64,000 nt of DNA, taken from Suttonella sp. R2A3 (GTDB lineage: Bacteria; Pseudomonadota; Gammaproteobacteria; Cardiobacteriales; Cardiobacteriaceae). The stretch lies in NCBI RefSeq assembly GCF_021513215.1, contig NZ_CP090975.1:427501-491500 (forward strand), given 5' to 3'. Made by a program: the position numbers and the translations under genes. A model generated the notes under the pieces. It had not been told where the DNA came from and ran no database searches. It was given only the letters and a program-made list of their open reading frames with translations. Positions 1 through 64,000 of this stretch are shown piece after piece (the stretch's first letter is position 1; every line of letters begins with the position of its first letter).

Positions 1-64
1 TAACACACTACCTGAAGTCAATGGTGATGAAGCTGCTGATGATGCAACCAACACCATGAGCTAA
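1..64 (+). CDS. C-terminal tail of a gene entering from the left
   Basis: One frame (starting at base 2) is open from the edge and ends with TAA at 62-64. It encodes about 20 residues rich in Asp, Glu, Asn and Ala, ending in NTMS. An acidic low-complexity tail of this kind is common at protein C-termini. It lies 49 bases before the next start, so it may be the end of a gene in the same transcript. There is too little to name a family, and chance openness over 60 bases cannot be excluded. Confidence 0.3.
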   Translation, partial: NTLPEVNGDEAADDATNTMS

Positions 65-113
65 AATCAGCACGACCGTTACCTTCGCTCAATAAATCTA
101 TAAGGAGACCGTC

Positions 114-863
114 ATGCGTTTTTTGGTCACAGGGGCTAGTTCCGGATTTGGCGAAGCAATCACCAGACGCTTGGTCAGCGATGGCCATCAGGTGATTGCT
201 GCCGCCAGACGTGAGGATAGGTTACATGCCCTCGCGCAAGAACTCGGCGAAGCCGTATACCCACTCCCGCTCGATGTTTGTGATCAACAAGCGCTAACGC
301 AGTTGAGTGAACGCTTACCTGAAGATTGGCAAGCCATTGATGTATTGGTGAATAATGCCGGTTTAGCGTTAGGATTAGAGCCAGCGCATGAAGCGCAACT
401 CGATGATTGGCTAACGATGATCGACACCAATATCAAAGGCCTGGTGGTTCTTACACGCGCTATCCTACCGCAGATGGTTTCTCGTGGTAGTGGACTGGTG
501 ATTAATATCGGCTCGATCGCCGGCACTTACCCGTATCCAGGCGGTAATGTCTATGGCGCTACCAAAGCGTTTGTCCACCAATTTAGTCTCAATTTACGCG
601 CTGATTTAGCCGGTAGCGGCGTGCGCGTAAGTAATATCGAGCCAGGCTTGGCTGGTGGCAGTGAGTTTTCCAACGTGCGCTTTCATGGTGATGATGCGAA
701 AGCACAAGCCGTTTATCAAGGCACATCTGCGCTCACCCCTGAAGATATCGCCGAAACCGTTGCCTGGATTGCCAGTACACCGGCGCATATGAACGTCAAC
801 ACCATCGAAATCATGCCAACGTGTCAGGCATTTGCGCCACTCAGTGTCAGCAGGGAAAGCTAG
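114..863 (+). CDS. ydfG: SDR-family NADP-dependent dehydrogenase, YdfG-like
   Basis: Classical short-chain dehydrogenase of 249 residues, cytosolic. The nucleotide-binding glycine motif is at the N-terminus (TGASSGFG, residues 7-14), NNAG follows near residue 80, and the catalytic Ser (NIGSIAG) and YGATK are near 140-156. The length and the EPGLAGGSEFSNVRF segment resemble YdfG, which oxidises L-allo-threonine, serine and 3-hydroxy acids with NADP and reduces malonic semialdehyde. The start is supported by AAGGAG at 102-107, six bases before the ATG. It converges on a second SDR gene with only 15 bases between stops. The exact substrate is inferred from overall resemblance. Confidence 0.85.
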   Translation: MRFLVTGASSGFGEAITRRLVSDGHQVIAAARREDRLHALAQELGEAVYPLPLDVCDQQALTQLSERLPEDWQAIDVLVNNAGLALGLEPAHEAQLDDWLTMIDTNIKGLVVLTRAILPQMVSRGSGLVINIGSIAGTYPYPGGNVYGATKAFVHQFSLNLRADLAGSGVRVSNIEPGLAGGSEFSNVRFHGDDAKAQAVYQGTSALTPEDIAETVAWIASTPAHMNVNTIEIMPTCQAFAPLSVSRES

Positions 864-878
864 TTGGCAGCTACTGCT

Positions 879-1715
879 TTAGTGCCCGCGAAACTCGTCC
901 ATCGATGAGGTCACTTTGAGGATATGTTTTGCCGTCCAGTCCCACCACGGCTGAGGCAACAGTGCCTTAATGATCATCGCTAAACGCACCGACCACGGCA
1001 AATAACGAACTGCTTTGCCATCCAGCATAGCCTGCCAAGCGGCATTTACTGCTTGTTCTGGGGTTAATATCGGGGTGAGGAACATCTTTTTCGCACCTGC
1101 AAACATACCAGTGCTGATATAACTCGGGCAAAATGTGGTTAGTTTAATGTGCTCGTGGCCGGCGTTGATCAGCTCCAAACGTAGCGAATCACCCCAACCT
1201 AACATCGCCCATTTTGACGCACAATAGACCGCCATACGTGGATTTGATACCGTAGCCGCAGCGGAGGCAATATTTAAAATCCGCATCTCTTGCGACTTAC
1301 GCTCTATCATTTGTGGCAATAGAGCGCGTGTGATTTGCATTGGCGCAAGCGTATTGATTTGCATACACCATTCAGGTGGTTTTTCATCTTGCCAGAAATA
1401 CGCATTACCGGACACCACGCCGGCATTATTAATCAACACATCAATCTCACCGGCCGCCCCACGCTCAAGCAGCGTGGTTAACTGTTGGTCAATTACTGCG
1501 CTATCACTTAAATCGACCTCAGTAGTGATCACCTCGATAGGCGTGTTAGACGCTTCACGAACAAGATCTGCGGTTTCTTGCATACCAGCAACATCTTGGT
1601 CCCATAAATGGAGCGTTGTGGCACCTTCTCTTGCTGCTCTGAGTGCATAAAGCCGCCCCATGCCCATAGCAGCGCCGGTAATCAGCACATTTTTTCCTGA
1701 AACGCCATATCCCAT
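879..1715 (-). CDS. SDR-family oxidoreductase
   Basis: Short-chain dehydrogenase/reductase of 278 residues. It has TGAAMGMG near the N-terminus for the dinucleotide, NNAG near residue 95 and a YCASK catalytic pair preceded by NIASAA. A C-terminal extension of about 50 residues, with a hydrophobic stretch and WWDW, goes beyond the SDR core; this is seen in SDRs acting on lipophilic substrates, but the substrate cannot be read here. The start lies 9 bases after the stop of the aldehyde dehydrogenase, so the two are almost certainly cotranscribed. An alcohol/aldehyde oxidation pair is a reasonable inference. It is clearly different from the YdfG-like SDR it converges on. Confidence 0.8.
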   Translation of the reverse strand: MGYGVSGKNVLITGAAMGMGRLYALRAAREGATTLHLWDQDVAGMQETADLVREASNTPIEVITTEVDLSDSAVIDQQLTTLLERGAAGEIDVLINNAGVVSGNAYFWQDEKPPEWCMQINTLAPMQITRALLPQMIERKSQEMRILNIASAAATVSNPRMAVYCASKWAMLGWGDSLRLELINAGHEHIKLTTFCPSYISTGMFAGAKKMFLTPILTPEQAVNAAWQAMLDGKAVRYLPWSVRLAMIIKALLPQPWWDWTAKHILKVTSSMDEFRGH

Positions 1716-1724
1716 AGTCCACTC

Positions 1725-3140
1725 CTAGCGATTAACGATATGTTTAATAACCCATTGGGTCAGTCGATTATACGGTGGTGCAATCCATCGCATCGTCTCT
1801 AGCCATAGCGGTTTACTCATGATCGGCTTTTGGTGACTAAAGGTCTCTAATGAGTAGCGCCCCATATAACGACCAAAGCCGCTTTGCCCCACGCCGCCAA
1901 ATGGCAATTCTGGCGCACTTAGATGCGCAACAGCGATATTAAAACAAAGCGCCCCTGAGCTTGTTTGTTCTCTATATTTTGTGCGTATTATTTCATCGTC
2001 GCTAAACACATAGAGCGCTAACGGTTTCTCACGAGCATTAATAAACGCAATCGCTTCATCAACATCAGCTACGCGCACAATCGGTAATATCGGGCCAAAG
2101 ATTTCTTCTTGCATCAACTGCGCATCATTTAATACGCGATCAACAATCGTTGGCGCGATATAACGCGTCTCGGCATCGATCTCACCGCCCAACACAACCT
2201 GTTGTGGGTCAACGTCTGTTAATAACCCTTTTAGACGCTCTAGATGTTGCTCATGAATAATCCGCCCATAATCCGCACTCTCACGAACGTGCTCGCTATA
2301 GATCTGCACCACAGCTTTTTTGAGCGCAGCAATCAAGGGCTCAGCCATTGCTTCAGTGGTTAAAATATAATCCGGGGCGACACAGGTTTGCCCAGCGTTA
2401 AGCCATTTCGCCCAAGCAATACGGTAGGCCGCATTCTCTAAATGAACGCTACCATCGATCCATAGCGGCGATTTACCGCCGAGTTCAAGAGTGACTGGTG
2501 TCAGGTGACGGGCAGCCGCGGCCATCACCTTTTGTGCGACTGCTGCACCACCGGTGTAGAAAATATGATCAAAGCGCGCTTCTAATAATTTTGCACTACC
2601 GGCACCATCAGTGATGATCACCGCTATCGCGCGTTGATCGAGGTATTTCGGTAATAATTCGGCACACAGACGCGCGACATTCGGCGCATGTTCACTGGGT
2701 TTAAGTAACGCAGTATTACCCGCGGCTAGTGCGCCAACTAATGGTGAGAGTAATAACATCAGCGGATAATTCCACGGTGCGATGATTAACACTGTGCCCA
2801 AAGGCTCATAGATCAAGCGCCCACTGGCTGGTTGCAACGACAACGGTATGCGCACGCGCTTTGGTTTCAACCATTTTTTTAAATGCTTTAAGGTGTAGCG
2901 GATTTCGCTGGCGACAAAACCAATTTCGGTTAACGCGCTTTCGCACGCCGCCTTGCCTAAATCTTGCTTTAATGCTTCGGTAAATGCCGCTTCCTGCTCA
3001 TCAAGCATTCGCGCGAGTGCTTTGAGTTGTTCAAGTCGCCAAGCAAGCGGTTTACTCTGCCCACTTTGATAAAATCCACGCAGCTTCGCAAGCGTATCTT
3101 CAATCTCAGTTTGCGTGAGTGTATGTTTAAACATAGCCAA
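1725..3140 (-). CDS. NAD(P)-dependent aldehyde dehydrogenase (coniferyl-aldehyde type)
   Basis: Aldehyde dehydrogenase of 471 residues, shorter than the usual 480-500 and matching the class 3 / coniferyl aldehyde dehydrogenase branch. Visible motifs are PWNYP near 122-126, the general-base glutamate in LELGGKSP (Glu219), the catalytic cysteine in GQTCVAPDY (Cys253) and the late EEIFGPILPI and PFGGVGQSGFGRY blocks. A hydrophobic C-terminus (about residues 445-471) may associate with membrane, as in fatty aldehyde dehydrogenases. It is followed after 9 bases by an SDR gene. Probable role: oxidation of long-chain or aromatic aldehydes to acids; the substrate is not determinable. Confidence 0.88.
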   Translation of the reverse strand: MAMFKHTLTQTEIEDTLAKLRGFYQSGQSKPLAWRLEQLKALARMLDEQEAAFTEALKQDLGKAACESALTEIGFVASEIRYTLKHLKKWLKPKRVRIPLSLQPASGRLIYEPLGTVLIIAPWNYPLMLLLSPLVGALAAGNTALLKPSEHAPNVARLCAELLPKYLDQRAIAVIITDGAGSAKLLEARFDHIFYTGGAAVAQKVMAAAARHLTPVTLELGGKSPLWIDGSVHLENAAYRIAWAKWLNAGQTCVAPDYILTTEAMAEPLIAALKKAVVQIYSEHVRESADYGRIIHEQHLERLKGLLTDVDPQQVVLGGEIDAETRYIAPTIVDRVLNDAQLMQEEIFGPILPIVRVADVDEAIAFINAREKPLALYVFSDDEIIRTKYREQTSSGALCFNIAVAHLSAPELPFGGVGQSGFGRYMGRYSLETFSHQKPIMSKPLWLETMRWIAPPYNRLTQWVIKHIVNR

Positions 3141-3235
3141 CCCTCTTAATCACGCTCAATGAGCGGTTTATGCACTCAATATAGCGCATTTAATACCAAA
3201 GCATAAGCGTGAATTCAGCGTGTTGCTAGTGGAAA

Positions 3236-4696
3236 TTATGCTGCACTATCTTGATCTGCGATGCTGCTCAATGATGCGGACAGCCATTGCCAAAACGTCA
3301 CCACCGAAGGGATATGCACCTGTTCATCGGGTGAATGCGCGCCGGTGATGGTTGGGCCAAAAGAGATCATCTGCCAATCGGGGTAATGTTCACCCAAAAT
3401 GCCACACTCTAATCCCGCATGGATGGCTTTAAGTTGTGGGGTTTTCCCGAACAAAGCCTCTCCGGTTTTGAGCATCGTTTGCACAATGGCTGCCTCAGGA
3501 TCCGGTTGCCAGCCTGGATAATCGCCTTCAAATGTTGCACTACCCTCTAAAGCAGCAGCCAGGATTGAGAAACGGCGTGCCAAATCTGCTTTTGCATCTT
3601 CATGCGATGAGCGGATCAGCGCTTGCAGGCTGGCTTGGTCTTCGCCGACGCGAATAATGGCTAAATTGCTCGAGGTTTCTACCAAGTTTGACATCGCAAG
3701 ATCCATGCGCACCACACCATTTGGGCAACCTAACACACCGGCAATCAAGCGTTGCAGCGAGCTTTGCTCGAGAACGGTTGCCGGACGTTCAGCCTTCTTC
3801 AAGCCAATCGCAAGCTTTTGATCTTCTTTCGGTAACTCAGCACGTAACGCCTTATTAATCGCCTCAATGTGTGCCTGCAGGGTTGATTCATCGATCTCGC
3901 CACACAGTACCGCCTCTGCCTCACGAGGAATCGCATTACGCATATTACCGCCTTCAGCGCTGGCAAGCTTGATCTCATAATGCTCTACCAGTTCATCAAT
4001 CACCCGCATAAGGATAATAGTCGCATTACCACGTTGATCGATAATGTTCAGCCCTGAGTGACCACCGGATAAGCCACTGATCGTCAGATGATACGCGTGT
4101 GTCTGAGTATTATTTTCACGGGTTAGCGGCAAGGTAATTTCAGCATCAACCCCACCCGCGCAGCCAATATAGAGCTCTCCTTCTTCTTCAGAATCAAGGT
4201 TCAACAGAATATCGCCTTGCAGCCATCCTTCGCGCAACCCTTTCGCACCATCCATCCCGCATTCTTCTGTCGCCGTAAAAAGCGCTTCAATCGGACCATG
4301 GACGAGGTTTTTATCAGCTAATACAGCCAATGCCGCAGCTGCACCAATGCCGTTATCCGCACCGAGCGTTGTGCCTTGTGCGCGCAACCAGTCGCCATCG
4401 ACCTGTGTGCGGATCGGATCACGCTGGAAATCATGATCGCTGTCATTATTTTTTTGCGCCACCATATCCAAATGTGATTGTAAGATAACCCCAGGAGAAT
4501 ATTCCTTACCAGCGGTTGCTGGTTTACGCACCAATACATTGCCTACTTCATCTATCTCTGCAAACAAACCGAGACGCGCCGCTTCGTCGAGCACGTACTG
4601 GCGCACGGCCTCTTCATGATACGACGGCCGCGGAATTTGCGTTAAGGCATGAAAATAGCCCCACAATAGCTGCGGTTGAAGGTCTTTAATGGTCAT
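3236..4696 (-). CDS. pepD: Aminoacyl-histidine dipeptidase (peptidase D)
   Basis: M20-family cytosolic dipeptidase of 486 residues, the same length as E. coli PepD. Metal ligands appear in family order: SHLDMVA near residue 80, GADNGIG near 118, EECGMDGAKG near 148 and the late HAGLECG near 435. The family hydrolyses Xaa-His and other unblocked dipeptides and cysteinylglycine with two zinc ions. The gene lies 83 bases downstream of sohB on the same strand. All domains appear intact and there is no sign of truncation. Confidence 0.95.
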   Translation of the reverse strand: MTIKDLQPQLLWGYFHALTQIPRPSYHEEAVRQYVLDEAARLGLFAEIDEVGNVLVRKPATAGKEYSPGVILQSHLDMVAQKNNDSDHDFQRDPIRTQVDGDWLRAQGTTLGADNGIGAAAALAVLADKNLVHGPIEALFTATEECGMDGAKGLREGWLQGDILLNLDSEEEGELYIGCAGGVDAEITLPLTRENNTQTHAYHLTISGLSGGHSGLNIIDQRGNATIILMRVIDELVEHYEIKLASAEGGNMRNAIPREAEAVLCGEIDESTLQAHIEAINKALRAELPKEDQKLAIGLKKAERPATVLEQSSLQRLIAGVLGCPNGVVRMDLAMSNLVETSSNLAIIRVGEDQASLQALIRSSHEDAKADLARRFSILAAALEGSATFEGDYPGWQPDPEAAIVQTMLKTGEALFGKTPQLKAIHAGLECGILGEHYPDWQMISFGPTITGAHSPDEQVHIPSVVTFWQWLSASLSSIADQDSAA

Positions 4697-4779
4697 AGAA
4701 CGTCCTTAAATAATCGATTGGGCTATGGTATCGCCAGCACCTTGCAGGTACAAGATGAGGCGATTACCGCTTGGCAAAT

Positions 4780-5780
4780 CTATTGAATATGCGCTTTAAA
4801 TGGTCCTTGTACCATCGCTTTACCGAGAAAGCGCGATTTCAGCTTATCGAACAAGCTTTCATGCACTTCGTCCTCAATCAGTAATAGGTTATGGCTATCC
4901 AAGTGCGCCAAAATGTAATCGTCGCTGGTACGCACACCATCAATCAAGCCATTTTCAACCGCCTGTGTGCCATACCAGGTTTCGCCGGTGGCAATACTAT
5001 CCACATCTAATTGTGGGCGTGCGGCACGAATATGGTCTTTAAACAGATCGTGGGTCATCGCCAGTTCGTGCTTAAATTGTGCGCGATCCTCATCAGTATT
5101 CTCAGCAAACATCGTCAGGCTACGTTTGTGCTTGCCAGCGGTGTGTTGTTCGTAATGAATCGCATTTTTTTCCAGTAAATCATGGAAGTTTGGCAGCGCA
5201 CCGATTACCCCTACCGAACCCATAATCGCAAAAGGTGCAGCGAGTAATTCATCCGCCACACACGCCATCATATAACCGCCACTTGCAGCAACCTTATCGA
5301 CACAAATCACTAAGCGTACCGATTGTGCGCGCAGGCGTGCCAATTGCGAGGCTGCAAGGCCGTAAGCGTGTACCAAACCACCAGCGCTTTCTAAGCGAAG
5401 CATGACATGATCATTGCTACCCGCCACTTGCAGTACCGCACTAATCTGTTCGCGTAAACTAACCACCGCGCTCGCCTCGATATCGCCATCAAAATCGAGA
5501 ATATACATATTCGGCTTCTCGGCTTGTTGTTCTTGACGGTTCTTTTCAGCTTTTTTTCCGCTTTATGGTGTGCTTTTAATGCTTTTTTATCGAGCAAGAC
5601 CGTTTTGAGTTGTTCACGCTGAGCGGCAAACGATTCATTCAACGAACGAATGTGCAGCTTATCATCGTCATTTTTATGTTTGCGCGCGGCCGCTGCCACG
5701 CCGATGATAATGACTAATGCGAGGACGAATGTTGCGATCTTGGCAAAAAACAATCCATACTCGTAGAAAAAAGCGCTCAT
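4780..5780 (-). CDS. sohB: SohB inner-membrane S49 protease, split by a -1 frameshift
   Basis: Two overlapping frames together make one SohB. The upstream frame begins at 5780 with a membrane segment (about residues 12-32) and a charged Lys/Glu-rich linker; read straight it leaves the family at residue 77 and stops at 5391 after 129 residues. The downstream frame supplies the S49 domain: LDFDGDI, catalytic Ser in AASGGY (Ser167 of the joined protein) and Lys in TAGKHKRS (Lys217). Joining by -1 at the A AAA AAG heptamer (mRNA positions 5556 to 5550) gives 333 residues, close to the normal length. This is either programmed frameshifting, transcriptional slippage in the seven-A run, an authentic disruption, or a base-calling error. 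An internal ATG at 5508 could express the protease domain alone. Confidence 0.85.
5550..5556 (-). other. Candidate -1 slippery heptamer A AAA AAG in sohB
   Basis: In the upstream sohB frame (start 5780) the codons at 5558-5550 read GAA AAA AAG, so A AAA AAG is in the exact register needed for simultaneous P/A-site slippage, as in E. coli dnaX. After slippage the next codon is GCT at 5550-5548, in the frame that encodes the protease domain. No clear Shine-Dalgarno-like stimulator lies just upstream, and no strong hairpin is obvious just downstream; this weakens the programmed interpretation. Confidence 0.5.
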
Positions 5781-5784
5781 AAAC

Positions 5785-6522
5785 TTATGATTCCTCAGTT
5801 AAAAATAATGACAAAAGCGTCGTAAAACACAAAATATGCAGCAGCAAAAAAAACACCGTTTGCATGCTGAGAATCCCTTGATGTAATAACTCAATATGTT
5901 CAAACGGTGATAGCCAGCGCGTAATCGCCACCAGCCAATCCGGTGAACTCAACAAAATCGGCATAAGCCACAATAGCAGCCAGATAAGTGCCAAACAGAG
6001 TGAGGCTACTAACGGCGGTAGTTTTGCTGAAACCATCAGGCCAAGTAACAAGGCATAAATGATCACTAACCCTTGAGCAAGCACCATAGCCCATAACAAA
6101 CCGTTATCCCAATCGGTTCCTGGCGTGAGTGCGCCAACAAACAACCAAAATGGCAACGCTACCAACATGCTGCCAATCAATAAGACCAGCAACTTTGCCC
6201 AAATGACGCGCCAGCGTCCTTGATTGAATCGCCATAATTGGTCAGTACGCCACTCTCGCTCTATTCCTAAGCACCGCGCGGCAAAATAAAGACTAAAGAT
6301 GATAATCAACCACACCACCACACGACTGCCCTGACCGAGCAATAGCTCGGTAGCACCACGTTGATTATTCAGTTGTGCAAGCTTGGGTGCCAGGTCTTGA
6401 TAGGCTTCAAAAGCAGCGAGGAGATAAATCGTCAAACCCAGCCACATCAGTAGGAGACTCACATAAAAAGCGCCGCCGCACAGCAAGCGCCACTCTTTGG
6501 CAAACACGTCACGAAAGCGCAT
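5785..6522 (-). CDS. ABC transporter membrane permease (ABC-2 type)
   Basis: Integral membrane protein of 245 residues with about six hydrophobic segments (near 18-36, 70-88, 110-128, 140-165, 170-193, 222-240). A soluble loop with GIEREWRTDQLWRF follows the second segment; this is typical of ABC-2 permeases related to NosY/GldF. The start overlaps the end of the ATPase gene by 14 bases, so the two are translationally coupled partners. sohB begins 4 bases after its stop. The transported substrate is unknown; nothing in the sequence points to haem or copper export. Confidence 0.8.
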   Translation of the reverse strand: MRFRDVFAKEWRLLCGGAFYVSLLLMWLGLTIYLLAAFEAYQDLAPKLAQLNNQRGATELLLGQGSRVVVWLIIIFSLYFAARCLGIEREWRTDQLWRFNQGRWRVIWAKLLVLLIGSMLVALPFWLFVGALTPGTDWDNGLLWAMVLAQGLVIIYALLLGLMVSAKLPPLVASLCLALIWLLLWLMPILLSSPDWLVAITRWLSPFEHIELLHQGILSMQTVFFLLLHILCFTTLLSLFLTEES

Positions 6523-7318
6523 CGATTTTCTCCTGTAGCGCTTCAGCCGGATAGTCTTGGCTCACACTCAACACACCTTCAGGCAACATCGATTGCTCGG
6601 CGGATAACCCAATAAATCGCCCATCACGCACCACAGCATCAGGAATTTGCTCTGCTATATGTCGATTCTTAAACGCCAACCACTGTAAATCATGTCGCGG
6701 CTCTGGTAAATCGAGCGCCAAACAGCGGCCTTCTCTAAGCACATACACACGGTCAGCAAGTGCCGCCACTTCGCCTAAATCATGACTCACTAAGACAATA
6801 GCGCTCGTTTGTGCGATCTGTTTAAACAAAACCTTCATCGCTTGACGTTGCGCTACATCCAAACCATTACTGGGCTCATCAAGCAGTAACACTTGCGGAC
6901 TAGTCAGCAACACTTGTGCCAGCGCTAAGCGTTGGCGATAACCATGAGACAATGCACAACCACGCTGATTAAGTACCTTCTCTAAGGCGCAGAGCTCAAT
7001 GATTTCATCAAGGTGTACACTATCTTGTCGATACGTATTTTGCAGGCGACACAACGCTTCATAGACGCTCCAATCAGGATAGATGGGGGCTTTATCCGGC
7101 ATCATAGCTAAATGCTCAGCAACACCGTCGCGATAATCAATTGTGCCTTTTTGTGGCGTTTTCATACCAGCAAGCAATTGAAGCAGCGTTGTTTTTCCTG
7201 ACCCATTCTCACCTACCAAGGCAACGATCTCTTGCGCACCTACGCTAAGCGAACAATCATCAAGAATGCACTTTGCGTGGTGGCGATAGCTAATCGCGTT
7301 GGCTTGGATTAGGGTCAT
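6509..7318 (-). CDS. ABC transporter ATP-binding subunit
   Basis: ATPase of 269 residues with Walker A GENGSGKTT, a signature variant LSHGYRQR instead of LSGGQ, Walker B LLLDEPSNGLD and a switch His in VSHD. The last 70 residues form the accessory region of CcmA/NosF/drug-type exporters. I start it at the ATG at 7316-7318. A longer frame opens at 7345, but that ATG sits inside the rpmG terminator stem and adds nine hydrophobic residues unlike the family. No good ribosome-binding site is visible for either. Partner of the overlapping permease; exporter function inferred from family. Confidence 0.85.
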   Translation of the reverse strand: MTLIQANAISYRHHAKCILDDCSLSVGAQEIVALVGENGSGKTTLLQLLAGMKTPQKGTIDYRDGVAEHLAMMPDKAPIYPDWSVYEALCRLQNTYRQDSVHLDEIIELCALEKVLNQRGCALSHGYRQRLALAQVLLTSPQVLLLDEPSNGLDVAQRQAMKVLFKQIAQTSAIVLVSHDLGEVAALADRVYVLREGRCLALDLPEPRHDLQWLAFKNRHIAEQIPDAVVRDGRFIGLSAEQSMLPEGVLSVSQDYPAEALQEKIDALS

Positions 7319-7331
7319 AAAAAAGATGCGT

Positions 7332-7359
7332 AAAAAAACCCGCATATTAGCGGGTTTTT
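7332..7359 (-). terminator. Bidirectional intrinsic terminator after rpmG
   Basis: Stem CCCGC (7339-7343) and GCGGG (7350-7354) with loop ATATTA, flanked by seven A on the left and five T on the right. Read on the minus strand it ends in a seven-T run, 20 bases after the rpmG stop. It separates the ribosomal protein operon from the ABC transporter genes. Confidence 0.85.
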
Positions 7360-7378
7360 AGCGCAATGTGTGATTAAA

Positions 7379-7549
7379 TTACTTAATCTTCGCTTCTTTA
7401 TAGATCACATGCTTACGGACAACAGGATCAAATTTCTTGATCTCCATTTTCTCAGGCATGTTGCGCTTATTTTTGGTCGTGGTGTAAAAATGCCCAGTTC
7501 CTTCAGAAGAAACCAAACGAATTTTCTCGCGAACGTTTTTCTTAGCCAT
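7379..7549 (-). CDS. rpmG: 50S ribosomal protein L33
   Basis: Small basic protein of 56 residues beginning [12 protein letters not shown] and containing [20 protein letters not shown] and a lysine-rich end, which is the L33 consensus of Proteobacteria. It lacks the CxxC zinc pairs found in the other L33 type, so it is the zinc-independent form. It follows rpmB by 10 bases and is ended by the hairpin at 7332-7359. GGAG-like bases sit just before the start (plus-strand ctcct at 7556-7560). Confidence 0.96.
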
Positions 7550-7559
7550 CGCTTACTCC

Positions 7560-7796
7560 TTACACCTTATCGCCACGTGCACGGATATCGCTCAAAACGG
7601 CATCAATACCTTTTTTATCGATAATGCGCATCCCGTGGGTGGATACTTTTAGTTTCACAAACCGGTTCTCGCTCTGAACCCAAAAGCGATGCTCTTGGAT
7701 GTTCGGCAGAAAACGGCGCTTAGATTTGTTGTTCGCGTGGGAAACGGTATTACCGACCATCGGCTTTTTACCGGTCACCTGGCAAATGCGGGCCAT
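7560..7796 (-). CDS. rpmB: 50S ribosomal protein L28
   Basis: Protein of 78 residues matching bacterial L28 throughout: [10 protein letters not shown], the [15 protein letters not shown] block, [15 protein letters not shown] and the [11 protein letters not shown] end. It is the first gene of the rpmB-rpmG pair found together across Gammaproteobacteria. It begins 36 bases after the tRNA-Phe 3' end, so read-through from the tRNA promoter is likely. AGAGG precedes the start. Confidence 0.97.
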
Positions 7797-7832
7797 AGCC
7801 GTACCTCTTATATTAAATTAAAAACCATACAA

Positions 7833-7908
7833 TGGTGGCCAAGGGCGGAATCGAACCACCGACACGCGGATTTTCAATCCGCTGCTCTACCAACTGAGCT
7901 ACTTGGCC
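7833..7908 (-). tRNA. tRNA-Phe (anticodon GAA)
   Basis: Complete cloverleaf of 76 bases with encoded CCA. The acceptor GGCCAAG (7908-7902) pairs with CTTGGCC, the D-arm is GCTCAGTTGGTAGAGC, the anticodon stem GCGGA/TCCGC encloses TTGAAAA, and the T-arm is GGTGG-TTCGATT-CCGCC. The anticodon GAA assigns phenylalanine. A weak ACCAT/ATGGT hairpin with four T follows (7836-7824), using the CCA end in its stem, so termination before rpmB is likely incomplete. Confidence 0.97.
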
Positions 7909-7922
7909 CCGGAAGGCTGCGC

Positions 7923-7951
7923 ATTAAACAGCATTTTGCGCCCTGCGTCAA
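7923..7951 (-). promoter_or_regulatory. Sigma-70 promoter for tRNA-Phe (and probably rpmBG)
   Basis: On the minus strand TTGACG (7951-7946), exactly 17 bases of spacer, then TTTAAT (7928-7923), followed by a GC-rich discriminator GCGCAGCC. That discriminator is typical of stringently controlled stable-RNA promoters. The tRNA begins 14 bases after the -10 box. Confidence 0.8.
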
Positions 7952-8051
7952 CTCTTTCCATAACTTTTTTACTTTTTCCCTTAATTCGGCACACTTCCGG
8001 CACACTTATAGTGCCTGTTAAATACTTTACACATCAAATAGTGAACGTATT

Positions 8052-8324
8052 TTATGCTTCAGATGAGCCAGGAACATAAGCCTTAGGCGCAACCGCTTCG
8101 TCATTAAACAAAAATGCCTGCATTTGCTCACGCAAAAAAGCCTGAGCCTCAGGCTCGAAGGAAGATAAATGATGCTCATTAATTAACATCGTTTGCTGTT
8201 CAAGCCACATACTCCATGCTTCTTGCGAGATATGATTGACAATCCGCTCACCAAGCTCACCTGGCATCGGTTTACGTGTTAACGCTTCTCCTTCACGTTG
8301 AAGTTTTTGGCAAAAAACCTTCAT
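8052..8324 (-). CDS. yggX: Fe(2+)-trafficking / oxidative protection protein YggX
   Basis: Protein of 90 residues with the YggX pattern: a Cys near the N-terminus (MKVFCQKLQ), the EGEALTRKPMPGELGERI block, SQEAWSMWLEQQTMLINE, and a C-terminal FLFNDE. YggX is a small cytosolic protein implicated in labile iron handling and protection of Fe-S clusters. It is divergent from nagZ across 89 bases. AGGAGCTTTT before the ATG (plus-strand aaaagctcct at 8326-8335) supports the start. Confidence 0.95.
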   Translation of the reverse strand: MKVFCQKLQREGEALTRKPMPGELGERIVNHISQEAWSMWLEQQTMLINEHHLSSFEPEAQAFLREQMQAFLFNDEAVAPKAYVPGSSEA

Positions 8325-8343
8325 AAAAGCTCCTCATCACTAA

Positions 8344-8388
8344 ATGCTGGTATACAGCATACCAAATAGCGCCCTGCTCTGGTAAAAT
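8344..8388. promoter_or_regulatory. Divergent yggX/nagZ control region with a near-palindrome
   Basis: Bases 8344-8360 read ATGCT-GGTATAC-AGCAT, a 5-bp inverted repeat around GTATAC. On the plus strand TG then TAAAAT at 8380-8388 is an extended -10 for nagZ, 25 bases before its ATG. The inverted repeat is a possible operator; no known factor consensus is recognised. Confidence 0.35.
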
Positions 8389-8413
8389 TGCCTTTTTGTG
8401 ATAAACCCTGTTT

Positions 8414-9445
8414 ATGTCGGCAATCATTATTGGCATCGAAGAACAGACATTATGCGCTGCAGACCAACGCCGTCTGCGCGCAACAAACTGTGCCGGCGCC
8501 ATTTTATTCACGCGTAATTTTTCCTCTTATGATCAACTGCGCACGCTTATTGAAGATATTCGCGCATGCAAACCTGATGCCTTAGTATGTGTGGATCATG
8601 AAGGTGGCCGCGTACAACGGTTCATGGATGGCTTTACCCGCATTCCTGCAATGGCCACATTCGGCAAAATATTTAGCGAACGTCCAGTCTTGGCGCTACA
8701 GCTCGCCCACGCTTGCGGGGTGATTATCGCTTACGAGCTCGCCTCGCTCGATATTGATTTTAGCTTCACTCCGGTACTCGATTTACAAGACAGCGCATCG
8801 AGCGTAATTGGTGAACGTGCCCTTTCAGCACATCCTGCCGAAGTCAGCATCCTCGCCAGTGCGCTGCGTAAAGGGCTTGCCGATATGGGTATGGTCGCGG
8901 TTGGTAAACACTATCCTGGACATGGCCGCGTCTGTGGCGATTCACATCATGTGCTCCCTCATGACACACGCTCAGAATGTGAGCGTGAGGCCGATTTAGC
9001 GCCGTTTCTCACCCAAATCCACGATGGTATCGAAGCGCTGATGCCTGCGCATATCGTCTATCCGGAAAGTGACGGCTTGCCAGCGGGATTTTCGTCGCTC
9101 ATGTTACAACGCCTGCGTGATTATGGCTTTGATGGTGCAATTATCAGCGATGATTTAGATATGGCCGGTGCCGATATCATTGGTGACGGACCAGCGAAAG
9201 TACAAAAAGCGCTGACTGCTGGTGCTGATTTGACGTTAATCTGTAACAATTTTGTGGCAATCGATGCAGCGCTAGCTGCCAACTACGACCAACCACAGGC
9301 AAAACATTCACAAACCCGGATAGCAGCGCTGCGTCACCGATTCCAACCCTCAAACGATGCGCTACAACGCTACAATCATGCTAAAGCACTTTTTAACACC
9401 CACTATTTAACCCTTTTTTCTCACCAGGAGCGATCTGATGGCTGA
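8414..9445 (+). CDS. nagZ: beta-N-acetylhexosaminidase
   Basis: Glycoside hydrolase family 3 enzyme of 343 residues, cytosolic. It removes N-acetylglucosamine from 1,6-anhydro-muropeptides during peptidoglycan recycling. The substrate motif KHYPGHG with a following DSHH loop carrying the catalytic His, FTPVLDL near residue 118 and the nucleophile region AIISDDLDM near residue 248 are all present. No Shine-Dalgarno is obvious at the ATG, but MSAIIIGIEEQTL aligns with the usual NagZ start. Its last 8 bases overlap the next gene. Confidence 0.95.
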   Translation: MSAIIIGIEEQTLCAADQRRLRATNCAGAILFTRNFSSYDQLRTLIEDIRACKPDALVCVDHEGGRVQRFMDGFTRIPAMATFGKIFSERPVLALQLAHACGVIIAYELASLDIDFSFTPVLDLQDSASSVIGERALSAHPAEVSILASALRKGLADMGMVAVGKHYPGHGRVCGDSHHVLPHDTRSECEREADLAPFLTQIHDGIEALMPAHIVYPESDGLPAGFSSLMLQRLRDYGFDGAIISDDLDMAGADIIGDGPAKVQKALTAGADLTLICNNFVAIDAALAANYDQPQAKHSQTRIAALRHRFQPSNDALQRYNHAKALFNTHYLTLFSHQERSDG

Positions 9446-9806
9446 AAAACTTGTCGTCGTCATACTCAACAGCAACCCGGAAAATCAAAGCGAAATGGTT
9501 GAGCCGATTTATCATGCTACCATTGCCGCCTCAATGGACTATGAAGCGGAAATCATTCTCGCTGGTCGTGCGGGCGAAATCGCCATTCGTGGTGTCGCTG
9601 AGGCCATCGAATCGCCACGTAAAACCGATGAAACGGTTTATGATTTATTAAAAGAAGCCTACCAAAGCGGCGTGCAGATTAAAGTCAGTAAATTTGTGGT
9701 ACAAAAATGGGGCGATAATTTGATTGCCGAAGTCAGCGAGGTGGTCAGTGGTGGCTATATCGTTGGCGAAATCATGAACAGCAATGTCACCACCCTAACC
9801 TATTAA
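9438..9806 (+). CDS. DsrE/DsrF-like family protein
   Basis: Soluble alpha/beta protein of 122 residues starting inside the nagZ stop region. The opening KLVVVILNSNPENQSEMVEPIYHATIAA and the later SGVQIKVSKFVVQKWG resemble DsrE/YchN-fold proteins. No cysteine is present, so a TusD-like sulfur-transfer role is unlikely; the fold assignment is by overall pattern only. It lies between nagZ and a purine phosphoribosyltransferase, with AGGAG before its start (9427-9431). Confidence 0.6.
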   Translation: MAEKLVVVILNSNPENQSEMVEPIYHATIAASMDYEAEIILAGRAGEIAIRGVAEAIESPRKTDETVYDLLKEAYQSGVQIKVSKFVVQKWGDNLIAEVSEVVSGGYIVGEIMNSNVTTLTY

Positions 9807-9839
9807 CCCCTTATAAATTAACCCAATATAAAGAAGACC

Positions 9840-10412
9840 ATGAGCCAACTAAGCAACCAAGAACTCGAAAACGTTCTACGCAACTCTGAATGCCTGATTA
9901 CCACAGCAGAAGTCAACGCCGCCTACGACAAACTTGCTGCCCAGCTGAACCTGCATTACGCCGGACTCAATCCTATTGTGATGGTGGTGATGAACGGGGG
10001 ACTTATTCCTGCCGGCCAGCTACTGACCAAACTGTTTTTCTTTCACCGCATGGAGTACATCCACGCCACGCGTTACCGTGATAACCAAGGCACCGATGAC
10101 CTGCAATGGAAAATGCGCCCAAATATCGATTTACGCGGCGAACATGTACTGCTGATTGATGATATTTTCGATGAAGGCTACACACTGAAAGCGATTGTTG
10201 ATGAATTAAGCCAGGAATCACCAGCTACGCTGAATTGCTGTGTACTGCTGAATAAAAACCATGACCGCAAAGTTCCTAACTTTAAAGCGGATTTTATTGG
10301 TCGCGAGGTCGTTGATCGCTATATTTACGGCTGCGGCATGGATTATCATGGTTATCTCCGTCATTTACCGGGCATCTATGCGCTCAAAGAAGACAAAGAG
10401 CCATCGCTGTAG
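9840..10412 (+). CDS. Hypoxanthine-guanine phosphoribosyltransferase
   Basis: Type I phosphoribosyltransferase of 190 residues. The PRPP-binding signature VLLIDDIFDEGYT covers residues 103-115 with the paired Asp at 107-108. MVVMNGGLIPAG near 48-58 forms the PPi loop. The C-terminal DFIGREV and YIYGCGMDYHGYLRHLPGIYAL suit a 6-oxopurine enzyme: salvage of hypoxanthine or guanine with PRPP to IMP/GMP. A similar gene accompanies nagZ in other Gammaproteobacteria. The symbol is left open because hpt and gpt types are hard to separate by eye. Confidence 0.85.
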   Translation: MSQLSNQELENVLRNSECLITTAEVNAAYDKLAAQLNLHYAGLNPIVMVVMNGGLIPAGQLLTKLFFFHRMEYIHATRYRDNQGTDDLQWKMRPNIDLRGEHVLLIDDIFDEGYTLKAIVDELSQESPATLNCCVLLNKNHDRKVPNFKADFIGREVVDRYIYGCGMDYHGYLRHLPGIYALKEDKEPSL

Positions 10413-10752
10413 CTTAGCGCTCGCAAGCTTAAGCGTTTTATGGACGCTCAGCGGCTGCGTGCAACAATCTAGCTACCACGAGTATCAAAACACCACGACG
10501 CTCAATTATCGTGGTGAACAGATTACCCAAACCCATCAAGCGCAATGGCATGATCGTGAACAGGTTGCGCCCGTCATCAAAGGGCGGATCGATCAAGATG
10601 GCCGTGGCGCACTGACTATCGAAGCAGTGCCACCACCGCAGCCGGTTAATGTCATCATCGTGCCAACGCGCCAACCCTGTCAGCAAGCGCCAAAGAACCA
10701 AGGACCTTTGATACAACGCAAAACCATCATCCCGGGGATTACGCCATGTTAG
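10378..10752 (+). CDS. Small lipoprotein of unknown function (first of pair)
   Basis: Predicted outer-envelope lipoprotein of 124 residues. The signal peptide MRSKKTKSHRCSLALASLS ends in the lipobox LSGC with the acylated Cys near residue 27. The mature part is Gln/Thr-rich, with a proline stretch EAVPPPQPVNVI and two further cysteines near the end. The frame is open further upstream, but the ATG at 10378 gives a proper signal peptide and overlaps the phosphoribosyltransferase stop by 35 bases. It overlaps the next lipoprotein by 7 bases. No family recognised. Confidence 0.65.
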   Translation: MRSKKTKSHRCSLALASLSVLWTLSGCVQQSSYHEYQNTTTLNYRGEQITQTHQAQWHDREQVAPVIKGRIDQDGRGALTIEAVPPPQPVNVIIVPTRQPCQQAPKNQGPLIQRKTIIPGITPC

Positions 10753-11126
10753 TTAGTCGCAAATACCGTTATCTTGCACTCATACTACTGGGTTTCTTAC
10801 TGAGTGCTTGTCAAAGCACTACCCCGCATAACGCACAAGCAGCGATTAGCGATGGTGCCTGGCGCGATCACGCCAACATCAGCAAACAAGCCGCCATTGC
10901 TCTATTTGCTGATGGTCGAGTGCAGATTATCGACCCACAACCGCGCATCATCCGCTTACGCCCCACGCTTGATGTGTATACCAACGAGTTCGCCCCTTGC
11001 TATCTACGTGAAAGCGCGCTTATTAACGGGCAATCCGCAATTGTAGAGCGGCCTTGTACACGTACTGCCGAAGACGCCGATCGCTTCGGCTTTCAAGGTA
11101 TCGGCCATCGCAGACTACTTCCTTAA
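10746..11126 (+). CDS. Small lipoprotein of unknown function (second of pair)
   Basis: Predicted lipoprotein of 126 residues: a positively charged start (MLVSRKYRY), hydrophobic core LALILLGFLLSAC with lipobox LSAC (Cys about 22), then a soluble domain with two further cysteines (FAPCYL and VERPCTR). Those two could form a disulfide in the periplasm. It begins within the previous lipoprotein gene, which implies coupled translation and probably a shared role. Not recognised beyond this. Confidence 0.65.
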   Translation: MLVSRKYRYLALILLGFLLSACQSTTPHNAQAAISDGAWRDHANISKQAAIALFADGRVQIIDPQPRIIRLRPTLDVYTNEFAPCYLRESALINGQSAIVERPCTRTAEDADRFGFQGIGHRRLLP

Positions 11127-11129
11127 TCC

Positions 11130-11393
11130 ATGCAAACACTCAATGCCCTATGCGTCTTACTCAGCCTGCTTGGCGTTGGCGCACTCACCGCAGGCTGGTT
11201 AATCATCGTTTTTTCATCGTTTTTTACCCGCCACTGGCTAGACGGGTTAATCAGCATCATCCTACCACTCGCCCCCATCATCGCTTATCGGCGACAACAC
11301 TGGCACGCCTTCATCATGCTGTGCAGCGGCAGCCTCTTCCTCGCCCTCGGTTTTGCCGGTATGCTTTTGCCTGACAGTATCCATTACGGATAA
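11130..11393 (+). CDS. Small inner-membrane protein, unknown
   Basis: Protein of 87 residues, mostly hydrophobic, with three likely membrane segments (about 5-30, 40-52, 60-80) and YRRQHW as a polar turn. It starts 3 bases after the previous lipoprotein stop, which suggests a three-gene envelope unit following nagZ-hpt. No family is recognised, and no strong ribosome site is seen other than possible coupling. Confidence 0.5.
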   Translation: MQTLNALCVLLSLLGVGALTAGWLIIVFSSFFTRHWLDGLISIILPLAPIIAYRRQHWHAFIMLCSGSLFLALGFAGMLLPDSIHYG

Positions 11394-11436
11394 TCGATAG
11401 ATGCTGTCTGGACAGGCAAATTCTTCACAAAACGCC

Positions 11437-12324
11437 TCAAACACGAGCAAATGCAGAAATCAGCCAATCTGCCACGGCGCGAATCCGTGGCGTGTGCCTG
11501 AGGTCTTCGTGCATTACCAAATAGAGTGCGAAGCGACGAAATATATCGCTGTCTTGATTAGGATTTGCGACGAGCAAATCCCCTTTTATTGGATTAACAG
11601 CAACCAATTGCGTGTCGTCGCAAGCCAAAAACGCCGGTAAAATACCCATACCCAACTGATTCTTAATAGCATTTTTAGCCAGATAGAAATCATTAGTCGA
11701 AAATACGACATTTCCGTCACGCCGCTGTTTAATCTGCTCAAACCAACTCTGCAAACGTGTATTGGCCTGAAATGCCACCCAACGCCAAGCACAAAACCCA
11801 TTTTGGCAGCGCTGCCAATAATCTTTATGTGCATAAAAATGGTAATCGATGTCACCTAATTTACGGATGACCAAATCCTGTTCGCTGGGACGATTAAGGC
11901 GCAACGCAATATCAGACTCTCTGTGATACAAATTACTATGGCGCACTTCACCTTGAATATTCAAATAAATATCAGGGTATTGCTTATAAAAATCTGACAA
12001 TTTAGGTGCTAAAATTTCATTGACGAGCACAGGTGGCGCTGATAATGTCACCACGCCTTGCATCACTGTTTGCTTTATGGCCATGCGGTGTAACGTATGC
12101 ATGCTGTTTTCGATGTCGCAGGCTTGTCCATAAAGTATCTGCCCTTCCTGGGTCAAGGTATAACGTTTACCCATGCGGTCGAATAATCGTACATTAAGCG
12201 CTTCTTCAAGCGCCGCGACACGTCTGGCAACAGTGGTATGCTGCACATCAAGCTTCTCGGCCGCCGCTGACAATGTTTGTTCATTGACCAGACAAATAAA
12301 ATAACGTACATCATTCCAGTTCAT
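11437..12324 (-). CDS. LysR-type transcriptional regulator
   Basis: DNA-binding regulator of 295 residues. The N-terminal winged helix (residues 1-60) carries QTLSAAAEKLDVQHTTVARRVAALEEAL, typical of LTTRs; the effector domain follows from about residue 90. The gene is divergent from an aldo/keto reductase across 111 bases, the usual arrangement for an LTTR and its target. A 16-bp palindrome 15 bases before its start is a likely autoregulatory site. The inducer is unknown. Confidence 0.92.
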   Translation of the reverse strand: MNWNDVRYFICLVNEQTLSAAAEKLDVQHTTVARRVAALEEALNVRLFDRMGKRYTLTQEGQILYGQACDIENSMHTLHRMAIKQTVMQGVVTLSAPPVLVNEILAPKLSDFYKQYPDIYLNIQGEVRHSNLYHRESDIALRLNRPSEQDLVIRKLGDIDYHFYAHKDYWQRCQNGFCAWRWVAFQANTRLQSWFEQIKQRRDGNVVFSTNDFYLAKNAIKNQLGMGILPAFLACDDTQLVAVNPIKGDLLVANPNQDSDIFRRFALYLVMHEDLRHTPRIRAVADWLISAFARV

Positions 12325-12338
12325 TACGACGCTCTTAC

Positions 12339-12354
12339 TGTGTAAATTTGCACA
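12339..12354. promoter_or_regulatory. Candidate LysR operator (16-bp palindrome)
   Basis: TGTG-T-AAATTT-G-CACA is a near-perfect palindrome (one mismatched pair) of the T-N11-A form typical of LTTR boxes. It lies 15 bases upstream of the regulator ATG and 82 bases upstream of the aldo/keto reductase ATG. TATACT at 12398-12403 is a plausible -10 for the reductase. Confidence 0.55.
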
Positions 12355-12435
12355 TTATATGCTTATTCCTGCTATTTTTATGCAAAATTGGTTTGTTTAT
12401 ACTACTCTCAACTCCTGGATAAAGGCGAGCAAACC

Positions 12436-13431
12436 ATGCAACAAAAATCATTAGCCAACACCCCCATTTTTCCCATTGGTCTGGGGTGTATGGGCATGAG
12501 TGAGTTTTATGGTGACAGTGATGACCAGGCGTCCTTAGCGCTCCTCGACAAAGCTTACGAGCTGGGCGTGAATTTCTGGGATAGCGCCGATACTTATGGT
12601 TTTGGACACAACGAAGCGTTGCTTGGCGAGTGGCTAAAAACCCGCGACACAAACCACCAACTTCGTGAACAACTCGTTATTGCCACGAAATTCGGCATTG
12701 TTCGCCAGCCGGGACAATATGAACGCTATATCGACAATTCTCCCGACTACATTCGATACGCCTGCGATGCATCACTAAAGCGGTTGCAAACCGATTATAT
12801 TGATGTTTATTACTGCCACCGCCGCAACCCTGACACACCGCTTGAAGAAATGATGCATGCGCTTGGGCATCTCCTCGATACCGGAAAAATTCGTGGCATT
12901 GGTCTTTCAGAAGTCAATGCCAAAACCATTCGCCGTGCACACGCCATCCATCCGCTTAGCGCCGTGCAAAGCGAATATTCATTATGGACACGCGAAGTGG
13001 AAACAGAAATTATCCCTGTTTGCGCAGAACTGGGCATTCAATTTGTTGCCTATAGCCCTTTAGGACGCGCGTTTTTAACCGGAAAAGTCGACACCAGCAC
13101 ACTCACAGATAATGACTTTCGTCGAATACTGCCGCGCTTTCATGGTCAAGCCGCCGTCCACAACCAGACATTAGTCGATACATTAAGCCAACTTGCCAAC
13201 ACTTGGCAACTTAGCAATGCCCAGCTTTGTCTCGCGTGGATGCTCAACAAATACGCACACGTGATTCCAATCGCCGGTACGCGTCGCGAACACTATTTAA
13301 TTGAAAATAGCGCAGCCGCCGACGTCATCTTGACACCCTCGCAAATCGCCCGCCTAGATAAACTTTTTCACACAGACAGCATCACCGGAAAACGTTACCC
13401 CGACGCGGGTTGGTCCGGTATCGAGCAATAG
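12436..13431 (+). CDS. Aldo/keto reductase
   Basis: NADP-dependent aldo/keto reductase of 331 residues. Catalytic residues are visible: Asp in FWDSADTYG with the Tyr four residues on, Lys in IATKFG, and His-like YYCHRRN where many AKRs have YYQHRVD. The C-terminal PIAGTRREH binds NADP phosphate. An upstream in-frame ATG at 12388 exists, but AAAGG at 12421-12425 and family alignment favour 12436. It is divergent from the LysR regulator and followed after 9 bases by a small membrane protein. Substrate unknown. Confidence 0.9.
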   Translation: MQQKSLANTPIFPIGLGCMGMSEFYGDSDDQASLALLDKAYELGVNFWDSADTYGFGHNEALLGEWLKTRDTNHQLREQLVIATKFGIVRQPGQYERYIDNSPDYIRYACDASLKRLQTDYIDVYYCHRRNPDTPLEEMMHALGHLLDTGKIRGIGLSEVNAKTIRRAHAIHPLSAVQSEYSLWTREVETEIIPVCAELGIQFVAYSPLGRAFLTGKVDTSTLTDNDFRRILPRFHGQAAVHNQTLVDTLSQLANTWQLSNAQLCLAWMLNKYAHVIPIAGTRREHYLIENSAAADVILTPSQIARLDKLFHTDSITGKRYPDAGWSGIEQ

Positions 13432-13440
13432 GAGCACACC

Positions 13441-13683
13441 ATGTCTTTCAAATTTCGCATCGTCAATACCGCCATCATGAGCATATTCTTATCGTTATTC
13501 ATGACTTTTTACGTCACATGGATTAACCTCGGCTTTACTGAGCAATTTATAAATCTTTGGTTCAAAGCATGGCTGATGGCCTTTCCTGCAGCGTTTATCG
13601 GCGTGTTGTTGCTGGCACCAATGGTACAAAAACTCACTCTGCGGCTATTGGCGTACGAAAACAAGTCATCGCCATGTCGCTGA
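13441..13683 (+). CDS. DUF2798 small membrane protein
   Basis: Protein of 80 residues with two membrane segments (about 8-30 and 40-62). It has the DUF2798 pattern: a polar start, SIFLSLFMTFYVTWINLGF, then FKAWLMAFPAAFIGVLLLAP. The family is of unknown function and often sits beside oxidoreductases and regulators, as here. AGGAG at 13431-13435 precedes the ATG, so it is cotranscribed with the aldo/keto reductase. Confidence 0.8.
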   Translation: MSFKFRIVNTAIMSIFLSLFMTFYVTWINLGFTEQFINLWFKAWLMAFPAAFIGVLLLAPMVQKLTLRLLAYENKSSPCR

Positions 13684-14157
13684 ACATTCATGCAACAAAA
13701 TCAATATGCATTAGATTGATGATTTTGCTGTTTTTCAAAATCTAACAACCATTTTTTACGTTCTAACCCGCCACCATATCCCGTTCAAACACCATCACTA
13801 ACTCAGTGCCAACAAGGTCGAGAGCAATACTAACTATTTTGCACTTACCGGAAAGATATTCATCTAGTTCTGTTCTTTACTTGTTTAAGTGGATAAACAA
13901 AAAAATACCTGTGGTTACCACACAGGCAAAAAGCACAGTTGGAACACGAAAAATAAACACGTCTTTTTTTGCTAAAGTCTATGATTAAACAAAGCGTTCT
14001 AACTAGTCCATCAAGATTCGACAAAACGATATAGGTGACATCAATCACCCACTGCAGTGCAGTCATTACGATACATTCAATTACTATAAAACAATAAGCA
14101 TACTGATTTATCTCGCTAAACCTTCTAAAATAGAGAAAAGTTTTGCCAGAGGTCCAC
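13684..14157. other. 474-base AT-rich stretch with no convincing gene
   Basis: This is the longest gap in the window. It contains a GATTTTG/CAAAATC hairpin (13721-13742) soon after the DUF2798 stop, a CCTGTG/CACAGG terminator facing the minus strand (13894-13926), a GGTGA/TCACC hairpin (14034-14049) and a perfect CACTGCAGTG palindrome (14050-14059). A 99-codon minus-strand frame covers most of it but looks unlike a protein. A small RNA ending at the minus-strand terminator is possible. Confidence 0.5.
13894..13926 (-). terminator. Intrinsic terminator facing the minus strand, no gene assigned
   Basis: Read on the minus strand: CCTGTG (13926-13921), loop TGGTAAC, CACAGG (13913-13908), then TATTTTTTTGTTT. 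The U-tract is on this strand only. No minus-strand gene is recognised upstream of it, up to the plus-strand gene at 14158. Confidence 0.6.
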
Positions 14158-14967
14158 ATGCCTTCCTTAAACGTTGCCGGTATTCAATTTGCTCCAAGCA
14201 GTAATTGGTCACTGAATTTAACCACCAGCGAACAAGCCATTCGTCGTGCGGCCGCACGTGACGCAAAACTGATTGTCCTGCCTGAATCCTCACTCTACAC
14301 TCGAGAACCAGGCGATCAAACCCTCTACGCTCAACCGCTTGATGGGCCTTTCGTGCAAGCGTTGAGTACGCTATCTGAAGAGTTATCGATCACCATTGTT
14401 GCCGGAATGAGCGAGCCTGCCACAGATTCACGGGTTTATAATACGACCGTGGTACTTGCAGACGGTGCACTACAACATCACTACCGTAAATTGCATCTCT
14501 ATGATGCCTTTAGCTACCGCGAATCCGATGAGTTTGTTGCTGGTGATGAATTACCGCCCATTTTTGAGGTTAGTGGCCTGCATTGTGGGCTAATGACGTG
14601 CTATGACTTACGCTTTCCAGAGCTTGCACGACTCTTGGCTGAACGTGGCGCTGATGTCATTATCGTGCCTACCGCTTGGTTTGCCGGCCCGTTAAAAGAG
14701 TGGCATTGGCAGGTATTATGCGCCGCGCGAGCGATTGAAAATGGTGTGTATCTGGTAGCTATTGATAGTTGTAGCACACGGCGAATTGGCATGAGCCGTG
14801 TGGTCGATCCTTATGGGGTGGCGATTGCCCAACTTGGCGCACAACCTGGTGAGCTCTACGCTACCCTTGAATCCGAGTGTTTGGTACAAGCGCGCACGCA
14901 AATGCCGATGCTCAGTCAACGTCGCTTTAGAATTGATCCTCAGGTGCGAACTTTTGAAGACGGTTAA
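14158..14967 (+). CDS. Carbon-nitrogen hydrolase (Nit/omega-amidase type)
   Basis: Nitrilase-superfamily amidase of 269 residues with the full triad: Glu43 (VLPESS), Lys111 (HYRKLHLYD) and Cys148 (TCYDLRFPEL). The close RFPEL after the nucleophile and the DAFSYRESD segment suit the Nit1/Nit2 group, which repairs deaminated glutathione or removes omega-amides; family level only. AGAGG at 14148-14152 selects the ATG at 14158 over one 15 bases earlier. The last 14 bases overlap the PBP1C start. Confidence 0.88.
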   Translation: MPSLNVAGIQFAPSSNWSLNLTTSEQAIRRAAARDAKLIVLPESSLYTREPGDQTLYAQPLDGPFVQALSTLSEELSITIVAGMSEPATDSRVYNTTVVLADGALQHHYRKLHLYDAFSYRESDEFVAGDELPPIFEVSGLHCGLMTCYDLRFPELARLLAERGADVIIVPTAWFAGPLKEWHWQVLCAARAIENGVYLVAIDSCSTRRIGMSRVVDPYGVAIAQLGAQPGELYATLESECLVQARTQMPMLSQRRFRIDPQVRTFEDG

Positions 14968-16969
14968 ATGGCTGGTCATCACCGCTATCTTGCTGGTTGC
15001 ACTCGCTTGGTTGCTCGATAGACTTTTTCCCCCTGATTTAAGCCGCTATCAAGATTGTTCATCGGTCGTCGTTGATCGCGAAGGCAAAGTCCTCAACATC
15101 GCTTTAAGCCAAGACGAACAGTGGCGGCTCAGTGTCGCGCAACTCTCACCACACTATCTTAAGCTACTGATTGCTTATGAAGATCAATCTTTTTTCGCGC
15201 ATATTGGTGTTGACCCACTGGCCATTGCTCGCGCCACCTGGCAAAACATCAGCAATATGCGGGTGATTTCTGGTGCGTCAACGCTAACCATGCAAACCGC
15301 ACGCCTGCTCGAGCCTCGCCCCCGTACTCTAGCAAACAAAGCGATTGAAGCGTTACGCGCCCTTCAGCTCGAGTGGCATTATGATAAAAAAACTATCCTC
15401 GAGATGTACGCAACGCTTGCGCCAATGGGCGGTAATGTTCAAGGCGTTGAAACCGCTTCCTGGTACTATTTTGCCAAACCTGCACGCGATTTAACCTTGA
15501 GTGAAGCCGCCTGGCTGGTCGCCTTACCGCAATCGCCTAAACGCTACAGCGATCCAATATACGCCCAAGAAGCGCGCGATAAAGTCTTACAGCGTGCATT
15601 AACACAAGACGTTATTGCGCGCGAAGAAATTGAACGTGCACTCGCCGAACCTATAATCATTAAAGCCCGACCGATGCCGCGCCATGCCCCGCATATCTCT
15701 GCCTATCTACGCAATCGTCAGCCTGAACAATGCGTGATAGGCAGCACACTCGATGCCAACCTGCAAACCGCTTTAGAAACGTTGTTAGCACAAACCCTGC
15801 GCTCGCGTGATGCCAAGAGCAATATGGCTGGCGCGGTGCTTGATAATAGCAGTGGTGAGTATTTAGCCTATGTTGGTAGTGCCGACTTTTTCTCCCTAAA
15901 ACGTGATGGGCAAATCGATATGCTCCGCGCGGTGCGCTCACCCGGATCCACCTTAAAACCCTTTATCACCCTATTCGCTTTTGATTGGTTGAATTATCAC
16001 CCCAGTAGCCATATAAACGACACACCAATCACCAGAGGCTCATATCGTCCGGTCAATTATGATGGCAGATTTAGTGGAGAAATTACCCTGGCTGATGCAC
16101 TAGCGCGCTCACGTAACGTTCCTGCTGTACGCTTACTCGCGGCTATTGACCCTGATTATTTCGCAGCAGCCCTTCGACGCCGTGGGTTATCGTTATTCTT
16201 TCCTGGCAATAAGCAAGCCAATTTAGCAATCGCTTTAGGCGGTGTCGGTGTGCGTGCTGACGAGCTTATTCATCTATACCGTGATTTGGCGAACTGTACC
16301 TTTAATCCACGCCAAGAGCTCGCCGAACAACGCGCTTGTATTAATGTGACACGTATCCTTTATCAGGTCAGTGATCTACGCTATGGTGACGAACCGGTGG
16401 CACTAAAAACCGGAACATCGTACGGCTGGCGTGATGGGTGGTTAATTGGCTACACACGCGATGTTACTTTATTACTCTGGGAAGGTCGCGCTGATGGTAG
16501 CGCTGGTGAACAGCGCAGCGGTGGTGAAGCGTTGCTCAGCCCAATGCGTCAGTTGGTCGCATTACTACCTAAAGAGAAAACCCCTTACACGGCGCTACCG
16601 CCACTTGAACGCTATATCACACAAACCCGACGCGCAGTACAACCCAGCACCACGGTTAAACAAAACGTCTTACATATCGTCAGCCCATTATCGAACAGCC
16701 AAATTGATTGGCGAGAGAATAGCCCGATTAGCTTAGTGGTTAAAGGCGGTCAAGCGCCGTATTTATGGTTTATCAACGATGAGGTTGTTGCACAGACTGC
16801 TACCCCGCGCGCCCAATTTCAGCCACAAACCGGTGGCACCTATTACCTGAGTGTGATCGATCAACAAGGCGAAAGCGCCAGCGCTCGATTTAGCCTCGAT
16901 AACGCACCGACTGCTGCTACACCAACCATCACCTTACAACGTAGTGAAGTAACCGAAAACAGCCCATAA
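14954..16969 (+). CDS. pbpC: Penicillin-binding protein 1C
   Basis: Bifunctional peptidoglycan synthase of 671 residues. Order: membrane anchor (about 5-22), glycosyltransferase domain with catalytic Glu in YEDQSF (Glu76), transpeptidase domain with SxxK (Ser332-Lys335), SRN (386-388) and KTGTS (485-489), then a C-terminal beta domain (about 560-660) typical of PbpC. I start it at TTG 14954, seven bases after AGGTG; the frame runs further upstream inside the nitrilase gene but has no family match there. It is shorter than E. coli PbpC (770 residues), mainly in linkers. The alpha-2-macroglobulin partner gene is not adjacent. Confidence 0.9.
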   Translation: MKTVKWLVITAILLVALAWLLDRLFPPDLSRYQDCSSVVVDREGKVLNIALSQDEQWRLSVAQLSPHYLKLLIAYEDQSFFAHIGVDPLAIARATWQNISNMRVISGASTLTMQTARLLEPRPRTLANKAIEALRALQLEWHYDKKTILEMYATLAPMGGNVQGVETASWYYFAKPARDLTLSEAAWLVALPQSPKRYSDPIYAQEARDKVLQRALTQDVIAREEIERALAEPIIIKARPMPRHAPHISAYLRNRQPEQCVIGSTLDANLQTALETLLAQTLRSRDAKSNMAGAVLDNSSGEYLAYVGSADFFSLKRDGQIDMLRAVRSPGSTLKPFITLFAFDWLNYHPSSHINDTPITRGSYRPVNYDGRFSGEITLADALARSRNVPAVRLLAAIDPDYFAAALRRRGLSLFFPGNKQANLAIALGGVGVRADELIHLYRDLANCTFNPRQELAEQRACINVTRILYQVSDLRYGDEPVALKTGTSYGWRDGWLIGYTRDVTLLLWEGRADGSAGEQRSGGEALLSPMRQLVALLPKEKTPYTALPPLERYITQTRRAVQPSTTVKQNVLHIVSPLSNSQIDWRENSPISLVVKGGQAPYLWFINDEVVAQTATPRAQFQPQTGGTYYLSVIDQQGESASARFSLDNAPTAATPTITLQRSEVTENSP

Positions 16970-17011
16970 GCATTATTTGCAAGCATGATTAATAAGCTAA
17001 CAGGGTTAAAT

Positions 17012-17039
17012 TTGCATTTACTTAGTGCTTTAGTAATAA
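17012..17039 (+). promoter_or_regulatory. Putative sigma-70 promoter of the TRAP-pxp operon
   Basis: TTGCAT (17012-17017), 16-base spacer, TAATAA (17034-17039). It lies 31 bases before the first TRAP gene, with AGGAG (17061-17065) at the ribosome site. Confidence 0.5.
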
Positions 17040-17070
17040 TAAAAAGCTCTACTGAACACAGGAGCCCAAG

Positions 17071-18036
17071 ATGTTAAAACCACTTGCTTTATCATTAGCC
17101 GTTGCCATTGGTAGCGCACAAGCCGCCACCACATGGAATATGGCTTCCCCTTATCCTGATGCTGAATTCCACACCCAAAACATCAAACAATTTGTCGAAG
17201 ACGTTGCCGAGAATACCAATGGAGATATTCAAATCACCCTCCATTCCGGCGCTTCACTGTATAAAGCACCGGAGATTTTTAAAGCGGTACGCTCAAACCA
17301 GATTCAACTAGGTGAGCTGCTGGTATCAAGCTTGGGTAACGACAACCCGATTTTCCAGGTAGACACCCTACCGTTTCTCGCCAGCGACTATGACGACGCA
17401 CAAAAACTTTGGGCCGCTTCTAAGCCGTATATCACCGAAGCACTCAAAGAAGAAGGCGCTATTTTGCTCTATACCACACCATGGCCAGGGCAAAACTTCT
17501 ACACCAAAGAGCCTTTGACTGATGCTGAGGGTCTCAAGGGTAAAAAAATGCGCGCCTACAACGCGATGACTTCTGAAATTGCGGCCAAACTTGACGCTGC
17601 ACCAACCACAATTGAAGTCTCTGATATTGCACAGGCATTTTCAACCGGACAGATTGACGCGATGATCACCTCGAGTGCCACCGGTGCGTCTTCTCAAGCA
17701 TGGGATTTTGTTTCAAATTACACCCGTGTAAATGCTTGGTTGCCGAAAAACATGATCTTTATTAACCAGCGCACTTGGAATCGCCTGGATGAAGCCACCC
17801 AACAAGCCATTCTTGACGCTGCAGCAGCGGCTGAAAAACGCGGTTGGGAAATGTCACAAGAGAAAAACGCGAACAGCGAGGCTATTTTGGCTGAAAACGG
17901 CATGAACGTTGCTGATGCCAGCGATGCTCTAAAAGAGAAACTTAACGACATTGGTCACGAAATGGCTGAAGCCTGGTCTGCTGAAACCGGTGAAGATGGC
18001 GCGGCTATTCTTGACGCTTATCGCAGCAATCAATAA
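17071..18036 (+). CDS. TRAP transporter substrate-binding protein (DctP family)
   Basis: Periplasmic binding protein of 321 residues with a signal peptide cleaved after SAQA (about residue 18). The family arginine and signature region GLKGKKMRAYNAMT (about 155-170) and QIDAMITSS (about 198) are present. It begins an operon running through both TRAP permeases into pxpABC. Context points to 5-oxoproline (pyroglutamate) as ligand; pyroglutamate-binding DctP proteins are known from Bordetella. Binding residues cannot be verified by eye. Confidence 0.9.
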   Translation: MLKPLALSLAVAIGSAQAATTWNMASPYPDAEFHTQNIKQFVEDVAENTNGDIQITLHSGASLYKAPEIFKAVRSNQIQLGELLVSSLGNDNPIFQVDTLPFLASDYDDAQKLWAASKPYITEALKEEGAILLYTTPWPGQNFYTKEPLTDAEGLKGKKMRAYNAMTSEIAAKLDAAPTTIEVSDIAQAFSTGQIDAMITSSATGASSQAWDFVSNYTRVNAWLPKNMIFINQRTWNRLDEATQQAILDAAAAAEKRGWEMSQEKNANSEAILAENGMNVADASDALKEKLNDIGHEMAEAWSAETGEDGAAILDAYRSNQ

Positions 18037-18039
18037 ACC

Positions 18040-18543
18040 GTGTTTAATCGCTTAAACCGCCTGCTAAATGGTCTGTACCGTTTAGCAGGCTTATGCGCTG
18101 CGCTCTCAATTATCATCGTATTTGTTTTAATTATTGCGCAAATCATTGCCCGACAACTCGATACCCATATCCCGTCATCCGGTGATTTGATTGGGTTTGC
18201 AGTGGTGTGGGCAACCTTTCTTGGCCTGCCTTATACCATGCAAGCGCGCGGACATATCCGCGTAGAGCTTTTCATTACCAGAATGCGTCGCGAACACCGT
18301 CGCTGGTTATTATTGTTAGTCGCGGCTTTTGCCTGCACGATGCTCTCGATATTTAGCTATTTTATTATTCAATTGGTCTACGAATCTTGGCACTACGGCG
18401 ATGTAACCGATGGAGAAATTGCGATGCCACTTTGGCTCATGCAGCTGCCTATGGCCGTTGGTGCGGTACTTTTCACCCTATCGATGCTCAGTGCGATGTT
18501 TGAGGATTTTTTCGCCAAACCAGCGGCAACCGAAATCACCTAA
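18040..18543 (+). CDS. TRAP transporter small permease (DctQ family)
   Basis: Four-helix membrane protein of 167 residues (segments about 12-35, 46-66, 85-110, 130-152) with the DctQ feature GHIRVELF in the second loop. It starts with GTG 3 bases after the binding-protein stop and ends 9 bases before the large permease. It joins the DctM subunit to form the sodium-driven importer. Confidence 0.9.
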   Translation: MFNRLNRLLNGLYRLAGLCAALSIIIVFVLIIAQIIARQLDTHIPSSGDLIGFAVVWATFLGLPYTMQARGHIRVELFITRMRREHRRWLLLLVAAFACTMLSIFSYFIIQLVYESWHYGDVTDGEIAMPLWLMQLPMAVGAVLFTLSMLSAMFEDFFAKPAATEIT

Positions 18544-18552
18544 GGACACCTC

Positions 18553-19860
18553 ATGGGCCATATGGAAATTGCCGCTATTTTACTGACTATCTTATTTATC
18601 AGTTTGGCCATGGGACTGTGGGTTTCTTTGGCGTTACTGCTGATGGCGGTCAGTGGTTACTGGCTGATTGATAACAGTCAATGGGGCAACATTACCGCGA
18701 CCATCAGCTGGGGCTCGATTGCCGATTGGAAGCTCGCCCCGCTACCAATGTTTATCTGGATGGGCGAAATTCTCTTTCGCTCCGGGCTGTCAAAGAACTT
18801 ATTCGACGGTTTGTCGGTATGGCTCAATCGTATTCCCGGCAAGCTATTTCACGTTAACACCTTAAGCTGTGGTATTTTTGCCGCCGTTTCCGGATCATCT
18901 GCTGCGACCGTCGCAACGGTGGGCAACATCACCTTGCCACAGCTCAAACGCTTAGGCTACCGTGAGTCGTTCGCCATTGGTGGCCTAGGCGGCTCTGGCA
19001 CGCTTGGCCTGCTCATCCCCCCATCAATCATGATGATCATTTATGGGGTGGCAGCAGAAGTTTCAGTATCGAGATTGTTTATGGCCGGCGTCCTTCCCGG
19101 GATTTTATTGATTGTCCTGTTTATGGGCTATACCGCAGTATATTGCTGGTTAAACCCCGAGGCCGTACCACAAGAAGCCAGCGAAAACGCGCAAGATAAT
19201 AAAGTCAAAGCCACCTTAAAACTCCTGCCGGTAGTATTACTGATAATCGCCGTCCTTGGCTCTATCTATACTGGGCTGGCCTCACCTATTGAAGCTTCAG
19301 GCTTAGGGGTGCTCGGCGCTTTAGTGCTCACACGTATTGAAGGCAGCTTGGATTTTGCCACTTTTTGTGAAGGCTTGATGGCCGCGGTACGCACCACAGC
19401 TATGCTGTTATTTATTATCGTCACCGCGTCTGTATTGACCAACGCGATGGGCTTTATTGGTCTGCCGCGTGCGCTCGCGAATGTCGTTGCTGATATGGAT
19501 TTATCGCTCGGTATGCTGATCGTCATGCTCACCCTGCTTTTTATTGTCTTAGGATGTTTCTTAGACGGTATTTCAGTGATTTTGCTGACTACAGCAACCA
19601 TTTTACCGATGGTGCAGGCCGCCGGTATTGATCCACTGTGGTTTGGTATCTATCTGGTGCTGGTGGTTGAAATGTCACAAATCACCCCACCAGTAGGATT
19701 TAACTTATTTGTGCTACAAAGCTTAACTGGACGAGACCTTTTACAAATTGCCCGCTACACCCTGCCATTTTTCTTACTTATGATGCTCGCGATTGTGCTA
19801 CTTTGGTTCTTCCCAGAAATTGCAACGTGGCTACCAACCACAATGACGGAGGCTCAATGA
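18553..19860 (+). CDS. TRAP transporter large permease (DctM family)
   Basis: Membrane protein of 435 residues with 11-12 hydrophobic segments. Family signatures are visible: SGSSAATVATVG (about 114-125), GGSGTLGLLIPPSI (about 147-160) and the second-repeat EMSQITPPVGFNLFVLQ (about 375-391). It forms the substrate path of the importer. The TGA stop overlaps the next start in an ATGA, coupling it to pxpA. Confidence 0.95.
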   Translation: MGHMEIAAILLTILFISLAMGLWVSLALLLMAVSGYWLIDNSQWGNITATISWGSIADWKLAPLPMFIWMGEILFRSGLSKNLFDGLSVWLNRIPGKLFHVNTLSCGIFAAVSGSSAATVATVGNITLPQLKRLGYRESFAIGGLGGSGTLGLLIPPSIMMIIYGVAAEVSVSRLFMAGVLPGILLIVLFMGYTAVYCWLNPEAVPQEASENAQDNKVKATLKLLPVVLLIIAVLGSIYTGLASPIEASGLGVLGALVLTRIEGSLDFATFCEGLMAAVRTTAMLLFIIVTASVLTNAMGFIGLPRALANVVADMDLSLGMLIVMLTLLFIVLGCFLDGISVILLTTATILPMVQAAGIDPLWFGIYLVLVVEMSQITPPVGFNLFVLQSLTGRDLLQIARYTLPFFLLMMLAIVLLWFFPEIATWLPTTMTEAQ

Positions 19861-20570
19861 CACACTGGTTACTCAACGCTGATGTTGGCGAAGGCTGTGA
19901 TGACAGCTTGGTGATGCCGTATATTGACTGCGCCAATATAGCCTGCGGTGCGCACGCAGGTGATCAAACCGTGATGCAACAAACCCTTGAGCTGGCTAAA
20001 ACCCATCAAGTGATGCCTGGTGCACATCCTGGATACCCGGACCGCGAACATTTTGGTCGTCACTCGCTCGATCTGCCGATTGCTGAACTCGAGCGCACAC
20101 TGACTGAGCAAATCACCACCCTTAGCGAGATGGCGCTCAACATCACCCATCCCCTACACTACGTCAAACCCCATGGTGCACTCAATCATGACATGCTGCA
20201 ACACGACGAGATTTTCGACACCATCTGTCGTGTGACCTATGCGCTAAGCCCTGATTTAGCGATCATGGTACCAACAAACGCGCGTCAGGATGCCCAACAA
20301 GCGATTGCCAAACGACGCGGACTGACGATTTGGTGGGAAGTTTTTGCCGATCGTGCCTATGAGCCAAGCGGCTTACTGCGTCCACGAAAGTATGATGATG
20401 CACTTCATGCCACCCCAGCGCGGATACTCTCGCAGCTTGATGAAATTACCAGCCGTGGGCAAATAACCGCTATCGATGGCACCCAATTAGACATTGCTCA
20501 CGCCAGTACCATTTGTATTCATGGGGATCATGAACCCTCTGTTCAAGCGATCGCGCAGTGGCACAACTAA
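19857..20570 (+). CDS. pxpA: 5-oxoprolinase subunit A
   Basis: LamB/YcsF-family protein of 237 residues. The N-terminal LNADVGEGCDD, ANIACGAHAGD, GAHPGYPDREHFGR and HYVKPHGALNHDM blocks are the family hallmarks, with metal-binding Asp and His. With PxpBC it hydrolyses 5-oxo-L-proline to glutamate using ATP. GGAGG at 19848-19852 fixes the ATG at 19857, which overlaps the DctM stop. Length is near the usual 244-255. Confidence 0.95.
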   Translation: MTHWLLNADVGEGCDDSLVMPYIDCANIACGAHAGDQTVMQQTLELAKTHQVMPGAHPGYPDREHFGRHSLDLPIAELERTLTEQITTLSEMALNITHPLHYVKPHGALNHDMLQHDEIFDTICRVTYALSPDLAIMVPTNARQDAQQAIAKRRGLTIWWEVFADRAYEPSGLLRPRKYDDALHATPARILSQLDEITSRGQITAIDGTQLDIAHASTICIHGDHEPSVQAIAQWHN

Positions 20571-21265
20571 CTTGGCGACGCGCCAACGAGTGCGCGCTCT
20601 TACTCTATTTACCTGAGCCTGTCACACCAACGTATCCGCTGATCTGTCGTGCCTTGCTTGAGCATTGCCGCGAGCAATACAGCGCTTCTTTGCGTGATGT
20701 CGTTCCGGCGTATCGCAGCTTGTTATTGGTCTTTGATAACCCCATCAGCGATCATGAGGGAAAGCAGATTTGCCATGCAGCGCAACAGTTTTTACACAGC
20801 CACGACCCACAAGATACCCCCCCAGAGATTACCCGTCACACCATCGAAGTATGCTATGACGAATCTTTAGCCCCTGATTTAGCAACACTTGCACAAACCC
20901 ACGACTTAAGCACCGATCAAGTTATCGCCAAGCATAGTGCGCAAAGCTACCAAGTATGCTGCCTAGGGTTTATTCCCGGATTTGCCTTTCTTGGTTATGT
21001 CGATGAAGCGATAGCCACCCCAAGACACCAAAACCCACGCGCAAAGGTTGCTGCCGGTAGCGTGGGGATTGCCGGCCGTCAAACCGGTATTTACCCTGCA
21101 GACTCACCTGGTGGCTGGCAAATCATTGGCCGCTGCCCAGAGCTGCTCTACGATCCGCAGCAGGAGCTATATTCACGCTTTGCTATTGGTGATGAAGTAC
21201 GCTTCCAGCCAATCAGTATCGATGAATTTCACGCGTGGCAGGACAACGAGGCTAGCGCTTCATGA
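20558..21265 (+). CDS. pxpB: 5-oxoprolinase subunit B (KipI-like)
   Basis: Protein of 235 residues, first half of the allophanate hydrolase-like module. The conserved YQVCCLGFIPGFAFLGYVD and the VAAGSVGIAGRQTGIYPADSPGGWQIIG region (about 165-195) mark the family; a His in that core is replaced by other residues relative to some homologues. It starts with GTG inside the end of pxpA and overlaps pxpC by ATGA. Acts with PxpC on 5-oxoproline. Confidence 0.93.
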   Translation: MAQLTWRRANECALLLYLPEPVTPTYPLICRALLEHCREQYSASLRDVVPAYRSLLLVFDNPISDHEGKQICHAAQQFLHSHDPQDTPPEITRHTIEVCYDESLAPDLATLAQTHDLSTDQVIAKHSAQSYQVCCLGFIPGFAFLGYVDEAIATPRHQNPRAKVAAGSVGIAGRQTGIYPADSPGGWQIIGRCPELLYDPQQELYSRFAIGDEVRFQPISIDEFHAWQDNEASAS

Positions 21266-22137
21266 ATCCAAATCAAGCACAACCTATCTTGCGCGTGATT
21301 CGAGCAGCCCCGCTTACCCAGCTTCAAGATGGTGGTCGTTTTGGTGCGCTGCATTTAGGCTTTAGCCATAGCGGCCCGATGGACAGTCGCGCCTTTACCC
21401 ATAATTACCAACTGCTTGATGATAATGAACACGCCGCGCAAGTTGAAATCGCTCTAGGCGGATTGATGCTTGAGGTGTTAGCTGACTGTACCATTGCCAT
21501 CAGTGGCGCGTATATGAAGCCTACGCTCGATAACAAACCTTTAACCAATTATTGCGCCCATAATCTCAAGCAAGGCCAACGGCTACAGTTCGCCTTTGCT
21601 AAGTACGGTATCTACGCTTATTTAGCGGTTAAAGGTGGCTTTGCTGGTAAAGCTTTTCTAGAGAGTTATGCCACCACCGATCGCTTAGGGATTAGCGCAC
21701 AAACCATTGGTGACGGCAGCATTCTATCTGCTCAAGCAATAACGCAAATCAGTGAACCCCGCGGGGTATCGCGTGGGAATATTGATACCCTACAACAGCA
21801 CACACTCGATGTTATCCCAGCCTACCAGTACGACAATTTTAGTCTGGAGATGCACGAACTTTTTACTGCGCAAGATTATCAAATACAGGCCGGAGACCGT
21901 ATGGGGACGCGCTTACGAGCTGAAGAAGCGTTATCTTTTACCGGCGGTGAACTACTCTCAGAAGGTCTACTGCCTGGCGCAATCCAGATCACCAATGAAG
22001 GACAACCGATTGTGTTACAACAAGACGCGCAATCGCTCGGTGGCTACCCTAAAATTGGCGCGCTTAGCGAGAGCAGTCGCTGTGCATTAGCGCAAAGCAA
22101 GCCCGGCGACACGGTTCGTTTTCGCTTTCTAAGCTAA
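21262..22137 (+). CDS. pxpC: 5-oxoprolinase subunit C (KipA-like)
   Basis: Protein of 291 residues of the biotin-dependent carboxylase-like / allophanate hydrolase subunit 2 family. Motifs: TQLQDGGRFGALHLGFSHSGPMD at the N-terminus, AYLAVKGGF near 115, GDRMGTRL near 212 and the terminal LGGYPKIGALSESSRCALAQ. It completes the 5-oxoprolinase and is the last gene of the plus-strand operon. A 9-bp hairpin follows. Confidence 0.95.
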   Translation: MNPNQAQPILRVIRAAPLTQLQDGGRFGALHLGFSHSGPMDSRAFTHNYQLLDDNEHAAQVEIALGGLMLEVLADCTIAISGAYMKPTLDNKPLTNYCAHNLKQGQRLQFAFAKYGIYAYLAVKGGFAGKAFLESYATTDRLGISAQTIGDGSILSAQAITQISEPRGVSRGNIDTLQQHTLDVIPAYQYDNFSLEMHELFTAQDYQIQAGDRMGTRLRAEEALSFTGGELLSEGLLPGAIQITNEGQPIVLQQDAQSLGGYPKIGALSESSRCALAQSKPGDTVRFRFLS

Positions 22138-22148
22138 GCATATGAAAA

Positions 22149-22173
22149 GTGCGGTGGTTTAACGCCACCGCAC
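22149..22173. terminator. Hairpin between convergent pxpC and fadD
   Basis: A perfect 9-bp stem GTGCGGTGG (22149-22157) and CCACCGCAC (22165-22173) closes a TTTAACG loop. It lies between convergent genes, which suits a bidirectional terminator. The left side begins with AAAA; there is no strong T run on either side. Confidence 0.5.
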
Positions 22174-22198
22174 CATTCAAGATTAACCAATCGATTGA

Positions 22199-23908
22199 TC
22201 AATCGTTATCTTGTGGATCAAGCTCCGGTAATTTACGACGTAAGATCTTACCCACATTGGATTTTGGTAGCTCGTCACAGAACTGATAAAACTTCGGACG
22301 TTTATAGCCGGTTAAATTTTCCTTGGCAAATTTACGTAATTCTTCTTCGCTGACTTTCTTGCCTTTTTTCAAGACGATATAAGCCTTAACCACCTCACCA
22401 GATTCTTCTGATGGTACGCCAATACAACCGACTTCAAGCACTGCCGGATGCTCCATAATCACGCCTTCCACTTCTGTTGGATAGACGTTAAAGCCAGAAA
22501 CCAGAATCATATCTTTCTTACGGTCAACAATCTTGAAGAAGCCGGTTTCATCCATCTGCGCCATATCGCCAGTTTTAAACCAGCCTTCTTCGGTAATCGC
22601 CGTTTTGTTTTCTTCTGGCTGATTCCAATACCCTTTCATCACTTGTGGTCCACGCACCCACATTTCACCTGGTGTATCAACGCCGACCACTTCACCATCT
22701 TCATCACACAGCATCACTTCGGTTGACGGCATCGGATAGCCAATACCATTCGTAAACCCATCGGCGTAAAGCCAGTTCACACAAACAATGGGGGAGGTTT
22801 CAGTGAGGCCGTAACCTTCAATAATCACATTACCGGTCACCGCCTGCCATTCTTCAGAAACCACTTTTTCCAGTGGCATCCCGCCAGAAATCACAAATTT
22901 TAAATCTGAGAAATCCAAGCGATCAAAACCATCCGTATTGAGTAGCCCTTTAAATAGGGTATTCACCCCAGTGGTCACCGCTGGTGGATATTTGGCCAAG
23001 AGTTTAACAAACGATTTCATGTCTCTTGGATTGGTCACTAGCACGCTGTGCATCCCTTTACTCGGGAACAATAAGCAATTGACTGTACAGCAGAAAATAT
23101 GATAAAGCGGCAATGCGGTAATCATAATCAAGCCAGATTCTTTTACTTCCTCGCCGACCCATAAATTCACTTGCTCAACGTTGGCGAGAATATTTTTATG
23201 GGTGAGCATTGCCCCCTTGGCAACACCCGTCGTTCCACCGGTATATTGCAGCATCGCCACGTCATCAAGCGTCATTTCGACGCGTTTTAATTCAAGCGAT
23301 TTACCCTTACTGACCACGTCGCTATAGTTCAGCGCACCGGCTAAATAATAATTAGGGACTAATTTTTTAATGTAGCGAATCGCAAAATTCAGCGCCATGC
23401 CTTTGAAAAAACCGAGTTCATCGCCAAATTTGGTAACGATAATATCTTCGATTTCTGGTAACTGATTGCGCGCATCGGCTAAAGTGTGGGCGAAGTTCTC
23501 AGCGATCACTATCCCTTTAACTTGCGCATCATGCAGTTGATGCTCTAATTCACGTGCAGTATAGAGTGGATTCACATTCACTACCACCAAACCCGCTAAC
23601 TGGCAGCCATAAAAGCACACCGGATATTGCAATAAATTCGGCATCATTAAGGCAATACGATCGCCCTTCTTATAGCCTAACTCGTGCTGCAAGTAAGCGG
23701 CAAACGCATGGGCTCGCTCGCTCACCTGACGAAAAGTCAGTGTAGTGCCAAAGTTGGTATAACTTGGTTCATCCGCATATTCGACAAATACTGCTTGTAA
23801 GTAGTCAGCAAGATTTTGATGATGAAATGATTCGATTTCAGCGGGACGCCCTGGTGGATAATGCTCTAGCCATGGTCTGTCTAAAGAGGTCAAGCTTACT
23901 TCACTCAT
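22199..23908 (-). CDS. fadD: Long-chain fatty acid-CoA ligase
   Basis: AMP-forming acyl-CoA synthetase of 569 residues. The P-loop-like YTGGTTGVAKGAML (about 213-226), EGYGLTETSPIV (about 365-376), GDMAQMDETGF and the FACS signature with DRKKDMILVSGFNVYP (about 463-478) are all present; a C-terminal Lys lies in KSNVGKILRR. It activates exogenous fatty acids for phospholipid synthesis or beta-oxidation. AAAGGA before the ATG supports the start. Monocistronic between convergent and divergent neighbours. Confidence 0.95.
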   Translation of the reverse strand: MSEVSLTSLDRPWLEHYPPGRPAEIESFHHQNLADYLQAVFVEYADEPSYTNFGTTLTFRQVSERAHAFAAYLQHELGYKKGDRIALMMPNLLQYPVCFYGCQLAGLVVVNVNPLYTARELEHQLHDAQVKGIVIAENFAHTLADARNQLPEIEDIIVTKFGDELGFFKGMALNFAIRYIKKLVPNYYLAGALNYSDVVSKGKSLELKRVEMTLDDVAMLQYTGGTTGVAKGAMLTHKNILANVEQVNLWVGEEVKESGLIMITALPLYHIFCCTVNCLLFPSKGMHSVLVTNPRDMKSFVKLLAKYPPAVTTGVNTLFKGLLNTDGFDRLDFSDLKFVISGGMPLEKVVSEEWQAVTGNVIIEGYGLTETSPIVCVNWLYADGFTNGIGYPMPSTEVMLCDEDGEVVGVDTPGEMWVRGPQVMKGYWNQPEENKTAITEEGWFKTGDMAQMDETGFFKIVDRKKDMILVSGFNVYPTEVEGVIMEHPAVLEVGCIGVPSEESGEVVKAYIVLKKGKKVSEEELRKFAKENLTGYKRPKFYQFCDELPKSNVGKILRRKLPELDPQDND

Positions 23909-24107
23909 GCGTGTTCCTTTTATTTCAGTGTATCTTGTCGCCGATGCTTATCAAGCACCAACCTATTCGTTAGTCTGTTTTGCGAGTAAAAAAGATATTA
24001 TCTATATCTTAGCAAACGATTGTAAGACGAATTCAACTTCAAATAAAGCCCAACTTTAGTATCATGAACTGTTTTTAGAAGTCAGTGCCCCTTAAAAGAA
24101 GTATTTT

Positions 24108-24584
24108 ATGATTAACGAACAACAATTCAAACAAACGATGGCGCTTTTCGCCAGCGGTGTGACAGTGATTACCTGGCATGAAGGAAATCAAACTCAAGGC
24201 ATTACGGTGAGTTCCTTCGCTTCGCTGTCGCTGAACCCACCTTTGGTTTTATTTTGTATTGATCACAACGCCTATATTTTTCCTGAAATCAGCATGCAAA
24301 ACCATGTCGGCTTGAGCATTCTCTCTGCCGAACAAACCGACATCGCCTATCGCTTTGCCGGCCCGGACCGCACTAATTTAGAGTCCATCATTCATCAGCG
24401 TAACGAACAATCGTGTCCGATGATTGAACACGCCCAGGCAACAATGCTGCTTAAAATCCGCGAACAAATCGCCCAAGGCGATCATGATATTTTTATCGCA
24501 GAAGTCATCAGTAGCGAAGTCGATACTTCACGCCAACCGCTGCTTTATTACAATGGACGGATCAGCGATAACGCGGCCTTATAA
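24108..24584 (+). CDS. Flavin reductase-like domain protein
   Basis: FMN-binding split-barrel protein of 158 residues. FASGVTVITW (residues 14-23), GITVSSFASLSLNPPLVLFCID (about 31-52) and the late ISDNAAL are typical of flavin reductases (HpaC/RutF/NtaB type) that supply reduced flavin to monooxygenases. No monooxygenase gene is nearby. The next gene begins 2 bases after its stop, so the two are coupled. Confidence 0.85.
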   Translation: MINEQQFKQTMALFASGVTVITWHEGNQTQGITVSSFASLSLNPPLVLFCIDHNAYIFPEISMQNHVGLSILSAEQTDIAYRFAGPDRTNLESIIHQRNEQSCPMIEHAQATMLLKIREQIAQGDHDIFIAEVISSEVDTSRQPLLYYNGRISDNAAL

Positions 24585-24586
24585 GC

Positions 24587-25477
24587 ATGCTCGATTTTCT
24601 TGCCCATATTGAATCCGCCAACAATGCGCGTTTAGATGATTATGCGCCTTTTGTGATTGACGGCTGCGCGGTTGGCTTAATACATCACACCAATGTCGTT
24701 CGGCTTAATGAGCAAGGCTTAGCGCTTGATGTGCAAGAAAACGCTTACCACTGGGACTATGATGGAGATTGTCAAACGCGTAGCGCCTATTTAAACGACA
24801 TCATTCTCTCGCTAGCCACAGAAGGTTTTGTTCCCGGTTGGCGAGGCGAACAGTATGCACTGAGTCGTGATTTTTACGCCCCACCTAAAGCGTTGATCGA
24901 GCGCGCTTCGATGCCTATTTTTGGCGCCTGTGGCTATGGCGTGCATGTAAACGGACTCACCAAAAAACAGGGCAAAACCCACCTATGGATCGCTAAACGC
25001 GCTGATGACAAACCCACCGACCCGGGCAAACTCGATCAAATTGCCGCTGGGGGCATCCCGCATGGCATCGATGTATTTGCCAATATGCAAAAAGAGTGCG
25101 ACGAAGAGGCGTCCATCCCTCTATCACTTAGCGAAACCGCGACTGCGGTGAGTATGAGTAGCTATTTTTATGCGGTAGAAAATGGCATCCGCGCGGATCA
25201 ACTCTTCAATTACGACCTCTGGTTACCAGAAAGCTTCATCCCGCATAACCAAGATGGCGAAGTGGCTTCTTTTGACTGTTTGCCGCTTGAAGAGGTGATG
25301 GAACTAGTCTCACGCACCGATCAGTTCAAATTTAACGCCAATATTGTACTCATTGATCTCTTTATCCGTCATGGCCTGATCACCCCCGAGCACCAACAAT
25401 ACGAACAAATTTGCGCACAACTCAACCATCGTGAAGCAATACTTTGTGCGCGTTTTCCTGTGTTTACGAAAAAATAG
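24587..25477 (+). CDS. DUF4743 / Nudix hydrolase family protein
   Basis: Protein of 296 residues: an N-terminal DUF4743-like half (about 1-115) and a Nudix fold after GACGYGVHVNG. The Nudix box is degenerate (GGIPHGIDVFANMQ then KECDEEASI), with Lys for the first Arg but the EE pair kept. The group is related to the Nudix domain joined to thiamine pyrophosphokinase in fungi and plants, acting on damaged thiamine phosphates in some members; this function is known only for relatives. It starts 2 bases after the flavin reductase gene. Confidence 0.8.
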   Translation: MLDFLAHIESANNARLDDYAPFVIDGCAVGLIHHTNVVRLNEQGLALDVQENAYHWDYDGDCQTRSAYLNDIILSLATEGFVPGWRGEQYALSRDFYAPPKALIERASMPIFGACGYGVHVNGLTKKQGKTHLWIAKRADDKPTDPGKLDQIAAGGIPHGIDVFANMQKECDEEASIPLSLSETATAVSMSSYFYAVENGIRADQLFNYDLWLPESFIPHNQDGEVASFDCLPLEEVMELVSRTDQFKFNANIVLIDLFIRHGLITPEHQQYEQICAQLNHREAILCARFPVFTKK

Positions 25478-25498
25478 CATTTTTTTTTAACAAAAAGC

Positions 25499-25526
25499 TT
25501 GCATCATCATCTAGAGCATTTATAAT
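25499..25526 (+). promoter_or_regulatory. Sigma-70 promoter of tRNA-Lys
   Basis: TTGCAT (25499-25504), 16-base spacer, perfect TATAAT (25521-25526), then GTGCGCC as a GC-rich discriminator typical of stable RNA genes. The tRNA begins 21 bases after the -10 box. Confidence 0.8.
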
Positions 25527-25546
25527 GTGCGCCTTCCAACACAGAT

Positions 25547-25621
25547 GGGTTGTTAGCTCAGTGGTAGAGCAGTTGGCTTTTAACCAATTGGTCGAAGGTT
25601 CGAATCCTTCACAACCCACCA
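25547..25621 (+). tRNA. tRNA-Lys (anticodon TTT)
   Basis: Complete cloverleaf of 75 bases including encoded CCA (25619-25621). The acceptor is GGGTTGT/ACAACCC, the D-arm GCTCAGTGGTAGAGC, the anticodon loop CTTTTAA on stem TTGG/CCAA, and the T-arm GAAGG-TTCGAAT-CCTTC (25594-25610). It closely resembles other gammaproteobacterial tRNA-Lys. Its 3' half is repeated three more times immediately downstream. Confidence 0.97.
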
Positions 25622-25678
25622 TCTCCCTCTTCTTATCCAAACCAAGTAGCCTGATTCATTATTTGCACATTTAGCCTT

Positions 25679-26029
25679 GGCTTTTAACCCTTGATCAATA
25701 TGGGCTCGAAGGTTCGAATCCTTCACAACCCACCATCTCCCCCTTCTTATCTAAACCAAGTAGCCTGATTCATTATTTGCGCATTTAGCCTTGGCTTTTA
25801 ACCCTTGATCAATATGGGCTCGAAGGTTCGAATCCTTCACAACCCACCATCTTCCCCCTCTTATCCAAACCAAGTAGCCTGATTCATTATTTGCGCATTT
25901 AGCCTTGGCTTTTAACCCTTGATCAATATGGGCTCGAAGGTTCGAATCCTTCACAACCCACCATCTTCCCCCTCTTATCCAAACCAAGTAGCCTGATTCA
26001 TTATTTGCACATTTAGCCTTGGCTTTTAA
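25679..26029 (+). repeat. Three 114-bp tandem repeats carrying the tRNA-Lys 3' half
   Basis: Units at 25679-25792, 25793-25906 and 25907-26020, then a 9-base start of a fourth (26021-26029). Each unit is GGCTTTTAACC (anticodon-loop segment), a 16-base insert with the palindrome TTGATCAA, the full T-arm hairpin and acceptor 3' strand with CCA, and about 56 bases of spacer ending in AGCCTT. The tRNA plus its trailer (25575-25678) is the founder: identical layout except AATTGG in place of the 16-base insert. Units differ by only a few bases. The layout recalls the 3' tRNA-Tyr repeats after E. coli tyrT that yield rtT RNA. Confidence 0.92.
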
Positions 26030-26145
26030 TAATTTCCCAACTTCTACCTGGCTTTCGGACAAAACCTGTTTTAAAGCGCTTACATTAATCCCTATTTAAG
26101 AACGCTCAAGAATTCCCTTAAGCGATCCGCTTTGTGTCGTTTATA

Positions 26146-26154
26146 TGCTAAAAT
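26146..26154 (+). promoter_or_regulatory. Extended -10 element upstream of purL
   Basis: TG-C-TAAAAT at 26146-26154, 32 bases before the chosen purL start. The -35 region is poor. No PurR-like operator is recognised near it. Confidence 0.35.
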
Positions 26155-26185
26155 TGAGCGGTTTTTTAACTGTGGAATTCTCCTT

Positions 26186-29100
26186 ATGCCTCATCGTCTG
26201 TTTATCGCTAAACGTCCAGCCTTTCAGCGACAAGCTGCACACCTTGAACGCCTCAAAGAGCAGCTCAATATCCCGAGTTTATTGTCTTGGCAAAGTGTGG
26301 CGATTTACGATATCCATCATTGTCCTGAGGCGTTATTAGAGCGCGCACAGTCAAAGGTATTTGCTGATCCAGTCAGCGATGAAGTATTAGATAAATTACC
26401 AGAAAGCGACTTTACGCTGGTTGTTGAACCTCTGCCAGGACAGTTTGATCAACGCGCTGATTCGGCAGAACAATGCCTGCGTCTGATTGATTCAGACTTC
26501 GCAGACACCGTTGTCACCAGCGCTGTGGCTTATTTATTTACTGGCGCCCTTAATGACGATGAGCGCGAGCGGTTACGCAACCATTTCATCAACCCGATTG
26601 AGAGCCGCGAAAAAGATTTATCGGTTTGGGAGTTACCTGAACCACATGAACCTGCGCCTGTGCCTCGCTATGAAGACTTTAACGCCCTAGACGATACCGC
26701 ATTACTCGCTTGGCATGAAGCACACGGCCTCGCAATGACTCCAGCCGATCTTGCCTTAGTACAAGACTATTTCCGTGAACAAGGTCGAGCGCCAAGTGAA
26801 ACAGAAATCCGCGTACTCGATACCTATTGGTCGGATCACTGCCGCCACACAACCTTCACCACACGGATTGAATCACTCGAGTTCCCTGCAGGTGATTTTG
26901 GCAATCACCTGCGCCAGGAATGGTCACGCTACCAGGATCAACGCCAACACGTTTATGGCACAAAGGCAGAATCTCGAGGCGATAGCCTGATGGATTTAGC
27001 CACCATTGATGCGAAATATTTACGCCAGCTTGGCAAAATCGATGACGTTGAATTTTCTGCTGAAGTGAACGCCTGTTCGGTCTTTGTTGACGTTGATGAA
27101 GATGGTCAGCAAAGCAAGTGGCTATTGCAGTTTAAAAACGAAACCCATAACCACCCGACCGAAATTGAACCCTATGGTGGTGCGGCAACCTGTATTGGTG
27201 GGGCCATTCGTGATCCACTTTCAGGTCGTGCTTTTGTCTATCAAGCATTGCGCCTATCCGGCAGCGCTGACCCACGTGAGCCGATTGGTAAAACCTTACC
27301 CGGAAAATTACCACAAAGTGTGATCGCTGAAGGATCAGCCGCAGGTGCCTCATCGTATGGTAACCAGATTGGTCTGGCTACCGGACAAGTGGTCGAGCTT
27401 TACCATCCTGGTTATAAAGCCAAACATATGGAGGTCGGCGCGGTGGTGGCCGCAACTCCAGCCGATCATGTGGTTCGTGAAGAACCCCAAGCCGGTGATG
27501 TTGTGCTATTACTAGGTGGCGCAACCGGCCGTGATGGTTGTGGTGGTGCCACTGGTTCATCACGCGCACAACATGGTGAATCCCTCAGCGAAAGTGCCGC
27601 GGAAGTACAAAAAGGCAACCCACCTGAAGAACGCAAATTACAGCGCCTATTCCGCAAAAAAGCTTTCGCCCGTCATATCAAACGCTGTAATGATTTTGGC
27701 GCTGGTGGTGTTGCCGTAGCCATTGGTGAGCTTGCCGATGGACTCTCAATCGATCTAGACCAATTACCGGTAAAATACCAAGGCCTGTCAGGCACAGAAT
27801 TAGCGATCTCTGAATCGCAAGAGCGAATGGCAGTAGTTGTTAACCCGCAACACGTGGCAACGATGCAAGCGCTAGCGGCCGAAGAAAACCTAACTGCTAC
27901 CCATATTGCCGATATTACCGACGATGACACCTTGACCATGCGCTGGCGTGGTGAAGTGATTGTATCGCTGAAGCGTGCCTTTTTAGATACCGCTGGTGCT
28001 GATTTGAGCCAAAGCGTCGTACGTCTGCCGGATATCAATCAAAATGAATCGCCACTCGCGAGTGATCAGTCAGATAATGATTGGTCAGAGACCCTTAAAA
28101 CGCAGCTTGCGAGCCTTGAATTTGCCGATCAACGCGGTCTTGGCGATCGTTTTGATCATAGCGTCGGTGCAGCAGGCGTATTATTACCTTATGGCGGTTA
28201 TAGCCAACGCACCCCGGCTGAAGCTTCAGTGTATATGTTACCCACTGAGGGACAAACCCATACCGCCTCTATCCTTGCCTACGGATTTAATCCCAACCTG
28301 AGCGCATGGAGCCCGTATCATGGTGGCGTTTACGCGGTTATTGAAGCAACCGCACGTTTGGTGGCTTGTGGTGGAGATGCGAACAAGGCGCACTTTTCTT
28401 TACAAGAATATTTCCGTCGCTTAGGCGATAACCCAGAATATTGGGGACTGCCATATGCGGCCTTATTAGGCGCACACTACGCCCTATCGCGCTTGGAACG
28501 CGCAGCAATTGGCGGCAAAGACTCGATGAGCGGCAGCTTTAATGATTTGCATGTCCCACCAACATTAATCGCTTTTGCTGTGAGCACAGTAGACACACGC
28601 CAGGTGATTAGCCCCGAATTTAAAGCAGCCGGCCACCAACTCTATTGGTTACGTTGTCCACAAAATGCGCTAGGCCTCCCAGATATGGATGCGTTTATCG
28701 CCAATAATCAATTTATTCATGAAGCGATCAATGAAGGACTGATCCAAAGCATTCGTAGCGTGCGCCATGGTGGCATCATGCAAGCACTTTATGAGAGTGC
28801 ATTGGGCAACCGTATTGGCGTTGAAATTGAACAACTCGATGATTTATTTGGCCCAGAATACGGCGGTTATTTAATTAGTGCTGAAGGCGGATTAGGTATT
28901 GCGCCGAACCTCTTTAATATTGGTTATACGGTTGACGAAGCAACGCTCTCGATTAACGGGGTGAGCGAAGACATTGATACGCTGCATGAAATCGCAGAAA
29001 ATGTGCTTGAATCGGTTTACCCACTCAACCCAAGCCAACCAACACGTAGTGGCCCTGTAGCGCTCGCAAGCGCCGAGCAATCGATTAACCATCAGGCACC

Positions 29101-29905
29101 ACACACTGCTAAACCGCGTGTATGTTTACCGGTATTCCCAGGGATTAACAGCGAACTCGACACTGCGCGCGCTTTCCAACGCGCCGGGGGCATTGTCGAA
29201 GAAACACTTATCTGCAACCGTAACCGCAGCGATATTGAGCACTCACTCACCGCACTGGTCGATAACCTCAATAACAGCCAGATTATGGCACTTAGCGGTG
29301 GATTTAGCGCCGGTGACGAGCCTGATGGTTCAGGTAAATTTATTGTCGCTGTTCTATCAAACCCCCAAATTGCGGATGCTGTTGCGGCATTTTTAGAGCG
29401 TGGCGGGCTAATTTTAGGGATTTGTAACGGCTTTCAGGCGCTGATTAAATCTGGCTTATTGCCACACGGCATCATTCGTACCCCTGAACCTGGCGATCCG
29501 ACGCTAACGCACAACCTGATTGATCGTCATATTGCCCGAGTCGCGAGCACAGTGGTTGCAAACAACCATAGTCCGTGGCTGGCTGATTTTAAGGTTGGCG
29601 AGATTCATGATGTCGCATTTTCCCATGGTGAAGGCCGCTTTGTTGCTAATGATCAGGTTATTTTGCAATTAGTGCGCAATGGGCAAATTGCCACCCAATA
29701 CGCCCATCCGTTTACCGGTGAACCATCATTAGAGCCTAGATACAACCCTAATGGCTCCGACTATGCAGTTGAAGGCATCACCAGCCCATGTGGGCAAATT
29801 TACGGCAAAATGGGCCATAGCGAGCGTCATCAGTTGCATGGACAGCAGAACTATCCTGACTTCAGAGCGCAAGATATTTTCCGCGCCGGTATTCGTGCGT
29901 TTTAA
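26186..29905 (+). CDS. purL: Phosphoribosylformylglycinamidine synthase
   Basis: Large single-chain FGAM synthase of 1239 residues (proteobacterial type, about 1290 in E. coli). It converts FGAR, glutamine and ATP to FGAM in purine synthesis. The synthetase half contains DTYWSDHCRHTTF (about 211-223), FKNETHNHPTEIEPYGGAATC and GGATGRDGCGGATGSS; the C-terminal amidotransferase has the Cys in LGICNGFQAL and HGEGRF. I take the ATG at 26186; an ATG 54 bases earlier would add residues unlike the family and overlap the promoter-like element. First gene of a pur group with purC and purM. Confidence 0.96.
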   Translation: MPHRLFIAKRPAFQRQAAHLERLKEQLNIPSLLSWQSVAIYDIHHCPEALLERAQSKVFADPVSDEVLDKLPESDFTLVVEPLPGQFDQRADSAEQCLRLIDSDFADTVVTSAVAYLFTGALNDDERERLRNHFINPIESREKDLSVWELPEPHEPAPVPRYEDFNALDDTALLAWHEAHGLAMTPADLALVQDYFREQGRAPSETEIRVLDTYWSDHCRHTTFTTRIESLEFPAGDFGNHLRQEWSRYQDQRQHVYGTKAESRGDSLMDLATIDAKYLRQLGKIDDVEFSAEVNACSVFVDVDEDGQQSKWLLQFKNETHNHPTEIEPYGGAATCIGGAIRDPLSGRAFVYQALRLSGSADPREPIGKTLPGKLPQSVIAEGSAAGASSYGNQIGLATGQVVELYHPGYKAKHMEVGAVVAATPADHVVREEPQAGDVVLLLGGATGRDGCGGATGSSRAQHGESLSESAAEVQKGNPPEERKLQRLFRKKAFARHIKRCNDFGAGGVAVAIGELADGLSIDLDQLPVKYQGLSGTELAISESQERMAVVVNPQHVATMQALAAEENLTATHIADITDDDTLTMRWRGEVIVSLKRAFLDTAGADLSQSVVRLPDINQNESPLASDQSDNDWSETLKTQLASLEFADQRGLGDRFDHSVGAAGVLLPYGGYSQRTPAEASVYMLPTEGQTHTASILAYGFNPNLSAWSPYHGGVYAVIEATARLVACGGDANKAHFSLQEYFRRLGDNPEYWGLPYAALLGAHYALSRLERAAIGGKDSMSGSFNDLHVPPTLIAFAVSTVDTRQVISPEFKAAGHQLYWLRCPQNALGLPDMDAFIANNQFIHEAINEGLIQSIRSVRHGGIMQALYESALGNRIGVEIEQLDDLFGPEYGGYLISAEGGLGIAPNLFNIGYTVDEATLSINGVSEDIDTLHEIAENVLESVYPLNPSQPTRSGPVALASAEQSINHQAPHTAKPRVCLPVFPGINSELDTARAFQRAGGIVEETLICNRNRSDIEHSLTALVDNLNNSQIMALSGGFSAGDEPDGSGKFIVAVLSNPQIADAVAAFLERGGLILGICNGFQALIKSGLLPHGIIRTPEPGDPTLTHNLIDRHIARVASTVVANNHSPWLADFKVGEIHDVAFSHGEGRFVANDQVILQLVRNGQIATQYAHPFTGEPSLEPRYNPNGSDYAVEGITSPCGQIYGKMGHSERHQLHGQQNYPDFRAQDIFRAGIRAF

Positions 29906-29921
29906 CCTAGGACGACAGATC

Positions 29922-30008
29922 ATGCGCACACACCTTGACAATTCACATAAAGACGTAGATAAGATACGCGCCCTATTGATGACAATTTTCTATGGACTGA
30001 ACGAATGA
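29922..30008 (+). CDS. Possible 28-residue leader peptide before the exchanger
   Basis: A short frame from ATG 29922, with AGGA at 29909-29912, ends in TGA at 30006-30008. That stop overlaps the ATG of the exchanger gene in an ATGA. The exchanger start has no clear ribosome site of its own, so translation could depend on this short frame. The peptide is polar then hydrophobic (ALLMTIFYGLNE). No homology can be claimed; it could be chance. Confidence 0.3.
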   Translation: MRTHLDNSHKDVDKIRALLMTIFYGLNE

Positions 30009-30973
30009 TACCATTTTCTGTTATTGCCATTATCATTGGCCTATTGGCGCTCATTTGGAGCGCCGATTACTTTATAGACGGCGCTGCTGGTTTAGCCAGA
30101 CAATATGGTATGCCGCCACTGCTGGTTGGTATGGTGATCATTGGTTTTGGCACCTCAGCACCAGAAATGGTCGTCTCAGCGTTTGCCGCCTGGCAAGGGA
30201 CCCCAGGGCTGGCCCTAGGTAACGCCTACGGCTCTAATATCGCCAATATTGGCTTGATTATTGGCGTCACCGCGCTGCTTATGCCGATTGCCGTACATTC
30301 ACAGGTATTGAAAAAAGAATTCCCTATCCTACTAGCGGTCACAGGACTTGCCGCGTGGCAGGTATCAGATGCCAGCATCACACGCTTAGAAGCTTGGGGG
30401 TTGCTTGCGGTATTTTTTGCCTTAATGGCTTGGACCATCTATCAAGGCATGCGCCACCCCAACGATTATGATCGTGATGATTCACCAAAGCTGCCTGTTC
30501 GGCGCGCGTGGATGATGACGGTTGTTGGCTTGCTCGTTCTAATGGCTGCCTCGCGAGGCATGGTTTGGGGTGCTGCAAATATCGCCAGCCACTTTGGCGT
30601 CGATGATTTACTGATTGGCCTAACCGTTTTTGCCGTCGGCACTTCGCTCCCTGAGCTTGCTTCCACCCTCACCGCGGTGCGTAAAAATCAGCCGGATATC
30701 GCCATCGGCAACATCATTGGTTCCAATTTATTTAACACCCTCGCCGTGGTTGGTATCGCCGGGATTATCCATCCAATGGACGTCTCACCGGCCATTTTTA
30801 CCCGAGATATGCCGGTGATGGCGGCGATGACGGTTATTTTAATGCTGATGGGCTTACAGCTCTCACGCCGTCGCGGCGGTCGTATCAATCGAGTCGAAGG
30901 TGCACTGTTGCTTTGTGCATTTATCGCCTACAATGCCTATCTCATCCACACCATCTTGCCTGCTTCAATTTAA
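30005..30973 (+). CDS. yrbG: Calcium/sodium antiporter, YrbG family
   Basis: Cation/calcium exchanger of 322 residues made of two inverted repeats. The alpha motifs are GFGTSAPEMVVSAFAA with GNAYGSNIANIG (about 48-85) and AVGTSLPELASTLTA with GNIIGSNLFNTLA (about 203-248); the acidic residues in the SAPE and LPEL signatures coordinate the cation. Ten membrane segments are expected. It sits between purL and purC, an unusual place for a transporter, with purC following after 10 bases. Confidence 0.93.
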   Translation: MIPFSVIAIIIGLLALIWSADYFIDGAAGLARQYGMPPLLVGMVIIGFGTSAPEMVVSAFAAWQGTPGLALGNAYGSNIANIGLIIGVTALLMPIAVHSQVLKKEFPILLAVTGLAAWQVSDASITRLEAWGLLAVFFALMAWTIYQGMRHPNDYDRDDSPKLPVRRAWMMTVVGLLVLMAASRGMVWGAANIASHFGVDDLLIGLTVFAVGTSLPELASTLTAVRKNQPDIAIGNIIGSNLFNTLAVVGIAGIIHPMDVSPAIFTRDMPVMAAMTVILMLMGLQLSRRRGGRINRVEGALLLCAFIAYNAYLIHTILPASI

Positions 30974-30983
30974 GGAACGCCCC

Positions 30984-31706
30984 ATGGACAAAAAAGACTT
31001 ACTCTACACCGGCAAAGCCAAAGCCGTTTACAGCACAGATGATCCGAATTTAGTGATCATTCATTACAACGATGACGCGACTGCGGGTAATGGTGAAAAA
31101 CATGATGTTATTGACAATAAAGGGATTCTGAATAACCAAATTACCACCATCATTTACCAAGCCTTAAACGAAGCGGGCATTGCCACCCACTACCGCGAAA
31201 CCCTTAACGAGCGTGAACAACTCTGTGAAAAAGTCGAGATCATTCCGCTGGAAGTGATTGTGCGTAATCGAATTGCCGGCTCGATGGCCAAACGCTTAGG
31301 TATTGAAGAAGGCACACTGCCACCCAATGTGATTTATGAGCTGTGTTATAAAAATGACGCCCTCGGCGATCCGCTGATTAACGACGATCACGCAGTTACC
31401 TTGGGTGCAGCAAGTTATGAGGAACTTGATGTCGTCTATGAAATGACGGACAAAATCAACCAAACACTTGATAACCTGTTCGCTGATTGCAGCATCATCT
31501 TGGTCGATTTCAAAATTGAATTTGGCCGCAACGCGCAAGGCAATATCGTCTTAGCCGATGAAATTTCTCCTGATACCTGTCGCCTGTGGGATGCTGATAC
31601 CCAAGAGAAACTCGATAAAGACCGCTTCCGCCGTGACTTGGGCGGGCTCACCAATGCCTATCAAGATGTGCTGGAACGTTTACAGGCATGGAGTGAGATG
31701 GCATGA
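30984..31706 (+). CDS. purC: Phosphoribosylaminoimidazole-succinocarboxamide synthase
   Basis: SAICAR synthetase of 240 residues, the standard bacterial length. LLYTGKAKAVYSTDDP at the start, IPLEVIVRNRIAGSMAKRLGIEEG (about 88-111) and IVLADEISPDTCRLWD (about 190-205) are the family blocks. It joins CAIR with aspartate using ATP. AAGGA at 30972-30976 selects the ATG at 30984, although the frame is open 84 bases upstream. Overlaps purM by ATGA. Confidence 0.96.
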   Translation: MDKKDLLYTGKAKAVYSTDDPNLVIIHYNDDATAGNGEKHDVIDNKGILNNQITTIIYQALNEAGIATHYRETLNEREQLCEKVEIIPLEVIVRNRIAGSMAKRLGIEEGTLPPNVIYELCYKNDALGDPLINDDHAVTLGAASYEELDVVYEMTDKINQTLDNLFADCSIILVDFKIEFGRNAQGNIVLADEISPDTCRLWDADTQEKLDKDRFRRDLGGLTNAYQDVLERLQAWSEMA

Positions 31707-32701
31707 GTCAGATTGATTACAAATCCAGCGGGGTTGATAAAGAAGCTGGCTACGATACCGTGCGTCGCATCAAAGACTTTGCTAAAGCTACCCATAACCC
31801 ACGGGTTTTAGGGCAAATTGGCGCCTTTGGTGCGTTTTATGATTTATCTGGCTACCAACACCCCATTTTGGTTTCCGGGACCGACGGCGTGGGCACCAAG
31901 CTCAAAGTTGCTTTTGCGATGGAGCGCTACGACACCATCGGTATTGATGCGGTGGCGATGTGCGTTAACGATATTCTTTGCCACGGCGCTGCGCCACAAT
32001 TTTTCCTCGATTACCTCGCCTGCGGCAAACTTGAGCCGAGCGTGGCCGCTGATATGGTTAAAGGAATCGCTGAAGGTTGCAGCCAAGCCGGTGCGGCGCT
32101 GATCGGTGGAGAAACTGCTGAAATGCCTGGATTTTACGACGATGGCGAGTACGATGTCGCAGGGTTCTCAGTTGGTGTAGTTGAAAAAGATGCACTGATT
32201 GATGGCAGCCGCGTACAAGCAGGCGATAGCATCATCGGCTTAGCGGCGAGCGGTTTTCACAGTAATGGCTATTCACTGCTACGCAAAATATTTACCGATT
32301 TCACGCAGGAGGTTGAGGGTAAAAGTGTAGGCGAATGGTTACTCACCCCAACACGTATCTATGTTAAGTCAGTACTTAGCGCGTTAAGTAAACACCGTAT
32401 TCATGGCCTGGCTCATATTACTGGTGGTGGATTACCAGAGAACTTGCCACGCGCCTATGGCGCTGGTCTATCCGCACAGATCGATACAGCCAAGCTACCA
32501 ACGCTGCCGTTAATGTCGGCAATTAGTGAACATGTCAGCCGAGAAGAATGCTTTGGTACCTTCAATATGGGTATTGGTTTTGTGTTGATTGTGCCGGCAG
32601 AAGAACGTGATGCGGTGTTAGACACCCTGCGTACTGAAGGTGAGCAGGCAATGCTTATCGGCGAAATGAAGTCCGGTGATGAGCCATTAGTGCTGATCTA
32701 A
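31703..32701 (+). CDS. purM: Phosphoribosylformylglycinamidine cyclo-ligase
   Basis: AIR synthetase of 332 residues (345 in E. coli). Signatures: GTDGVGTKLKVAF (about 52-64), DAVAMCVNDILCHGAAPQFFLDY, GGETAEMPGFY (about 134-144) and HITGGGLPENLPR (about 235-247). It converts FGAM to AIR. Translationally coupled to purC; purN, a frequent neighbour of purM, is not in the window. Confidence 0.96.
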   Translation: MSQIDYKSSGVDKEAGYDTVRRIKDFAKATHNPRVLGQIGAFGAFYDLSGYQHPILVSGTDGVGTKLKVAFAMERYDTIGIDAVAMCVNDILCHGAAPQFFLDYLACGKLEPSVAADMVKGIAEGCSQAGAALIGGETAEMPGFYDDGEYDVAGFSVGVVEKDALIDGSRVQAGDSIIGLAASGFHSNGYSLLRKIFTDFTQEVEGKSVGEWLLTPTRIYVKSVLSALSKHRIHGLAHITGGGLPENLPRAYGAGLSAQIDTAKLPTLPLMSAISEHVSREECFGTFNMGIGFVLIVPAEERDAVLDTLRTEGEQAMLIGEMKSGDEPLVLI

Positions 32702-32712
32702 CCCAAGGGCAA

Positions 32713-32743
32713 GTCAATAAAGTGCCGTTTGGCCTTTATTGAC
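32713..32743. terminator. Shared hairpin between purM and dnaQ
   Basis: A 10-bp perfect stem GTCAATAAAG (32713-32722) and CTTTATTGAC (32734-32743), with GCC-GTTT-GGC continuing the stem inside after one unpaired T. The dnaQ stop codon lies inside the right arm. It sits between convergent genes; no long T run. Confidence 0.55.
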
Positions 32744-33422
32744 GGCCAATCTCAGCGAGAATACGCTGATGCTCAGCCTGTTCGGCCTCACTCACGCTCG
32801 CTATCACCCAAGAGCCTTGATCCTCAGGGATTACCCCAGGCGCCGTAGCCTGGGGGCTTGGGGCTTGCATACTCAAATCCAAACTGTTCTGCCCACCGGT
32901 TAGGCGTAAATACACCTCGGCGAGCAATTCAGCATCAAGTAACGCTCCGTGTAAATCACGACTGCGGTTATCGACATTGTAGCGTTTACACAGGGCATCA
33001 AGATTGTTGCGTTGCCCTGGATGTCGCTCACGCGCAATCTCTAACGAATCGATTAAATGAAAGCGATCAGCTAACGGGCTGCCGCCATCGAGCAGTCGTA
33101 TTTCCTCATCAAAAAAGGCCTGGTCAAAGGCCATATTGTGCGCGATCAGCTCATCAGCGCCGTTCAGATACGCCCACAATTGGCCAGCGATCTCTTTAAA
33201 GCTCGGTTTATCGGCAAGAAATTCATCGGTAATCCCATGCACATTCACCGCTTCCGGATCAACACTGCGATCGGGCTTGAGATAGACATGAAAATGATTA
33301 CCTGTCGGCAAGCGATTCACGAGCTCCACACAGCCAATTTCAATAATACGATGACCTTCGGCAACGTTATGGCCACCTTTATTCATACCGGTGGTTTCGG
33401 TATCGAAAATAATCTGACGCAT
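32736..33422 (-). CDS. dnaQ: DNA polymerase III epsilon subunit (3'-5' exonuclease)
   Basis: DEDDh exonuclease of 228 residues. Exo I has Asp7 and Glu9 (IIFDTETTG), Exo II Asp100 (AHNMAFD), Exo III His158 and Asp163 (HGALLDAEL). A linker (about 178-205) and the short C-terminal tail that binds the alpha subunit follow. It proofreads replication in the PolIII core. Unlike in E. coli, rnhA is not divergent from it here; aspS lies upstream on the same strand. Confidence 0.95.
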   Translation of the reverse strand: MRQIIFDTETTGMNKGGHNVAEGHRIIEIGCVELVNRLPTGNHFHVYLKPDRSVDPEAVNVHGITDEFLADKPSFKEIAGQLWAYLNGADELIAHNMAFDQAFFDEEIRLLDGGSPLADRFHLIDSLEIARERHPGQRNNLDALCKRYNVDNRSRDLHGALLDAELLAEVYLRLTGGQNSLDLSMQAPSPQATAPGVIPEDQGSWVIASVSEAEQAEHQRILAEIGRQ

Positions 33423-33481
33423 GATACGCTCCTTAACCGTTGCCTGAATGTTTCGAAGTCATCGCATTAATAATGGATTAC

Positions 33482-35260
33482 TCACGCCTGCTCTGTGCTT
33501 TGCCGACGGCGAATATGCAGTTCACGAAGCTGCGCGTCGCTGACATCAGCTGGTGCATCAGTGAGCAAGCAATACGCGGTTTGGGTTTTTGGAAACGCCA
33601 TCACATCGCGGATAGATTTCGCACCCGCCATCAGCATAATCAAGCGATCTAAGCCAAAAGCGATCCCACCATGCGGCGGACAGCCGTATTTCAGGGCGTT
33701 CAACAAGAAGCCGAATTTTTCTTGCGCTTCTTCAGCGTCGATGCCTAAGCTCTTAAATACGCGTTGCTGGACGGCTTGGTCGTGAATACGAATCGAGCCA
33801 CCGCCGACTTCTGTGCCATTAAGCACCATGTCATAGGCGCGAGAATTGACCTCACCCGGCTTGGTATCAAGCTCATCAAGGTTATCTGTGCTAGGTGCGG
33901 TAAATGGATGGTGCATTGAGTACCAGCGCTGGGTTTTCTCGTCGTATTCAAACATCGGGAAATCAACCACCCATAATGGCGCCCAATCACAGGTCAGCAT
34001 CTCTAGATCATGACCAACCTTAACCCGTAACGCACCAATAGCATCGTTAACTACAGTCGCTTTATCGGCGCCAAAGAAGATTAAATCGCCATCTTGCGCG
34101 CCAACGCGCTCAACAATCGCGTTAGCCACCTCATCGCCTAAGAATTTAACAATCGGTGACTGCAGACCTGCAGCGCCTTGACTGCGATCGTTGACTTTAA
34201 TATACGCCAGACCTTTCGCGCCATAACGCCCAACGTATTGGGTGTAGGTATCGATTTCTTTACGGGTTAGCTGAGCGCCGTTTGGAATATTAAGCGCCAC
34301 CACGCGACCATCAGCTTGTTTTGCAGGCGCTGCAAAGACCTTGAATTCACAGTCTTTAACCAGATCGTCAATATCTTGCAGTTCCAACGGAATACGTAAA
34401 TCAGGCTTATCAGAGGCAAATCGGCGTATCGCTTCGGCATAAGGCATACGCGGGAACGCATCAAAGCTTACATTCATATGCTCTTTGAACAGACCTTGAA
34501 CCATCTCTTCCATCATCGCCATGAGATCTTCTTCGGCGATAAAAGATGCTTCAATATCGAGCTGGGTGAATTCCGGCTGCCGATCAGCGCGTAAATCCTC
34601 ATCACGGAAACAGCGGACAATCTGGTAATAGCGGTCAAAGCCACTCATCATCAGCATTTGTTTGAACAACTGCGGTGATTGAGGCAAAGCAAAAAACTTA
34701 CCCGGATGCGTACGAGAAGGCACCAAATAATCGCGTGCACCTTCAGGGGTGGCTTTAGTCAGCATCGGGGTTTCGATGTCTAAAAAGCCGTGGTTATCAA
34801 GGTAGCGACGCATGCTCGAAACCACTTTACTACGCAAAATTAAATTCTGCTGCATCTGTGGGCGGCGTAAATCAATGGTACGGTGACGCAGGCGCACTTC
34901 TTCGGAAACATCGTCTTCATCAATTTGGAATGGTGGCGTTTCTGAGCGCGATAAAATCGTGAGTTCTTTTGCGAGTACTTCAATTTTGCCGCTGGCTAAA
35001 TCGGCATTAATCGTGCCTTCAGGACGTGGCCGCACGCGGCCTTCGATGGTTAAGCAGAATTCGTTGCGCACTTGTTCGGCAAGGTTAAAAGCCTCTTCGG
35101 TATCCGGGTCAACCACAACTTGGACTAAACCACTACGGTCGCGTAAATCGATAAAAATGACCCCACCATGGTCGCGGCGGCGGTGTACCCATCCTGAAAT
35201 GCGTACGGTCTCACCGTCAAGTTGTTCGGTAACTTCAGCGCAATAATGCGTTCTATACAT
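33482..35260 (-). CDS. aspS: Aspartyl-tRNA synthetase
   Basis: Class IIb synthetase of 592 residues (E. coli 590). An N-terminal OB fold with [26 protein letters not shown] (about 19-44), motif 2 [20 protein letters not shown] (about 217-236), the bacterial insertion domain and motif 3 [13 protein letters not shown] (about 531-543). The first 8 bases overlap the stop of the small membrane protein gene upstream. Confidence 0.97.
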
Positions 35261-35534
35261 GCTTGTTTATCCTATGAATGATATAACGATATATGCCCAA
35301 AGCGAGCGCTGTCCCACCGATCACGCCGAGAATCTGAGACGTAATGACCAGCGGCAATAGTTCCACTGGGTTGCTAGGATAGAGAAAACGCGGTAGTACA
35401 GCGAGATAATCGCCCCAACCTAAGTAGAGACGCATGATCTCAGGTGCGAACCAATAACTCATGGCCACACCCACCTTGCCACCGATCAAAGCGCCTATCC
35501 CTATCATCAGCATGATGCTTAGAACACGTAACAT
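35253..35534 (-). CDS. Small membrane protein of unknown function, coupled to aspS
   Basis: Protein of 93 residues with likely membrane segments at about 5-28 and 62-82, the first glycine-rich ([16 protein letters not shown]), and an amphipathic middle [21 protein letters not shown]. It overlaps the aspS start by 8 bases. No family recognised; two-helix topology and coupling are the only support. Confidence 0.6.
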
Positions 35535-35649
35535 CGTCTTTGATACAAAACAGCGTATTATAACGTCTTTATAGGGATTATTCTATCGAAGACGTGCCAA
35601 TAATTGATTTGTGTTCAACGATTGATTACTGCGATTTTCATGGGTTTAT

Positions 35650-37638
35650 TTATAGCCTAAGCTGACGGAGTTCACGAATCACTCGTGTACTGTCACCGCG
35701 CTCGTGGTAACGCAACGCTTGGTAATGTTGTGCGGCGCGCAGCCATTTGCTACGTTGCTCCCCTTCCTGCTTTTCTGCCATCCGCCGCAAAAATTCACTG
35801 AATTCCTCACCCGCGAGCACCAATTCGCCACGCCTTGCGCAACGTGCAAGCACTCGCCGTGCCGCACGCGCAACCGCATCTTCGTCAGACCGTGCCCGCC
35901 GTTGCCAAACCACCCATAATAAAGCGACAGCGCCGATGGTGAGCACCATCATAAACACAATCAGCAACCCATCAGTGAGTTGCGCGAGCCCTAGCGCATT
36001 AAATAAACTGCCCTGCTGCGCACGATTGAGATCCACCACCCAGTCCTGCCAAAAGGCTTGCGCCGCATCACTAGCGTGACGTAACCAGGCAATGGCAGAG
36101 AGCGAATCAGCAAGGCGTGTGCCGAGCGCACGCTGATCATCTCCTGCGCTAAAATTCTCAGCGCTTAAGCGGGCATTCTCGATACGCTCTGGGGCAACAG
36201 CTGCGGTGGGATCCACTCGAAACCAGCCACGCCCGTCCGCCCAAAGCTCTACCCAGGCATGAGCGGATTCTTCGCGCACCACAAAATCATTATTCAGCGG
36301 GTTCACCTCACCGCCCTGATAACCGATCACCACCCGAGAGGGAATACCCACACTACGTGCGGCCAAAGCTAGGGCATTGGCATAATGCTCACAAAACCCC
36401 ATCCGCCAATCAAATAAGAAGGTTTCGACATCACCCACCCCGGGTGGTGGCTCAAGGGTGTAATAAAAAGGTTCACTGCGGATATAGCGGGTAAACGCTT
36501 CAGCGAACTTACCCGCATCGTGTCCACTTTCTCTCAATAGACGTTCAGCCAAGGCTCGAGTTTGTGCCATCTCAAGATCTTCCGGCAATTGGAGCGCCGC
36601 ACGGAGATCAACATCGCTTAGCGGCTCAATGCCCCGATACGCCAACACAGACGTTAATCGATAGCGCGCTGGTCCTTTGTGTGTTTCAGGAAGCCTAATC
36701 TGATATGCGGCACCACGCGTTAAACCCTGAGGCACATCAAGCGGCCTGTCGAGCGCCGGCAGCCATTTTAACGACGATTTTACCGGCATCAGCGTATAGG
36801 TATACTCACTGGCTGACCAATAATAAGAATACGGTGGTGATTCACGCAGATCACGATCGCGCTGTAACCAACGCTCGCCATTAAACGACCATAAAACAGT
36901 CCCACGCCAATAGCGCTCTTGTGGTGGTGGTAGCTCACCATCAAACCGCACACGAAACGCGATCTCATTGCTTTGCACTAATGAGGCTAGATCCCCCATC
37001 TGCATTTCATCAGGCAAACCAGTAACCGCGCGCGATTCATGGCGAGGAATACCCCAAAGCGGATCGATGCGTGGGAAGAAGAAAAACAGCAACATAGCAA
37101 AAGGCAGCGCCAAACCTAATAATTTGACCATTTCTTGCCAGCGCGCAAACTGCACCACCTCACTTCGCCTTTGACTGACACGAATCAGCACTACTACTGC
37201 GATGATGAGCGCGACCAACAAATAGAGAAACAGCAAAAAACCCTGTGAATACATTAAAAATGCCATCATCAGGGTTAATTCAAGCAAAAACAGCACCTGA
37301 ATATCGCGTTCATTACGCGATTCGAGCAGCTTTCCGGCGCCAGTTAACGCAAGCAAAGCAATAAAACTAAAGGTGAGTCCTTGATTGGGATAGTCAAGAT
37401 AAATCTGCGCCAACCCAATAGGTACAATCAGCATCATTGCAGCCCATGCCCAGCGCTGTTGCCCACACCATAAGGCGAGCATTTTTGCGCTAACAGCGAG
37501 AATCAATAATCCGCTCATTACTGTGGGTAAAAACCACCACAGCGGCAGCGATGCAGCAACAAAGGCGAACATCACCTGCCACCACAGGCGTTTGCTAATG
37601 TGCTCAGCGTAAGCTGGTGCGCTGACCCAGCGAATCAT
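35650..37638 (-). CDS. tgpA: Transglutaminase-domain membrane protein (TgpA, DUF3488 type)
   Basis: Protein of 662 residues: about five or six N-terminal membrane segments (20-190), a periplasmic region with the transglutaminase core, one more segment (about 555-577) and a DUF4129-like cytoplasmic tail. The triad is Cys in GFCEHYA, His in SAHAWVE and Asp in RVDPTAA. In Pseudomonas the homologue TgpA is essential and sits with MoxR and DUF58 genes; those are absent here, and pmbA ends directly at its start. Substrate unknown. Confidence 0.88.
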   Translation of the reverse strand: MIRWVSAPAYAEHISKRLWWQVMFAFVAASLPLWWFLPTVMSGLLILAVSAKMLALWCGQQRWAWAAMMLIVPIGLAQIYLDYPNQGLTFSFIALLALTGAGKLLESRNERDIQVLFLLELTLMMAFLMYSQGFLLFLYLLVALIIAVVVLIRVSQRRSEVVQFARWQEMVKLLGLALPFAMLLFFFFPRIDPLWGIPRHESRAVTGLPDEMQMGDLASLVQSNEIAFRVRFDGELPPPQERYWRGTVLWSFNGERWLQRDRDLRESPPYSYYWSASEYTYTLMPVKSSLKWLPALDRPLDVPQGLTRGAAYQIRLPETHKGPARYRLTSVLAYRGIEPLSDVDLRAALQLPEDLEMAQTRALAERLLRESGHDAGKFAEAFTRYIRSEPFYYTLEPPPGVGDVETFLFDWRMGFCEHYANALALAARSVGIPSRVVIGYQGGEVNPLNNDFVVREESAHAWVELWADGRGWFRVDPTAAVAPERIENARLSAENFSAGDDQRALGTRLADSLSAIAWLRHASDAAQAFWQDWVVDLNRAQQGSLFNALGLAQLTDGLLIVFMMVLTIGAVALLWVVWQRRARSDEDAVARAARRVLARCARRGELVLAGEEFSEFLRRMAEKQEGEQRSKWLRAAQHYQALRYHERGDSTRVIRELRQLRL

Positions 37639-38988
37639 TTACTGCGCCACAGTCATCGCATCAATGCGCAGGCTTGGTGCGTGAATACGCCCACGATAAT
37701 CGACGTCATCGCCAATCGCAGAAATCCCTTGCAGCATGTCTTTGAGGTTCGCCGCGATCGTAATCCCTTCAACCGCATGGGTAATTTTGCCCTGTTGAAT
37801 ACGTAAACCACTTGCACCGCGCGAATAATCGCCGGTTAAGAGATTAACGCCCTGCCCCATGAGGCTGGTAATCAGTACGCCATCTTCAATATCGGCTAGT
37901 AAATCGTTAAAACTTTTAACATGCCTATCATCAGCTAACAAACGAACATTACGCGCGCCACCACCGTTACCAGTTGCTGGCAAATTCAAGCGTCTTGCAG
38001 CATAAAGCGAGAGTAGGTAACGTGCAATGACGCCATCTTTAATAATCGGTGCGTCACTTGCCGGCAAGCCATCGCTATCAAATGGTGCACTGGCTAGCGC
38101 GCGCGGCAGCCAAGGCTGCTCATCGATACTCAGCCACGACGGCACAATCTGCTCACCACACGCGCCTGTGAGAAAACTTAAACCCCGATATTGCTGTACA
38201 CCAGATAATGCCCCAAGCAAATGACCGATCAGTGAGGCTGCCATATCATAACGCAGCACCACCGGATAACGCCCACTGGTGATTTTTTGGGGGTTTAACG
38301 CGGCAATCGCGCCCTGAGCCGCCCGCTTACCTATAGCTTCTGCGGACTCAAGATCCTCACGGTGACGTGTGCTGCTATAGGCGTAATCGGTTTGCTGCCC
38401 ACCACCATCAGAAGCGACCACACTCACCGATAATCCTTGTCGTGAACTGAGCAAATGCCGCATAAAACCATTACTGGTGGCATACACACCTTGCTGTCGC
38501 GCTGCAGTAGCGCTCGCGCCATCGCTGTTGATGATTCGCCGATCGCTGCGCGCTGCAGCCTCACAAGCTTGTGCCTGAGCAAGGAGTGCTTCCATACCCA
38601 CATCATTCGTGCTGGGGTCATATACATCAAGCATCTCAATATCAGCGTCACTCATCGTGCTGTATTGCTCAGGATCGGGCAGACGCAAATCATCATCTGC
38701 TTCACTGTAGTGGCTCGCCGCACACGCCGCAGAAGCGGCTTGTTCAATGGCTGAAAACGATAAATCACTGATTTGTGCACTACCGGCACACCCTGCGCGC
38801 AACACATTCAGCGATACATTGATATCGCTTTCTCGAGTCAGCGTTTCTAATTGATGATCTCGACAATCAACGCTCAGCCCACTTTGCTCGCCAATAGATA
38901 CCCTTGCCTGATCCGCACCACAACGTTTGGCGCATTCTAACGCCCACTGGGCAGCATCAAACAACGTTTGTTTATCACGTAAGATCAT
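37639..38988 (-). CDS. pmbA: Metalloprotease subunit PmbA/TldE
   Basis: Protein of 449 residues of the U62 family, the non-metal-binding partner of TldD. GLSVDCRDHQLETLTRESD near 33-51, SSRQGLSVSVVASDGGG near 180 and the C-terminal LLTGDYSRGASGLRIQQGKITHAVEGITIAANLKDML are typical. The heterodimer degrades unfolded peptides and processes microcins and CcdA. It overlaps tldD by 4 bases, so the pair is made together; in E. coli the two genes are far apart. Confidence 0.95.
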   Translation of the reverse strand: MILRDKQTLFDAAQWALECAKRCGADQARVSIGEQSGLSVDCRDHQLETLTRESDINVSLNVLRAGCAGSAQISDLSFSAIEQAASAACAASHYSEADDDLRLPDPEQYSTMSDADIEMLDVYDPSTNDVGMEALLAQAQACEAAARSDRRIINSDGASATAARQQGVYATSNGFMRHLLSSRQGLSVSVVASDGGGQQTDYAYSSTRHREDLESAEAIGKRAAQGAIAALNPQKITSGRYPVVLRYDMAASLIGHLLGALSGVQQYRGLSFLTGACGEQIVPSWLSIDEQPWLPRALASAPFDSDGLPASDAPIIKDGVIARYLLSLYAARRLNLPATGNGGGARNVRLLADDRHVKSFNDLLADIEDGVLITSLMGQGVNLLTGDYSRGASGLRIQQGKITHAVEGITIAANLKDMLQGISAIGDDVDYRGRIHAPSLRIDAMTVAQ

Positions 38989-40409
38989 AATGCGGTCCCA
39001 CCTACGGTTAATTCATCTATTTTGACGCTCGGCTGCCCCACACCGACGGGGACACTTTGCCCCTGTTTGCCACACACACCAATCCCACTATCAAAGGCAA
39101 GGTCATCACCAACCATAGACACGGCTTGCATCGCCTGCAGTCCGCTACCAATCAAGGTTACCCCTTTAACCGGCGTCGTTAGCTTGCCATTTTCAATCAA
39201 ATACGCCTGAGTGGCAGCAAAAACGAACTGTCCATTAGTGATATCCACCTGTCCACCACCAAACGTTTCGGCATAGATCCCACGCGTCACACTTTCAATC
39301 ATCTCCTCACGATGATGATGACCCGCGGCAAGGTAGGTGTTAGTCATACGCGGCATTGGCAGATGGGCATAACTTTCGCGTCGACCATTACCAGTGAGTG
39401 AGGTGCCCATCAAACGCGCATTGAGGCGATCTTGCATATAGCCTTTGAGTACCCCATTTTCAATCAACACATTATGCGCACTCGGCGTTCCTTCATCATC
39501 AACGCTTAGTGAACCACGGCGTCCAGCAAGCGTACCATCATCAATTACGCTACATAGCGGTGAGCATACTTGCTCGCCAATTTTGCCGCTAAAGACTGAA
39601 GTTTTTTTGCGGTTAAAATCGCCTTCCAAGCCATGACCTACCGCTTCATGCAATAAAATACCCGGCCAACCATTGCCTAACACTACCGGCATTTGTCCAG
39701 CCGGTGCAGCAACCGCTTGATGATTTAACTGCGCTTGTGTGAGCGCCTCATCAACATACGCCAACACTTGCTCATCGCTGAAAAAGCACGCATAGCCATC
39801 GCGACCACCGCCACCACTAAAGCCGCTTTCGCGCCGACCATTACGCTCAATCACCACACTGACGTTAAAGCGCACCAATGGACGAAGATCGGTGGCAAAT
39901 CGACCGTCTAGCCCCATCACCAGCATCTCTTCATAGCTGCCTGAAAGTGATACGCTGACATCAACCACACCTGAATCGCGACGTCGGGCATATTCATCGG
40001 CGCGATGCAGCAACGCCACTTTTTGCTCAGCTGTCCATTGCGCCAGTGGGTCAAGCGCAGGATAGAGTGCAGCAGCCGTTTGTGCTTGCGCATGAACCGC
40101 ATGGGTCACGCTCTGTCCATGGCGCGCAATCGCTCTAGCCGCTGCTACCGCATCATCAAGTAACACAGGAGTTAAACCATCAGCGTAAGCAAACCCCGTT
40201 TGCTCACCCGATAAGGCACGCACACCCAAACCGGCTGATGCCGAATAATCGGCCGTCTTGACCTTGCCCTCATTCAATGCCCACGTTTCCTGGCGCGCGC
40301 GCTGAATAAACACATCGGCATCATCGATCCCACGAAACGACAGTTTTGCGATACCCACACTGATATCGTCTAGGCTCAGCGCTGTATCAGCAATCCATAA
40401 CTCACTCAT
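38985..40409 (-). CDS. tldD: Metalloprotease TldD
   Basis: Catalytic subunit of the TldD/TldE protease, 474 residues. The zinc motif HEAVGH lies at residues 254-259 inside GILLHEAVGHGLEGDF; the late DGIGVCGKQGQ-like segment and GGGQVDITNGQFVFA block supply the third ligand region. Its start overlaps the GTPase stop by 8 bases and its end overlaps pmbA by 4. All core features are intact. Confidence 0.96.
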   Translation of the reverse strand: MSELWIADTALSLDDISVGIAKLSFRGIDDADVFIQRARQETWALNEGKVKTADYSASAGLGVRALSGEQTGFAYADGLTPVLLDDAVAAARAIARHGQSVTHAVHAQAQTAAALYPALDPLAQWTAEQKVALLHRADEYARRRDSGVVDVSVSLSGSYEEMLVMGLDGRFATDLRPLVRFNVSVVIERNGRRESGFSGGGGRDGYACFFSDEQVLAYVDEALTQAQLNHQAVAAPAGQMPVVLGNGWPGILLHEAVGHGLEGDFNRKKTSVFSGKIGEQVCSPLCSVIDDGTLAGRRGSLSVDDEGTPSAHNVLIENGVLKGYMQDRLNARLMGTSLTGNGRRESYAHLPMPRMTNTYLAAGHHHREEMIESVTRGIYAETFGGGQVDITNGQFVFAATQAYLIENGKLTTPVKGVTLIGSGLQAMQAVSMVGDDLAFDSGIGVCGKQGQSVPVGVGQPSVKIDELTVGGTAL

Positions 40410-41739
40410 CTTTACCTTTCCTAAAATAATCTTTCACCGATGATCGTGCTTGTTCGACCAGCTCGTCTTTGTTCAGATCATCCATGATTTGTTTAATCAC
40501 TTGTTTCGCCCCATGCTTACCCCAAGAAGCACCTTGCTCAAAATAGCGCTCGGCCGCTTTCCCAACGACATAACTGCCGTAAAACGCCACGCCAGCTTGC
40601 GCACCGGCAGTCAGTATGGTCGACAGACCACCCGTTAAACCTTTTAACACCGAGGATAATGCATGTACACCATAGACTGTGCCTAATAACACGCCCATTT
40701 GCACGGTAATCGCCCGAATCAATTCACCTGCTTGGTGACGGGTCAGCGGAATGTTATAGACTTTTGAGAGATGCACCACCATCGAGGCATCTGCGGCAAT
40801 AGCGAGCAAATCGACCACGGGGATGGGATTCACCGCCACCCCGAGCGCTTTAATCAGTGCATACTGACGAATAAGGCGCTCGGCGATATCGCGTCGGGTG
40901 GCGATAATTTCTGCACCGACTTTTTGTGAGAGTTGATCGGCAAACACACTGGCATTAAGCGCCGCATAACTTTTACCCGAGGCCTTTAATAACTGCCACA
41001 GCGTATCGCGCAGCGCTTTAACATCCGGCTCGGGTTGAGCCCACACTTCTTGCTCATTACCTTGTGCGTCTTCTTGATATTCCAACACTTTATCTGGTTC
41101 AGCACTGGCTGCGAGCACATGTTCAGCTGGAACGATCCCATCAACACGACGCTGCAAATGTGCGAGCAAGCGCTTGGTTTCTCGCTCACCCAAGCGATCG
41201 ACTTTATTAAGTACCAACAACATTGGCTGTTGCGGGCTGGCGAGGTTAAATAGTGCGTCGTATTCAATCTCTGTCATATCGCCATCGACGACAAAAATCA
41301 TCACATCGGCTTGGCGAGCTACTTGTTCGGCAATTTCGCTGCGCTCTTCACCGTTGATCTCATCAATCCCTGGAGTATCGAGTAAATACACCCCACCACT
41401 GTCGTATTCCTGCCATAAGGTTTGCGCGCTGTGTTTGGTTTCGCCGTGTAATACCGACGTGGCGAACACCTGCTCACCAGCCAATGCATTAAGCAGCGCC
41501 GATTTACCCACGCTAACCCGACCAAAAACCGCCACATAAACATGCCCCTGCTCGATTTTATCGAGCAGGCGTTGTAATTGTGCATAATCTTCACTGAGTC
41601 TAGCTTTGGCTGCGTGATCTAAGCGTTTATCATCAAGCAGCGATTGCAGCGTGGTTTGCGCCTGCTCAAGATGATCCGCGCTCGGATCGTCCGCTGATGG
41701 CGGTGGTGATGAGTTTCTTCGCCCGCTGTTCCAAATCAT
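40402..41739 (-). CDS. Era/YcjF-like GTPase with DUF697-type C-terminus
   Basis: Protein of 445 residues. The GTPase domain (about 60-250) has G1 GRVSVGKSA, G3 DTPG, G4 NKVD; the C-terminal half (about 300-420) is a hydrophobic DUF697-like region with glycine-rich helices (LKGLTGGLSTILTAGAQAGVAFYG). I start it at ATG 41739 with GAGGA 12 bases before; the frame is open to 41850 but the extra residues look like out-of-frame shadow. This start overlaps the previous GTPase gene by 74 bases. Its C-terminus resembles that of its upstream neighbour, suggesting duplication. Role unknown; membrane remodelling or ribosome contact are both possible for the family. Confidence 0.85.
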   Translation of the reverse strand: MIWNSGRRNSSPPPSADDPSADHLEQAQTTLQSLLDDKRLDHAAKARLSEDYAQLQRLLDKIEQGHVYVAVFGRVSVGKSALLNALAGEQVFATSVLHGETKHSAQTLWQEYDSGGVYLLDTPGIDEINGEERSEIAEQVARQADVMIFVVDGDMTEIEYDALFNLASPQQPMLLVLNKVDRLGERETKRLLAHLQRRVDGIVPAEHVLAASAEPDKVLEYQEDAQGNEQEVWAQPEPDVKALRDTLWQLLKASGKSYAALNASVFADQLSQKVGAEIIATRRDIAERLIRQYALIKALGVAVNPIPVVDLLAIAADASMVVHLSKVYNIPLTRHQAGELIRAITVQMGVLLGTVYGVHALSSVLKGLTGGLSTILTAGAQAGVAFYGSYVVGKAAERYFEQGASWGKHGAKQVIKQIMDDLNKDELVEQARSSVKDYFRKGKDE

Positions 41740-43183
41740 GATGAAGCTGTTCCTCAAAATGTTGCATGATGTTTGTATCGCTAAAATCTTCGTGTGATGA
41801 TTCCAAGGTGGTGAGTGTGGCACGACCCAAACTTTCAAAAACCAATCCATAGGCTACGGCATGTGAGGCGCCGCCAAGCACAGTACCTAACCCTGGAAAC
41901 GCTTTACACACATTACCGGCCAAAGCCAAAATCACTGTCAGGTGAGAGCGTACCTTACTGCTCGCTGTTTCAACTAAGGCGTGCAAATCAACGTCTTTGA
42001 CCGACACATCATAAAGCTTGGTCAATGATTTCATCATATCGACGCCTAAATAGCCTTGGATAATCACATCAGTGCCCGGGCCAACCGCAGCCACACCACC
42101 AAGCATCGCTTTGCGCGCATACGCTTTGACCATTGCTTCACCACGTTCACGCCGATACTTGCCTACCCGTTGCTTGAGCGACTCATCAGCCAGTGACAAC
42201 AAGGCATGACGTTGTTGCTCACCTAATTCTGCCCGTTGCTCACCGAGGTTTGATAAAGCGCTGAGTAATTCATCGATCTCGCCACCGACCAAGCGCGTTT
42301 CCTGACGGGCATCGCCATCAGATCCACGAATGGTTACTTCGCGGCGATACGCACTATCGCTGGTCACCAACATTGTCCCCTCAGGAAGTCGTGAGACAAT
42401 CCGCTCACGTAACTGCACAAGCTCATCATCTTCGTATTGCCCGCTTTTATTGAGCACCACGATCAGCGGTTTAGCAAAGCCTATGAGTTGTTTGATAGCG
42501 CTGAGATCAGAAGCAGTCAGGTCTTGGTCGAGGATATAAAGCACCACATGCACGCGGCGCGTCGCCTCAAGAACTTCGGCTTCCATACTCGGCAGCGCTT
42601 CAGCTTGTTGCGTACCCGGCATATCATAGAGCGTTAAATCCAGCCCACTATCAGCGGTGTAGCTATAGCGTTCCACCCGGGTTGTCGAGCCGCCAATAAT
42701 CGAGATATCAATATGCGCCTGCGGCAAAATGGTTTGAATGAGCGAACTTTTACCGGTACTGATCTTGCCAAAAAGTGCGATTTGTAGTTCCCTAGGTTCG
42801 CTCTTATCGCTAACCGCGGCTAAATCTTGATCGACTGTATGCACGTCAATCCCTTTACTACGCGCGTCTTCTAAGCGCGCTTGTACGTCTTCAACGCGTA
42901 GTGGTTCAGGTGATGCTTTTTTAGTCGGTTTGCGGCGCCCAACCGTCCATATTCGATAAATCAACAAAATGCCCAAGGTGGCAATGACAATCACCCCCAG
43001 CACATAGACCAATAAAAACCCACTCGGGGTATTTTGTAAGCGATCCCACACCCGAAACGCCACATCGGTAAACTGAAAAATCAGCAGCAATACCGCGAGT
43101 ACAATCAACACGGTTAACAGGATAAAAACCTTACGCAACAGGCTAACGCTATCAATCGATGTGTTCTTTTTATCAGCACTCAT
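41666..43183 (-). CDS. Membrane-anchored GTPase with DUF697-type C-terminus
   Basis: Protein of 505 residues. Two membrane segments (about 16-38 and 56-78), a charged linker, then a GTPase domain with G1 GKISTGKSS (about 137-145), G3 DMPG (about 183) and G4 NKSG. The C-terminal part contains hydrophobic glycine-rich helices like its downstream neighbour. It overlaps the thioesterase gene by 11 bases and the second GTPase by 74. Family members are dynamin-like or Era-like; the specific job is unknown. Confidence 0.87.
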   Translation of the reverse strand: MSADKKNTSIDSVSLLRKVFILLTVLIVLAVLLLIFQFTDVAFRVWDRLQNTPSGFLLVYVLGVIVIATLGILLIYRIWTVGRRKPTKKASPEPLRVEDVQARLEDARSKGIDVHTVDQDLAAVSDKSEPRELQIALFGKISTGKSSLIQTILPQAHIDISIIGGSTTRVERYSYTADSGLDLTLYDMPGTQQAEALPSMEAEVLEATRRVHVVLYILDQDLTASDLSAIKQLIGFAKPLIVVLNKSGQYEDDELVQLRERIVSRLPEGTMLVTSDSAYRREVTIRGSDGDARQETRLVGGEIDELLSALSNLGEQRAELGEQQRHALLSLADESLKQRVGKYRRERGEAMVKAYARKAMLGGVAAVGPGTDVIIQGYLGVDMMKSLTKLYDVSVKDVDLHALVETASSKVRSHLTVILALAGNVCKAFPGLGTVLGGASHAVAYGLVFESLGRATLTTLESSHEDFSDTNIMQHFEEQLHHDLEQRAKKLITTAISGRSERGSS

Positions 43184-43574
43184 TACTTGATCCTAACCGT
43201 TCAACTACGATCTCGGGCAAGGCAGCGACTTGTCGCGCCTGATAATCAAAACTCACCATGACAGTTTGCGCCTTGGCAGCGACTTTCTCACCTTTTGACA
43301 CACGGTAGTGCAAACAAAATCGCTTATTGCGAAAATCATCTGCCCAGACGGCAATTTCGATCGCGTCATCTAGAAAAAGTTCGGCTAGATAATCGACTTC
43401 AATACGTCGCATAATCAACGCCACGCCACCGCAATCGAGCTCGCTATAGCCAAAAGATCGCAAAAACGCATGACGCGCATGGTGAAGCAGCGCAATCAAA
43501 CGGTCGTGACCAACATGGCCACCAAAATTGATATCCCCAACGCGTACCGTTAGCGTGGTAGAAAAGTGACTCAT
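43173..43574 (-). CDS. Acyl-CoA thioesterase, 4HBT hotdog fold
   Basis: Protein of 133 residues with the hotdog signature VRVGDINFGGHVGHDRLIAL, in which the Asp corresponds to the catalytic residue of the 4HBT family, followed by HHARHAFLRSFGY. It hydrolyses short or medium acyl-CoA in family members; the substrate is not known here. It overlaps tsaB by 4 bases and the GTPase gene by 11, in the middle of the eight-gene run. Confidence 0.88.
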   Translation of the reverse strand: MSHFSTTLTVRVGDINFGGHVGHDRLIALLHHARHAFLRSFGYSELDCGGVALIMRRIEVDYLAELFLDDAIEIAVWADDFRNKRFCLHYRVSKGEKVAAKAQTVMVSFDYQARQVAALPEIVVERLGSSNEC

Positions 43575-44239
43575 TTTTGCACCACATCGTTACGAAGATA
43601 GCGTAATTGTACGCCTTGCCACGCACTTTGCCACTTAGCATCTAACAATAAATCAAACCCGTCAATCGCTTGCGGCAATACGTCTTCATAGGTGGTGAGT
43701 GATTCAGGAAATTGTTCAGCGTATAGGCAACCAGCGCCAGCAGCATAGTCAGCTTGTGCAAACCACGATTGAGGCAAATCCTCGATCGTTGCCAAACAGT
43801 CTTCACCCAGTGTGGCAATATGTCCCTGCTGACAATCATACAAACCGGCATAAACCTGCCCCATCCGCGCATCGAGAAGTGCCAGAATTCGCCCATCACC
43901 ATGAGTTCGTGCCGCAGTGGCAGCCAGCAGGGCTAAACTTGATACTGCAGATAACGCCATATCTTGCGCACAACCAATCCCCATAGCAACCGCAGCGCCA
44001 ACACGCAAACCGGTAAATGCCCCCGGTCCCGCGCTGACCACAATCCCTGCAATATCGTCCATGCTAAGTTGTGCGTCATCGAGTAAATCACGCGTCATCG
44101 GTAACAGCAGCTGGGTATGCTTGCGTGCATCTTGTTCAAATTTTTGCTGACGGCTGCCATCTTGATGAAGTAGCGCTACCGAGCACGCGGGCGTCGCGGT
44201 ATCGATAGCGAGTAAGGGTGGATTAGGGATACAGGTCAT
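43571..44239 (-). CDS. tsaB: tRNA threonylcarbamoyladenosine synthesis protein TsaB
   Basis: ASKHA-fold protein of 222 residues. LLAIDTATPACSVAL at the start, the KHTQLLLPM segment and IVVSAGPGAFTGLRVGAAVAMGIG (about 66-89) are TsaB hallmarks; it lacks the metal-binding His pair of TsaD. It scaffolds TsaD/TsaE for t6A37 formation in ANN-decoding tRNAs. The start is one base after the yoaA stop. Confidence 0.95.
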   Translation of the reverse strand: MTCIPNPPLLAIDTATPACSVALLHQDGSRQQKFEQDARKHTQLLLPMTRDLLDDAQLSMDDIAGIVVSAGPGAFTGLRVGAAVAMGIGCAQDMALSAVSSLALLAATAARTHGDGRILALLDARMGQVYAGLYDCQQGHIATLGEDCLATIEDLPQSWFAQADYAAGAGCLYAEQFPESLTTYEDVLPQAIDGFDLLLDAKWQSAWQGVQLRYLRNDVVQK

Positions 44240-44240
44240 A

Positions 44241-46208
44241 TCAAGATTCGTGATGGTTGAAAAAGCGCTCTACAATAGCAAATTGCTTGGTGCGTGTCAT
44301 GCGCGGCAAGCTATCGAGAAAGATTTTGCCATACCCTTTGCTGGTCAAACGCGGATCAGCGATCACCATCACCCCATAATCGTGCTGGTCACGAATCAAG
44401 CGGCCTACCCCTTGCTTGAGCGAGATCACCGCCTGCGGCAACACATCGTGCATAAACGGCGACAAGCCTTTATCTTTAAGCATTTGCTGACGCGCTTTAC
44501 TGATCGGATCATTCGGTGCCGCAAACGGCAATTTATCAATCACCACCACAACCAACGCATCGCCTCGCACATCAACGCCTTCCCAAAAGCTCGATGTACC
44601 GAGTAATACCGCACGTTTGTGTTGGCGGAAGTCTTCCAGTAATTGCCCTTTTGGCGCCTTACCTTGAACCAATAAATGAAAATCGTGGCTAAAGAGATAA
44701 CGTTCGGCAGCATACAGTGCGCGGTAACTGGTGAACAGTAAAAATGCACGGCCACCACTACGCTCAATCACCGGCAATACAGCATCTAACACAGCTTCGG
44801 TGTAATTCGGGTTATTGGGGTCGGGCAAATCACTGGGATGATAGAGCAGCGACTGCTTACGATAATCAAAGGGACTATCGAGTAATAGCGTTTGCACATC
44901 ATTCGGCAGGCCCATTTCGCGAATAAAATGACTAAAATCGCCACCGACGGCAAGTGTTGCCGATAAAAATATCCAGCTCGCCTCGCTCTGGCGAACCCAG
45001 CCAGCAAACCGACCAGCGGCATTAACCGGTGCCGCGCAGAGCATAAAGCCTTTATCGCTGGTATCAAGCCAACGCGCTTCCGGTGCCGCTTGTTGCGGCG
45101 CATCAGCATCACCTTCCGGCTCGCTTTGCACAGTTGGTTTCTTATGAATAAAATTGTGCAACGTAAGCAGCATGCTATCCACACGCTCGGCAACATTATT
45201 AAGCAACTTACCCCGCTCACGATGTTTAGCCAAAGCCCGTTCCACCTCACTAAGCGCAACCATGAGTGTATCAAGCGCCTGCCAGAATGGGGTCAAGGAC
45301 TGCAAATCCTGCATGTCAAAACGTGCTTCACCATGAGTACTCACGCTCAGTAACGCGTCTCTGCCCGCTTTACGCAACGCTTTGATCGCGTTACGTGCAT
45401 CAAGGGCATCAGGGGCTTCATCAATCAGCGCTGCCTCAGCGTCTTGACACAGTAACACCAATTGTCGATACGACAGGCGTTTGGCAAGAAATTGCACCGC
45501 AGTTGCCGGCAAATGGTGTGCTTCATCGATAATAAAGGCGTCGATATCGGGTAAGATTTCGGCAAAACCCTCGCTCTTTAACGCAAAATCCGCGAGCAAC
45601 AAGTGGTGATTGACCACCACCACATCAGCTTCTTTGGCTTTTTGACGCGCTTTTTGTAAAAAACATTCTTCAAAAAATGCACATTCTCTACCCAAGCAAT
45701 TATCTGCTGTGCTGGAGATCGCATCACGAATCAGCGCGTCTTCAGGAATCTCGCTTAGTCCGGCTAAATCACCATCCGTAGTTCGCGCTAAAAACTGGTT
45801 GATATGATTACGGTAAAACTTTTCTTCCGCGTTCGCTGGTGGAGATTGCTCAAGCTGCTCGTGGTGATGATGACAAAAATAATTACGCCGCCCTTTTAGC
45901 AGCGCTGTTTTACACGCCTTACGCAATACTTGACGCACCAGCGGTAAATCACGGGTATAGATTTGTTCTTGAAGATTTTTTGTGGCTGTTGAAACGAGAA
46001 CCTTTTGCGCACTCAACAAAGCTGGCAACAAGTAGGCAAAGGTTTTACCGATACCCGTGCCGGCTTCAGCGAGTAATAAGGTTTGTTCATCAAGGGCTTG
46101 ATCGATGGCTTCAGCGAGCGTTTTTTGCGATTCACGCAGCTGATACCCTTCTACAGCCTGGGCCAACGCTCCGTTATGTGCAAATAACGAAGCGGAGTGT
46201 TTACTCAA
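44241..46208 (-). CDS. yoaA: ATP-dependent DNA helicase, YoaA/DinG family
   Basis: XPD-like helicase of 655 residues. Walker A AEAGTGIGKTFAYLLPAL (about 44-61), four iron-sulfur-type cysteines around CKTALLKGRRNYFC to NCLGRECAFFEEC, the VVNHHLLLAD motif, DEAHHLP, and GVGRLIRDQHDYG near 600. It unwinds 5'-3' and aids replication repair; in E. coli YoaA works with HolC. tsaB follows after 1 base, an arrangement also found in E. coli. Confidence 0.94.
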   Translation of the reverse strand: MSKHSASLFAHNGALAQAVEGYQLRESQKTLAEAIDQALDEQTLLLAEAGTGIGKTFAYLLPALLSAQKVLVSTATKNLQEQIYTRDLPLVRQVLRKACKTALLKGRRNYFCHHHHEQLEQSPPANAEEKFYRNHINQFLARTTDGDLAGLSEIPEDALIRDAISSTADNCLGRECAFFEECFLQKARQKAKEADVVVVNHHLLLADFALKSEGFAEILPDIDAFIIDEAHHLPATAVQFLAKRLSYRQLVLLCQDAEAALIDEAPDALDARNAIKALRKAGRDALLSVSTHGEARFDMQDLQSLTPFWQALDTLMVALSEVERALAKHRERGKLLNNVAERVDSMLLTLHNFIHKKPTVQSEPEGDADAPQQAAPEARWLDTSDKGFMLCAAPVNAAGRFAGWVRQSEASWIFLSATLAVGGDFSHFIREMGLPNDVQTLLLDSPFDYRKQSLLYHPSDLPDPNNPNYTEAVLDAVLPVIERSGGRAFLLFTSYRALYAAERYLFSHDFHLLVQGKAPKGQLLEDFRQHKRAVLLGTSSFWEGVDVRGDALVVVVIDKLPFAAPNDPISKARQQMLKDKGLSPFMHDVLPQAVISLKQGVGRLIRDQHDYGVMVIADPRLTSKGYGKIFLDSLPRMTRTKQFAIVERFFNHHES

Positions 46209-46222
46209 AGTGGTTGAGCAAT

Positions 46223-47143
46223 TTACAGTGACGCAGCTTTTTCTGCTGCTGTAATCGCCCCTTGGTTATCGCCTAATGATTTGCGTGCATTGGCAATCAA
46301 TGCCCACGTTTTCTTCATTGTGCTATTACCACCACCGACTTGCACCGCGCGGCTAGCAAAGGATTCAGCCTCGCGATAGCGTTTTTGGTGATAGCGGATG
46401 TTGGCGATGTCATACAGGATCTTCGCGTTCTGCGGTTCAATACGCTGCGCATTTTCTAAATACGCTGCCGCGCCATCGTAATCGCCTTTACCTAAGGAAG
46501 CAGACGCCTTTTTCAACAGCGTTGATACAGCATCTTCCTCAGCTGGTGGTTGTTGCGGCTCTGAAGGTTGGGTCACGCTGGCAACTTGTTCATTACTTCC
46601 CTGAGGCTTATTCTCTGCTGGCGTCTGATTGCTTGACGGCTCTTGAGGCTTATTCTCTGCGGTCTCAGGTTTTGGCTCACTTGGCTTGGGTCCAGTTGAT
46701 TCATTAGCCATTTGTGGGCGAACAGCCTGTGGTCGATTTTCTTGAGGTTTTTCCGCTTCAGCTTGCGCTGTTTGTGTATTTTGTTCTAATCCATTTTTGC
46801 CAGGCGTCACAGACCAGCCATCATCATTATTCGCCGTTTGGTTGTTTTGTACTGGCTGGTACGGTGAAATATTCTGTTGTGGGACTAATGGCGTATTTTG
46901 CGCATTTACCGGCTGAGTAAACGATTGTGCGCTAGCAGTATTGGCTTGTTGGGTCGTATTAGCGACTTGTCCACGATAACCGCCAGTCGGTTCGGCAGGC
47001 GTATTTTGTGGTTGTAGCATTTGCTGTTGCCCAACCGATGTATTTAAACTAACGATTGGTGCGACTGAGTCGCCATACATCATTGAGCTACAACCGCTCA
47101 ATACCAAGGCTGCCGCAATCGCGCTAAGACTAAATTTATTCAT
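46223..47143 (-). CDS. TPR lipoprotein beside PBP1B, LpoP-like candidate
   Basis: Predicted lipoprotein of 306 residues. The signal MNKFSLSAIAAALVLSGC ends in the lipobox LSGC (Cys about 18). A long Gln/Asn/Pro/Glu-rich disordered linker (about 40-205) leads to two or three TPR-like repeats (about 212-300: KGDYDGAAAYLENAQRIEPQNAK and KRYREAESFASRAVQVG). A lipoprotein with a long linker and TPR domain next to mrcB matches LpoP, the PBP1B activator of Pseudomonas and Acinetobacter. This role is inferred. ATG 47143 chosen because it begins the signal peptide. Confidence 0.75.
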   Translation of the reverse strand: MNKFSLSAIAAALVLSGCSSMMYGDSVAPIVSLNTSVGQQQMLQPQNTPAEPTGGYRGQVANTTQQANTASAQSFTQPVNAQNTPLVPQQNISPYQPVQNNQTANNDDGWSVTPGKNGLEQNTQTAQAEAEKPQENRPQAVRPQMANESTGPKPSEPKPETAENKPQEPSSNQTPAENKPQGSNEQVASVTQPSEPQQPPAEEDAVSTLLKKASASLGKGDYDGAAAYLENAQRIEPQNAKILYDIANIRYHQKRYREAESFASRAVQVGGGNSTMKKTWALIANARKSLGDNQGAITAAEKAASL

Positions 47144-47194
47144 TAACCCACTCCACATTGAATACACTTGTTCGTTATTTTACCGGTATTCTCT

Positions 47195-49588
47195 CTAATT
47201 ACCAAACCAACCTGAAGTATTTCCCGACGGATTGGTATTTGTATTCCCTGGTGTTTGGAACATTGGATTCGTCTGCATCTGATAATAAGGCGACGCACCA
47301 CCGCTTTCAGGCTCAGTGATCTCGGGGTTTAACCTCACACAGCTGGTGTAATCCTGCGGCTGTGATCCGGCAATAAACGGTAAAGTTATCAAACGATCAC
47401 CGGTACATCCACGCCCTGCCCGCAACCCGGTTTGTGGATCGATATCATACTCGACAATCCCGCCAGGTTTCGCCACATTCAAGGGTTTTAACGGCATGTT
47501 TTTCATCACGTCCATCCACACCCGCAGCGCGCCGCTGCTGCCGCTAAGTTTAGTAGGTTTGTTTTGATCGTTACCTACCCAAACCACGCTCAATACATTC
47601 CCGCTATAACCGGCAAACCAGCTATCGCGATAGTTATCCGTGGTACCAGTTTTCCCGGCAATATTCAACGAAGGATCGATTTTACTACTCATCGAACGTG
47701 CGGTACCGCGACGCGGAATTTCTTGCATCGCTTTGGTGATCAAGTAATGCGGGCCCGGCTCAATCGCTTTGGTGTTTGATAAAGGAAAGCGCTGAATGAC
47801 TTCCCCGTCTTGGCTGGTAATTTCACGAATCGCGCGCAGCGGTGTGTAATAGCCACCATTGGCCAAGGTTTCATACATTTGCGCGATTTCCATCGGTGTA
47901 AAATGAACTGTGCCAAGCGACACAGACGGATAGGTTGGGATGTCATCACGCCCACCCAAGCGTTTCATGGTGCTGACCACATCGCTAATCCCTAAATTAA
48001 GCGCAATACGGGCGGTCGGGATATTATACGATTTGACCAAGCCATCGATCAGCATCACTTGGCCATGGTTTCTTTTGCTGTAGTTTTTCGGCGACCATAC
48101 CGTACCATTCCCCATATCGTAGTTCAGCGGACTATCATCGATCATGCTCGCTAACGAGTAGAGCTGTGGCCATTCCAAGGCGCTCAAATAAACCATCGGT
48201 TTGACCAATGAACCCGCTTGACGTTTCGCCGACAAGGCGCGGTTAAAGCCCAAATCGCCTGGCGTTCGTGAACCCACCAAAGCATTAATCTCACCATTGG
48301 TGCTATTGACCACCACTGCCGCACTCTGTAAGAATTCGCTCTTAAGCCCTTCACGTTGCTCTAATACCGGCAAGCCGCTGCTGATCGCTTCCTGGGTGTC
48401 TTCCTGCATCAGCGGATCAAGAGTAGTGAAAATATTTAATCCCTCACGGGTTAAATCTTCCTGGCTGTAATATTGCGCCAACTGCTTGCTCACCATATTA
48501 ACAAACGCTGGATAGAGCACACGATCGGTGGTTTGTTTCGCATCAACCACATCCAGCGGTAGAGATTTGGCGAGTTCTAAGTCTTTGTCGCTAATGAGCT
48601 CTCGCTCGAACATCACATCGAGCACAAGATTACGCCGCTCCAGGGCATATTCTGAATGGCGGTGCGGGTTTGCATCACCTGGCTCACGCACTAATGCAAG
48701 CAACATCGCGACTTCATGTAAATTTAGCTCTTTGAGCTTTTTATCAAAAAAGAATTCACTCGCCAAACCAAAGCCATGAATGGCGCGCTGCCCATCCTGA
48801 CCTAAATAAATTTCATTCAAATACCCTTCAAGGATATCTTGTTTACTGGCATGGGTTTCGAGCGCTATCGCCATCAGCATTTCTTTGATTTTCCGCGACA
48901 ACGTCGGTTCATTGGTCAAATAATGGTTTTTAACAAATTGCTGGGTCAGCGTACTCGCGCCTTGAAAGCCGGTTTGTTTAATAAAAGTGACATAAATCGA
49001 GCGCATGATCCCTTTCGGATCAATCCCCGGATGCTGCCAGAAATAGCGGTCTTCTAGCGCAATCAACCCATCGATGAGTACCGGTGGCGCATCATCAAGA
49101 TCGACTAAAATACGGTCTTCACGGTGCTTCGGATAAATATTAGCAATCCGCAGCGGATTAAGCTTTTCCAGCACTTCCGGTTCTAAAGTGGTTAAATTGG
49201 TGATCTTGGTAACTTTGCCATTAGCAAAGGATACTTCAATCTTACGCGGCGGCTTCGCACCATCCCAAAAAACAAATGGGATCGCGTAATAAGTGACCGT
49301 ATTCTCGCCCACACTATAGGTATTTTGCACAACCGGATTATCCGTTTTGTGATAACCCAGTATCTCAAGCTCACGCACCAGGCGTTCAGCGCTAATCTCA
49401 GCGCCTTGATAAAGCTCCATCGGCCGAGCATACACTTTCGCCGGCATCGACCACAGCGCACCACCGAGATCTTCATCAGAAAGACCGTATTTTTGATCAA
49501 GATGGATCCCATAACCCACAGCGACCACAAGGCCTAAGATAAATAAGGCAACTAAAAAATAAAATGTATTACGGATGAGCTTTAACAA
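47195..49588 (-). CDS. mrcB: Penicillin-binding protein 1B
   Basis: Class A PBP of 797 residues. Membrane anchor (about 5-28), UB2H-like domain (about 60-140), glycosyltransferase with EDRYFWQHPGIDPKG, transpeptidase with SLVK in RQAGSLVKPM, SYN in VKSYNIPTAR, and KTGTTDNYRDSW; an Asn/Gly-rich tail ends it. I choose TTG at 49588 because AAAGGA lies seven bases before; the frame opens 24 bases earlier inside thyA. The TPR lipoprotein gene follows after 51 bases. Intact bifunctional cell-wall synthase. Confidence 0.95.
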   Translation of the reverse strand: MLKLIRNTFYFLVALFILGLVVAVGYGIHLDQKYGLSDEDLGGALWSMPAKVYARPMELYQGAEISAERLVRELEILGYHKTDNPVVQNTYSVGENTVTYYAIPFVFWDGAKPPRKIEVSFANGKVTKITNLTTLEPEVLEKLNPLRIANIYPKHREDRILVDLDDAPPVLIDGLIALEDRYFWQHPGIDPKGIMRSIYVTFIKQTGFQGASTLTQQFVKNHYLTNEPTLSRKIKEMLMAIALETHASKQDILEGYLNEIYLGQDGQRAIHGFGLASEFFFDKKLKELNLHEVAMLLALVREPGDANPHRHSEYALERRNLVLDVMFERELISDKDLELAKSLPLDVVDAKQTTDRVLYPAFVNMVSKQLAQYYSQEDLTREGLNIFTTLDPLMQEDTQEAISSGLPVLEQREGLKSEFLQSAAVVVNSTNGEINALVGSRTPGDLGFNRALSAKRQAGSLVKPMVYLSALEWPQLYSLASMIDDSPLNYDMGNGTVWSPKNYSKRNHGQVMLIDGLVKSYNIPTARIALNLGISDVVSTMKRLGGRDDIPTYPSVSLGTVHFTPMEIAQMYETLANGGYYTPLRAIREITSQDGEVIQRFPLSNTKAIEPGPHYLITKAMQEIPRRGTARSMSSKIDPSLNIAGKTGTTDNYRDSWFAGYSGNVLSVVWVGNDQNKPTKLSGSSGALRVWMDVMKNMPLKPLNVAKPGGIVEYDIDPQTGLRAGRGCTGDRLITLPFIAGSQPQDYTSCVRLNPEITEPESGGASPYYQMQTNPMFQTPGNTNTNPSGNTSGWFGN

Positions 49589-49601
49589 GAGTCTGTCCTT
49601 T

Positions 49602-50378
49602 CTATACAGCAACCGGCGCTGAAATCACCGGATGATGTTGGTAATTAATGAGTTCGATGTCTTCGTAGCGGTATTGATCGATCGCCGGCGCCTTATTGAG
49701 GCGTAACTGTGGCAATGGCTTAGGATCGCGCGCCAGCTGGGTATGTGCTTGCTCAAAATGGTTGTGATAAAGGTGCACATCACCCCCACTCCAAATAAAC
49801 TCACCGACGCCTAAACCGGTTTGTTGCGCCATCATCATCGTGAGTAGCGCATAACTGGCAATATTAAACGGTACGCCCAAGAAAATATCAGCCGAGCGCT
49901 GATAAAGCTGACAAGACAGGCGTGAATCAGCCACATAAAATTGAAACAACGCATGGCACGGCATCAACGCCATATTCTCCAGCTCGCCAACGTTCCACGC
50001 GCTGACAATCATTCGTCTGGAATCGGGGTTAGTTTTAATCTGCTCTAGCACCAATTTAATTTGATCGTGGCCGTCCCAATCACGCCACTGTTTGCCATAG
50101 ATCGGCCCTAAATTACCTTGCTCATCGGCCCATTCATCCCAAATCCGCACACCATGCTCTTTGAGATAGGCAATATTGGTCTCGCCACGCAAAAACCACA
50201 ATAATTCATAAACAATCGATTTCAGATGAACTTTTTTTGTCGTGACCAACGGAAAACCCGCGTTTAAATCAAAACGCAGCTGACGTGCAAAAAGTGAACG
50301 CGTACCAGTACCAGTGCGATCATCCTTATCCACACCGTGATCGATAATTTCCTGGACTAAATCAAGATAATTTTTCAT
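49602..50378 (-). CDS. thyA: Thymidylate synthase
   Basis: Homodimeric ThyA of 258 residues (264 in E. coli). Catalytic Cys in [32 protein letters not shown] near 18-36, the YGKQWRDW segment and HNHFEQA are all conserved. It methylates dUMP with methylene-tetrahydrofolate. The ATG at 50378 (MKNYLDLVQ) overlaps the end of lgt by 17 bases, the lgt-thyA order seen in many Gammaproteobacteria. Confidence 0.97.
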
Positions 50379-51150
50379 GAGTGACGGGCCGCCATAATAA
50401 ATACAAACCAAATAATATCATCGGCAAAGACAAAATTTGCCCCATGGTTAACCAATCCCAGGCCAAATACGACAAGTGTGCATCTGGTTCACGAACAAAT
50501 TCAATCAATGCACGGAACAGGCCATAGCCGAACAGAAAGCCCCCTGATACTCGACCTAATGCCCGTGGTTTGGCTGAGTACAACCAAAGCACGACAAATA
50601 ATACCAATCCTTCTAAAGCTGCTTCATAGAGCTGCGAGGGATGGCGCGGGTACGGCCCACCGGTCGGAAACACCATCGCCCATGGCACATCGCTGATTTT
50701 GCCCCACAATTCGCCATTAATAAAGTTACCAATCCGGCCAAAAAATAAACCGGCCGGAATCAGTGGCGCTAAGAAATCAGTGACTTGGAAAAAGTGCATT
50801 TTTTGTTTGCGCGCAAACAACCAGCACGCAAAAATCACTCCAAGTAAACCGCCATGAAACGACATCCCGCCCTGCCAGATTTTTAACGGATAAAGCCAGT
50901 CTTGCTGCCAGTATTCTAAACCATAAAACAACACATAGCCGAGTCGACCGCCAAGAATAACGCCAAAGGCTAAATAATTGGTGACCAATTTATCAGCGGT
51001 TTCTTCGGTCCATAATGGCTGTTGTTTGGCGCGATATTTAGCGAGCACAATCGCGAGCACAAACGCAATCACATACATCATTCCGTACCAGGTTGGCTTG
51101 ATCGGGCCGAGTTCAAAAATATAGGGGTTAATATCAGGATGATAAAGCAT
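50362..51150 (-). CDS. lgt: Prolipoprotein diacylglyceryl transferase
   Basis: Seven-helix inner-membrane enzyme of 262 residues. The signature [14 protein letters not shown] (about 136-149), preceded by [13 protein letters not shown] (about 90-102) with the catalytic His, is present. It adds diacylglycerol to the lipobox cysteine, the first step for the lipoproteins of this window. Overlaps thyA by 17 bases. Confidence 0.97.
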
Positions 51151-51166
51151 AGTGAATCAAGGAATG

Positions 51167-51189
51167 TAAAGGGGCGGTCAACCCGCCCC
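51167..51189 (-). terminator. Probable terminator after fbaB
   Basis: A 7-bp GC-only stem, GGGGCGG (51171-51177) with CCGCCCC (51183-51189), has a 5-base loop and TTTA after it on the minus strand. It lies between the fbaB stop and the lgt start. Short U-tract, so efficiency is uncertain. Confidence 0.6.
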
Positions 51190-51197
51190 GAATGTAT

Positions 51198-52256
51198 TTA
51201 AGCGATGGTGACTTGATCGTTGAGATAAACATCTTGTACGGCATTTAATAGCTCAATACCTTCATCAAGCGGCTTCTTAAAGCACTTACGCCCGAGAATC
51301 AACCCCATACCACCAGCACGTTTGTTAATCACCGCGGTGCGAACTGCTTCGGCCAAATCATCTTTGCCAGTAGCCGCGCCACCTGAGTTAATCAAACCAA
51401 AGCGACCCATATAACAGTTCACTAACTGATAACGGGTTAAATCAATTGGGTTGTCGGTGGTGAGTTCACTGTAAACGCGATCATCGGTCTGACCAAAGCC
51501 AATATCACGGAAACCGCCATTATTGGTCGCTTGCTTCTGTTTAACGATATCGGCACCAATGGTCACCGCTAAATGGTTCGCTTGGCCGGTTAAATCGGCA
51601 GAAGTATGATAATCCACGCCATCGTGTTTGAATGCTGAATTGCGTGTATACGCCCAAAGAACGGTGACCATACCGAGTTCATGCGCACGGGCAAACGCTT
51701 CACTGACTTCCATAATCTGACGACGCGATTCCTGCGCACCGAAATAAATGGTCGCGCCAACCGCAATCGCGCCCATATCAAAAGCTTGTTCAACGCTTGC
51801 GAACATGTTTTGATCGTGGATCGCTGGCAAACTCAATAATTCATTGTGGTTAAGCTTGACTAAAAATGGGATCTTGTGTGCGTATTTGCGCGACACACTG
51901 GCCAACACACCCGCAGTTGAGGCAACTGCGTTACAACCGCCTTCAATAGCGAGTTCAACGATGTTCTTTGGATCAAAATAGCGTGGGTTAGCAGCAAAAG
52001 AGGCGCTCGCAGAGTGTTCAACGCCCTGATCGACAGGGAGAATCGATAAATAGCCTGTACCGCCTAAACGTCCATGATCGAGCATTTGCTGGAATGAACG
52101 CTGCACCGCCGGAGAACGATCAGTCTCGCTAAAAACCCGGTCAATATAATCCCCGCCTGGCAGGTAAAGATCATTTTTATCGATGGTTTTACAGGTATGG
52201 TTTAGTAGCGTTTCAGCTTCATTGCCTAAATAGTCTTCAATACGCTTACTCATCAT
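51198..52256 (-). CDS. fbaB: Class I fructose-bisphosphate aldolase
   Basis: DhnA/FbaB-type aldolase of 352 residues (350 in E. coli). [12 protein letters not shown] near 70-81, [14 protein letters not shown] near 150, [15 protein letters not shown] near 185 and late Schiff-base region [15 protein letters not shown] (about 250-264) are visible, as is [18 protein letters not shown]. Glycolysis/gluconeogenesis. The upstream SH3-domain gene ends 13 bases before on the same strand. Confidence 0.95.
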
Positions 52257-52269
52257 AAACTCCTTGAGG

Positions 52270-52959
52270 TTAGAAATCGTGGAAGGTGCGTCGGCGAGAT
52301 TGCGTATTGACCATAAAATGCAACAGCCAGAATAGCAGCATACCGCCTACAACCAACGCCCCACCAAACATTAATTGTTTGCTGTCCTGGGTGCTTTTTA
52401 AGCGCTCATTGCGCTGATTGAGTTGAATATTCTCTTGTTCCAAACGCACCAATTTACTTTGTAATTCGTTATTTAATTCATCAATTTGCACCACATTTTC
52501 TGAGGCCCGCTGCAGGCGCAATAAATCTTCTTTGGCTTTTTGTGCTTCACCTTGCGCCTGGGTTAATGCCTGACGTAATTGCTCAATTTTTTCTGTGCTA
52601 CCACTTTGGCTTGATTGCAGCGTACTCAATTCATTTTGTGCTTCATTCAGCGCACTTTGTGCTTGTTGCGCACGTGCCCGAAAACTCGGCGCATCCATAA
52701 TATAGCGTGCGCGCACCCAACCACGAATATCGTCAGTTTGAATCTCAGCAAATTCGCCATCAGGGCTTAGCTGCAAAACCTCAACCGCCTCACCAGCCAT
52801 TACCGTTCCTTTAAAGCCAGCATTGGCAGACGCTTCTTCATGAACCGCGGTGCGTAAATCATCACTAATCCAAGATTGCTCAGCCTCTTGGGCCAGTGCA
52901 CTACAGCCAACGAATAACGCCAGCAGACTTAAGCTTTTTATCGTCATTTTTTTCATCAT
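52270..52959 (-). CDS. SH3-domain membrane protein (TIGR04211/YgiM-like)
   Basis: Protein of 229 residues: signal peptide (cleavage after CSALAQ, about 24), bacterial SH3 domain (about 28-92, with GWVRARYI), a long coiled coil rich in Gln/Glu/Leu (about 95-200) and a C-terminal membrane helix (about 201-219). This is the YgiM/TIGR04211 layout, thought to bind cell wall in the periplasm. Its ATG overlaps the previous stop. Confidence 0.88.
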
Positions 52960-53651
52960 TTAATTATCAAATCTCGCCATAATTGAGCTTTCATACGCCC
53001 ATCAAGGATGCAGCGATAAGGGTGTGTGACGCATCTTACTGCAACTTGCCTGCCTTGCCAATCAATGCTTAATTGCCGTTGTGTATTTTTTCCAGCAAAA
53101 AACCAATGGTGCGCTAAGCCATCAATCACCCAAAGGGTGTTAATGCTTTCGGGCATCGACCACTGATCCGCAGCAATTGATTGCTTGGGTAATTGTTTAG
53201 CAGCTACAGGTTCTGTTAATGCACGAGCAAACCAACCTGCAGCCTGATAGTGCCCACAAGCGTTCAATGCTGCGTGCCAAAGCGCTGCTTCTGAATCGCT
53301 ACGCCAAAATGTCCAAGCGTTTTGATCGCCTTGATAAAGCGGTGGTAACAACCAAGCTTCTGGCGCGCCCGCTTCATGTAAGATGCTCATATCGCGGGTA
53401 AGCTGTAATAGCGGTGGGTGGCTCAGATGCGCAACCCACCAATCAAGCGCCAGCGGCTCACTTGTCTCAAGCGGTTGTTGCGGCGTTTGATCGTTGAAGC
53501 TTTTCAGCAGCGCATCCATACGATCCGTGGTTTCTTGTAAGTCGAACGCCAACGCACCAGCGCATACTGATCGTGGCAACCAGCGTTGATACCCTAGCAA
53601 TGCAAGGGTCATCCCCGCGCAGTCGCTTAACGGCTCAAGCCTATCAATCAT
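52956..53651 (-). CDS. Unrecognised protein downstream of pssA
   Basis: Protein of 231 residues, soluble, rich in Trp, Leu and Ala (WWVAHLSHPPLLQ, WTFWRSDSEAALWH, DGLAHHWFFAGK). No signal peptide or membrane helix is clear. I choose ATG 53651 because it overlaps the pssA stop by 8 bases; a longer frame opens inside pssA. No family recognised. Tight coupling to pssA and to the SH3 protein suggests an envelope-related job, which is inference. Confidence 0.65.
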   Translation of the reverse strand: MIDRLEPLSDCAGMTLALLGYQRWLPRSVCAGALAFDLQETTDRMDALLKSFNDQTPQQPLETSEPLALDWWVAHLSHPPLLQLTRDMSILHEAGAPEAWLLPPLYQGDQNAWTFWRSDSEAALWHAALNACGHYQAAGWFARALTEPVAAKQLPKQSIAADQWSMPESINTLWVIDGLAHHWFFAGKNTQRQLSIDWQGRQVAVRCVTHPYRCILDGRMKAQLWRDLIIK

Positions 53652-54390
53652 GGGCTTTCTTGCGTTGGCGGCGCCAGTAGCGCCAAACTGACCACAGTGG
53701 CCCATGCAGTGCATAAGCGCCAAAAATTAAAAACAGCATCAAAGGTGGTTCTAGAAAGATCAACGCGATGATTGCTGCTGGCACAAACGCGCGTGAAAAT
53801 GGAATGCGCCCTTCAAGCTTAAACGTTTTGAAGCTGTAATAGCTGATGTTCGCAACCATCGCCAAACCAACACACACCACAATAATCGCCGGCAGCAGCG
53901 CATATTGACTCATCGCAAAATCATAGCGTGCGCCCACCCACACAAAGCTCGTTACCACTGCCGCTGCAGCTGGACTCGGCAGACCAACAAAAAAAGCTTT
54001 ATCGACTTGCTCAACCTGAATATTAAATCGTGCCAATCGCAGCGCGGCACAAGCGGTATAAATAAACGCTGACATTGCGCCAAGCTTGGTCGGTAATAGT
54101 GGATCAGAGATCGAGCCATGTAACGCCCATTGGTAAATCAAGATCGAAGGCGCAACACCAAATGAAATCAGATCCGAGAGCGAATCGTATTGCACGCCAA
54201 AGTCCGATTCTGTTTTGGTCCAGCGCGCCACCCGTCCATCAAAGCCATCAAAAATCATTGCGACAAAAATCAACACTGCCGCATGATCAAACCTGCCATT
54301 AATCGCTGCTAAAATCGCATAAAATCCACAGAATAATGCAGCAGTGGTTACTGCATTAGGCAAAATATAGATCGTACGATAGCCTTTCAT
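53644..54390 (-). CDS. pssA: CDP-diacylglycerol-serine O-phosphatidyltransferase
   Basis: CDP-alcohol phosphatidyltransferase of 248 residues, integral membrane with seven or eight helices. The signature DGFDGRVARWTKTESDFGVQYDSLSD at about 48-73 has the form D-G-x2-A-R-x8-G-x3-D-x3-D. This is the membrane (type II) synthase, not the E. coli peripheral type. It makes phosphatidylserine, precursor of phosphatidylethanolamine. Overlaps pyrF by one base. Confidence 0.93.
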   Translation of the reverse strand: MKGYRTIYILPNAVTTAALFCGFYAILAAINGRFDHAAVLIFVAMIFDGFDGRVARWTKTESDFGVQYDSLSDLISFGVAPSILIYQWALHGSISDPLLPTKLGAMSAFIYTACAALRLARFNIQVEQVDKAFFVGLPSPAAAAVVTSFVWVGARYDFAMSQYALLPAIIVVCVGLAMVANISYYSFKTFKLEGRIPFSRAFVPAAIIALIFLEPPLMLFLIFGAYALHGPLWSVWRYWRRQRKKAHD

Positions 54391-55091
54391 TAGGCCTCCC
54401 CTACTAATTCTTTGTGCACGCGCGCAAGCGCAGCCGCCGGATCTTTGGCTCGACTAATCGGCCGTCCAATCACTAAATAATCACTCCCTGCAGCCACAGC
54501 TTCACGCGGCGTCATCACTCGCGATTGATCATTTTTAGCTGCCCATGCTGGACGAATACCAGGCGTCACCGTGTAAAAACCAGCACCATGAGCCGCTTTG
54601 ACGGCTGAGGCTTCTTGTGCCGAACACACCACACCATCTAAACCGGCATCAGCGGTCAATTGGGTTAGCGCGGACACGTGATCGTTGAGCGCTCTTGCTA
54701 CGCCAAGCGCTGGCAATTCATCCTGCGACATACTGGTGAGCACAGTCACACCAATCAATAACGGTTTACGTTCATAACCATCAAGCGCATTAACCGCCGC
54801 GCGCATCATCGCCTCACCACCGCTGGCATGCACATTAACCATCCACACCCCTAAATCGGCAGCTGCTTGAACGGCTTCAGCCACTGTGTTGGGAATATCG
54901 TGGTATTTCAAATCCAAAAATACCTCATGACCCAGATCGTGCAAACCCTGGACAACGCTTGGCCCACAGCGCGTAAACAGCGCTTTGCCCACTTTCATTC
55001 GACAAAGCTTTGGCGAACAACATTCTGCTAAATGCATCGCCTTATCGTAACTATCCACATCCAGGGCAACCAGTACTGATCGTGAACTCAT
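54390..55091 (-). CDS. pyrF: Orotidine 5'-phosphate decarboxylase
   Basis: OMP decarboxylase of 233 residues. The start MSSRSVLVALDVDSYDKAM, the catalytic FLDLKYHDIPNTV (about 58-70) and the phosphate loop DYLVIGRPIS (about 203-212) are typical. UMP synthesis. The ATG at 55091 overlaps the lapB stop by 4 bases; the longer frame is shadow of lapB. The lapA-lapB-pyrF order is a gammaproteobacterial hallmark. Confidence 0.95.
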   Translation of the reverse strand: MSSRSVLVALDVDSYDKAMHLAECCSPKLCRMKVGKALFTRCGPSVVQGLHDLGHEVFLDLKYHDIPNTVAEAVQAAADLGVWMVNVHASGGEAMMRAAVNALDGYERKPLLIGVTVLTSMSQDELPALGVARALNDHVSALTQLTADAGLDGVVCSAQEASAVKAAHGAGFYTVTPGIRPAWAAKNDQSRVMTPREAVAAGSDYLVIGRPISRAKDPAAALARVHKELVGEA

Positions 55092-56224
55092 CGTTGCTCC
55101 ATTTTTAACTCTAGCACCGCTTGAAAACTGTTCCATGAAAAACATGCTGGGCAATGCCAGCAAGGGCGTTGCTGACGAAACCCACAATCATGGCATTGAT
55201 AAATCGTTTGTGGTTTCAGTGCACTGATAATTTCTTCGCTGTGATCTTCTAAGGGCACATGGTGACGCAGGCAGCTCCAAACAAGGAGCGGGTTACGCTG
55301 ACCAGCCACCGCCTGTTCTAACACAACACGCGCCTCATACGGTTGATCCAAAGCGGCCAGTTCATCAGCAATTGCAGTTTGTAATCGCGCTTTGTCGTAG
55401 CGGCTGGCTAATTCTTTAAGCCAGCTACGGTACGCATCTTTTTGATTGATCGCCAGATGCGCTTTGCGCAAAGAAGGCAATAATTCCGGAATATGCGCTG
55501 GTGAAAGATCCGCGGTTGACTGTAAAGCATGAATTGCTGATAAATAACGCGCATCGTCAAGTGCACATTCGCCCAGCAACATATTCGCACGGATACAACC
55601 ATGATCACGCCCCAAAGCGGATTGTAAATACGCTTGTGCGGCCCCTTTATCGCCACGCGCTCTCGCTTCAATCGCCAACTCACAATCGTATTGCCCCAGC
55701 GCACGTGATTTATCGCCATAGCCGCTATCCTGCCAAAGTTGTGCCATATCTTGCGCGGCTTGCCAATTACCGGTTCGCTCATAGACATCGATTAGCACCG
55801 CCATAACGCGTTGCTCTGATTGATCGTTAAATAAAGCCTCAAAAATCGATTGTGCCTGTGCGAACATCCCGGCAGCGCGGTAATCTTCGCCCAATTCAAA
55901 CTGAATATTGCGTTTTTGTCGCGGTTCTGTGGTTTGTTCAGCGAGCTGCTGATGCAGATGTAGCGCACGATCAAGCTCGCCACGCTTTCGAAACAGGCTA
56001 CCGAGGGTTAATTGGTTGTCAATGGTTTGATGATCAAGCGCCGACATATTGACGAACACATCAACCGCTTTATCGGTTTGATCGTTCAGCAGATAGCTTA
56101 AGCCCTCAAAATACGCCGCTCGTGAACGATTTTGTCTCAGCATGCGTGCTTCTTTGCGCATCGCAACCCACCAGCCGCTCCACGCAGCTAGTGGCAACAA
56201 AAAAATCACCAACCATTGCGCCAT
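55088..56224 (-). CDS. lapB: Lipopolysaccharide assembly protein B
   Basis: Protein of 378 residues (389 in E. coli): N-terminal membrane anchor (about 3-20), nine or so TPR repeats (about 35-340) and a C-terminal rubredoxin-type metal site with two CxxC pairs (CHDC and CPAC). It regulates LpxC turnover through FtsH and so LPS synthesis. It starts directly at the lapA stop. Confidence 0.95.
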   Translation of the reverse strand: MAQWLVIFLLPLAAWSGWWVAMRKEARMLRQNRSRAAYFEGLSYLLNDQTDKAVDVFVNMSALDHQTIDNQLTLGSLFRKRGELDRALHLHQQLAEQTTEPRQKRNIQFELGEDYRAAGMFAQAQSIFEALFNDQSEQRVMAVLIDVYERTGNWQAAQDMAQLWQDSGYGDKSRALGQYDCELAIEARARGDKGAAQAYLQSALGRDHGCIRANMLLGECALDDARYLSAIHALQSTADLSPAHIPELLPSLRKAHLAINQKDAYRSWLKELASRYDKARLQTAIADELAALDQPYEARVVLEQAVAGQRNPLLVWSCLRHHVPLEDHSEEIISALKPQTIYQCHDCGFRQQRPCWHCPACFSWNSFQAVLELKMEQR

Positions 56225-56530
56225 TTATGCGGCTTGTTCAGAATGAAAATCAGAGCGAATGTTTGCTTTACGCTGTGCTTCGTGTTCGTAATCGATTTGT
56301 TTTTGCAGTTTTTTCGCACGTGAGCGCCAAACCATCGCACGCAGGCCAAACACAGCCAACGAGAAGAGCGCACCAATCACAAAGCTCATCGCCATCACCA
56401 GCACCAACGGCCATTGCCCTTCGCCAAGTAAATAGTTAAACGTTACCATGTCGCTATTGAGTAAGCCCATCAAAATAAACACCACACCAAACAGCGCGAT
56501 GAACGCATAGTTAAACCATTTTTGAATCAT
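56225..56530 (-). CDS. lapA: Lipopolysaccharide assembly protein A
   Basis: Two-helix inner-membrane protein of 101 residues (segments about 7-27 and 43-64), followed by a basic cytoplasmic tail with a coiled coil (KKLQKQIDYEHEAQRKA). This is the LapA layout, partner of LapB. The ATG at 56530 overlaps the end of pdxJ by 20 bases; the longer frame lies inside pdxJ. Confidence 0.88.
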   Translation of the reverse strand: MIQKWFNYAFIALFGVVFILMGLLNSDMVTFNYLLGEGQWPLVLVMAMSFVIGALFSLAVFGLRAMVWRSRAKKLQKQIDYEHEAQRKANIRSDFHSEQAA

Positions 56531-57278
56531 ATTTTCTCTCCGATGATGCTTGCAGTAGAAAGTGGTATTGTGCCACGGTTGCGGCAAAACCGCGAGTTAA
56601 CGCTTCAACGGTTAAGGCGTGCCCAATCGAGACTTCATCCGGCTGACACGCACGCACAAACCCCGCCACATTCGCCAAATCCAAGTCATGGCCGGCATTA
56701 ACGCCGAGACCGATTGAGCGCGCATAAGCTGTGTGTTCGGTAAAAGTGGCCAGCGAAGCCACATAGCGCTCGCCACCCTGCTCAAACGCCCGTGCATACG
56801 GCTCAGTATGTAATTCAATCCGTGCCACACCAAGCGCTTGTGCTGCGGCAATTTCCTCACGCTGACAATCCATAAACAGGCTCACACGAATACCCGCCTC
56901 ATGCAAGCGTGCCACCACCTCAGTCAATTGCCCGCGATGTTCTCGCACCGCCCAGCCATGATCTGAAGTGAGCTGTCCTGGCGCGTCTGGCACTAAAGTA
57001 ACTTGTGCTGGACGCACCGCGCATACCGCATCAAGAAAATCTGCGTTTGGATAGCCTTCGATATTTAATTCAGCACCATCGTAGTCAGCCACCACCACAG
57101 CGAGTGTCTCGATATCTGCATAAGTTGCGTGTCGCTGATCCGGGCGTGGATGAATCGTGACCCCAGCTGCGCCATGCTGCAACGCCAAATGGGCAAAATC
57201 GGCCACATTCGGATAATCACGCCCACGCGCATTACGCAACAAGGCGATTTTATTTAAGTTAACGCTGAGTGCAGTCAT
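56511..57278 (-). CDS. pdxJ: Pyridoxine 5'-phosphate synthase
   Basis: TIM-barrel enzyme of 255 residues. VNLNKIALLRNARG at the N-terminus (with NHVAT-type residues replaced by NKIAL), GVTIHPRPDQRH near 37-48, NIEGYP, VTLVPDAPGQLTSDHGW and GVNAGHDL near 198 are family blocks. It condenses deoxyxylulose phosphate and aminoacetone phosphate. Starts in the dapB stop. Confidence 0.94.
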   Translation of the reverse strand: MTALSVNLNKIALLRNARGRDYPNVADFAHLALQHGAAGVTIHPRPDQRHATYADIETLAVVVADYDGAELNIEGYPNADFLDAVCAVRPAQVTLVPDAPGQLTSDHGWAVREHRGQLTEVVARLHEAGIRVSLFMDCQREEIAAAQALGVARIELHTEPYARAFEQGGERYVASLATFTEHTAYARSIGLGVNAGHDLDLANVAGFVRACQPDEVSIGHALTVEALTRGFAATVAQYHFLLQASSERKYDSKMV

Positions 57279-58075
57279 TAATTGAACCCCAATACATCAG
57301 CCATGGTGTATAAACCTGGGGGTTGATCGACCAACCAAGCTGCTGCTTGCAACGCGCCCTGGGCAAAAATCACCCGATCGCTAGCGCGGTGACTAAGCTC
57401 AATGCGCTCTTTGTCGCTGGTGAAATACACCGTATGTTCACCAACCACTTCCCCGCTTCGCATCACCGCAAACCCAATATCATCCGCGCCACGACGTTGC
57501 TGATACGGATAAACCATTCGCGCATCAAAATCACTCTCTTGTGCCTCAGCCACTGCTTCACCCAAACGCAACGCTGTGCCCGATGGTGCGTCATCTTTAT
57601 GTTTGTGGTGGATATCTAAAATATCGACATTCCAGTTTTTAAACGGTAGCGCTTTGGCCACTTGACGGCTGACTTCAATCAACACATTAACCCCAACACT
57701 GGTATTGGCCGCCAAAATAATCGGGATATCGCGCGCAGCATCTTCAATCCATTTCTTCGCTTCATGGTTAAAACCAGTAGTACCGATCATCAAAGGTTTA
57801 CGCTGTTTTCGACACACCGAAAGCAAGGCCAGCGTGGCTTCAGGACGGGTAAAATCGACCACCACATCGCCCGCGGCACAAAACTGATCATGATTACTTG
57901 TTGCACGCACTGTGCCCACATCAATACCCGTGTGTTTGGCAATCGATTCTCCAGCCCAAGCATGCCCATTGCGCACAAAACCGCTACCAAGGGTTAACGC
58001 GTCCTGCTCGCTAATTAAACGCAAAATCGCCTGGCCCATTTTCCCATCGACTGCGTGAACCGCCACTTTCATCAT
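57278..58075 (-). CDS. dapB: 4-hydroxy-tetrahydrodipicolinate reductase
   Basis: Lysine/diaminopimelate enzyme of 265 residues. A nucleotide-binding start with VDGKMGQAI, DFTRPEATL near 75, IGTTGFN near 97 and the substrate motif HHKHKDDAPSGTALRLGEA (about 155-173). The first glycine of the usual GxxGxxG is replaced (VAVHAVDGKMG); function probably kept. Divergent from the Smr gene. Confidence 0.95.
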   Translation of the reverse strand: MMKVAVHAVDGKMGQAILRLISEQDALTLGSGFVRNGHAWAGESIAKHTGIDVGTVRATSNHDQFCAAGDVVVDFTRPEATLALLSVCRKQRKPLMIGTTGFNHEAKKWIEDAARDIPIILAANTSVGVNVLIEVSRQVAKALPFKNWNVDILDIHHKHKDDAPSGTALRLGEAVAEAQESDFDARMVYPYQQRRGADDIGFAVMRSGEVVGEHTVYFTSDKERIELSHRASDRVIFAQGALQAAAWLVDQPPGLYTMADVLGFN

Positions 58076-58141
58076 TTGTCCTCTTTTATCTCGTGGTTTA
58101 TGATACCCATCTTAGTTCCGAACCCACTCACCAGATTCACC

Positions 58142-58627
58142 ATGAGCAAGCGAGACACCTTTGCCGAGCTGATTGGCAACGTCGATAACGTCAAACGCTC
58201 GGACACTCATCCGAATTTTCAGCGCCAGGCCAAAGTGCGGATCCGCAAACGTCGCCATCGCGACCCCATAGTGCACCGATCGTTTCAGCGCATCAGCCAT
58301 AATTTTGACCGCATTGATCCGCGCTTATTTCATGCCATGCAGTATAACCGAATCACTGCCGATCGCGTGATCGATTTACACGGCTTGCACGTCGATCACG
58401 CCCTGCGCGTATTACAAGATGCGCTCAACGAACGGCGCAATCGTCATCTGAGTTGTTGGCAAATCGTTCACGGCAAAGGCAATAACAGCCCACATTATGA
58501 TCGCGCCCCGCTCAAACATGCGGTTATCGAGCTCATTCTCAACCACAGCGATATTGCAGCCGTGTGTGAGATCATCGACACAGATGGCAGAAGCGGCGCA
58601 CTTGTGATCGCGCTTCATCCAGCTTAG
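58142..58627 (+). CDS. Smr-domain protein (SmrA/YdaL-like)
   Basis: Protein of 161 residues: basic N-terminal region with KRRHRD, then an Smr domain (about 78-160) with DLHGLHVDHAL, IVHGKGNNSPHYD and DGRSGALVIAL. SmrA-like proteins are DNA or RNA endonucleases in E. coli; function here inferred. ATG 58142 chosen; the open frame upstream overlaps dapB. The only plus-strand gene in a 30-kb minus run. Confidence 0.88.
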   Translation: MSKRDTFAELIGNVDNVKRSDTHPNFQRQAKVRIRKRRHRDPIVHRSFQRISHNFDRIDPRLFHAMQYNRITADRVIDLHGLHVDHALRVLQDALNERRNRHLSCWQIVHGKGNNSPHYDRAPLKHAVIELILNHSDIAAVCEIIDTDGRSGALVIALHPA

Positions 58628-58636
58628 TTTTTAGTG

Positions 58637-59257
58637 CTACGCACGCAACGCTGCAACAGCAGCAGGAATATTGTCTTGCCCACAAATCGCAGAAATCACT
58701 GCGATCCCTTGCGGATTAACCTGCCGCACAGCTGAAGCACGCTCAGCGTTAATCCCGCCTATCGCTACCCCAGGCACCCGCTTAACCGCAACCAACTCTG
58801 CCAAGCCATCCAAGCCCAGCGCTGGTTTCGCATCGGCTTTAGACGATGTGCTGTACACCGGCCCCATACCAATATAATTAACCACCGCTGGATCTGCGGC
58901 CTGCGCTTCATGCGAATTATGCGTTGATAACCCTAAAATCTTATCTTTTCCGAGCAAACGCCGTGCCACAGCAACCGGTAAATCGTCTTGTCCAATATGC
59001 AGCCCGTCAGCGTCCACGGCTAAGGCAATATCGAGTTGGTCATTAATGATCAGAGGTACACGCGCCGCGGCACAAAGCGGCTTTAACGCAAGCGCCACCT
59101 CATACCAATCACGCCGCGACCACGCCGTTTTATGACCGCGCAATTGTAATACACTCACCCCAGCATTGAGCGCCAGTTTTGCCGTATCGATTAGGCGCTC
59201 TCGAGAGCCACATACCGCTGCATCGAGCACCAAATAAAGTGATAAATCAATGACCAT
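58637..59257 (-). CDS. thiE: Thiamine-phosphate synthase
   Basis: TIM-barrel enzyme of 206 residues. LQLRGHK near 37, LIINDQLDIALAVDADGLHIGQDDLP (about 69-94), GPVYSTSSKADA near 132 and GVAIGGINAE (about 167-176) mark ThiE. It joins HMP-PP and thiazole phosphate. AGGATG stands just before the ATG. It lies 38 bases after thiM. Confidence 0.95.
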   Translation of the reverse strand: MVIDLSLYLVLDAAVCGSRERLIDTAKLALNAGVSVLQLRGHKTAWSRRDWYEVALALKPLCAAARVPLIINDQLDIALAVDADGLHIGQDDLPVAVARRLLGKDKILGLSTHNSHEAQAADPAVVNYIGMGPVYSTSSKADAKPALGLDGLAELVAVKRVPGVAIGGINAERASAVRQVNPQGIAVISAICGQDNIPAAVAALRA

Positions 59258-59295
59258 TCATCCTACCGTTTCTTTGCACGCAGCATTCAACCCGC

Positions 59296-60060
59296 TTACT
59301 CATACGTTAATCCATCTAATAGCGCCTGCGCAAAGCTGCCAAGCCCGGTATGTTGTGCTGCGGCCAAATCCCCAGCATGCTTCATCACCGCGCAAGCGGC
59401 TGCCGCATGATCAAGCACATTACCTTCAGCCACAAAAGCCGCAACCAAAGCTGAAAGTGTACAGCCACAAGCCGTTACTCGCGTTTGTAACACACTACCA
59501 CCTTCGGTATAGCGCATCAGCGCACCATCGGTTATATAATCCCGTGCACCAGTGACAACTACGACACAACGGTAACGTTTAGCCAAGGCTTGCGCAGCCT
59601 CTTGCGCTTCATCACTACTTGATAGGCTATCTGCGCCACGAATGCGCCCCGACTCACCAGCAAGAAACAAAATCTCGCCAGCGTTACCACGAATAACCGC
59701 CGGCTGATAAGTCAGTAATTCATACACAAAATCGCGCCGAAAACGCAACACATCGCCAACAGCCACCGGATCTAACACCCAAGGCTTATGATGCTTCTGT
59801 GCTTGTTCAGCCGCCTCACGCATACCATCCAACTGATCACGCTGTAGCGTACCCACATTAATCAGTAGATTTGCCGCCAGCGGCGTAAAGTGTTGCACCT
59901 CTTCTGGTGCAGTTACCATCGCCGGACTCGCACCAGCGGCGAGTAACACATTGGCGGTAAATGCAGCAGCAACTTGATTGGTCATACAATGTACCAAAGG
60001 CGTTTTCTTGGCCATCGCCTGCCAAGTCATATTCGCCTGTTCAAAGGTCATGCGTTGCAT
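59296..60060 (-). CDS. thiM: Hydroxyethylthiazole kinase
   Basis: Ribokinase-like salvage kinase of 254 residues. PLVHCMTNQVAAAFTANVLLAAGASPAM (about 21-48), LDPVAVGDVLRFR (about 96-108), IRGNAGEILFLAG and GCGCTLSALVAAF (about 203-215 region, with TACGCTLSA) are conserved. A second ATG three codons on has better spacing from AAGG and may be the true start. Follows rimI by 3 bases. No TPP riboswitch fits upstream. Confidence 0.93.
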   Translation of the reverse strand: MQRMTFEQANMTWQAMAKKTPLVHCMTNQVAAAFTANVLLAAGASPAMVTAPEEVQHFTPLAANLLINVGTLQRDQLDGMREAAEQAQKHHKPWVLDPVAVGDVLRFRRDFVYELLTYQPAVIRGNAGEILFLAGESGRIRGADSLSSSDEAQEAAQALAKRYRCVVVVTGARDYITDGALMRYTEGGSVLQTRVTACGCTLSALVAAFVAEGNVLDHAAAACAVMKHAGDLAAAQHTGLGSFAQALLDGLTYE

Positions 60061-60063
60061 ACC

Positions 60064-60468
60064 TTAACACTCCTTTTTCATGATAATCGCATCCTCACGA
60101 CCATTAGCAATTGGGTAATAATCACGCCGTCTTGCGATTTCTTGATAACCCAAGTTTTCATATAAACGCTGTGCCGCCAGATTACTCTCGCGAACTTCTA
60201 GAAAAAACTGCGTGATACCAGAAGCAACCAAGCGCTGTTCGCTGTGTGCAAGCACTTTTTTTCCGTAACCTAAACGCTGATAAACCTCATCAACCGCAAT
60301 ACTAAGCAGCGTTGCCTCATCACAAACCACCTGCCAACAGGCAAAGGCAATCAACTTTTGCTGGTCAAACAGTCCATCGATTTGCGCGATATCATCGGCA
60401 CTTGGCTGATACACATTTACTGCTTGCGCCAACGCCTGAACCGCACCGAGTTGCTGCGTACTAATCAT
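60064..60468 (-). CDS. rimI: Ribosomal protein S18-alanine N-acetyltransferase
   Basis: GNAT acetyltransferase of 134 residues. The acetyl-CoA loop QRLGYGKKVL (about 71-80), ESNLAAQRLYENLGYQEIARRRDYYP and the terminal GREDAIIMKKE match RimI closely. It is usually beside tsaB; here it leads thiM-thiE instead. ATG 60468 is used; TTG 60480 and GTG 60471 are alternatives in frame. Confidence 0.82.
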   Translation of the reverse strand: MISTQQLGAVQALAQAVNVYQPSADDIAQIDGLFDQQKLIAFACWQVVCDEATLLSIAVDEVYQRLGYGKKVLAHSEQRLVASGITQFFLEVRESNLAAQRLYENLGYQEIARRRDYYPIANGREDAIIMKKEC

Positions 60469-60495
60469 CACAAAACCCAATATTTAGCTAGGAGA

Positions 60496-60525
60496 TAAAA
60501 CAATGCCGGCGCAAAGTCCGGCATT
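60496..60525 (-). terminator. Intrinsic terminator after metG
   Basis: An 8-bp stem AATGCCGG/CCGGCATT (60502-60509 and 60518-60525) is followed on the minus strand by GTTTTATC. It lies 21 bases after the metG stop and before rimI. Confidence 0.75.
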
Positions 60526-60546
60526 AAAATGATCATAAAATATGCA

Positions 60547-62586
60547 TCAGCTGATTTTCATGCCGGCTTTCGCGCGCCCGCCTTGCAAGAGAATCTGCAA
60601 GGTTTCATCATCGCTTGCAGAAAGGATCATCCCTTCGCTGAGCCCAAAACGCATTTTTCGTGGCTTAAGGTTGGCGATATAGACCACCAACTGGCCGTCG
60701 AGCTCTTCTGGTGCATGGAATTTTTTAATCCCGGAAAATACCTGACGCTGGCCTAATTCACCTACGTCTAAGGTAAATTGTAGCAGTTTATCCGCGCCTT
60801 CCACCGGCTCACAACTCAGCACTTTTGCAATGCGCAAGTCGAGCTTGGCGAAATCGTCAATCGTAATCCAATCTTCTTGGTTTTCTACAGGTTGTTCATT
60901 AGCTGTTTGCATGGTGTTCTCCGCACGTAAATCTTCTTTGCTATCGGCAATAATCGCGTCAATATCTTTATCTTCGATGCGCTGCATCAACGGCTTAAAT
61001 TTACCAATACGATGATCAAGCAGTGGTTGTGTTGCATCCGCCCATGTAAGCGGCTCAATGTGTAAAAACGCTTCAGCATCAGCAGCCACTTGCGGTAACA
61101 CCGGCTTTAAATAAACCATCAACTGACGGAACGCATTTAAGCCAACTGTGGCAATCGCTTGCACATCCGCTTTGCTCGCTTCGTCTTTGATCTTAACCCA
61201 CGGCTTTTCTGCATCGATATATTCATTCGCCGCATCGGCTAATTGCATGATCTCACGCATCGCTTGGGCATACTCACGTTGCTCATAATACTGAGCAATT
61301 TTTTCTCCACGTGCCGCAAAATCAACAAACAGATGGTTTTCTGGTAACGCATCGCTAAGCTGTCCATCAAAATGTTTGATGATAAACGGCGCACAACGAC
61401 TCGCCAGATTGACCAACTTCCCGACCAGATCGCTGTTCACACGATTTTTGAAATCATCCATACTTAAATCAATATCTTCCACACGTGAGCTCAACTTCGC
61501 CGCGTAGTAATAGCGTAAATATTCAGGACGCAAATGACGCAAATAGGTCGCTGCCTGGATAAAGGTGCCGCGCGATTTACTCATTTTTTCGCCATTAACG
61601 GTCAAAAAGCCATGACAAAACACACCAGTTGGCGTGCGATAGCCTGCGCCTTTAAGCATCGCCGGCCAAAAGAGCATGTGGAAATAAGCAATGTCTTTAC
61701 CGATAAAGTGATAAAGCTCAGCATCGCTATCTGCGCCCCAAAACGCCTCAAAATCGAGCCCTTCTCGATCACATAACGCTTGGAAGCTCGCCATGTAGCC
61801 GACTGGCGCATCCAGCCACACATAAAAATATTTATCTTTTTTACCCGGAATTTCAAACCCCCAATAAGGCGCGTCACGGCTGATATCCCACGCTTTTAAG
61901 CCACTTTCAAACCATTCTGCTAATTTATTACGCATCGAGGTTTGCAAATTAACGTCTTGATCGTTCAACCAGCCTTTTAAAAACGCCTCAAACTGCGGCA
62001 GATCAAAGAAATAATGCTCGCTATCGCGCAGCTCAGGTGATGCACCAGAGAGTACAGAATAGGGCTCAAGCAGCTCCGTTGGTGCGTAAGTCGCCCCACA
62101 CACCTCACAGTTATCCCCATACTGATCTTTGCTTTTGCATTTAGGACACGTCCCTTTGATAAAGCGATCGGGTAAAAACATCTGTTTTTCCACATCATAG
62201 GCTTGCTCGATCACCTTGGTAAGAATGTAGCCTTGCTCGTCTAACGACTGATAAATTTTACCCGTGTAATGCTGGTTTTCAGCGCTGTGCGTAGTATGAA
62301 ACTGATGATGGTTAACTAAAAAGCCCTGAAAATCGGCCTGATGCTCGGCATGGCTCTTATCGATCAGCGTCTGTGGGGTTAAGCCCTCTTTTTCAGCGCG
62401 CAACATAATCGGCGTTCCGTGCGCATCATCAGCACAAACATAATGGCATTCATGCCCGCGCAGTTGCTGAAAACGCACCCAGATATCGGTTTGAATATAC
62501 TCAACCAAATGCCCGATATGAATCGGCCCATTGGCATAAGGCAACGCGCTGGTCACCAAAATACGGCGTGGTGCTGTGGTGTTCAT
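60547..62586 (-). CDS. metG: Methionyl-tRNA synthetase
   Basis: Class I synthetase of 679 residues (677 in E. coli). HIGH at PIHIGHL (about 23), a four-cysteine zinc knuckle CPKC...CEVC (about 146-162), KMSKS in GEKMSKSRG (about 335) and a C-terminal tRNA-binding/dimer domain after [12 protein letters not shown]. The ATG at 62586 matches [20 protein letters not shown]-type starts; the frame opens 84 bases earlier without homology. Divergent from cas1. Confidence 0.97.
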
Positions 62587-62739
62587 GAACTCATCTTGTG
62601 TTAAAAAAGTCTCGATATTGTAGCAAATACCCTTGCTATATGAGGGGTAAATTCCTACCAGACTTCGCATAAAATAACTAATGATTTTAAATAACGCTTA
62701 CTGTTATGATAGGTATTATGGTTTCATGCGAGAGACAGG

Positions 62740-63711
62740 ATGAATCAAGCAATTACCAGTGCTGATCTCAAAACCATTCTTCATTCTAAACGCGCCAATA
62801 TTTATTACTTGGAGCACTGCCGCGTAATGCAAAAAGATGGCCGTGTGCTCTATCTCACCGAAGCTGAAAAAGAAAACCACTACTACAATATCCCCATTGC
62901 CAATACCACCTGCATTTTACTCGCCACAGGTACGTCTATCACCCAAGCTGCTATGCGCATGCTCGCCAGCGCTGGTGTTTTGGTTGGTTTCTGCGGTGGT
63001 GGCGGTACACCGCTTTTGATGGCCACCGAAATTCAGTGGCTTTGCCCACAAAGCGAATATCGCCCCACTGAATACGTACAAGGCTGGTTAAGCTGGTGGT
63101 TTAATGATAGCAAACGCCTGCAAGCAGCCAAACTGTTTCAACACGCACGCCTAGATTTTTTAACCCACGTGTGGCAAAAAGACCGTGAACTCAAAGCTGA
63201 AGGGTTTAACATCGCACATCTTACATCATCATTAGACGAACAGCGCGCGCAAATCTCTCTGCAAAACAGCACGATGAACCTGCTACAACTCGAAGCTCGA
63301 CTCACCAAACAACTATACAAATTTGCCGCCACCCAAACCAAACAAATGGGCTTTAGCCGTAACCATGAAGGTCTGGACAAAGCTAATGCTTTCTTGAACC
63401 ACGGTAACTATTTAGCCTATGGATTAGGTGCAACCACTGCCTGGGTATTAGGCATTCCTCACGGTTTCGCCGTCATGCATGGCAAAACGCGACGCGGCGC
63501 ACTCGTATTTGACATCGCCGATTTGATTAAAGACGCACTGGTTCTGCCCACAGCATTTATCTGTGCTAAAGAAAACGCCAGCGAACAAGCGTTTCGCCAA
63601 CAATGCTTGCAAATATTCACCAAGCACAACGTATTGGATTATATGTTCGATGTCGTCAAAGCCGTCGCGCTCAAAACCGATTGGACAGGCGATAAGGATG
63701 TACCAACATGA
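62740..63711 (+). CDS. cas1: CRISPR-associated endonuclease Cas1, type I-F
   Basis: Integrase of 323 residues of the I-F (Ypest) subtype. The conserved Glu lies in LLQLEARLTK, the His in GIPHGFAVMHGKTRRG and the Asp in VFDIADLIKDALV; the N-terminal beta domain begins at LHSKRANIYYLEHCRV. It joins new spacers to the array with the Cas2 part of Cas2/3. The stop overlaps the cas2/3 start in ATGA. TATTAT at 62714-62719 may be its -10 box. No array or leader is seen on this side. Confidence 0.95.
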   Translation: MNQAITSADLKTILHSKRANIYYLEHCRVMQKDGRVLYLTEAEKENHYYNIPIANTTCILLATGTSITQAAMRMLASAGVLVGFCGGGGTPLLMATEIQWLCPQSEYRPTEYVQGWLSWWFNDSKRLQAAKLFQHARLDFLTHVWQKDRELKAEGFNIAHLTSSLDEQRAQISLQNSTMNLLQLEARLTKQLYKFAATQTKQMGFSRNHEGLDKANAFLNHGNYLAYGLGATTAWVLGIPHGFAVMHGKTRRGALVFDIADLIKDALVLPTAFICAKENASEQAFRQQCLQIFTKHNVLDYMFDVVKAVALKTDWTGDKDVPT

Positions 63712-64000
63712 TGGTCATCTTTGTCAGCCAGTGTGAGAAAAAAGCCCTCAAACGCACCCGTCGTGTGCTGGACGCTTTTGCTGACCGTATTGGTGATAAC
63801 ACATGGCAAACTGTGATTACTGAAGAAGGACTACAAACAGTCAAAAATTTACTGCGCAAAACCGCCAGCAAAAACACCGCAGTGAGCTGCCACTGGATAC
63901 GCACACGCGCAAGGTCTGACTTGCTGTGGGTGGTAGGACAAAAAAATATCTTTGATTATCGTGGCATGGTGGCGGTGAATCGTACTAAACGAAATATATT
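63708..64000 (+). CDS. cas3: Cas2/3 fusion (type I-F), N-terminal part
   Basis: The frame runs from ATG 63708 (or the adjacent ATG 63711) to the window edge, 97 codons. The start MVIFVSQCEKKALKRTRRVLDAFADRIGDNTW and the later RTRARSDLLWVVG are the Cas2-like head of the I-F Cas2/3 protein; HD nuclease and helicase domains should follow. It is coupled to cas1 by a 4-base overlap. Integrity beyond the edge is unknown. Confidence 0.9.
   Translation, partial: MMVIFVSQCEKKALKRTRRVLDAFADRIGDNTWQTVITEEGLQTVKNLLRKTASKNTAVSCHWIRTRARSDLLWVVGQKNIFDYRGMVAVNRTKRNI

Follow-up and report, generated by a model that had tools for sequence, protein, structure and literature searches.

The closest described system to the locus reported here is the rtT/RttR RNA, with tpr, of the tyrT-tyrV locus of Escherichia coli (RF00391), in which tandem repeats, each closing with a tRNA 3' end and CCA, stand behind a tRNA operon, and in which an insert lies within the tRNA-derived part. 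The end of the tyrT operon is Rho-dependent, and the regions in which Rho terminates transcription are C-rich and G-poor. External transcribed spacers of tRNA transcripts can act as sponges, as exemplified by 3'ETS-leuZ. As read from the E. coli K-12 sequence, each tyrT-tyrV repeat has AATCCTTCCCCCACCACCA as its end and a longer insert that splits its T-arm. PMC2965389 ties rtT-like elements to BIMEs. A different kind of tRNA remnant is found in Islander islands and in the attP of phage S2, where a 3' tRNA fragment starts at the anticodon arm and keeps the orientation of the gene; the anticodon stem-loop is named as a common integrase crossover site in PMC4383910.

The locus described here lies in a window of 64,000 nucleotides (the whole stretch of DNA that was analysed) and consists of an intact tRNA-Lys gene followed by a tandem array of its own 3' half (Table 1). 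The preliminary description had reported three 114-bp units behind the tRNA, each with an insert, the T-arm, the acceptor 3' strand and CCA, and this anatomy is borne out by alignment and by Tandem Repeats Finder (3.8 copies, 97% matches, 0% indels, with a spacing between units of exactly 114 bp). Each unit, which includes the anticodon arm, contains TTGGCTTTTAACC, the 16-nt insert CTTGATCAATATGGGC, and then 30 nt identical to the tRNA-Lys 3' end including CCA. The array is not a product of chance, given the length and identity of its units, and the repeat number is that of the single-contig assembly (one contig, 1,989,117 bases). The claim that a 104-bp founder carries AATTGG in place of the insert holds; the further claim that this is the only difference does not, as trailer positions differ as well. 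The 85-nt stretch common to the founder and the three units has five variable columns; all five belong to the trailer, and the tRNA part is invariant. Four sites vary among the three units themselves. The 97% identity is consistent with the recent copying or homogenisation proposed earlier.

Table 1. Features of the tRNA-Lys locus (positions in the window)
Feature	Position	Strand	Composition	Basis
Likely tRNA-Lys promoter	25499-25526	+	TTGCAT 25499-25504; 16-nt spacer; TATAAT 25521-25526	by eye
Intact tRNA-Lys(UUU)	25547-25621	+		ARAGORN and Rfam
104-bp founder segment	25573-25676	+	anticodon arm to tRNA 3' end, plus trailer	repeat alignment
Unit 1, 114 bp	25677-25790	+	insert 25690-25705; T-arm/acceptor 3' strand/CCA 25706-25735; trailer 25736-25790	
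Unit 2, 114 bp	25791-25904	+	insert 25804-25819; T-arm/acceptor/CCA 25820-25849; trailer 25850-25904	
Unit 3, 114 bp	25905-26018	+	insert 25918-25933; T-arm/acceptor/CCA 25934-25963; trailer 25964-26018	
Truncated last copy, closing the array	26019-26029	+	TTGGCTTTTAA	repeat alignment
Weak terminator-like hairpin, the only one between the tRNA and purL	26120-26132	+	5 pairs	terminator scan and hairpin script

The units do not score as tRNA genes, reaching 14 bits against the Rfam cut-off of 29, and ARAGORN calls the intact tRNA-Lys alone in the array region, with no unit called. In the genome as a whole, Rfam gives 39 tRNA matches (38 above the cut-off), and ARAGORN, run on stretches spanning all 39, returns 39 genes that include one false tRNA-Ile; the tRNA-Lys(UUU) at 25547-25621 is the sole tRNA-Lys among these calls. 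A protein product of the repeat was considered and rejected. The 103-aa frame that runs through the repeats on the minus strand (window 25751-26062) stays open since the unit length, 114, is divisible by three, and is probably meaningless, and the frames that begin at the ATG of the insert differ among the copies when compared by eye. About 7-9 kb downstream of the array, at 32736-35257, there are two genes, one for an exonuclease of the RNase T/DnaQ family and one for an aspartyl-tRNA synthetase-like protein.

The RtT layout, in which a tRNA gene precedes tandem repeats that each carry its 3' end, is present in the Lys array. The parallel with rtT drawn in the preliminary description is thus sound for the layout, the E. 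coli K-12 tyrT-tyrV repeats ending in the tRNA-Tyr 3' end, but does not extend to membership of the RtT family. The Rfam search that it had proposed gave no RF00391 match up to E=10 in 25480-26200, nor any up to E=1 at two tRNA-Asp loci described below, compared with four in the E. coli control locus. The E. coli system also differs in its 178-bp spacing, its tRNA-Tyr origin and its split T-arm, whereas in the Lys array the T-arm is whole and the 16-nt insert stands ahead of it. A search of the literature by titles and the beginnings of abstracts found no description of the present Lys locus. Judged from sequence, the Lys array is rtT-like in layout and lies outside the Rfam RtT family, a comparative origin fits it, and a related tRNA-Asp case is present in two genera.

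The origin of the array was approached by searching for the array together with its tRNA in 40 relatives. This query is matched in 36 of them, each best match starting at or within the tRNA part, and is without a match in 3 of the 31 other genomes of the order (G010, G011 and G017). The order-level loci that were fetched are the best-scoring ones only, from 18 of these 31 genomes, and all 18 contain two or three full tandem tRNA-Lys genes according to ARAGORN; the class-level locus L013 has a single tRNA-Lys. Of the 18 order-level loci, 4 have a Nudix gene upstream (the L012 contig starts too close to the tRNA to tell), and both a flavin reductase gene and the Nudix gene are upstream in only two, those of G001 (L008, same genus) and G007 (L005, another genus of the family). 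In both of these genomes the position of the array is occupied by an intact second tRNA-Lys. Because relatives hold an intact gene at this position, the array is most likely the ancestral second tRNA-Lys without its 5' half, subsequently amplified, and we infer that the truncated TTGGCTTTTAA at 26019-26029 would be a leftover anticodon arm of that gene. The distances agree with such a slot: the starts of tandem tRNA-Lys(UUU) genes are 91-133 bp apart in seven same-family loci and 132-384 bp apart in the other eleven, and the anticodon arms here are 104 bp apart, inside the same-family range.

The preliminary description had also suggested looking for the same layout in relatives, and the outcome was negative: Lys halves with the insert occur in 1 of 32 genomes of the order and 1 of 369 of the class, in both cases the genome of the window, which leaves 0 of 31 other order genomes and, with a similar pattern, 0 of 368 other class genomes. 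The class-wide pattern requires an exact CTTTTAACC and therefore misses Lys genes with another anticodon stem; halves that lack the insert would go unseen as well. The same-genus genome G001 has neither the Lys array nor the Asp insert copies. The lost 5' half is not recognisable in the spacer, where the best local score is equalled by 293 of 1000 shuffles and, when the alignments are anchored, the scores from three scoring schemes are equalled by 500, 124 and 50 of 500 shuffles; the region downstream of the array likewise has no homology above shuffles to the loci of six relatives.

The sequence behind the tRNA was also compared with relatives for signs of how transcription ends. In 14 of the 18 relatives, our own script detects, no more than 35 nt past the last tRNA-Lys, a hairpin that has 7 or more pairs and a T-run. 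Of the remaining loci, L008 has a 5-pair hairpin at 155 nt, and L005, L012 and L021 have none by script, long-loop hairpins being visible by eye in L012 and L021. G001 and G007, which keep both upstream genes, are thus also without a strong terminator by script, yet have no Lys array. Since no good intrinsic terminator follows the tRNA-Lys here, transcription past 25625 is plausible. The TTGCAT and TATAAT elements that probably form the promoter are also seen by eye ahead of the tRNA-Lys pairs at L005 and L009, and a consensus promoter scan did not return the pair at 25499-25526, where its -35 rule is unmet. The composition of the array is unusual, with a maximal excess of C over G per 78 nt of 22, a value found in 0.04% of windows when both strands are counted. 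Restricted to the first 250 nt, this excess is 20, versus at most 14 in all 18 relatives, and among the 38 other tRNA genes of the genome it reaches 20 or more behind one and 19 or more behind two (21 and 19). This C-rich, G-poor region without a strong hairpin has the composition of a Rho-dependent region, a resemblance that is suggestive only, and the array composition appears consistent with a Rho-type ending. Rho-dependent ends of tRNA operons such as tyrT share with this locus the lack of a good hairpin terminator and the C-rich, G-poor tail.

The possibility that the units are stably folded RNAs was rejected, as their stability is no greater than that of shuffled sequences. No unit folds better than its shuffles, and the fold of the whole array is not clearly better either (z -1.04, with 14 of 100 shuffles as good).

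The reading to which we give roughly even chances is that the array is transcribed as the tail of a tRNA operon, much as rtT is, that it arose from a decayed second tRNA-Lys amplified by unequal exchange, and that its transcription is ended by Rho. The ancestral locus would have held two tandem tRNA-Lys genes, as the present relatives do. The second gene would then have lost its 5' half, and a short insert would have entered between the anticodon arm and the T-arm. Unequal exchange or replication slippage between anticodon-arm repeats (TTGGCTTTTAA) may have multiplied the segment of 3' half and trailer. Transcription from the tRNA-Lys promoter probably runs on through the resulting array and yields a long tail, rich in C and poor in G, whose end would be set by Rho and not by a hairpin. 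The tRNA would be freed by RNase P together with enzymes that trim 3' ends, and the CCA-ended repeat fragments would be by-products, like the rtT of E. coli tyrT. The fragments so released might have a selected function. The preliminary description had proposed that they would be processed into small RNAs, act as decoys for tRNA enzymes or compete for the 5' acceptor strand. By analogy with sponges of the 3'ETS-leuZ type, the tRNA trailer, here present in four copies, could be freed in maturation.

A second case comes from the same genome. Each of the 39 called genes was represented by its final 26 nt, and extra copies of these (at most 3 mismatches) were sought within the fetched stretches. 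Such copies were found at two loci only, the Lys array and a Val-Asp-Asp locus. At the latter (G000:C1:1852.6-1853.2 kb; L059, reverse strand), the Val-Asp-Asp genes are followed by two decayed tRNA-Asp copies that carry CTTGGCTTAATATGG and CTTGACTTAATATGG ahead of the anticodon arm and retain a near-perfect T-arm, acceptor and CCA. One of them is miscalled as tRNA-Ile(AAU) by ARAGORN and scores 28.8 bits, slightly below the Rfam cut-off of 29. Both copies sit behind two terminator-like hairpins. G007 has Val-Asp-Asp followed by two Asp copies as well (L099, L172), with the inserts CTTGCAAATCATGG and CTTGAAAATCCATGG, and the four Asp inserts occupy the same tRNA position in two genera. In G001, G004, G005 and G009 the Val-Asp-Asp position is occupied by two plain tRNA-Asp genes. 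The middles of the G007 inserts, TTGCAAATC and TTGAAAATCC, resemble the anticodon loops of tRNA-Cys and tRNA-Phe, which could be chance. In a scan of 84,980 named genomes, possibly without the window's own, the Asp pattern occurs in one record, JAUMXB010000028.1, a Cardiobacteriaceae metagenome-assembled genome whose match ends coincide with those of the G007 contig.

Across the four Asp copies (those of G000 and those of G007), changes number 1 over the 112 sites of the 3' module and 26 over the 181 sites of the 5' and anticodon parts (Fisher 3.4e-5), a p-value that is generous because the four copies are two related pairs and the segments were drawn after the pattern had been seen. Gene conversion by the intact neighbours could account for the unchanged 3' module, and decayed Asp copies with an intact 3' part possibly represent an intermediate stage toward a half-tRNA array. 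In another family of the order (L110 in G023, ~1570-1677), a tRNA-Asp copy within an Asp array has its D-arm region replaced and its anticodon arm, T-arm and CCA intact. Broader patterns yielded no further cases: apart from the Lys units and the Asp copies, the order-level matches in 8 of 32 genomes are all intact tRNA-Gly genes with 5' flank, and the strings matched by a generic class-wide pattern in 27 of 369 genomes resemble, outside the genome of the window, ordinary tRNA genes (many of them tRNA-Ser) or other sequence, both as judged by eye.

The inserts of the Lys and Asp copies all run CTTG...ATGG. The score of the Lys insert against psi2, one of the own-genome Asp inserts, is equalled by 0 of 20000 shuffle pairs and 6 of 63483 16-mers of the window, that against psi1, the other, by 45 of 20000 shuffle pairs and 74 of 63483 16-mers, and those against the two G007 Asp inserts by 339 and 185 of 20000 shuffle pairs. 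When the whole Lys unit outside the T-arm is compared, the Lys-Asp match is ordinary: 123 of 1000 shuffles are as good for psi2 and 16 of 1000 for psi1, the latter via a tRNA-derived stretch. The best matches to the G007 Asp units are equalled by 501 and 69 of 1000. A loose 15-nt insert pattern with two mismatches allowed has 16 matches in the window, 13 of them outside the array versus 6.2 expected and a maximum of 12 in 100 shuffles. Since the whole-unit match is ordinary and the loose pattern is over-represented in the window, the resemblance between the Lys and Asp inserts, which was noticed after the fact, is suggestive of a link. The idea that the insert is a dispersed genome repeat was rejected: the 15-nt Asp form, which does not catch the Lys insert, one base shorter, occurs with at most 1 mismatch at 13 places, of which 2 are the Asp copies and 11 are scattered, and its reversed control occurs at 5. 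The Asp insert form was found in 0 viral contigs, and the bare Lys 16-mer in 12.

If the 3' modules (T-arm, acceptor 3' strand, CCA), each with the CTTG...ATGG insert ahead of it, were an RNA class specific to the family and maintained by selection, the Lys and Asp operons would be sources of functional small RNAs that serve as regulators or as decoys for tRNA enzymes, a reading that we consider unlikely. It draws on the unchanged Asp 3' module (1/112 against 26/181 elsewhere, Fisher 3.4e-5, with segments chosen post hoc), on the insert scores against psi2 and psi1 (0 and 45 of 20000 shuffle pairs), on the shared tRNA position of the four Asp inserts across two genera, and on a predicted fold in which, in all three Lys units, the UGGG of the insert pairs with the acceptor CCCA to give a minihelix with a free CCA. 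This must be set against folding that is no better than shuffled, a whole-unit Lys-Asp match that is ordinary (123/1000 for psi2, and 16/1000 for psi1 through the tRNA-derived stretch), a loose insert pattern that exceeds expectation even outside the array (13 versus 6.2), ATG-initiated insert frames that by eye are not alike among copies, the presence of neither array in the same-genus G001, and the placement of the own-genome Asp copies past two terminator-like hairpins; moreover, gene conversion could equally preserve the 3' part. It is quite improbable, in our estimation, that the Lys and Asp copies form an undescribed Cardiobacteriaceae RNA class in which the insert disables the tRNA fold while the T-arm, acceptor and CCA are kept, so that the RNAs engage tRNA-processing or translation factors. 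The high identity of the units, their occurrence in a single genome among those searched, and the confinement of founder-unit differences to the trailer (the insert aside) would also suit a plain decaying minisatellite, produced by recent slippage and of no consequence to the cell. That reading is very unlikely in view of the comparable, more diverged tRNA-Asp arrangement in two genera and the concentration of conservation in the 3' module of the Asp copies.

The fragments could instead be relics of phage or island attachment, displaced by integrase crossover in the anticodon loop and later duplicated, or could be spare attachment sites. The left edge of the repeat is the anticodon stem-loop, which is among the crossover sites that PMC4383910 names, and query bases 5-49 match, at 91%, the tRNA-Lys-holding attP annotated in Haemophilus phage S2; the Asp copies of G007 have a type I restriction gene behind them. 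Islander islands and the S2 attP are nevertheless unlike this locus, where no island or integrase was found, the fragments lie 104-332 bp away, the insert is inside them and the trailer is repeated. By the attachment-fragment definition in PMC4383910, which asks for a 3' fragment in the gene's orientation that continues to the tRNA end and lies 2 kb or more away, the orientation fits, but the fragments are interrupted by the insert and are only 104-332 bp away. A Pfam scan of 20 of the larger ORFs, purL excepted, of which 10 flank the array and 10 flank the Asp locus, revealed no integrase domain, nor was one present in the 7 ORFs of the G007 contig. The 16-nt insert breaks each fragment, the last copy stops at the anticodon loop and has no 3' end, and the exact 32-nt 3' end is in no IMG/VR contig. 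The array query matches 34 plasmid and 9 phage records, none covering 80% of it, and the ten matches listed cover 10-12%; eight viral matches were rejected as loci with full phage tRNA-Lys genes that span the matched part. Because all copies have the same trailer, duplication in place is favoured over displaced attachment fragments, and we regard the attachment reading as unlikely. The HsdR gene of the type I restriction system adjoins the Asp copies on the G007 contig, which also carries a DUF3800 gene.

The rtT repeats of E. coli had looked like a single-locus oddity, and the Lys and Asp cases add a second and a third tRNA and another bacterial family. Together they suggest a tendency of the last tRNA copies in line to shed their 5' half and retain the CCA half. 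It thereby becomes possible to test if these tails have a role in termination, processing or regulation, or arise only as by-products of recombination.
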